Shown here: in pieces, positions 1 through 23,899 of the stretch
How positions within the stretch are numbered: position 1 is the stretch's first letter
Layout of the letters: each line of letters begins with the position of its first letter
Virus record (IMG/VR): IMGVR_UViG_3300018465_000014
Coordinates: 1-23,899 of that record
Source of the DNA: a virus
Direction: 5' to 3' (one strand)
Length of the DNA: 23,899 bases
The notes under the pieces: model-generated
Seen by the model: the letters and a program-made list of their open reading frames with translations, nothing else
The model's database searches: none
Told to the model about the DNA's origin: nothing
Made by a program: the position numbers and the translations under genes

Positions 1-285
1 AAGTCGGGGCGTCGGGACCGGGCGAGCCACGTCACCATGGCGATGTACGCGCACATGCTCGCGGAGAAAATCCCCGGACCGCCGATCGTGGCCGGGTTCT
101 GGAAAGCGCGCACGGGCGAATTCGAGACGATCGGTGACCCGCGTGACGCTTTCGACCTGGAGACGCTGCGCATGATGGTCAGTGCGGCGGACCGGGGCCG
201 CGCCGGGTACGTGTTCCTGCCGAATATCTCGTGGCAGTGCCGGTACTGTGGCGTGCGCGACCTGTGTCCAGCGCAGAAGGATTGA
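1..285 (+). CDS. Cas4/RecB-like PD-(D/E)XK nuclease, C-terminal part
   Basis: The reading frame is open from the first base, so the gene begins left of the window. The visible 94 residues open with K-S-G-R-R-D, which fits the tail of a PD-(D/E)XK nuclease motif (the lysine of the D-x-K step). A helix of the type found in phage Cas4 proteins follows (MAMYAHMLAEK). The protein ends with a C-x2-C-x5-C cluster (QCRYCGVRDLC), the C-terminal half of the four-cysteine iron-sulfur site of Cas4/AddB-type exonucleases. In phages these proteins act in recombination or end processing. No cas1/cas2 or CRISPR array is present, so a CRISPR role is not suggested. The catalytic acidic residues lie outside the window. 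The stop codon is part of the -35 box of the next promoter. Confidence 0.7.
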   Translation, partial: KSGRRDRASHVTMAMYAHMLAEKIPGPPIVAGFWKARTGEFETIGDPRDAFDLETLRMMVSAADRGRAGYVFLPNISWQCRYCGVRDLCPAQKD

Positions 286-310
286 CATGACCGACCGTAC
301 CCTGTAGGCT
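282..310 (+). promoter_or_regulatory. Promoter P1 (TTGACA-17-TAGGCT)
   Basis: A perfect -35 hexamer at 282-287 is followed by a 17-base spacer ending in CCTG and a -10 TAGGCT at 305-310. Spacing and the CCTG just before the -10 match promoters P4-P7 further right. The TGA stop of the upstream nuclease gene lies inside the -35 box. It lacks the AGTTCTTGTCAG box of the array. It probably drives the 336 and 497 ORFs and possibly the tRNAs. Confidence 0.75.
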
Positions 311-335
311 AATGCCAACAGAAAGGGGAACGGGA

Positions 336-500
336 GTGGCAGAACGACCGAAGTCCGGCCCGGCCGGGAGTCGCACCGATCAACCGCACCACCCGGACGG
401 GTGGCACCCCGCACGGCCGGCGGACAGGGAGCAGGTTCGCGACACCCCTCCCCGGGGGCAGAAGCCGGCAACGGGTGAGCACGATCGGCCGGACAAGTGA
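336..500 (+). CDS. Small hydrophilic protein of unknown function
   Basis: This 54-residue protein is rich in Pro, Arg, Asp and Gly, has no hydrophobic segment, and I do not recognise it. The GTG at 336 was chosen because AAAGGGG lies 7 bases upstream. The in-frame ATG at 312 is only one base after the -10 box of P1, so it would fall outside the transcript. The ORF ends in a GTGA overlap with the next small ORF, which suggests translational coupling. Its low-complexity composition means it could be non-coding; position right behind a good promoter and the ribosome binding site are the main support. Confidence 0.45.
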   Translation: MAERPKSGPAGSRTDQPHHPDGWHPARPADREQVRDTPPRGQKPATGEHDRPDK

Positions 501-646
501 ACACCGCGAACAAGCGGCGCCGCTGGTTGATCATCGCGGTCATCCTGCTCGATACTGAGTGGGCCGGTGGGGCTTGCGCACCGAATCCCGGTAAGGTCAT
601 CGTTCCACCGGCACCTGTGGTACAGTTCCACTCTCGGGTAGCGTAA
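497..646 (+). CDS. Short membrane-anchored or exported protein
   Basis: A GTG at 497 overlaps the preceding stop codon (GTGA) and opens a 49-residue frame. The start is basic (NTANKRRRW), followed by a short hydrophobic run (LIIAVILL), then GGAC and a Pro/Val-rich tail (PGKVIVPPAPVV). This looks like a signal anchor with a possible lipid-attachment cysteine. The residue three before the cysteine is Gly, so it is not a classical lipobox. No strong Shine-Dalgarno is present, so expression would rely on coupling to the upstream ORF. It stops 11 bases before the tRNA-like gene. Function unknown. Confidence 0.45.
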   Translation: MNTANKRRRWLIIAVILLDTEWAGGACAPNPGKVIVPPAPVVQFHSRVA

Positions 647-656
647 GCAGCCCGGG

Positions 657-739
657 TTCCCCGTAGTTCAACAGGCAGAATGCTAGACATCGGTCCACCG
701 GTGTACCAGTGATGACGGGTTCAAATCCCGTCCGGGGAG
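657..739 (+). tRNA. tRNA-like gene with an enlarged anticodon arm; anticodon not assignable
   Basis: The T arm is strong: ACGGG-TTCAAAT-CCCGT at 715-731, extendable to 6 bp by G714-C732. The D arm is canonical: TA, then GTTC-AACAGGCA-GAAT at 666-681. The acceptor pairs TCCCCG (658-663) with CGGGGA (733-738). CCA is not encoded. From position 27 (683) to position 43 (709) there are 27 bases instead of 17. They form a long imperfect hairpin whose inner part is ACATCGG-TCCA-CCGGTGT, followed by a normal-size variable loop. The apical T-CCA could be a Trp anticodon, but this is weak. It may be a functional oddity or a decaying tRNA. Confidence 0.55.
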
Positions 740-754
740 CGCAAGGTACAGCGA

Positions 755-808
755 GACCGGGCGCCATCCCGGTCGAGTGAAGTACAAGCCACCCGTATGG
801 CACGGGTG
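755..808 (+). other. Two hairpins between the tRNA genes
   Basis: Two perfect 7-bp hairpins fill the gap between the tRNAs: GACCGGG/CCCGGTC with a 6-base loop (755-774), and CACCCGT/ACGGGTG with a 5-base loop (790-808). The second ends exactly where the next tRNA begins. Neither is followed by a T-run, so they are more likely processing structures or tRNA remnants than terminators. The stretch 791-801 resembles the first 11 bases of the tRNA at 809 with two mismatches. Confidence 0.5.
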
Positions 809-879
809 ACCCGGATAGCTCAACGGCAGAGCGCTCCCGCCATGCGGGAGAGACGGGGGTTCGACACCTCCCCCGGGTG
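809..879 (+). tRNA. tRNA with CAT anticodon (Met or Ile2 type)
   Basis: A full cloverleaf is visible. The acceptor ACCCGGA pairs with CCCGGGT (6 of 7; A815-C872 mismatched). TA comes next, then the D arm GCTC-AACGGCA-GAGC and the anticodon stem CTCCC/GGGAG. The variable loop is AGAC. The T arm is GGGGG-TTCGACA-CCTCC. The discriminator is G and CCA is not encoded. The anticodon CAT is at 841-843. The stem lacks the three G-C pairs typical of initiator tRNA, so an elongator Met or a lysidine-modified Ile tRNA is more likely. Oddities: base 33 is C instead of the near-universal U, and loop bases 32-33 can pair with 37-38, leaving a 3-base loop. A hairpin CGGTCC/GGACCG (888-905) follows. Confidence 0.72.
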
Positions 880-985
880 CGCGGCGCCGGTCCACCCACG
901 GACCGACGACACGAACACGAACACACAGGGCCGGCGCCGTAACGCAGGTCACGTCACGTCCACCCACGCACGGAATCGAGACACG

Positions 986-1969
986 ATGCAGCCCAACCAG
1001 CAGTTCCCGCCCATGCAGTACGGCCAGCAGCCCATGCAGTACGGTCAACCGCAGCAGTACCCCGCGATGGGTGGGGGGATGCAGCCGCAGCCGCAGTACG
1101 GCCAGCAGGCCATGCAGCAGTTCCCGGCCGCGGCAACCACCCCGCCCACGCCTGAAGTGACCGACGCCGACCCGTCCGGGGGCGGGCTGCGGCCATCCTT
1201 GCAGCACCTGATCGGACGAGCGCTGGTCATCGTGCCCCTGTCGATCATGGCGAACGTCCCATCGTCATTCGTTGCTGACCAGGATGGGCGGCGGCAGTTC
1301 GGCGATGTCCTGGTGGCGGACATCTGGGTTCTCGACGGTGGCCAGCTGCGCTGGGGCAGCAACCCCCGCCAGGGCAAGATGCAGGACACCCACGGGATGC
1401 CGACCGTTCCGGCCCTGTTCCGGGGCGTCTGGATTCGTCAGGTGGTCTTGGTGGACCGGCTGCGCAACTCGATCGGCGTCGCGAAACTGGGCCGACTGGC
1501 CATGAACGGGCGCGCGTACGCGTTCAACCCGCTCGGTGACAGCGCACCCGACCAGGCCGCGCGGCAGATCCAGGCCCAGGTCTGGGCTGCCGGCCCGTAC
1601 GCGCTGGCCAACCCCCCGATCTACGACCTGATCACCGGGCAGGTCATCGACCCGAACGCGCCGACGGCCACCCCGCCCACGCAACAGTTCCAACCCGCAC
1701 CGCAGATGCAGAACCACCCGATCCAGCCCGCGCAGCAGATGCCCATGCAGCAGTTCGCGCCGCAGCAGGTACCGCAGGTGGTGTACGGCGCGCCGTCGCC
1801 ACAGCAGCAGTTGCAGCAGCAGATGCCGACCGCCGCTCCCGCGCCCGCAGCGCAGACCGCGCCGGCCGGAGTGCAGCTCCCGCCGCATCTGGCCGCCAAG
1901 GGCTGGACGGCCGACCAGTTCGCGCTACTCCCGCCACCCGTCCAGCAGCAGTTGGCCGGACAGCCGTAG
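986..1969 (+). CDS. Gln/Pro-rich protein with OB-fold-like central domain; candidate ssDNA-binding protein
   Basis: The 327-residue protein has three parts. Residues 1-50 are low complexity with repeated MQYGQQP-type units. Residues about 68-215 form a folded domain. Residues about 230-292 are again Gln/Pro/Ala-rich, followed by a short conserved-looking tail (GWTADQFALLPPPVQQQL). The central domain pattern is a G-R-x-L-V-I-V-P start, then VPSSF, V-x-V-A-D-I-W-V-L-D-G, a strand with VLVDRLR, LGRL and an F-N-P-L-G-D ending. It matches my recollection of an actinophage family with an OB-like core, often suspected to bind ssDNA. That assignment is an inference. The ATG at 986 starts the Gln-rich segment; an upstream in-frame ATG at 797 would run through the tRNA and is rejected. 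The Shine-Dalgarno is weak (GGAATCGAG). Confidence 0.65.
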   Translation: MQPNQQFPPMQYGQQPMQYGQPQQYPAMGGGMQPQPQYGQQAMQQFPAAATTPPTPEVTDADPSGGGLRPSLQHLIGRALVIVPLSIMANVPSSFVADQDGRRQFGDVLVADIWVLDGGQLRWGSNPRQGKMQDTHGMPTVPALFRGVWIRQVVLVDRLRNSIGVAKLGRLAMNGRAYAFNPLGDSAPDQAARQIQAQVWAAGPYALANPPIYDLITGQVIDPNAPTATPPTQQFQPAPQMQNHPIQPAQQMPMQQFAPQQVPQVVYGAPSPQQQLQQQMPTAAPAPAAQTAPAGVQLPPHLAAKGWTADQFALLPPPVQQQLAGQP

Positions 1970-2045
1970 TCCGGGAGTCCCGTTCACCGGCCGGTCATGG
2001 TGCCCCTGAGCCTGTGGCCGGCCGGCCTGCTTCCGGGAGATGATC

Positions 2046-2282
2046 ATGCCGAAGCCCAGACCTCACGGGATGGACCAGACCAGCCCGGTGCCCGTCGGGG
2101 AGATTCTGTCGCGGATCGGGCGCGAGACACGCCGATCGCGCACGATCGGTCGCGTGGACCGGGGATCGCACCGCCGCGCCCGGGAGCGCTTCATGCCGAC
2201 AGGCGGAGAGTGGTTGCTAATCCTGCTCATCGTTGCCGGCGCGGTGATCGGCTTCACCGCAACCGTCATGATCCTGACTTGA
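2046..2282 (+). CDS. Small basic protein with one C-terminal membrane segment
   Basis: The 78-residue protein is basic and rich in Arg through residue 50 (RIGRETRRSRTIGR). It ends in one clear transmembrane helix (WLLILLIVAGAVIGFTATVMIL), so it is probably a tail-anchored membrane protein with a cytoplasmic basic domain. The start at 2046 was preferred over the ATG at 2040 because GGGAG at 2035-2039 is correctly spaced for 2046. The stop codon lies inside the -35 box of P2. Function is not recognised; a membrane-acting early protein is possible. Confidence 0.6.
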   Translation: MPKPRPHGMDQTSPVPVGEILSRIGRETRRSRTIGRVDRGSHRRARERFMPTGGEWLLILLIVAGAVIGFTATVMILT

Positions 2283-2307
2283 CCAGCAGCACAGCACACG
2301 TTAGACT
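2279..2307 (+). promoter_or_regulatory. Promoter P2 (TTGACC-17-TAGACT), leaderless configuration
   Basis: TTGACC at 2279-2284 and TAGACT at 2302-2307 are separated by exactly 17 bases. The next ATG (2314) begins 7 bases after the -10 box, where transcription would be expected to start, so the mRNA would be leaderless. The -35 box contains the TGA stop of the upstream gene. Confidence 0.65.
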
Positions 2308-2313
2308 CAGTGC

Positions 2314-2673
2314 ATGGGCAGATTCGTACCGCACGGGTACTACGGACTGACCGCGCCCGACCTGGAAAAGGTAGTCGCAGAACTGGTGCGCCAAGTAGAA
2401 GCGCTCCGGTCCGAGATAAACGAGATCAGGAGATCGATCGATGAACACCACTCTGGCGACCAAGCCGCGCGGCCGGCTGCTCCGGGCGAAGGAAGCAGCG
2501 GAGGAAGCCAAGGTCACCACGAATGCGTGGTATCTGGCGGCCAAGTCGACCCGCAACCCCCGTCCGGCCCCGTGGATCGATCCGGCCACGGGGATCAAGT
2601 ACTGGCGCCTCCAGGACGTACGGGCATGGGCGGAAGCGGCCAGCACCGCACGGCAGGCCAACCGCAAGGTTAG
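2314..2673 (+). CDS. Possible leaderless small coiled-coil protein (3' part overlaps the HTH gene)
   Basis: The ATG sits at the predicted transcription start of P2. Residues 12-45 look like a genuine amphipathic helix or coiled coil (DLEKVVAELVRQVEALRSEI). From about residue 43 the frame lies on top of the HTH gene that starts at 2441. There it becomes Gly/Pro/Ser-rich and looks like a shadow. The overlap of 233 bases is unusually long. Either a real 119-residue protein exists, or the coiled-coil segment is the intact part of a decayed or frameshifted gene. A +1 shift near 2441 would join it to the HTH frame. Function unknown. Confidence 0.4.
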   Translation: MGRFVPHGYYGLTAPDLEKVVAELVRQVEALRSEINEIRRSIDEHHSGDQAARPAAPGEGSSGGSQGHHECVVSGGQVDPQPPSGPVDRSGHGDQVLAPPGRTGMGGSGQHRTAGQPQG

Positions 2674-2809
2674 TCCGGCCGTCCTGGCGGAAATGAAGCG
2701 GCTGCGCAAGAGCGGCCTGAAGCAGACGGAAATCGCCGCGCAACTGGAGCTCAGTGTGCGTGTGGTCAACCAGTACCTCAGCGGTAAGGTCACCGTTCCC
2801 GGCAAGTGA
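2441..2809 (+). CDS. Putative DNA-binding regulator with two helix-turn-helix regions
   Basis: The 122-residue protein has AGGAGATCGATCG just before its ATG, one of the best ribosome binding sites in the left arm. Residues about 12-67 resemble the HTH_17/AlpA/excisionase fold: AKEAAEEAKVTTNAWY as the first helices, then a wing region WIDPATGIKYWRLQDVRAW. Residues about 80-114 form a second HTH of the sigma-region-4/resolvase type (LRKSGLKQTEIAAQLELS, then VRVVNQYLSG). It is the only clear transcription-factor-like protein in the window. It lies immediately before the repeated promoter array, so it could act on those promoters. That link is an inference from position. Confidence 0.7.
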   Translation: MNTTLATKPRGRLLRAKEAAEEAKVTTNAWYLAAKSTRNPRPAPWIDPATGIKYWRLQDVRAWAEAASTARQANRKVSPAVLAEMKRLRKSGLKQTEIAAQLELSVRVVNQYLSGKVTVPGK

Positions 2810-2814
2810 CCCAC

Positions 2815-2855
2815 TTGACGTCAACGACAGGATGCTGTAACGTAGTTCTTGTCAG
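2815..2855 (+). promoter_or_regulatory. Promoter P3 of the repeated array
   Basis: TTGACG (2815-2820), a 17-base spacer and TAACGT (2838-2843) are followed by the conserved box AGTTCTTGTCAG (2844-2855). It starts 5 bases after the stop of the HTH gene. The spacer differs from those of P5-P7, but the -10 and the downstream box are identical to P4 and P6. The start codon at 2881 lies 37 bases after the -10. Confidence 0.85.
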
Positions 2856-2880
2856 ACGGAGAGCGGGACGGGAGAGGGCA

Positions 2881-3411
2881 ATGGAACTGCTAAGGATGTG
2901 GGTCGGGGACCTGATCGGGACGATCGCGCTGGTCCGCAAGGACAACAGTGAGCTGTGGGCGATCGAGGCGCACGGCCCTGAGATGGTGTGGGAGGTGTGG
3001 GGATTCGATCTGGACGAGATCGAATCCCGCGCCAACGGGCGCGCGATCAGTCGCGGGTACCGGGAACTGTCCCCGGCCGAGCGGGAACCGCGCGCGGCCC
3101 GGATGATGGCCAGCCCACTGGCCGCTGAGCAGCGGATCAGGACGGCCAACCCACTGGCCAGCGGATCGATCGAACTCACCGAACCTCAGGCCGATCACAT
3201 CCGGGCCGCGCGCGGACGCAACTCCCGGGTCATCGACCGGGGCACCGGCGAGGGTCGGGCCAGCCTTGCCACGCTCCAGGGGTTGCAGCGACGCGGGATG
3301 GGTGAGCTGTTCGGCCCGAGGTACCGGCCGACCGGCATCATTCTGAACGATCGCGCGTTCTCGGCGCTCACCGCGCATGACCGGGCGCTGAACGCGGCCG
3401 GTGCCCGATGA
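2881..3411 (+). CDS. Array gene 1: unknown protein, possible winged-helix C-terminal half
   Basis: The 176-residue product starts at an ATG 7-8 bases after GGGAGAGGG and 37 bases after the -10 of P3, matching the leader lengths of the other array genes. The N-terminal part is Trp-rich and acidic (LWAIEAHGPEMVWEVWGFDLDEIE). The C-terminal part has the pattern LTEPQADHIRAARG, SLATLQGLQRRGMGEL, then GIILNDRAFSAL. That is a helix, helix and strand order similar to a winged helix, but I cannot assign a family. The stop overlaps the next start (ATGA), so the two genes form a two-gene operon. Longer in-frame starts would read through the promoter. Confidence 0.6.
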   Translation: MELLRMWVGDLIGTIALVRKDNSELWAIEAHGPEMVWEVWGFDLDEIESRANGRAISRGYRELSPAEREPRAARMMASPLAAEQRIRTANPLASGSIELTEPQADHIRAARGRNSRVIDRGTGEGRASLATLQGLQRRGMGELFGPRYRPTGIILNDRAFSALTAHDRALNAAGAR

Positions 3412-3806
3412 GCAGCACCGACGGCGTGCGCGTCCCGGTGCCGGGTGAGACATGGTACGCGGTGAGCTTCAGCGGTGTTGAGCGCCGGTGCGTGCCCGTA
3501 GTGGTCGAACGCCTGACGGCCACTCAGGTGGTCACCACGCGGGGGGACCGCTTCAGGCGGAAGGATCTGACGCAGGTCGGGCCGGTCAGCCAGTACAGCA
3601 CGACTGTGCGGCTTCACCCTGCGGACGATCCGGACGTGGTCAAGATGCTCGCCAGCGAGCAGGTTAGACGGGTGCTGCTCGCGTGCGACCCCCGCCTGAA
3701 TCCGCTTCCCCGTCTCGCCAAGAATCAATCCGCCCACCTGCGCACGCTGGCGCGTGGGCTGATCAATGCCGCCGACGCGCTTGACAAAGTCTACGGTCCC
3801 CTGTAA
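3408..3806 (+). CDS. Array gene 2: unknown protein with beta-rich N-terminus
   Basis: The 132-residue product is coupled to the preceding gene by an ATGA overlap. Residues 5-60 look like a small beta barrel (VPGETWYAVSF, CVPVVVERLTATQVVTTRGD). The second half is helical (LRTLARGLINAADALDKVY). A similar beta pattern occurs in the array gene at 5031. I see no known motif. Its last 26 bases contain the whole core of promoter P4, and its TAA stop is the first half of the P4 -10 box. Confidence 0.55.
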   Translation: MSSTDGVRVPVPGETWYAVSFSGVERRCVPVVVERLTATQVVTTRGDRFRRKDLTQVGPVSQYSTTVRLHPADDPDVVKMLASEQVRRVLLACDPRLNPLPRLAKNQSAHLRTLARGLINAADALDKVYGPL

Positions 3807-3821
3807 CGTAGTTCTTGTCAG
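3781..3821 (+). promoter_or_regulatory. Promoter P4 of the repeated array (inside a gene end)
   Basis: TTGACA (3781-3786), a 17-base spacer and TAACGT (3804-3809) are followed by AGTTCTTGTCAG (3810-3821). The -35 and spacer are the last codons of the upstream gene, and TAA of TAACGT is its stop. The downstream start GTG at 3850 is 40 bases after the -10. Confidence 0.85.
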
Positions 3822-3849
3822 CGAGGGACACGGACAAGGGAGCGGGACA

Positions 3850-4200
3850 GTGCAGCAGATCAAGAGCCGGATTCAGGTACCGACCGCCGACCGGATCGGC
3901 CGGTGCCCGAAGTGCCGGGGGCGCGCCAGCGCGGTGCGGTTCGGGATCTTCGAGGGGTGCTGTGTCGAGCGGCTCAAGGGCCGGATCGTGACCGTTCGGG
4001 TGGGCCGGCAGAGCCGGATGGTGGAGATCGGTGACCAGGGCGACCCGCAGGTCTTCCCGTTCACGAACGCCTGTATCAGCACGCTGACCCGGGACCCCCA
4101 GGGCGAGGCTGCGCAGAGCATCCGGGACCACCGGGAGGCGTACCGGGTGGGTCACACCACCGACTGCGAGAGCGCGCTGTACCGCGGACTGTGCCACTGA
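3850..4200 (+). CDS. Array gene 3: cysteine-rich small protein
   Basis: The 116-residue product starts at GTG 3850, after AAGGGAG, with the same leader length as the other array genes. An early C-P-K-C pair (residues about 17-20, GRCPKCRGRA) and a later E-G-C-C suggest a zinc-knuckle or treble-clef-like metal site. Further cysteines (NAC, TDC, GLC) occur in the C-terminal half. The middle is beta-rich (IVTVRVGRQSRMVEIGD). A nucleic-acid or host-protein binding role is possible, but no family is recognised. The gene is followed by a strong terminator at 4218. The upstream ATG at 3766 lies inside the previous gene and before the promoter. Confidence 0.6.
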   Translation: MQQIKSRIQVPTADRIGRCPKCRGRASAVRFGIFEGCCVERLKGRIVTVRVGRQSRMVEIGDQGDPQVFPFTNACISTLTRDPQGEAAQSIRDHREAYRVGHTTDCESALYRGLCH

Positions 4201-4217
4201 CCAGCACGAACAGATAC

Positions 4218-4239
4218 GGCCCCCTACGGGGGGCCTTTT
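4218..4239 (+). terminator. Intrinsic terminator after array gene 3
   Basis: GGCCCCC (4218-4224) pairs with GGGGGCC (4229-4235) across a 4-base loop, and TTTT follows (4236-4239). It is the only array terminator with a T-run. It ends 14 bases before the -35 of P5. Confidence 0.85.
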
Positions 4240-4253
4240 CTGTGTCTAGGGGG

Positions 4254-4294
4254 TTGACACACCCCACAGAACCCTGTAGCGTAGTTCTTGTCAG
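4254..4294 (+). promoter_or_regulatory. Promoter P5 of the repeated array
   Basis: TTGACA (4254-4259), a 17-base spacer and TAGCGT (4277-4282) are followed by AGTTCTTGTCAG (4283-4294). Similarity to P6 continues past the box through CAGGGAACGGGA, so the repeat here spans about 53 bases including part of the leader. Confidence 0.87.
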
Positions 4295-4320
4295 CAGGGA
4301 ACGGGACAAGGGAGACGGAA

Positions 4321-4479
4321 ATGGACCTCACCAAGATGACCATCAGGCAGATCAAGGCCTACGCCGCCGAGATCGGTGTCGAGATCCCGTCGATCTACCG
4401 GACCAAAGCCCAGATCATCCGGGTACTGGAGACGCGTCGGGACATGGACGAACACCGCGCGGCGGTGCGCGGGTTCTGA
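4321..4479 (+). CDS. Array gene 4: 52-residue SAP/Rho-N-like helix-extended-helix protein
   Basis: The start ATG is 38 bases after the -10 of P5, with AAGGGAGACGGAA upstream. Almost the whole protein is one small domain. TIRQIKAYAAEIGVEI, SIYRTKAQIIRVLE gives the helix, extended linker and helix pattern of SAP/LEM/Rho N-terminal-like domains, which usually bind nucleic acids or protein partners. The same pattern occurs at the C-terminus of the next array gene. A stand-alone 52-residue version could be a DNA-bridging or competitor protein; that is inference. It is followed by a hairpin at 4492. Confidence 0.65.
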   Translation: MDLTKMTIRQIKAYAAEIGVEIPSIYRTKAQIIRVLETRRDMDEHRAAVRGF

Positions 4480-4491
4480 CCGGGCCGGCAC

Positions 4492-4514
4492 GGGGGAGGG
4501 ATTTTCCCTCCCCC
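4492..4514 (+). terminator. Terminator-like hairpin after array gene 4
   Basis: GGGGGAGGG (4492-4500) pairs perfectly with CCCTCCCCC (4506-4514) across the loop ATTTT. There is no T-run after the stem, so termination is likely but not certain. It ends 6 bases before the -35 of P6. Confidence 0.65.
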
Positions 4515-4520
4515 ACCGAC

Positions 4521-4561
4521 TTGACACACCCCACAGAGTCCTGTAACGTAGTTCTTGTCAG
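4521..4561 (+). promoter_or_regulatory. Promoter P6 of the repeated array
   Basis: TTGACA (4521-4526), a 17-base spacer and TAACGT (4544-4549) are followed by AGTTCTTGTCAG (4550-4561). The spacer differs from P5 at only two positions (GAGTCC against GAACCC). The start codon at 4589 is 39 bases after the -10. Confidence 0.87.
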
Positions 4562-4588
4562 CAGGGAACGGGAACTGAGGGAGTCAAG

Positions 4589-4924
4589 ATGAGCGCCAAG
4601 GGATCGAACGGGACGACCGGAACCATCCACTACGCCCGGCACGACGGACGCGGACTGGTCCAGGTCTGCGGAGTGCGCGCCAGCCAGCGGCTTTACCTCG
4701 ACCCCGAGGCTGAGACGGTAGAAGTCACCTGCCGGAAATGCGTTGCCCCGAAGGCCGCGAGCAAGCCGCGCGCGACCGCCACCCCGCAGACGTACGGCCG
4801 GTTCAACCTCACGATCACCGACCTCCGTGAGGTTGCCAAGGATCTCAAGATCCCGGGGCGGACCCGCAAGAGCGGCGACGAACTGCTGGCGGAGATCATC
4901 GCCCTCCGGCCGCACATGGGCTGA
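4589..4924 (+). CDS. Array gene 5: cysteine pair plus C-terminal SAP/Rho-N-like domain
   Basis: The 111-residue product starts after GAGGGAG. Residues 10-55 form a compact beta-rich segment with cysteines at VQVCGV and VTCRKC, possibly one metal site. An Ala/Lys/Pro linker follows (APKAASKPRATATPQ). The last 40 residues (NLTITDLREVAKDLKIPGR, then KSGDELLAEII) repeat the helix-extended-helix pattern of array gene 4. The two neighbouring genes therefore share a domain, and one has an added N-terminal module. A role in nucleic-acid binding is suggested by the fold but unproven. Confidence 0.65.
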   Translation: MSAKGSNGTTGTIHYARHDGRGLVQVCGVRASQRLYLDPEAETVEVTCRKCVAPKAASKPRATATPQTYGRFNLTITDLREVAKDLKIPGRTRKSGDELLAEIIALRPHMG

Positions 4925-4935
4925 GCGAGACGGAT

Positions 4936-4958
4936 GGGGCGCCCGGGCCGGGCGCCCC
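4936..4958 (+). terminator. Terminator-like hairpin after array gene 5
   Basis: GGGGCGCCC (4936-4944) pairs with GGGCGCCCC (4950-4958) across a 5-base loop. It lies 11 bases after the stop codon. There is no T-run, only CTACT. It ends 7 bases before the -35 of P7. Confidence 0.65.
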
Positions 4959-4965
4959 CTACTGC

Positions 4966-5006
4966 TTGACACACCTCACAGAATCCTGTAACGTATTTCT
5001 TGCCAG
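4966..5006 (+). promoter_or_regulatory. Promoter P7 of the repeated array (diverged box)
   Basis: TTGACA (4966-4971), a 17-base spacer and TAACGT (4989-4994) are present. The downstream box reads ATTTCTTGCCAG (4995-5006), with two differences from the consensus. The spacer is nearly identical to P5 and P6. The start codon at 5031 is 36 bases after the -10. Confidence 0.85.
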
Positions 5007-5030
5007 AGAGCGGATGGGAAGGGGTCAGAG

Positions 5031-5429
5031 ATGAGCACCAGCAGGCAGGCCGGAACGGACGGGATGGACCCCCGCACCCAGGTCGGTGACATCGTCGAAT
5101 ACGTGCGCAACGGTCGACGGTACCGGTTCCGGGTGGACGTGATCGGTCAGCGGCACGTGATGGGTGCCGCGGTCGCGGTTGACACGAACAAGCCGATCCG
5201 GCACGGGTCCGTCGGAGTGAACCGTTCGGCGCCACGCGAAGACCTACGCACCATCGCGGCCGGCCGGATGACCCACGCCGCCGCACTCCGGGAGCATGAG
5301 CAGCGCACGGCCAGCCCGCTCCGGTGTAGCGCCGGGCTGGTCGCGTGGCCGTATGACGGCCACTGCATCCTCGCGCCCGGACATCGGGGCCCGTGCGACC
5401 GACCGCAGGTGCACCGTCTCGGGCGCTGA
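5031..5429 (+). CDS. Array gene 6: unknown protein, beta-barrel-like N-terminus and Cys/His C-terminus
   Basis: The 132-residue product starts after AAGGGG. Residues 18-75 look like an SH3-like barrel (VGDIVEYVRNGRRYRFRVDV, then a charged RSAPREDLRTI). The C-terminal 35 residues carry C-x9-GHC and PGHRGPC, a Cys/His pattern often seen at the ends of small actinophage proteins. It may bind metal. It is the last rightward gene, ending 5 bases before the large inverted repeat at 5435. No function is recognised. Confidence 0.6.
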   Translation: MSTSRQAGTDGMDPRTQVGDIVEYVRNGRRYRFRVDVIGQRHVMGAAVAVDTNKPIRHGSVGVNRSAPREDLRTIAAGRMTHAAALREHEQRTASPLRCSAGLVAWPYDGHCILAPGHRGPCDRPQVHRLGR

Positions 5430-5434
5430 ACACA

Positions 5435-5471
5435 CACAGAGGGGGTACCCGGACCGGGTACCCCCTCTGTG
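5435..5471. terminator. Long inverted repeat at the convergent junction, probable bidirectional terminator
   Basis: The arms 5435-5451 and 5455-5471 are perfectly complementary over 17 bp around a 3-base loop (16 bp if the innermost pair is left open). The stem contains GGGGGTACCC and its complement. It sits exactly between the end of the rightward array and the end of the leftward late operon, so it would be read as a hairpin from both sides. Neither side has a T-run. Confidence 0.75.
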
Positions 5472-5495
5472 CCGCGTGTGACCGACACGACTCGG

Positions 5496-5513
5496 CTTGC
5501 TTGCGCAAGCAAG
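5496..5513. repeat. 18-bp perfect palindrome
   Basis: CTTGCTTGC is followed directly by GCAAGCAAG, making an 18-bp perfect palindrome. It lies between the convergent terminator and the stop of the last leftward gene. It is less GC-rich than its surroundings. It could be an operator-like site, a second termination hairpin for the leftward operon, or a replication or packaging site; the sequence alone does not decide. Confidence 0.6.
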
Positions 5514-5516
5514 TAT

Positions 5517-5885
5517 CTAACGGACCGTCCCGTGCTCGGGTTTGACCGCGGTCGGAACCGGATCGACCACGGGGGTCTGCTGCACCCGAGTGAGGGCGAA
5601 CAGCAGCGCGACGACCAGCGCGTTGGCGCCGGCAACGTAGCGGTCCGGGATCGCCAGCCCGTAGCCTGCGGTGAGCGCCGCACCCGCGGTGATCAGGTAG
5701 GTAACCAGGCTCGGCGCGATCGGGCGCACCCGCCACGCCACCAGGACGGCTACCGCGCCATCCACGACGGCCACCCAGAGCGTCACGTGCTGATCGGTTA
5801 GGAACGGCAGGCCGAACACGGCCAGCGCACTCAGGACGGCTGCGATGGCGGCACCGTACGCCGCCGGTTCACGCGTGAATTTCAT
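5517..5885 (-). CDS. Holin-like membrane protein with four predicted membrane helices
   Basis: The 122-residue protein starts at the ATG at 5885, which overlaps the preceding stop (ATGA). It opens with MKFTREPAAYGAAIAAVL, similar to starts I recall from Streptomyces-phage holin-like proteins. Four hydrophobic segments are visible at about residues 9-30, 35-53, 60-80 and 85-103, followed by a short Pro-rich tail. It is the last gene of the lysis cluster and of the leftward operon. A role in membrane permeabilisation for endolysin release is inferred from topology and position. Confidence 0.65.
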   Translation of the reverse strand: MKFTREPAAYGAAIAAVLSALAVFGLPFLTDQHVTLWVAVVDGAVAVLVAWRVRPIAPSLVTYLITAGAALTAGYGLAIPDRYVAGANALVVALLFALTRVQQTPVVDPVPTAVKPEHGTVR

Positions 5886-6220
5886 GATCGTTCCCCGTTC
5901 TCGGTAGCCACGGGCACCGGTCGGCGCCGCGGAGTCCTCAACATCAACACGAACCGCCACACCGCCACGGGCAGCATGACGGTAAGCCCCACCGTGCGCG
6001 CGACGATCAGGACGGCGCTGTCCGGCCAAGCCATCCGCAGCACCCGAATCACCACGATGAACGCACCGACCCCCATGAACGCAGCGACGTGGCGCCCCAT
6101 CGCGCTACGCCACCAGGGGAAACGGATCGAATAGAAGAACATGAAAGCAACCAGAACCAGCGCGAGCAGTGCCAGTAGCCAGTCGCCAAGACGCGTGAGT
6201 GAGGTGAGCGCATCGTGCAT
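5882..6220 (-). CDS. Small membrane protein with three predicted helices, possible second holin
   Basis: The ATG at 6220 was chosen because GAGGGAGA lies about 9 bases upstream; in-frame ATGs at 6238 and 6244 overlap the previous gene. The 112-residue product has hydrophobic stretches at about residues 9-32 (WLLALLALVLVAFMFFYSI), 43-62 and 66-92, and a basic tail (LRTPRRRPVPV). It lies in the lysis cluster beside another multi-helix membrane protein. A holin/antiholin pair is a reasonable guess, not shown by sequence. Confidence 0.6.
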   Translation of the reverse strand: MHDALTSLTRLGDWLLALLALVLVAFMFFYSIRFPWWRSAMGRHVAAFMGVGAFIVVIRVLRMAWPDSAVLIVARTVGLTVMLPVAVWRFVLMLRTPRRRPVPVATENGERS

Positions 6221-6224
6221 GAGG

Positions 6225-6419
6225 CTATTCTCCCTCATCCTCACCGCGTAAAGCGTGCACGATACGCTCCGCGAAATGGTTCTCTTCGGCTAGTTTCGTC
6301 ATCCGCCCAACCCGGCGGATGACATCGGCCCATAGTCCGTGCTGACGGGTGAGCGCGTCGCCGGCCTCGGCGGCTGCGCGGTAAGCGTCGTCGCCAGGGT
6401 CAGTCAAGCGAACCATCAT
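6225..6419 (-). CDS. Small helical protein of the lysis cluster, unknown function
   Basis: The likely product is 63-64 residues, starting at the tandem ATGs at 6419/6416, with AAAGGG upstream. It overlaps the end of the preceding gene by about 20 bases. The sequence is helical and charged (DAYRAAAEAGDALTRQHGLW, ending ALRGEDEGE) and has no membrane segment. A longer frame from 6485 would overlap the preceding gene by 86 bases and is less likely. Function unknown. Confidence 0.5.
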   Translation of the reverse strand: MMVRLTDPGDDAYRAAAEAGDALTRQHGLWADVIRRVGRMTKLAEENHFAERIVHALRGEDEGE

Positions 6420-6798
6420 CGTCTGCTGCTGCCCTTTCGCTGAGGGTACCCAGCGCTTGCACCACACGAGCCGTTGTGTCCGCATACGCCATCAGTGCCC
6501 TTACCTGTTCTGCCGCGATCGTGGCCGTCTCCTGCCACCTGCCCGCGGCAGCCCACAGTTGCGCCTCCCGTTCCTGTCCGGCCTGCCGCTCCTGATCGTG
6601 CTGCTTGACCAGTTCGGCCCGGATCGCTCGCTCGGCGTCGAGTTGAGCTTTCCATTGTGCTTCGATCCTGTCCAGCGTGCTCCCGGGCAGGAGTGCGCCA
6701 TCCCTCAGCAGCCGGAACAGCGACACGGTCAGCGCCAGCGCCAGCACTAACCCACCGACCGGCCCGACCCATCCCGGGCTGACCCACTCCAGACCCAT
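6400..6798 (-). CDS. Single-pass membrane protein with long coiled coil, lysis cluster
   Basis: The 132-residue protein has one N-terminal transmembrane helix at residues about 12-32 (GPVGGLVLALALTVSLFRLL). A long charged helix follows at about 40-105 (DRIEAQWKAQLDAERAIRAE and onwards), probably a coiled coil. The topology resembles i-spanin (Rz) proteins, but the inferred host would lack a classical outer membrane. A regulator of lysis or a simple pinholin partner is equally possible. It follows the endolysin after a 66-base gap that holds a 20-bp palindrome. Confidence 0.55.
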   Translation of the reverse strand: MGLEWVSPGWVGPVGGLVLALALTVSLFRLLRDGALLPGSTLDRIEAQWKAQLDAERAIRAELVKQHDQERQAGQEREAQLWAAAGRWQETATIAAEQVRALMAYADTTARVVQALGTLSERAAADDDGSLD

Positions 6799-6825
6799 CG
6801 GCTGTACCCCCGTGTCCGCAACCGC

Positions 6826-6845
6826 GCCGGAAAGCGCTTTCCGGC
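6826..6845. repeat. 20-bp perfect palindrome between endolysin and membrane gene
   Basis: GCCGGAAAGC is followed by GCTTTCCGGC, a perfect 20-bp palindrome. As RNA it would form a 9-bp stem with a minimal loop. It fills the only sizeable gap in the lysis cluster. It may attenuate or process the late transcript, separating endolysin from downstream genes, or be a protein-binding site. No T-run follows. Confidence 0.6.
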
Positions 6846-6864
6846 CAGCCTACCGGGGCAGGTG

Positions 6865-7764
6865 CTACGAGTTGGGGGTCGCGCCGTCCAGCGTGCCCAG
6901 CACCCTACGGACGGCATCCTCAGCCGCTTTCTGGACGATCGGCCCGAGGGCGGCCACCAGGGCGGCGCGGTCCTCAGCGGTGAGCGTGACGGTTGCGGCC
7001 GGCCGCGCGCGCAGGGCTTCGATGTCGCTCTCCATCTTGGTCAGCAGCCTGACCAGCGGCACGACCGGGTTGAGGTACACGGCCTGGGCCGTGTCGCGCA
7101 CGTGCTGCCAGGGCTTGCGGTCGCCACCGTCCGGATCGGTCCAGTCGCCCGGGTATTCCTCATCGATGAAAGCCATTTCTTCCCCTTTCAGGAATTCGTT
7201 GACGTCGGCGAACAGCACATCCCACGGAAACTCTTTCCCGGGGTCCATGTGGTCGCCGCGATCCTCCGGATATGCATACGTGCAGTCGACGTGACCGACG
7301 AAGCCACGGATATCGCGGTTACCGAAATCCGGGTGCGCCGACCGCAGTTCGGGGACGGACAACCGACGGACCGGGATGCCGTACTTCTTGCAATCCCGGG
7401 CCATCTGCTTGGCGGCTACGCGGATCGTGGCCCGGCTGACGGGATCGAGCCACTGTGCACGTGTCTGTACCGTGCCCGCCAACTCGTACTGAATACCGAT
7501 GTCGTTACCGTGGGACCGCGCGGTGTGTGCCTCGTCCCACGTGTACACGCACTGCGTACATGTGTCGCTGTCCGCATGGTAATGTGCAGATGTGCCGTCG
7601 GTGCGGCGCGCATCGTAGGCCGCGCCAGCCTCGCCCGCGTTCGGTCCCTCGTGACCGGCGGTGTAGTGCACCACAATCACGCGCGGCATGCCGCGCTTCC
7701 GTCCCCTGGTCCAGGACCGGGGACGTACAAACTCAAGGTCGGGATACTCTTCCGATCTTGCCAT
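6865..7764 (-). CDS. Endolysin: N-acetylmuramoyl-L-alanine amidase
   Basis: The 299-residue protein hydrolyses the amide bond between muramic acid and the stem peptide of peptidoglycan. Residues about 25-185 form an Amidase_2/PGRP domain. It has a first zinc ligand H33 (VIVVHYTAG), a second H158 (GFVGHVD) and a third D174 in HMDPG, matching the His-His-Asp set of AmpD-like amidases. The C-terminal 80 residues (LVRLLTKMESDIEALRARPA onwards) are helical, without a recognised wall-binding repeat, and may oligomerise or bind the wall. There is no signal peptide, so release through a holin is expected. GGGAGG lies 7 bases before the ATG. A small hairpin (CCCTG/CAGGG) precedes it. Confidence 0.88.
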   Translation of the reverse strand: MARSEEYPDLEFVRPRSWTRGRKRGMPRVIVVHYTAGHEGPNAGEAGAAYDARRTDGTSAHYHADSDTCTQCVYTWDEAHTARSHGNDIGIQYELAGTVQTRAQWLDPVSRATIRVAAKQMARDCKKYGIPVRRLSVPELRSAHPDFGNRDIRGFVGHVDCTYAYPEDRGDHMDPGKEFPWDVLFADVNEFLKGEEMAFIDEEYPGDWTDPDGGDRKPWQHVRDTAQAVYLNPVVPLVRLLTKMESDIEALRARPAATVTLTAEDRAALVAALGPIVQKAAEDAVRRVLGTLDGATPNS

Positions 7765-7803
7765 ATGGCCACCTCCCTGTAGTCAGGGTACACCGATCTC
7801 CGC

Positions 7804-8274
7804 TCAGGTGGCCGGACGGTACCTGAGTGACCACCGCATCTCATCCGCGGTTCCCCAGGTGAAGGGCGATGTGGTACCGACCGAACCGGCACCGTCATGA
7901 ATGAACCGGATCACCGTGTTGGCCGCGAACCGGACGATTCCTGAGTGTTCGGACGTGCCGCTGTTCAGGTAGTGCGCCGGCCCGACGGCGCCCGAGACGG
8001 AGTCCGCGTGGGCAGTCACCGGGACTGACATATTCCAGGTGGCCGCAGTGCCCCAACCGGTGGTGGACCCACCGATCAGCCACCCTTCCCATTCGATCTC
8101 GTCCGCCACATCGGCCACCCGGCGGTACCGGGAGGTGAGTACCCCGTTGCCGATCCCGGACGGTGGAGTGCCGGCCAGGGCGGACCAGGTCGGCACATAG
8201 GTTGTCCAGCCCGGCTGGATAAGCTCATTGAGCGCCGACGCGGTCAACACCTCACCGGCCGCGAAAAGTGCCAC
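7804..8274 (-). CDS. Minor tail protein, beta-rich
   Basis: The 156-residue protein begins MALFAAGEVLTASALNEL, a start I recall for short minor tail proteins of Streptomyces phages (a helical anchor after MALF-x-A-G). The rest is beta-rich with many Gly, Thr and Ser, including WNMSVPVTAHADSV and aromatic residues near the end (EMRWSLRYRP). This fits a trimeric tail-tip or receptor-binding appendage. It abuts the end of the large tail protein (gap of 1 base) and precedes the endolysin. The exact role is inferred from position. Confidence 0.65.
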   Translation of the reverse strand: MALFAAGEVLTASALNELIQPGWTTYVPTWSALAGTPPSGIGNGVLTSRYRRVADVADEIEWEGWLIGGSTTGWGTAATWNMSVPVTAHADSVSGAVGPAHYLNSGTSEHSGIVRFAANTVIRFIHDGAGSVGTTSPFTWGTADEMRWSLRYRPAT

Positions 8275-8275
8275 G

Positions 8276-11200
8276 TCAGAGCCCCAATCTCATCGGGTAG
8301 GCCAGACTGACCGCGTCGCCAGCACTGTGCGCCTGCGTGACCCCGTTGACTGATCTTGTCACGGTACCGGTCTGAACGTCACCGGCCAGCGCGAACGTGG
8401 CACTGCGGCTGATGGCCGCCGCGCCACCGGTGACGACGAAGGAACCGGCCGCGACGTTGGCCGGTGTGGTCTGCAATACGAAATCCAGGACAAGCGCCTG
8501 ATCGTCGCCGGTAGTGGTGCTGATCTCGGCAGCCTCAGACATCCCCGCGAGGGTGGCCACCGATGTCCAGTCATCCTGCTTCCAACCCAACACGAACACG
8601 GACAAATTCGCGCGCAACGTGGCAGTATGTGCCGGGTAGGCGATGTTCTGCGCTGAGGCATTGAGCAGGGTGGAAGCGGTGATCACCTGCGGCTGGACAC
8701 CCCGCAGGGTGAAGACCCGCGCGGAGCATGTCACCCCAGCGGAGACGTTGGCGAACTCCACCGTCGGCGCACTCTCGGTGCCCGAGTGCACGCGCGCGAA
8801 CACCTGCACATTGTCCGCGCGCGCGAAGATCTCCAGTCGCTCCCACCCCGACGGGGTGATCGGCCGACCCGTGCCGCTGTTGCGACACGCGGCGATCAGC
8901 AACATAAGATCGTTCTGTACTGAACTGGCGTGGATCGTCGGCGTGACACTCGCGCCGTCCGCGTGCATCGCGGTACCGCCACCGATGAAAGTCGGCGTGA
9001 CCGTCGTCATCGCGGTGCAAGTGACCACCTCGTCACCGATGCGCCAGTCGTACGGTTCTGCCGTGGTCGACCAGCGCGTTACCGTCTCCGAGGTACCGAC
9101 CACCCGCAGCGTGACCGATGTCGCGCTACTGGTTAGATCACTCAACAGGTAGCTGTCCAGTGAGTCAAGTCGACCGTAGACGGTATCCTCGATCACCGCA
9201 ACGTCATACGGCGACGCCGGTCGACCGTCGATACTCAGCTCATGGGTCATCGACGTGAGTTGTTCGTCCGACCCATGGAACAGCTGATCGACCGACCCTG
9301 GCGCCAGCCAGACCGGCGGATCGGTGATCACCAAACGGTCACCGAAGTCCAGCCGCTGGGCTAGCGTCGCCAGACTGGTCAGCCCGTTGGCGAGCATGTG
9401 CCCCAGGTTCAACGTGATCGGGTAGCGTTCCTCGTCCCGGGTACCCAGGTAGACGAACCATCCCGCCAGCGGGTACAGCTGCGTGTCCAACTCGACATTG
9501 ACCGTGGTCGCGTCGTCGGCCCGCCCGACCCCCTCAGGCGGAGGGAGCACGGACAACGGGCCGGACTCCAACACGTAACGGGCGGACGATCCCTGCTCGC
9601 GCGTCACGGTCATGTCGTTGACCAGCTGGTCATCGTCCGGGATGGCCGACAGCGCGTGCAGCTGCGGTGTACTGGCGTCGTACTGGAGCGTCAGGATCGG
9701 CGGCTGCTGGTAGATACTGGCCCGGGTGCGGTACACCAGGGTTCCCGGCATCCCGCGGTGCTCGTACAGCAAGCCAAGATCGGCATCAACGCACTCGGAG
9801 ACGATGGCGGACACCGTGGCCACCGGCTGCGGTCCCATTGTCATCGTGTCCGAGGATGATCCGACCTGATGGATACCGAACCCGGCTGCGGTCAGAACAC
9901 GGTACATCCGATCAAGAGCAGTCTCACCTACGTGCCCGTACGCGGCTTCCCACAGTGACGTGTACCCAGTGTTACCCGTCCAGATGGCCAGATGGCCAAC
10001 CTGCTGCCTAGTCTCGGCGGCAACATCAACGGACGAGAAAATCTCGACGAAACGGGCCATATCGGCAGACACGCCGAAGCTCAGATAGCCGATCTCTTCC
10101 TCGTCCCGGTGAAGGTAGACCTCGGTTGTGCCACCGGCCGTAGCGACCCGCAGTCGGAAGAAGTGCCATTCCGTGTCGACCAGGGTTACCGTGCTGATGT
10201 AGCTGACCGCGTCATCGTGCAGTATCTGGTAACCGGCCCGGTAGTAGCCGGTGCTCACGTCAACGTCAACGATGATCCGGTACAGCCCGCCCATCCCGGC
10301 GATACGAAAGACTGTCGGCCCCTCAGTACCCCAGTCGGTTGACGGGGTCCGGCCCACCCACGTGACGGACCAGTCGGCAACACCCGTGAGCACCGGCAGA
10401 TCCCCGTACAGCCAACCCGGGGCGTTCGCCAACGACAGCACGGGAGCGCTCCCGCCCGGTCCCTCGACGCTGGTCCAGCTGAACAGGCCGGCCATCGCGC
10501 CGACCCCGTCAACCAGGGATTCGGCCTGCTCTGACTGTGGGCCGTCCTCCAGCGGCCAATAGGCGACCAACCCACCTTCGGCCTGCTCGCGCGCCTCAAT
10601 CGCCAGACGCAGCGCGCTGCGCGCCGGTGCGGTGTCGCGGTCAAGGCGCGACGTGACACCGGTGATCTCAATCGAAGCCCAGATGTCGGCACCGGCGGCC
10701 ACCCAGTGCACCGGCCAGGACGGCACCGACCCAGCGGCCCGGAACGTCCAACCCGCCGCGCCGGCCAGTACATAGAGGTGACCGTGGCCGGCCGACGGCG
10801 CCGACGGGAACGCGATCGCCTGTGCGCCGTCGCGGCGCGCCCACCGCGCCCACACGCGCGTACGCGGGATGTTCGCGTCCGCGGTCAGGGTGTCGACCAG
10901 CAGTTGCCAGTCCCCGACGCTGTCCCATGGGGGGTCCGCGATGTCGTCCGGGTCGGACTCCCACCCCTGGACCGCGACGATCAGATCACTGGCCAGGGTG
11001 CCCGACCCGAGCGTCATCAGTGAACTGCCTCCGTCGTTGCCGGACAACTGCTCGCGCACCGTCGGGTCGGCGCCGTCGCCGTAGATCACCATGGCGACGG
11101 CCGTGTGTGCGTGCGTGGCACCGGTGAAGGTGGCGGACTGGGTGCCGGTCGCGCCGGTCGCGGCGAGTGCCTTGACCGCGCTGCGCATGGTGGACACGCT

Positions 11201-11620
11201 GTTGTCCGTCTCGGTGCCGGCGGTCATCCCCCCGGGCACGGCGTAGCCACCGGCCGCGCCGACCGACAGCCACGAGCACAGCAGCAGCGCGTGCGCGCTG
11301 GTGGCGGTGACGCTCGGCGCGGTGTGCGTCCCGGAGGATGTCTCGCGCACCGTCCCGCTCCCGTGCGGGACGCTCCCGACGGAGACGCGCATCGGGGTGT
11401 TGCGCCCGATCAGACCGCGGTACGGGCTGTTCGGGTTGCGCAGAGTCCAGCGACCGTCGGTGTTGTTGAGGCTCAGCTGTGCGCTGGTCATGTCCGGCAG
11501 AGCGGAACCGGTCCGGCGCTGGCGCGTGATGGTGATCGCGTCGCGGTTGTAGGCGTACTCCGGGACGGAGACCCACTCCGTCCCGGACCAGAATTGAAGA
11601 TCGATCGGTATGACGCTCAC
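8276..11620 (-). CDS. Large tail-tip protein (Dit-like core, LamG-like domain, inserted repeat modules)
   Basis: The 1114-residue protein follows the tape measure with a GTGA overlap. The N-terminal 1-83 look like a distal-tail/baseplate-hub fold (LTMSAQLSLNN-type segment, NPNSPYRGLIGRNTPMRVSV). The fold seems to resume at about 292 (SVPSWPVHWVAAGADIWASI). Residues about 345-560 form a LamG/concanavalin-like domain (GLVAYWPLEDG to GHLAIWTG). Residues about 560-870 are typical of phage tail-hub proteins. The end (VTRSVNGVTQAHSAGDAV, PMRLGL) closes a small beta domain. Two blocks, at about 84-291 and 872-1077, each hold two related modules of roughly 90 residues and look like insertions. It probably forms the tail tip and contacts host glycans. 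Confidence 0.75.
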   Translation of the reverse strand: MSVIPIDLQFWSGTEWVSVPEYAYNRDAITITRQRRTGSALPDMTSAQLSLNNTDGRWTLRNPNSPYRGLIGRNTPMRVSVGSVPHGSGTVRETSSGTHTAPSVTATSAHALLLCSWLSVGAAGGYAVPGGMTAGTETDNSVSTMRSAVKALAATGATGTQSATFTGATHAHTAVAMVIYGDGADPTVREQLSGNDGGSSLMTLGSGTLASDLIVAVQGWESDPDDIADPPWDSVGDWQLLVDTLTADANIPRTRVWARWARRDGAQAIAFPSAPSAGHGHLYVLAGAAGWTFRAAGSVPSWPVHWVAAGADIWASIEITGVTSRLDRDTAPARSALRLAIEAREQAEGGLVAYWPLEDGPQSEQAESLVDGVGAMAGLFSWTSVEGPGGSAPVLSLANAPGWLYGDLPVLTGVADWSVTWVGRTPSTDWGTEGPTVFRIAGMGGLYRIIVDVDVSTGYYRAGYQILHDDAVSYISTVTLVDTEWHFFRLRVATAGGTTEVYLHRDEEEIGYLSFGVSADMARFVEIFSSVDVAAETRQQVGHLAIWTGNTGYTSLWEAAYGHVGETALDRMYRVLTAAGFGIHQVGSSSDTMTMGPQPVATVSAIVSECVDADLGLLYEHRGMPGTLVYRTRASIYQQPPILTLQYDASTPQLHALSAIPDDDQLVNDMTVTREQGSSARYVLESGPLSVLPPPEGVGRADDATTVNVELDTQLYPLAGWFVYLGTRDEERYPITLNLGHMLANGLTSLATLAQRLDFGDRLVITDPPVWLAPGSVDQLFHGSDEQLTSMTHELSIDGRPASPYDVAVIEDTVYGRLDSLDSYLLSDLTSSATSVTLRVVGTSETVTRWSTTAEPYDWRIGDEVVTCTAMTTVTPTFIGGGTAMHADGASVTPTIHASSVQNDLMLLIAACRNSGTGRPITPSGWERLEIFARADNVQVFARVHSGTESAPTVEFANVSAGVTCSARVFTLRGVQPQVITASTLLNASAQNIAYPAHTATLRANLSVFVLGWKQDDWTSVATLAGMSEAAEISTTTGDDQALVLDFVLQTTPANVAAGSFVVTGGAAAISRSATFALAGDVQTGTVTRSVNGVTQAHSAGDAVSLAYPMRLGL

Positions 11621-13461
11621 GCGACAGCCCCGCCAAGGACGCGTTGCGCGTTGCCGCCGCGCCGCCGCACCACGCGCCGGAGAACGGCCAGGATCAGCGC
11701 GTCGAGCTCACCACCGGTGGACCTGATCTCCCACGCGTCGCCACCGCTGGCCGGCACCGCGCCGGCCGACTGGGTGGCCATGCGCTGACTGTCCGGCGCT
11801 GAGGCGACCTGCGAACCGGGCGGCGCCTTGATCAGTTCCGCCCCCTGTTCACCGACCCAGGTCCAGCCGGACACCGGCCCGCCCGCGGCGCGACCGCCGA
11901 TACCGGACGAATAGGTTCCCGACTGCTGTGCCATGTTCAGTTTTGCGCCACCGATCACGCGTACCCGGACGTTGACATCCTCGTCCTGGATACCGTCCAG
12001 CGCCGCATTGACCTTGTCCCGGAACCCGGCCACGGCGCGCGCCGCTGATTCCAGCTTCGGACCCAGTCCGGGAATCCATGAGAACGCGTGCGCCGCCGCG
12101 GTAACAATGGCTGAGAAAGTATCCAGCGTTACCCGCAGCACCATACGGAACGCGCTGAACCAGGCGGACGCCAGGAATCCGACTATCGGCAGGAGCACAG
12201 TGACGATGATTGTCCCGATCGCGGACAGGGTGCCGAGAATCTTCTGACCGTCCGGGCTGTTCGCCCAGTCGGCGAACGCTTTCGTGATGTTGCGGATCGA
12301 CTGCAACATGCTTTCGCCACCATCTCCAGCTTTCCAGATGGCGCCGAGTGCGCGACCAATGTCCCCGGCCATCAGTCGTAGGGTGTCCAGGTTGCGCAGT
12401 GCGGAGTCCAGCCACTCACCAAGACGGCCGGATTCCTTCATTTTGCGAATCCAGTCGGACGCAGCCTCAGCCGCATTCTTCATGCTGCCGGTCACGCGCT
12501 CCAGTCGGGGCGCTGCAACCTCAGCAATGTCGATGAACATCTGCGTGAATGGTCGAATGAGACCCATCACATTGTCAATCGACAGCGCAACCTTGTCGAG
12601 AATGAATTCAAGCTGGTTTTTCGCCCCGGAAAGCGTCAGAAATTCGACGAATTCCGTACGCGCCCACCGCAGAGAGTCGGCGATTCGGGGAAGAATGCGA
12701 TCCAATAGCGGTTTGAATGCCGCATTCAGCGCGTAAATCTCCCCGGACGCGCCCGCAAAGAACCGATTCTGGACCGTTTTCTGTAGGCCAGCGTATTCCT
12801 TGCGCAATTTGACGATAGTGCGAACCGCATCGGCCGCATTCGGCGCCAAATTCTTCAACGCCTGGTTGTATTTCTTCTGATCGCCCTCGATTCCGGCCTT
12901 GAGTGCGTCCCCGACGCCGGACAATGCCATCTTGAAAACGCCCATGATGGCGACACCGGCCAGCGCTGCGGGTGCGATCAGCTGGACGGCACCCGCGAGG
13001 GACACCAGGGCGGCCACCAGCGGCACAGCGACCGCCAGCAGCCCACCCAGTGCCAGTATGTACCCGCTGGCCGTGGCCGCCCCGCTGGCCATCGCCGGCC
13101 CGACCTTGCCGACGATTCCGGCCAGCCCGCCCATCGCGTTGCCCAGCACGCGCCCGATGCCGGTCAGCACCAGGAACGTGCGCCCCAACAGGTGGCTGCG
13201 TAGCTGTGTCGCCTGAGCCGCCTGAGCGGTGCTGAGAAACTGCCCGTTCGCTGCGCGCCACTGACCCCCCGCGCTGCGGTAGGCGCCGGCCAGCCCGTGC
13301 GTGGCGCGCGTGGTCGCGGTGAACTGCGTGCGCAGCCGGGTGAGTGCGCCGCTGACCTGCGTAGCCATGTTCCTGGCCGCCGCGGTGGTGGCCGACCAGG
13401 CACCCGCGCCGGTGGTGCGGGTGGCCACCACGATGTTGACGACGTTCGCCACGGTGGCCAC
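11617..13461 (-). CDS. Tail tape measure protein
   Basis: The 614-residue protein is helical and Ala-rich, with hydrophobic segments at about 120-185 and 415-450. A glycine-rich tail reads GGRAAGGPVSG, then VGEQGAELI, the GGPV and VGExGxELI pattern common at tape-measure C-termini. It follows the tail-assembly chaperone genes and precedes the tail-tip gene, the standard siphovirus order. At about 0.15 nm per residue the tail would be near 90 nm, a short to medium tail (established rule, rough estimate). The start is GTG 13461; AGGGGAAGG is very close to it, so the next in-frame GTG at 13452 is a possible true start. Confidence 0.87.
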   Translation of the reverse strand: MATVANVVNIVVATRTTGAGAWSATTAAARNMATQVSGALTRLRTQFTATTRATHGLAGAYRSAGGQWRAANGQFLSTAQAAQATQLRSHLLGRTFLVLTGIGRVLGNAMGGLAGIVGKVGPAMASGAATASGYILALGGLLAVAVPLVAALVSLAGAVQLIAPAALAGVAIMGVFKMALSGVGDALKAGIEGDQKKYNQALKNLAPNAADAVRTIVKLRKEYAGLQKTVQNRFFAGASGEIYALNAAFKPLLDRILPRIADSLRWARTEFVEFLTLSGAKNQLEFILDKVALSIDNVMGLIRPFTQMFIDIAEVAAPRLERVTGSMKNAAEAASDWIRKMKESGRLGEWLDSALRNLDTLRLMAGDIGRALGAIWKAGDGGESMLQSIRNITKAFADWANSPDGQKILGTLSAIGTIIVTVLLPIVGFLASAWFSAFRMVLRVTLDTFSAIVTAAAHAFSWIPGLGPKLESAARAVAGFRDKVNAALDGIQDEDVNVRVRVIGGAKLNMAQQSGTYSSGIGGRAAGGPVSGWTWVGEQGAELIKAPPGSQVASAPDSQRMATQSAGAVPASGGDAWEIRSTGGELDALILAVLRRVVRRRGGNAQRVLGGAVA

Positions 13462-13469
13462 CCCTTCCC

Positions 13470-14089
13470 CTATCCGACCGGCTCACCCGGTGACCGGTAC
13501 AGCGCTTCCACGTTCAACATGCGGAGGATGCTCGCATCCTCGTCGAGAATCTGCGACGGCAGACAATGGAATCGGTCACAGAGCGTCAGTATGGTGCGTA
13601 TCCGGTGGAGTTCGTGGTTGACTGCGGGGTCGGCGCCATCGGGATCGTCATCGGCGGGGAGGGCATCCCCGACGGCGCCGTACCGGATGGCGGCGCGGCC
13701 AAAGGGCTGTCGGCCGGTGCCTGTGTCACGGCGCCGACCCAGGCCGTGGTGACATCCATGACCAGGGGCATCTCTTCCCGGCCCAGGTGTTCCCGGTCAG
13801 CCGGAATCGGGGTGCCATCCTCTTCCTCCAGGTTCCAACTGTGCAGCTTCGCGGCCACCTTGTCGAGCAGCCGACCAGCCACCGTCATGGCCTCGGTGGG
13901 GTCGGCGCCCGCCTCGGGATCGATGCCGCGAAGACTGTCGATCAGCCCGGTCAGCTCGAACACCTCATCCATGCTCAAGCCGTAGAACTGGACGGCCAGA
14001 CCCTCCGAGCCGGTCTCCGGATCGGGTCCGTGCGCGTGCCCTTCCGGGAACGACACCCGGTAGATGGTCCGCTTTCGCCTGTGTCCCAT
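13470..14089 (-). CDS. Tail assembly chaperone GT, made by -1 frameshift
   Basis: The frame -1 to gene G continues past the G stop and is open down to the TAG at 13472-13470. It encodes a typical T extension: RAAIRYGAVGDALPADDD, then NHELHRIRTILTLCDRFHCL and a DEDASILRMLNVEALYR ending. A slip at CCCTTTG (13706-13700) joins 130 residues of G to 76 residues of T, giving 206 residues. As in lambda G/GT, the longer form would bring the tape measure and tail-tube subunits together and is not expected in the virion. The extension has no start codon of its own, so it is easily missed. Its stop lies 8 bases before the tape measure start. Confidence 0.85.
13586..14089 (-). CDS. Tail assembly chaperone G
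   Basis: The 167-residue zero-frame product starts at ATG 14089 after GGGGGAAG. Residues 1-110 form the conserved-looking part (TIYRVSFPEG near the start, LSMDEVFELTGLIDSLRGID, HSWNLEEEDGTPIPADREHL). The segment WNLEEEDGTPI is typical of actinophage G chaperones. The last 37 residues (after the slip site) are Pro/Ser/Thr-rich and look unconstrained, as expected for the minor length of zero-frame sequence beyond a frameshift site. It lies between the tail-tube protein and the tape measure. Confidence 0.85.
   Translation of the reverse strand: MGHRRKRTIYRVSFPEGHAHGPDPETGSEGLAVQFYGLSMDEVFELTGLIDSLRGIDPEAGADPTEAMTVAGRLLDKVAAKLHSWNLEEEDGTPIPADREHLGREEMPLVMDVTTAWVGAVTQAPADSPLAAPPSGTAPSGMPSPPMTIPMAPTPQSTTNSTGYAPY
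13700..13706 (-). other. -1 ribosomal slippery heptamer CCCTTTG
   Basis: On the minus strand the zero frame reads AGC CCT TTG GCC, so C-CCT-TTG fits the X-XXY-YYZ rule. After a one-base backward slip the P and A site tRNAs would re-pair with CCC and TTT, and reading would continue with GGC CGC GCC. The downstream sequence is GC-rich and could form a stimulatory structure, but I did not find a clear pseudoknot by eye. Confidence 0.82.
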
Positions 14090-14135
14090 TGCGCTTCCCC
14101 CATGATGTATGTTACGGTTATCTGTGTCGGGCTAC

Positions 14136-14546
14136 TTACGACCAGGTCGGCACCACGCCGTCGGCCAGCACGCCCGGGGCCTGCCACGTGAATTCGCCAC
14201 TCTGTGGGCGGGTCAGCTGGTAGTCGGTGTAGAAGATCTCCGGTGCCAGCGACACCCCGCCGTGGCCAAGCGATGTCGTGCGCGCGACGCTGGTGGACGG
14301 CACGGTGCGGAACACGGCGTGTGCGGTAGTGGTCGCCGCCGGGTTGAACACCCCATTGAAGGTCACCGAACAGTCGGCCAGCAGCAGCAGCCGGGAAATG
14401 CCACTCTGATCGACGCCGGTCGCGTCCTGGACCGCGCGCGGGGTCGACACCTCGAAGTTCGTGATGTCGTTGCGGATGTCGCGCGGGGTACCGCCCGAGT
14501 CATCGATGCTGACTGTCGTGATCGCCAAACCGGTCGTCTTGGCCAT
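14136..14546 (-). CDS. Tail-tube-like protein (second copy)
   Basis: The 136-residue protein begins MAKTTGLAITTVSIDDSGG and continues DIRNDITNFEVSTPRAVQD, TGVDQSGISRLLLLADCSV and GVFNP. This matches my recollection of short tail-tube proteins from Streptomyces phages. It directly precedes the G/GT chaperone genes, the expected position for the main tail-tube protein. The larger protein at 15240 starts in a similar way (MTKSTGL), so the window has two tube-like proteins. Which one forms the tube shaft is not clear from sequence. The start ATG is 3 bases after the preceding stop. Confidence 0.7.
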   Translation of the reverse strand: MAKTTGLAITTVSIDDSGGTPRDIRNDITNFEVSTPRAVQDATGVDQSGISRLLLLADCSVTFNGVFNPAATTTAHAVFRTVPSTSVARTTSLGHGGVSLAPEIFYTDYQLTRPQSGEFTWQAPGVLADGVVPTWS

Positions 14547-14549
14547 GAT

Positions 14550-14762
14550 CTACTCGCTCTCTTCCGGGACCTGTTCCCGCTTGATCTCGATCCCGGCGAG
14601 GGTCTGTATCACCCGGATCACTGACGAGTCCGCAACGCGTTCGATGTACACCTTCGGGATGTCGCTGGCGTTGATGTCGATGACGACGCGAACCGTGTTG
14701 CTGTCCGCCAGCCCGGCCGCGCGTAGAGTCTCGAAAAAGGCGTTTGGGACAAATTTCGTCAC
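14550..14762 (-). CDS. Small protein between tail-tube genes
   Basis: The 70-residue product has a helical start (NAFFETLRAAGLADSNTVRV) and beta-like middle (VVIDINASDIPKVYIERVAD), then an acidic tail (VPEESE). It starts at GTG 14762, two bases after the preceding stop. I do not recognise it, but its place in a tightly packed run of tail genes argues that it is a real tail or assembly gene. Confidence 0.6.
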   Translation of the reverse strand: MTKFVPNAFFETLRAAGLADSNTVRVVIDINASDIPKVYIERVADSSVIRVIQTLAGIEIKREQVPEESE

Positions 14763-14764
14763 GG

Positions 14765-15226
14765 TCAGCCCCTCTGCTGTTCGGTCGCGATCGCGTCCTG
14801 GTGGGTCGCGAAGTCCTCGACCCAGTCATCGGTGCGGGTGTGCCGACGGATCACGGGACGCTGCGGGCCGGCCAGCCGCCAGTCGCCAGCGTGCACCAGC
14901 GCGATCGGCTCACGCTCCAGGGTCACCGTGTGCTGCTGGAAGCAGTCCTGCCCCGGTGGGAAGATCAGCGTCACGGTCGACTCTCCGACGGTTGGCGCCT
15001 CACTGTAGGACCGTCCACTGTGGAGACGAATCCAGTTCAACGCTTCAGCCTGAGCGGGGATGTTCGGATCGAGCACCGTCATCCATCCCTGCTCGCGCTG
15101 CGCGCACCCGACCTGCGCGCAGCGCGCCGGCTTGCGGTGGGTCGCCGCTGGGAATGCCAGCCGGTACGTCTTGTATGCCTGTGCTGGGCCGACCGGTGCC
15201 GGCCTGTTGAGTCCCCCCGCGAACAT
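14765..15226 (-). CDS. Conserved actinophage tail-region protein with cysteines
   Basis: The product is 153 residues from ATG 15226, chosen because GGGAGG is 6 bases upstream; the ATG at 15232 directly touches that ribosome binding site. The sequence FAGGLNRPAPVGPAQAYKTY, AATHRKPARCAQVGCAQREQ, then HSGRSYSE, FPPGQDCF and DWVEDFATHQD follows a pattern I recall from conserved hypothetical proteins of Streptomyces phages. The three cysteines (C-x5-C and a later C) may bind metal. Its role is unknown; a minor tail or neck component is likely from context. Confidence 0.68.
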   Translation of the reverse strand: MFAGGLNRPAPVGPAQAYKTYRLAFPAATHRKPARCAQVGCAQREQGWMTVLDPNIPAQAEALNWIRLHSGRSYSEAPTVGESTVTLIFPPGQDCFQQHTVTLEREPIALVHAGDWRLAGPQRPVIRRHTRTDDWVEDFATHQDAIATEQQRG

Positions 15227-15239
15227 CCGCATCCTCCCG

Positions 15240-15983
15240 TCAGAACGCGACCGCGGTCGCGTTCACCGTGACCCCGACCGCGAACGTCGCCGTCGTGAAC
15301 GTACCGGTACTGACCAAGCGTAGGTACCGCTCAACGTTACCGGCGATGGCCACGCGCTGGGTCACGTTGTCGGCGCTCACCGCGGTGAAAGCGGCGCCCG
15401 CCAGATCAGCCCACGCGTCGGCGCCACCGTTGTCACTGGACTGCTGAAGCTTCAGCGTGATCGAGGTGCCGGTGAAGTCGGTCGCCTGCAACCACATCTG
15501 GAGACCGTTGGTGCCGGCCGCGCCGAAATCCACCGACGAACCGTTGGTCGCTGCGGTGTCGGTGCGCATCCCCGCGGTCAGCAGGTCGCCCCATTCGACC
15601 CCGTAATCGGTACTCTCGACGGTTGTCTTGCACAGTAGTGACCCGTCGGACGGCCGGCTCATGTCGTAGGTGACCTGCTTACCGACCGCAGCCAGGACCG
15701 GCGCGCCGAGCGTCTGTGCGGTCATCACCATGACGTGCACGTCATCAGTCGGCATCGCGGACAACCGCTCGTGTGCCTCGCCAGCGGCATCCCCGGTGTA
15801 GAACGTGGTCACCTCGATCCCGCCGGTACGCGCGAGACCGGTCCTGGCCATGGCGCTCTGCGTGATGTCGTTGATGTCCCACGTGGCCGACCCGCCGCGG
15901 ATGGTGTCGAACGCGGCGGTGGTGCCGGAGATGTCGTATCCACCGACCAGGAAACGCATCCCGAGCCCGGTGCTCTTGGTCAC
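15240..15983 (-). CDS. Major tail protein-like, 247 residues
   Basis: The protein begins MTKSTGLGMRFLVGGYDISG, a start I associate with actinophage major tail proteins. The first 150 residues hold the tube-like fold (GGSATWDINDITQSAMARTG, HERLSAMPTDDVHVMV). Residues about 155-247 form an added beta domain (LKLQQSSDNGGADAWADLAG, NVERYLRLVSTGTFTTATFA) of the kind found as surface decoration on tail tubes. The start is GTG 15983, with GAGGGGGAA upstream. It follows the presumed tail terminator, the usual order. Confidence 0.75.
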   Translation of the reverse strand: MTKSTGLGMRFLVGGYDISGTTAAFDTIRGGSATWDINDITQSAMARTGLARTGGIEVTTFYTGDAAGEAHERLSAMPTDDVHVMVMTAQTLGAPVLAAVGKQVTYDMSRPSDGSLLCKTTVESTDYGVEWGDLLTAGMRTDTAATNGSSVDFGAAGTNGLQMWLQATDFTGTSITLKLQQSSDNGGADAWADLAGAAFTAVSADNVTQRVAIAGNVERYLRLVSTGTFTTATFAVGVTVNATAVAF

Positions 15984-15996
15984 GGCCGGTTCCCCC

Positions 15997-16461
15997 TCAC
16001 TCCGCCTGGTCGAACGCGTCCGCGACGATCACTGGCATTGTAACCGTGCCGAGTCTGAACATGGCTCCGTCAACGCTGGCATACCCGTACCGGCAGTTCA
16101 GGCGGGTGCCGTGCGCGCCGAGCAGGTCAACGTGGTACCCCAGTCCAGCGCGCACGCCGAACTGGCCGATCAGCGCACCCATGACCAGCGCGCCGACGCT
16201 CAACGCCTCAGCTTCAACGGTCGCGGACGCGACATCGCCGGACACCAGCGGCAGAAAGAATTCGATCTTGAATTCCACCCGCAACGCCGCGACAGCCAGC
16301 CCGGACATGCCCGGGGCGGTCGCCACGTCGACCAGGGTTACCGCGCACAGGCGCGCGGTCGGGATGACGGCCGGCTCACCGGCGATCACCCGGTCGAACC
16401 GGCCCAGCGACTTGAGCGGGCCGGTCACTCCGGTGAGCAGGTTATTCGCGTCGAACGCCAT
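15997..16461 (-). CDS. Probable tail terminator
   Basis: The 154-residue protein has a helical N-terminus (NNLLTGVTGPLKSLGRFDRV) followed by long beta strands (ARLCAVTLVDVATAP, LRVEFKIEFFLPLVSGDVAS), and ends in an acidic VIVADAFDQAE. There is no direct motif. It is placed between the HK97 gp10-like protein and the major tail protein. That is where the tail terminator (lambda gpU-like) normally lies, and its size fits. The assignment is therefore mainly positional. Confidence 0.55.
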   Translation of the reverse strand: MAFDANNLLTGVTGPLKSLGRFDRVIAGEPAVIPTARLCAVTLVDVATAPGMSGLAVAALRVEFKIEFFLPLVSGDVASATVEAEALSVGALVMGALIGQFGVRAGLGYHVDLLGAHGTRLNCRYGYASVDGAMFRLGTVTMPVIVADAFDQAE

Positions 16462-16465
16462 CAGC

Positions 16466-16855
16466 TCACCCGTTCAGTCTGCGGACCAGACGACCGATGA
16501 CCCGGTCACCGATCCGGCGGATCATGACGTCCAGTCGGCGTGCGGTCCGGGCGAACACGTGGTACCCGGCGAACCGGGTGACCGGCGCGTTACGGCTACC
16601 CGTGCCCTCCAGCCACGCGCTGTAGATCACCGGGTTGTCCAGCACCACGTCACCACCGACGCGCCGCGAGCGCAACCGGGTGACGTAGTACGGGGTCTGC
16701 TTGCGCAGCACGCGGTTGAATTCCGTACGCAGGATGCGGATGCCCTGCTCGCCAGCCTCGTCCTCGATCTCGTCCGCGGCCTGTTCGAGTAGGCGCGGCA
16801 CGCTGTGCCGCCAGAGCGGACCGCGGGTGTTCGTGTCGATGTCGATGTCGATCAT
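16466..16855 (-). CDS. HK97 gp10-like neck/tail-completion protein
   Basis: The 129-residue protein has the order typical of HK97 gp10-like proteins. A helix (LLEQAADEIEDEAGEQGIRI) leads to LRTEFNRVLRKQTPYYVTRL, a beta segment VVLDNPVIYSAWLEGTGSRN, and an Arg-rich helical end (RIGDRVIGRLVRRL). The Y-x-x-W-L-E-x-G step is the best family marker. These proteins help join head and tail. Stop and start overlap by one base with the connector gene (TGATG). Confidence 0.75.
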   Translation of the reverse strand: MIDIDIDTNTRGPLWRHSVPRLLEQAADEIEDEAGEQGIRILRTEFNRVLRKQTPYYVTRLRSRRVGGDVVLDNPVIYSAWLEGTGSRNAPVTRFAGYHVFARTARRLDVMIRRIGDRVIGRLVRRLNG

Positions 16856-17907
16856 CAGACAGCCCGCGCCCGGACCCGGTGGCGGTACAGTGCCTCGATC
16901 TGCTTACGCGCCTGAGCCAGCCCGCGGCCGGCCACCTCCCGCACGTTCTCGCCCGTGCCCAACTGGCGCGCGTACGCGGCGTGCTCCTGCATCAGGGTTC
17001 CGAGAGTGTTCGCGCGCACGAACATACGCACGGGGCCGGGCGCGCGGTAGCGGGTGGTGATCGCACCGGCATTGTGGGTGGTCGCCGTGGTGCCGACCGC
17101 GCCGCGTTCAACGGTCAGGCTGCGCGGCGCGTAGATCGGCGTGGTGATCGTGTGCGCGGCCAGCGTGGTGCCGGCGGTCGCGCGTTCGACCACCGCCGTG
17201 GTGCCGGTCATCGCGAGCACGTTCATGCGCTCGGCGTCCACCATGATCTGCTCGCCGGCCATGAACGCGGTAGCACTCCCCACCGGGATCGACACCACCG
17301 CGTCATCAGATGCCAGCGCGACGCCGGTGGTAACGCCGGTGTCGGACCAGGTCCGATCGGTCACGATCATGCGTTCGGTGCCGATCTTGATCAGGTCACC
17401 GATACCGACCTTATGCGCGTAGTCGACCGTGACCGTGGTCGCCGAACTGGTCAGTGAACCGGTGGTCAACCCGACCAGCTGTGCATCGTCGTTGAAGCCG
17501 AACCAGCCGAGCAGCGCCACGCTGCGCTGCGGGGTGGCCAGCGCGGCGAATGCCGCAGCACTGGCCCGGTCGATCTCGATCCGGTTGTACGGCGGGCCGG
17601 TGTCCGGCCGCAGGAACCGATCATCGGCGCTGATCACCACCCCGCCGGACGTGACGCTCTCCAGACTGATCAGCTCATCGTCACCCAGATGCAGGACCAA
17701 CGCCTCCTGTGTGCGCGCCGGCCAGTCCTTGTACCTGGTGCCGTACTGCGGATGGAACACCCGGGCCGCGTCGAGCTCGATCGAGCGTGAGCTGTGCTCC
17801 AGGATCTCGCCGATCACCGCGACGGTCTCAGGGGTGGCCGTCCCGCGCAGCACGCGTAGCACATCCTCAACCGTGGCGTACCACACGCCTGGTGTGCCCT
17901 TGATCAT
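16855..17907 (-). CDS. Head-tail connector with central beta-repeat insertion
   Basis: The 350-residue protein starts with a connector-like helical domain (WYATVEDVLRVLRGT, then SSRSIELDAARVFHP). It continues YKDWPARTQEALVLHLGDDE, as in gp6-like connector proteins with an added substrate-like lid. Residues about 145-290 are beta-rich and carry two copies of a unit of the type GTERMIVTDRTW and DAERMNVLAMTGTTAVVERA, GTTLAAH and GTTATTH. The C-terminus returns to helices (LMQEHAAYARQLG, GLAQARKQIEALYRHR). The connector is long because of the insertion. The start overlaps the previous stop (ATGA). Confidence 0.65.
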   Translation of the reverse strand: MIKGTPGVWYATVEDVLRVLRGTATPETVAVIGEILEHSSRSIELDAARVFHPQYGTRYKDWPARTQEALVLHLGDDELISLESVTSGGVVISADDRFLRPDTGPPYNRIEIDRASAAAFAALATPQRSVALLGWFGFNDDAQLVGLTTGSLTSSATTVTVDYAHKVGIGDLIKIGTERMIVTDRTWSDTGVTTGVALASDDAVVSIPVGSATAFMAGEQIMVDAERMNVLAMTGTTAVVERATAGTTLAAHTITTPIYAPRSLTVERGAVGTTATTHNAGAITTRYRAPGPVRMFVRANTLGTLMQEHAAYARQLGTGENVREVAGRGLAQARKQIEALYRHRVRARAV

Positions 17908-18842
17908 TCCCAGCCCCCGCCCATCGGATCAGTGCGCGGGTCCCACGGTACCCGTGCCTGGTCTTCCTCGTCCCACGCACGTGCCTGCTCCAGCACCGCG
18001 AGCAGGCCGTACCAGGAACCAGGGGTTTCCGCCTCAGCGACCGGTGCGGAGGACAACCCGGCTGCGGTCGCGGTCGCGCGAGGGGATGTCGCGCTGCCGA
18101 CACCACTGACCGGAACCGCACCGGTGGCGACCACCGTCGCGGTCGGACTGGTAGCGCTCCCAGTGCCGGTCACGCGCACGGTCGCGCTGGCGGTCGCGGT
18201 CGCGCGGGGGGATGTCACACCGGCGGTCGCGCGTACCGTCGCCGTGCCGCTGGCGGTCGCCGTGGCACGCGGGGAGGTGGGCGATCCCTCGCCGGTCACC
18301 GCCTCGGATTCGGCCGGCTCATCGTCGAGATCGGTGAAGTAGTCCGGTGTCCCGAACACACTCGACGGATAGGCGACCGCCGCACCCTCATTGAACGTAC
18401 CGTTGCGGACGACACCCAGGCCGATCGGGTCGGTGCCCGACTGGACGATGGTGATCCCGTTCGCAGTGATGCCGGCCGACCCGAGAGCGCCAGCTGTCCG
18501 GACGAACCGGCCGTTGCTCGCGTGCACCACCGCCGCGTAGACCTTGGTGGTGACCACGGCCTGTGCACCGCTCAGCTCAACGCGATTCCAGCCGGCTGCG
18601 GTGTCCGCGTGCGCGACCGATCCGGACGCGAGCAGGGTACCGGCGCCCGGGCCAGGGTCATCGACCGTCGTCACTTCATAGAGCGCCACGGTGTAGGTAC
18701 CGCTGGACGTGGTGGGACGGTAGAACCACACGGCGTACACGGTGCGGTTGCTCGCAAAGATGATCTTGTTGCCGGTGGTGATGGCCGCGCCGTTGTCAAG
18801 ATCGGCATCATCCGGTGATGTCTCGCCGTGCGCCCGGGCCAT
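17904..18842 (-). CDS. DUF4082-like protein with 21-residue repeats, accessory head/neck protein
   Basis: The 312-residue protein has three parts. Residues about 18-165 form a beta sandwich (GNKIIFASNRTVYAVWFYRP, YTVALYEVTT, WNRVELSGAQAVVTTKVYAA) resembling DUF4082, a putative surface/adhesion domain. Residues 189-262 are Ala/Thr/Val-rich repeats with TSPRATATA starting exactly every 21 residues. The end (GSWYGLLAVLEQARAWDEED) recalls the start of a separate short protein found in this position in Streptomyces phages, so this gene may be a fusion. It lies between capsid genes and the connector. A particle-surface role is suggested, unproven. Confidence 0.6.
   Translation of the reverse strand: MARAHGETSPDDADLDNGAAITTGNKIIFASNRTVYAVWFYRPTTSSGTYTVALYEVTTVDDPGPGAGTLLASGSVAHADTAAGWNRVELSGAQAVVTTKVYAAVVHASNGRFVRTAGALGSAGITANGITIVQSGTDPIGLGVVRNGTFNEGAAVAYPSSVFGTPDYFTDLDDEPAESEAVTGEGSPTSPRATATASGTATVRATAGVTSPRATATASATVRVTGTGSATSPTATVVATGAVPVSGVGSATSPRATATAAGLSSAPVAEAETPGSWYGLLAVLEQARAWDEEDQARVPWDPRTDPMGGGWE
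18057..18278 (-). repeat. 3.5 tandem 63-bp repeats inside the DUF4082-like gene
   Basis: In the protein the motif TSP-[RT]-ATATA recurs at residues 189, 210, 231 and 252, an exact 21-residue (63-bp) period. The copies are diverged: the third reads TSPTATVVATG. The two flanking parts of each unit alternate Ala/Thr/Val with Gly, which suggests an extended or beta-spacer stalk. Confidence 0.8.
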
Positions 18843-18851
18843 CAGGCCAGC

Positions 18852-19265
18852 CTACGGCTGGGTGATGACAAAGGAGGTGATCGAGAACGCCACGTCCTGC
18901 ACCAGGCTGGTTGTGTTCAGCGTCAGATCACCGCCACCACCGGTAGTGGTAATCGTCCCATCGACGCAGCCGGTGTTGTCGCTGTTCACCAGCCGGAAAT
19001 AGCCAGCCGTACCGGTCGCGTTCGCGGCGGTGTCCTCGACAGCCGGGGAGATGTCGAGCGTGATGGCGCGCGCCGACGCGTCCCCGAACGCGGGATCGCT
19101 CAGCGTGCACTCAGCGAGCAGGGTACCGGTGGCCGCGTCGTCCGGGCTGGTCGGCTTGGCGCCGCTGTAGATGCGAAGCTTCCCCGCGCCGGACCCGCTG
19201 TTGACCTGTGCATCGATCGCGTCCGCCATCGCGTTCGCGGTCGCGATGCTGAAGCTGAGCGCCAC
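18852..19265 (-). CDS. Beta-rich virion-region protein
   Basis: The 137-residue protein begins MALSFSIATANAMADAID, then GKLRIYSGAKPTSPDDAATG and TLLAECTLSDPAFG. This pattern, a helix followed by KLRIY-G-P and a D-P-A-F motif, occurs in many short phage proteins encoded near head genes (family recalled, function not established). The C-terminal half is beta-rich (AGYFRLVNSDNTGCVDGTI). It is part of the six-gene accessory block between the capsid protein and the connector. A decoration or head-surface role is an inference. Confidence 0.65.
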   Translation of the reverse strand: MALSFSIATANAMADAIDAQVNSGSGAGKLRIYSGAKPTSPDDAATGTLLAECTLSDPAFGDASARAITLDISPAVEDTAANATGTAGYFRLVNSDNTGCVDGTITTTGGGGDLTLNTTSLVQDVAFSITSFVITQP

Positions 19266-19283
19266 CGGTACCCCCCTGTACTG

Positions 19284-19712
19284 CTAGTTCTTGCTGGTGG
19301 TGCGGCCCTTGCTGTTGGTCGCGCCGGTGTCCGCCACGCTGGCGCCGCCGCGAACCGTGCCCTGAGCCGCCCGGGCGGCGCCGGTCGGGTTGCTGTCGCG
19401 CCGGTCGGCGCTGTCGCGGTCGGTGTCGTCGCCACGGTCGCGCGCGGGCGGCTGCTCGCCGTCCTGCGTACGCCGCTGGTCCGCGGCCGGCCGCGAGACG
19501 AAATCCTCATGCGGGTTGGCGACGGCCTGACCCAGCGTCTCCGGGTGAACCGCCGGGTCGCTGTTCTCGACGGACGGGCCGTTCGCGCCGATCTTCGGCA
19601 TGGTCATCTCCTCATACTGGTCGATCGACAACTCCGACCCACAGTTCGGGCACGCGTCACCGATCGAGTTGGGCACCATGAACACCGTGGTGCATTCCTG
19701 GCATACCCGCAC
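19284..19712 (-). CDS. Zinc-ribbon protein with disordered charged tail
   Basis: The GTG at 19712 was chosen because GGGGAG lies 7 bases upstream and after the previous stop; it gives 142 residues. A zinc ribbon occupies the start: C-x2-C (CQEC), 14 residues, then C-x2-C (CPNC). The rest is hydrophilic and probably disordered (RDRGDDTDRDSADRRD, then Gly/Ala-rich). An internal ATG (19601) preceded by GAGGAG could yield a shorter form, starting MPKIGANGP, without the zinc ribbon. Zinc-ribbon proteins inside head modules are uncommon; it could be an assembly or scaffold factor. Confidence 0.6.
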   Translation of the reverse strand: MRVCQECTTVFMVPNSIGDACPNCGSELSIDQYEEMTMPKIGANGPSVENSDPAVHPETLGQAVANPHEDFVSRPAADQRRTQDGEQPPARDRGDDTDRDSADRRDSNPTGAARAAQGTVRGGASVADTGATNSKGRTTSKN

Positions 19713-19722
19713 GGTGGCTCCC

Positions 19723-20178
19723 CTACGCTGCGACGATGGTTGCGCCGGTCGCGACCGGGACATAGGTCAGGTACCAGGTGATACCGCCGTCGGCGCCGGT
19801 CGCGGTGACCTGCTCGATCGTGCCGGCCGCGATGGCGATCGGCTGCTTGATCGTCGGCACCGCGCCGGGGCCGGTGAGCAGGGAGTCTCCGGTCAGGCCC
19901 TGGAAGCTGATCAGGTTGCCGGCCGGTGTGTCGGTGGTGCCGATGTCGGTTGCCGCGCAGAGATCCTTGGTGGTGCCGGTGGTCGGATTGGCCTGGAGCT
20001 TGACCGTGTTGGCCACCGTGATCGCCGTGGTCACCAGACCGAAGATCGACGTGACCAGGCACAACCCGGACACGGTGAACAAGGTCTTGGTTTCCACCAC
20101 CAGCGGGGTGTACGCCTTGTTGACGGTCACCCCGAATGCGCTCTTGGTGAACGCTCCCGCGTTGTTCAACACGCCCAT
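19723..20178 (-). CDS. Beta-rich accessory head-region protein
   Basis: The ATG at 20178 was chosen (GAGAGGG upstream, one base after the previous stop), giving 151 residues; the frame further upstream overlaps the small Cys gene. Its sequence (GVLNNAGAFTKSAFGVTVNK, SGLCLVTSIFGLVTTAI, ending ITWYLTYVPVATGATIVAA) is rich in Thr, Val, Ala and Gly. It looks like a soluble beta structure or trimeric capsid-surface protein. No known motif is visible. Location just after the capsid genes suggests a decoration or head-completion role. Confidence 0.6.
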   Translation of the reverse strand: MGVLNNAGAFTKSAFGVTVNKAYTPLVVETKTLFTVSGLCLVTSIFGLVTTAITVANTVKLQANPTTGTTKDLCAATDIGTTDTPAGNLISFQGLTGDSLLTGPGAVPTIKQPIAIAAGTIEQVTATGADGGITWYLTYVPVATGATIVAA

Positions 20179-20179
20179 G

Positions 20180-20362
20180 TCAACGTGTCCCTCTCCGTCT
20201 CGGTGCCGGTTTCGATACATCGACCAGCACCGGCGATGTATCGACCGGCGCTGATGCTGGTCCGGCGACCGGCCGGAGACGGTTGGTGTGCCGGCATACG
20301 GCCGGTGACTGCACCAGGCAGGCCACCGAACCGCATACCGCGCACGGGTCAAGCATCGTCAC
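20180..20362 (-). CDS. Small cysteine-rich protein
   Basis: The 60-residue product starts at GTG 20362 in a GTGA overlap with the preceding stop. The N-terminus has CAVCGSVACLVQ, then C-R-H, giving four cysteines and a histidine within about 20 residues, a possible zinc site. The remainder is Pro/Ala/Val-rich with a basic end (PAPRRRGTR). It lies close to the zinc-ribbon gene, so two metal-binding small proteins occur in the accessory head block. Function unknown. Confidence 0.55.
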   Translation of the reverse strand: MTMLDPCAVCGSVACLVQSPAVCRHTNRLRPVAGPASAPVDTSPVLVDVSKPAPRRRGTR

Positions 20363-20871
20363 TGAGTGCTCAGGTCGGCCGGCGCACCCTGACGCCGCAG
20401 CCGCGACAGGATGGCGATCACCCCGCCGTACTTGGTGCCGGCCGAACCCAGGTCGGGGATGTCGAGCGAGACGTACGGGAATCCGGCGGACAGCTCACTC
20501 GCCAGGACCTCGATCACCCAGAGGTTCTGAACCTCGGCGGTCGCCGCGACCGGAGTGATCTCACTGGCCGCGGTCTGGGAGACCTCGACCCATGCCTCGT
20601 CCCCGTCCAGCGTGGTTTCGTTCTTGGTGTAGTACTTGGTGATTGCGTCGAGATCCTGGCTGGTCCCGCCGGTCGCCGCGGTGTGCTCCCGCAGGTCAAC
20701 CGCCAGATCGTCACCGTCAGTGCCGGCGCCGACGAAGACAACGAACGTGCAGACCTCGGCGTTCTTCATGCTCACGCGGGTGCCGGTGCTGGCACCAGCG
20801 CTCAGGTTGGCGACCGGGATCACCGACGCGATGTCGAAATCCCGACCCAGACTGTATGCAGCTGTCGTCAT
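20359..20871 (-). CDS. Capsid-associated beta-rich protein, decoration candidate
   Basis: The 170-residue protein directly follows the major capsid gene (40-base gap, with GAGAGGACAGG before the ATG). It contains YSLGRDFDIASVIPVANLSA, TGTRVSMKNAEVCTFVVFVG, DDLAVDLREHTA and DAWVEVSQTA-like strands. I recall similar proteins encoded after the capsid gene in actinophages, but without a named family. A decoration or head-stabilising protein is the simplest reading; this is inferred from position and beta-rich composition. Confidence 0.6.
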   Translation of the reverse strand: MTTAAYSLGRDFDIASVIPVANLSAGASTGTRVSMKNAEVCTFVVFVGAGTDGDDLAVDLREHTAATGGTSQDLDAITKYYTKNETTLDGDEAWVEVSQTAASEITPVAATAEVQNLWVIEVLASELSAGFPYVSLDIPDLGSAGTKYGGVIAILSRLRRQGAPADLSTQ

Positions 20872-20911
20872 GGTCCTGTCCTCTCTACGCGCGGGTGCGC
20901 GGGTACGGGCG

Positions 20912-22264
20912 CTACGCGCGTGCTTCGAGCTCGACGAACGGCGACATGGTGGCGCCCCCGTTGGTCGGGGTCACCGGGCTGTCCAGCCACGGCCGGCCGT
21001 CCAGGTGTTCGATGATCCGCACCGCGGTCTGGTCGTTGCCGAACCGGTAGTGGGCGGACGATTCCATCCGCATCGCCTGGAGGTCACCCACCAGGTAGTA
21101 GGACAGGTCGACGTACGCGAGATCACCCTGAGTGCCCAGGGTGCCCATCTTCTCGCTCATGATCACCGGACGACCCAAGATGGTCAACGGCGGGCCGCTG
21201 GTGCCGCTTGTCAGCCAGACCGCCGAACCGCCGGTACCAACCTGGAGCGCCATGGTGGCCAGCTGCGGGAAGGTGTCCGGGCTGGCCAGCCAGATGGCGC
21301 GGCCCTGACTGGTCGGGAGCATCCGGGAGTACATGTTGATGATGTTCTCCCAGAGGATAGTGCCGGCCTCCTGCCCCGCCTCCTTGCTGACCGTGATGGT
21401 GGCCGGGTTCTGTCGGAAGCCCAGCGGCTCACCGACGCCCGTGCCGGACGTGAACGCCACGTCGCCGAAATGCGCCATGGCCTGCGGCCAGAGCACGTCG
21501 AGCAACGCCTGAACCGAGATCGGGGAGTGCGTGAGCAGTTCATTCGGGAGCACGCTGAAGCCAGTCAGCTTGTGTGCTTCCAGCGCGAAGCTCTTGAACT
21601 TCGGTGCGCTCTCAGTCAGGGCGGCGTTCTCCGCCGTCCAGTAGGCGATCATGCCGCCGAACAGGCTAGACACCGTGCTGGTGGTGGACAGCATCGGGAA
21701 CGACACACGCGGGGTGGCCATCGGGACGATGGTCGCGCGGGAGCGCACGATCGATTCCTGCATGGCCAGCGACAGCAGTTGCGCCCGGAAGGTCTCGGGG
21801 ACCAGGAACCCGCCATCGGCGCCGACCTTGGTCGACATTTCGTTGACGTACTTGGTACGCCGCGCGACCATCTCCGGGCGCTGGTCACGCTCCCAGATGA
21901 CCGACATGAAGTCGATCATGTCCTCGAACTGGTTGTCGAATTGCGCGCCCACGGCTTTCGCGTTGTACCCGCCCGCGCGCAGCCGCGCATCGTACGCGGG
22001 GTCACCGGTCGGCGCGAGATTCGGCCGACGCAGGTTGCTCGCGTCCACCGTCTGGCCGTTGTCCTTGAGCCACTTGATCATGGCCGCTTCGGCCTGTGCG
22101 GTGATGCTGCGGTGCATCTCCGACCCGTCGGCGCACTGCTGCGACGCGTAGTCGTTGACGAACTGCGACAGCGCCTCAGGGCTGGCCAGCACCTCGGCGC
22201 ACCGCCGCTTGTCGTTGAAGAAGTCGGCCAACTCTCCCGCCGTGCGCGGCATGGTGATGGTCAT
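20912..22264 (-). CDS. HK97-type major capsid protein
   Basis: The 450-residue protein forms the icosahedral shell. The ATG at 22264 was chosen over the longer frame because GGGGGGAGAG lies upstream and it avoids a long overlap with the protease gene (gap 2 bases). A helical N-terminal region of about 130 residues (GELADFFNDKRRCAEVL, SQFVNDYASQQCADGS) may be the scaffolding/delta domain cut by the protease. The core shows HK97-fold hallmarks: FGGMIAYWTAENAALTESAP, KLTGFSVLPNELLTHSP, the G-T-G-V-G-E-P-L-G-F loop, and the end segment YFGND-type (AHYRFGNDQTAVRIIEHLDG). Confidence 0.85.
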   Translation of the reverse strand: MTITMPRTAGELADFFNDKRRCAEVLASPEALSQFVNDYASQQCADGSEMHRSITAQAEAAMIKWLKDNGQTVDASNLRRPNLAPTGDPAYDARLRAGGYNAKAVGAQFDNQFEDMIDFMSVIWERDQRPEMVARRTKYVNEMSTKVGADGGFLVPETFRAQLLSLAMQESIVRSRATIVPMATPRVSFPMLSTTSTVSSLFGGMIAYWTAENAALTESAPKFKSFALEAHKLTGFSVLPNELLTHSPISVQALLDVLWPQAMAHFGDVAFTSGTGVGEPLGFRQNPATITVSKEAGQEAGTILWENIINMYSRMLPTSQGRAIWLASPDTFPQLATMALQVGTGGSAVWLTSGTSGPPLTILGRPVIMSEKMGTLGTQGDLAYVDLSYYLVGDLQAMRMESSAHYRFGNDQTAVRIIEHLDGRPWLDSPVTPTNGGATMSPFVELEARA

Positions 22265-22266
22265 CG

Positions 22267-23208
22267 CTACTCGCTCTCCCCCCTCAGTGCCGCGAGCAGT
22301 CCGTCCACTGTGGACGGCTCCAGGATGCTGGCGGTCAGGTTGTGCCAATCGGTCTCGACAGGCGCCGGCCCCAGCAGAGGTGGTGTGGGTACCGGGGTCG
22401 GCGCCTGCCGCCCATCCGTACCGCCCGCCAACGGCAGGACGGGTGCGGGTGCCGCATCGCGACCCGCGAAATTGAAGATCGTCAGATCGTACGCGCGTGC
22501 GAGCAGTGCGCGTAGCTCATCATCGATCGGATCACCCGACTGGTCATCGTCGGACTCAGGGTCGGCATTACGGCCCGCGTGCGGATTCTCTGCCACGCGG
22601 TCAGCCAACCCGGCGGCTACCGCTTCCTCCGCGGTGTACCAGGTCTCCGCCAGCATGGCACTACGCCACGTTTCTGCACCGACGCCGGTTCGGTCCTCGT
22701 AGACCGTGCTGATCTGCTCGCTCAGCATGTCCAGCACATCGGCAACGGACCGCATCTCCGCGGCGTTGCCGTAGGCGATGGTCGATGCCTCGTGGATCAT
22801 CATGACGGCCTGCCGCGCCATGACCAGTTCGTCACCAGCCATCGCGATGACCGACGCGATCGACGCAGCCAACGCATCGACGTGCACGGTGACGCGCGCA
22901 GGGTGGTTGATCAACGCGTTGTAGATGGCGACCCCGTCCCAGACGGACCCGCCCGGAGAGTTGATGCGCACGTCAATCTGGTCCACGTCCAGCGCAACCA
23001 GTTCAGCGATCAAGTCCTCAGCCCAGATCCCCCACCCGCCGATCTCGGCATAGATGTAGATCTCCGCCGAACGGGGCGCGGTCACGCTGTTGCGCACGCT
23101 GAACCAGGCCTGTCCGGTACCGTCCGGAGCGGAAACGCTGCCCGCGCGGTCGCGCGGGGGTCGCTGGACAGCGATCGGGCGCCCGCTACGCGTGCCGCGC
23201 GTGCTCAC
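22267..23208 (-). CDS. ClpP-like prohead maturation protease
   Basis: The 313-residue protein belongs to the ClpP (S14-type) phage head proteases that trim the capsid scaffold domain. Residues about 47-215 form the protease. RINSPGGSVWDGVAIYNAL is the characteristic strand-helix, S116 is the likely nucleophile (ALAASIAS), H139 the histidine (MMIHEAS) and D172 the acid (YEDRTG). The C-terminal 90 residues are acidic then Pro-rich (ESDDDQSGDPIDDE), probably a linker or scaffold-like tail. The start GTG overlaps the previous stop (GTGA), so it is coupled to the MuF-like gene. Confidence 0.87.
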   Translation of the reverse strand: MSTRGTRSGRPIAVQRPPRDRAGSVSAPDGTGQAWFSVRNSVTAPRSAEIYIYAEIGGWGIWAEDLIAELVALDVDQIDVRINSPGGSVWDGVAIYNALINHPARVTVHVDALAASIASVIAMAGDELVMARQAVMMIHEASTIAYGNAAEMRSVADVLDMLSEQISTVYEDRTGVGAETWRSAMLAETWYTAEEAVAAGLADRVAENPHAGRNADPESDDDQSGDPIDDELRALLARAYDLTIFNFAGRDAAPAPVLPLAGGTDGRQAPTPVPTPPLLGPAPVETDWHNLTASILEPSTVDGLLAALRGESE

Positions 23209-23899
23209 TCACTACCCCCGTCGCTGGTGTCCCAACTGGCCACGTACGTGCCCCTGCACCGAACGCCACCCTCACAGTTCAGGTAACCACCCGAACAATC
23301 GTAGGCGAGCAGTGCCGCATCCAGCGTCGGCAACCGCTTACCGTCAATCTTCTTGCAGGGACCGCAGGTGTTCTGATCTAGGACTTCGGTCGCATAGTAC
23401 CGCGCGGCCGGTGCAATGCGTAGCGTCGCCATCCGACCCATGTTCTGCGCCCGGGACAGCAGCCCGCCCAGTTCAGCGCGTAGGAACGCCTCAGACAATC
23501 CCCGCAGATGCTCGCGCACGTGATCGACGATGTCCGCGACCGCCCGTGCGGGCGACCACGCGCGCAATGCCTCACGGCCGGCGCTGTTCGCGAGACTCCC
23601 AGACAGCAGTCTCGCGGCCGGGCGCGCCAGCTGTGCCAGATGCTCCGTCGGAACCACACCGGCCGCGGTGCTGATGCCCTGCGCCGCAGCCTCATCGGCC
23701 ACCGACACGGCACCCGCGTTCGCCATCGCGACCATGGCCGCGGTCAGCAGGTCTTCCGCCCGTTCGGTGGCCAGTGACTGACCCAGGTCGGCCAGCCCGC
23801 CGAGCGCCGACGCACCGCCGTCCAGCACGTCACGCACCCCGTCGGCCAGCGTCTGGCGCTGATCGGACAGAACCTCTGACCAGGCGGCCAGCAGTGAGT
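23205..23899 (-). CDS. MuF-like minor head protein, C-terminal part
   Basis: The frame is open to the right edge, so the gene starts outside the window; the GTG at 23837 is only an internal codon. The visible 230 residues are Ala-rich helices (LADLGQSLATERAEDLLTAA) followed by the compact cysteine segment of MuF/phage head morphogenesis proteins: LDQNTCGPCKKIDGK, then YDCSGGYLNCEGG and VRCRGTYV. In these proteins the C-terminal domain helps load early-injected proteins or stabilise the portal. Depending on what lies outside, it may be a separate protein or fused to the portal. Confidence 0.75.
   Translation of the reverse strand, partial: SLLAAWSEVLSDQRQTLADGVRDVLDGGASALGGLADLGQSLATERAEDLLTAAMVAMANAGAVSVADEAAAQGISTAAGVVPTEHLAQLARPAARLLSGSLANSAGREALRAWSPARAVADIVDHVREHLRGLSEAFLRAELGGLLSRAQNMGRMATLRIAPAARYYATEVLDQNTCGPCKKIDGKRLPTLDAALLAYDCSGGYLNCEGGVRCRGTYVASWDTSDGGSE

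Follow-up and report, generated by a model that had tools for sequence, protein, structure and literature searches.

Within the window (the whole 23.9 kb stretch of DNA analysed here, from a phage of actinobacteria) lies an array of five near-identical + strand promoters, P3-P7, each ahead of its own small gene unit. Every promoter consists of TTGAC[A/G], a spacer of exactly 17 bp and TA[A/G]CGT, followed directly by a box, AGTTCTTGTCAG, which is exact in P3-P6 and carries two changes in P7 (ATTTCTTGCCAG); the core of the box, 6 bases past the -10 element, is TGTCAG in P3-P6 and TGCCAG, one base off, in P7. The initial annotation had placed all of these elements correctly, and its other measurements agree with ours: start codons put at 36-40 bases past the -10 element are separated from it by 37, 40, 38, 39 and 36 bases in P3 to P7, and the near-identity of P5 and P6 over about 53 bases amounts to 94% across 53 nt. 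The composite pattern of promoter and box, with up to 3 mismatches allowed, occurs 5 times in the window, compared with 0 times in 100 dinucleotide shuffles. The 12-mer box alone, at 3 mismatches and in no set register, is found 13 times in the window against 8.1 expected, which is not significant; the signal therefore resides in the exact copies and their register. All exact and near copies of the box in the window are in promoter register, and none is found elsewhere.

Promoter-gene-terminator cassettes, as the initial annotation described them, are present in the P4-P7 units but not in the P3 unit, which contains two genes and ends without a hairpin. The GC hairpins that it noted before the next promoter in the P4, P5 and P6 units are all there, and a fourth that it did not list closes the array after the P7 unit. 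With a promoter of their own and a hairpin downstream, the P4-P7 units have the arrangement of phage morons, in which a gene is enclosed by its own promoter and terminator; P3 lacks the hairpin. The two hairpins without a U-tract may act as terminators, and the inverted repeat beyond P7 is, judging from its sequence, a probable two-way terminator. No homologue of the P4 or P7 gene was found among all phages, and none of any cassette gene in the fetched loci of other phages. Comparison of the entire window with phage DNA for near matches returned no close relative, nor did searches through the P3 gene or through the gene of a small HTH-type protein located just upstream of P3 (2441-2809), whose helix-turn-helix matches are weak only. 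The sole Rfam match in the window is a tRNA. The structural genes on the - strand of the window are co-directional.

Table. Promoters, genes and hairpins of the P3-P7 array
Feature	Position	Strand	Description
P3	2815..2855	+	TTGACG - 17 bp - TAACGT - AGTTCTTGTCAG; box at 2844; predicted RNA start 2851
P3 unit gene 1	2881..3411	+	176 aa; no Pfam/PHROG match
P3 unit gene 2	3408..3806	+	132 aa; stop codon TAA forms first three bases of P4 -10
P4	3781..3821	+	TTGACA - 17 bp - TAACGT - AGTTCTTGTCAG; box at 3810; predicted RNA start 3817
P4 unit small gene	3850..4200	+	GTG start, 116 aa, CPKC motif; homologue search empty
Intrinsic terminator after P4 unit	4218..4235	+	7-bp GC stem, then TTTTCTGT (T-tail); z -4.4
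P5	4254..4294	+	TTGACA - 17 bp - TAGCGT - AGTTCTTGTCAG; box at 4283; predicted RNA start 4290
P5 unit small gene	4321..4479	+	52 aa; weak Rho_N match, E 1.4e-4, under curated cut-off
GC hairpin after P5 unit	4492..4514	+	10-bp stem, no U-tract, z -4.5; close ahead of P6 -35 (4521)
P6	4521..4561	+	TTGACA - 17 bp - TAACGT - AGTTCTTGTCAG; box at 4550; predicted RNA start 4557
P6 unit small gene	4589..4924	+	111 aa; weak Rho_N match at C-terminal part
GC hairpin after P6 unit	4936..4958	+	10-bp stem, no U-tract, z -3.5; close ahead of P7 -35 (4966)
P7	4966..5006	+	TTGACA - 17 bp - TAACGT - ATTTCTTGCCAG; box at 4995; predicted RNA start 5002
P7 unit small gene	5031..5429	+	132 aa; homologue search empty
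Perfect 18-bp inverted repeat after P7 unit	5435..5471		z -6.6; between converging P7 unit and - strand genes

Sigma-A (sigma-70 type) promoters were defined by a -35 TTGACA, a 16-18 bp spacer, a -10 TANNNT and a position upstream of a gene. All five promoters conform, with at least five of the six -35 bases, 17 bp, TA[A/G]CGT and a gene downstream. In promoters of this type RNA is expected to begin 6-9 nt past the -10 element. Indirect support for such a start comes from box-less promoters of the phages that carry the box, in which ATGs that begin reading frames of 30 codons or more are most frequent at offsets 7 (13 cases) and 6 (6 cases) past the -10 element. The G of TTG|TCAG sits at this leaderless-ATG peak, so the box would span about -7 to +5, and RNA most likely starts at that G with the 5' end GUCAG.

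Among viral contigs, 66 stretches contain the pattern TTGACA-N17-TANNNT-NNNTCTTGTCAG, nearly always at a gene start. The corresponding set from the viral collection, which takes in sites from the strict scan as well, comprises 73 distinct sites, 67 of them in loci with a GC content of at least 0.45 and 62 with a ribosome site and an open reading frame (ORF) downstream; a reversed 9-mer of the same composition, used as a control, gave 16 stretches and 7 distinct sites, all AT-rich (GC <0.45). The carriers are cluster B mycobacteriophages and phages of Gordonia, Streptomyces and Corynebacterium, with unrelated genes downstream and up to 11 copies per genome. The expectation of the initial annotation that the same box would precede different small genes in relatives is thus borne out in phages of several actinobacterial genera. 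Orwigg has 11 copies, Pupper 6 and KayaCho 5 (reversed control, 0), and in the 24 kb examined of Streptomyces phage KimJongPhill 8 of 16 candidate promoters are boxed; because most carriers, with one or few sites each, were found via the box itself, per-carrier counts are enriched by choice. Among promoters picked regardless of the box, TGTVAG occurs at offset 6 in 51 of 117, and the other 74 offsets combined yield 5 matches. A larger set, assembled without the ORF filter, has it at offset 6 in 52 of 148 promoters versus 1 of 1533 TANNNT sites that lack a -35 element, and an ORF starts 31-57 nt downstream of all 52 boxed sites.

When boxed sites are shuffled across phages, their core is 88% identical and their spacer 41% (65% within one phage). 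The constancy of TGTNAG between phages while the spacer drifts indicates that the box is under selection. The idea that the first six bases of the box, the discriminator, are a phage-specific signature found no support (56% identity within phages, 54% shuffled). Of 145 similar promoters in these phages, 86 have no box, which a working promoter therefore does not require. Capsid relatives of the phage, including Streptomyces phage Dagobah, are mostly without it, and their records contain two weak matches, one of which (G034) is a real-looking single copy. A plasmid scan gave one weak Streptomyces match, confined to the leader part, and otherwise archaeal matches.

The initial annotation had left a choice between an initiation element and an operator, and it is the former that the data favour. 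We consider it probable that P3-P7 are promoters of the host sigma-A type that also contain a start-site element and that they are laid out in insulated cassettes of small genes. All five would be copies of a single strong promoter, of the type used by the host's main sigma factor (TTGACA-17-TANNNT), extended by this element. Within AGTTCTTGTCAG, the pyrimidine-rich half would be the discriminator, which RNA polymerase melts, and GTCAG would be transcribed first. Such an element may work through the host transcription machinery by affecting the choice of start site, the stability of the open complex or escape from the promoter, and this may be why it is shared by unrelated actinophages. A scan of actinobacterial genomes with the strict pattern gave no match, however, which is odd if the host RNA polymerase simply prefers the box. 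With its purine-rich leader of 29-33 nt and its ribosome site, each promoter would drive one small gene (two for P3) independently, perhaps early in infection. The GC hairpins just ahead of the next -35 element would insulate three units, and the two-way terminator would shut the array off from the converging late-strand genes.

More tentatively, TTCTTGTCAG (-5 to +5) may be a core promoter element of the initiator kind for actinobacterial RNA polymerase, one that phages throughout the phylum would have acquired or anciently inherited and that their hosts would hardly use. If so, it would provide a phage-specific boost or timing of initiation that tolerates differing spacers, leaders and genes.

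It is rather unlikely that the conserved sequence serves in the RNA, where an initial GUCAG would be a 5' tag that influences the stability of the mRNA or its translation and is often closed by a 5'-terminal hairpin. Conservation is indeed highest in the core past the start, and leader hairpins in KayaCho and BiggityBass (-17.5 and -18.8 kcal/mol) have the 5' GUC or GUCAG base-paired to their far arm; Pupper has a similar hairpin. However, leaders in the window itself show no structure (z from -0.3 to +1.7), for which reason a leader hairpin was rejected as a defining feature there, conservation extends upstream of the start (TTCTT), outside the transcript, and the remaining leader sequence varies between phages.

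An operator specific to this phage is unlikely. On that reading, a repressor made by the phage, such as the HTH protein whose gene adjoins P3, would sit over all five start sites and silence the units jointly in the lysogen. The expected start does lie under the box, the adjacent upstream gene does encode a small protein with weak helix-turn-helix matches, and the core TTGTCA(A)G resembles the Rhodococcus cluster CA stoperator consensus TGTCTATTGTCAAG (PMC13313380). The operators and stoperators of clusters A and CA are, like the box, short asymmetric repeats with a TTGTCA-like core, but stoperators are found genome-wide, between or at the ends of genes, whereas the window sites occur only at the predicted +1 of promoters, in five of five cases (PMC13313380, PMC9283540). 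The 13-14 bp asymmetric consensus ending TGTCAAG of cluster A is also absent, the window core TGTCAG being one base short, as are sites spread outside promoters within the window. A dyad formed by TTGACA and TGTCAG (TGACA/TGTCA) was rejected, since the core variants TGTGAG and TGTAAG, which occur with TTGACA unchanged, break the symmetry. Furthermore, the HTH protein has no homologue in the fetched loci of carrier phages, and operator specificity normally varies between immunity groups, while the same box recurs in the same register in phages of unrelated gene content. Its presence at one and the same place in unrelated actinophages points to a common signal for starting transcription, not to a switch peculiar to this phage.

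Recognition of the extended promoter by a phage-encoded factor common to the carriers (an activator, a sigma-binding protein or a phage sigma) is unlikely as well: the empty strict scan of actinobacterial genomes would fit it, and Microbacterium cluster EC phages, with a similarly built 18-bp repeat, encode a sigma-factor-like protein (PMC7302621), but a near-consensus -35 element with a 17-bp spacer requires no special factor, and no gene shared by the carriers was found, the window being a fragment; a single carrier (G050) gave a match, a weak one, to the product of 968-1969.

Repeated intergenic motifs of actinophages have been described cluster by cluster, with their function left open (PMC7302621, PMC9302106, PMC9671010, PMC3203893). 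A text search of the literature for TTCTTGTCAG or TTGTCAG together with phage gave nothing relevant, and the papers searched contain no description of a start-site element common to several actinophage clusters. In several clusters and host genera, one repeated motif can now be placed at a constant promoter position, the expected RNA start, which provides a one-line rule for locating the transcription units of small phage genes. If the +1 element alters initiation by host RNA polymerase, it would be an actinobacterial core-promoter element that host sequence analysis would miss. Compact promoter-leader parts for laboratory actinobacteria would be a further use.

Promoter arrays of this kind are already known. 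The SAS/ESAS systems of cluster K resemble the window in their repeated sigma-A-like promoters, small genes and short, fixed distance to the start codon, but it lacks both the 17-bp imperfect inverted repeat of ESAS and the location of SAS at the ribosome site (PMC3203893, PMC11373665); no inverted repeat of the ESAS type was found over the promoters between 2700 and 5500. Gordonia phage Vardy (cluster DJ) likewise has an array of near-identical motifs containing a -10 element before small genes (PMC9671010). There the start region reads GAGACCCC and the leader is short, which differs from the window and indicates that the start-site element is not universal. For the Gordonia cluster DR phages (CaiB), repeated intergenic regions have been reported in terms of leader repeats, not the promoter (PMC9302106). 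These repeats belong to the same family as the window promoters: the cluster DR phage BiggityBass has TANNNT + AGTTCTTGT[C/G]AG + GCGGGA...CCCGC before small genes; its -35 element is TTGCGC, and the window has no such hairpin right after the box. Microbacterium cluster EC phages contain 12 copies per genome of an 18-bp asymmetric motif, TAGaCT(A/C)TaGGTgTaAgC, in small intergenic gaps, in a single orientation and 21-30 bp ahead of start codons, and its function was left open by the authors (PMC7302621). The upstream half of this motif (ATAGG) is unlike that of the window, its core is one base closer to the -10 element, and its -35 element is TAGACA, not TTGACA. In Quhwah, used for the EC comparison, six of the eight sites listed have a TAGAC[A/C] -35 element (up to 2 mismatches) 17-18 bp upstream. 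Read as a -10 element plus start region, the EC motif becomes TAGACT + ATAGGTGTAAG and ends in TGTAAG, as do Pupper variants of the box.

The five plus-strand promoters P3-P7 lie where the initial annotation placed them, and each consists of TTGAC[A/G], a 17-bp spacer and TA[A/G]CGT followed directly by a short box, AGTTCTTGTCAG, from which P7 departs at two bases. This composite pattern matches five times in the window and never in 100 shuffles. The proposed cassette layout is likewise borne out: 36-40 bases separate the -10 from the start codon, P5 and P6 are 94% identical across 53 nt, and three GC hairpins each lie a short way upstream of the next -35. The P3 unit comprises two overlapping genes without a hairpin. 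The P4 -35 is located within the second of these, whose TAA stop (3804-3806) forms the first half of the P4 -10 hexamer, TAACGT. ARAGORN and Rfam make no call at a tRNA-like sequence upstream of the array.

Promoter array and neighboring features of the window
Feature	Position	Details
P3	-35 at 2815	genes 2881-3411 and 3408-3806
P4	-35 at 3781	gene 3850-4200
P5	-35 at 4254	gene 4321-4479
P6	-35 at 4521	gene 4589-4924
P7	-35 at 4966	gene 5031-5429
GC hairpin	4218-4235	T-tail present
GC hairpin	4492-4514	
GC hairpin	4936-4958	
Inverted repeat	5435-5471	perfect, 18 bp; closes array at junction with minus-strand genes
Box-less promoter	282-309	TTGACA-17-TAGGCT
Box-less promoter	2279-2307	TTGACC-17-TAGACT; ATG 6 nt past -10
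tRNA-like sequence	661-741	CCCCGTAGTTCAACAGGC...GGGTTCAAATCCCGTCCGGGGA
tRNA-Met (called)	809	downstream of tRNA-like sequence

The capsid protein of this 23.9 kb virus record is related to IMG/VR phage capsids (~50% identity) and to that of Streptomyces phage Dagobah (44%), a kinship that would make the source an actinophage; no close DNA-level relative was found among phage records. In blastn, the promoter consensus matched 290 mycobacteriophages, mostly across the -10 and box, as well as Gordonia, Clavibacter and Curtobacterium phages. Representative sites share one build (TTGACA, not in all, then 17 bp, TANNNT, AGTTCTTGTCAG, leader and gene), and the genes behind the box differ, an outcome that the initial annotation had named as support. 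Whole-record scans allowing up to 3 mismatches found 11 copies in the cluster B mycobacteriophages Orwigg and Prann, 5 in KayaCho, 6 in Gordonia phage Pupper, and 5 and 4 in the IMG/VR phages G046 and G047; the reversed pattern, used as a control, gave none. When the viral collection was scanned with the looser pattern TTGACA-N17-TANNNT-NNNTCTTGTCAG, 66 stretches matched, against 16 with the reversed 9-mer. Distinct sites, counted with the strict-scan loci included, number 73 against 7, or 67 against 0 in loci with GC of at least 0.45, and 62 of the 73 precede a ribosome site plus an ORF of 30 codons or more.

Promoters were also gathered from carrier phages (those having the box) by -35, spacer, -10 and ORF only, which reduces circularity. 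TGTVAG occurs at offset 6 past the -10 in 51 of these 117, and five times at all other 74 offsets combined. Without the ORF filter, TGTVAG is found in 52 of 148 candidates, all 52 with an ORF 31-57 nt downstream, and in 1 of 1533 TANNNT sites lacking a -35. The carriers were mostly picked for having at least one box, so each phage contributes one or a few non-independent sites. Within a phage, boxed promoters are 93% identical in the core and 65% in the spacer; with sites shuffled across phages the values are 88% and 41%, core identity being inflated in both cases by selection on a core match (up to 1 mismatch). The core thus persists between phages while the spacer drifts. The first half of the box takes a few recurring forms (AGTTC, TCTTC, TTCTC, ATCTC) common to several phages.

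Other start regions also recur. G046 (L196-L198), a 58 kb phage, has 29 TTGACA-N17-TANNNT promoters upstream of ORFs, some sharing start regions such as TTACATATCAGC. Actinoplanes phage phiAsp2 (L302) has 18 candidate promoters, several apparently leaderless, many with a near-identical TTGACActtcacagtcaagcctgTAATGT and varied start regions; this spacer sequence also occurs in IMG/VR contigs G049, G051 and G052.

Many box-less promoters of carrier phages seem to make leaderless messages: ATGs opening at least 30 codons peak at offsets 7 (13 cases) and 6 (6 cases) past the -10. Used as a sequence-based ruler, the peak at offset 7 puts the predicted start at the G of TTG|TCAG, the base of the box that lies at that offset past the -10, so the transcript likely begins GUCAG, with predicted leaders of 29-33 nt in the window. 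The window gene at 2314 is probably leaderless as well, given its ATG 6 nt beyond the -10.

The box had been proposed as either an initiation element or an operator. Its position over the predicted start and its conservation between unrelated phages favor an initiation element, presumably read by the host enzyme. Host reading leaves one gap unexplained, and so leaves room for a phage factor: among the bacterial genomes scanned, the strict pattern has no match in actinobacteria. Its seven matches are all in Firmicutes, and several of them fall at the same tRNA-Leu promoter in Shouchella and a relative. GUCAG could instead act as a tag at the RNA 5' end, and cluster B and Gordonia phages do have it or the following bases in a 5' hairpin; the window leaders are unstructured, which makes this a weaker general explanation. 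An operator at the start site is less favored than an initiation element, since the TGTGAG and TGTAAG core variants retain TTGACA, so that the dyad is not maintained, no sites in the window fall outside the promoter register, and unrelated phages conserve the box.

In Shouchella strains and a Bacillus sp. (L132, L134, L135, L136), TATATT-AGTTCTTGTCAG stands in the same register upstream of a tRNA-Leu-like gene. The exact 12-mer is thus present in a bacterial promoter, perhaps by convergence.

Repeated intergenic motifs in actinophages have been published cluster by cluster: the SAS/ESAS repeats of cluster K (PMC3203893), with a promoter reading (PMC11373665), repeats in Gordonia phages CaiB (PMC9302106) and Vardy (PMC9671010), and promoters and palindromes in cluster O. 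The Vardy start region is unlike that of the window promoters. The 18-bp motif of Microbacterium cluster EC, its function left open by the authors (PMC7302621), can be parsed as TAGACT plus ATAGGTGTAAG, and 6 of 8 listed EC sites in Quhwah have a TAGAC[A/C] -35 (up to 2 mismatches) 17-18 bp upstream; on these grounds it is taken as a putative sister form of the same design. A second recurring start region, CATAGGTG[C/T]NAG or AATGGGTGTGAG, in Pupper (L194), G046 (L197) and KayaCho (L168, L171), resembles the EC motif. A text search brought up no paper in which TTCTTGTCAG appears in connection with relevant phages, most subscription papers being outside its reach.

All five units encode small proteins, with no homologues among the fetched loci, nor, for the P4 and P7 products, among phage records. 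The neighboring P5 and P6 products both have a weak Rho_N-like stretch, located at the N-terminal end of the former and the C-terminal end of the latter, and are possibly duplicated. In Orwigg (13008-18030, L090), the structural region contains short units on the opposite strand with boxed promoters in front of them, an arrangement that would fit movable cassettes. These units are gp18 and gp20-gp19, the latter with a DpdA-like protein.
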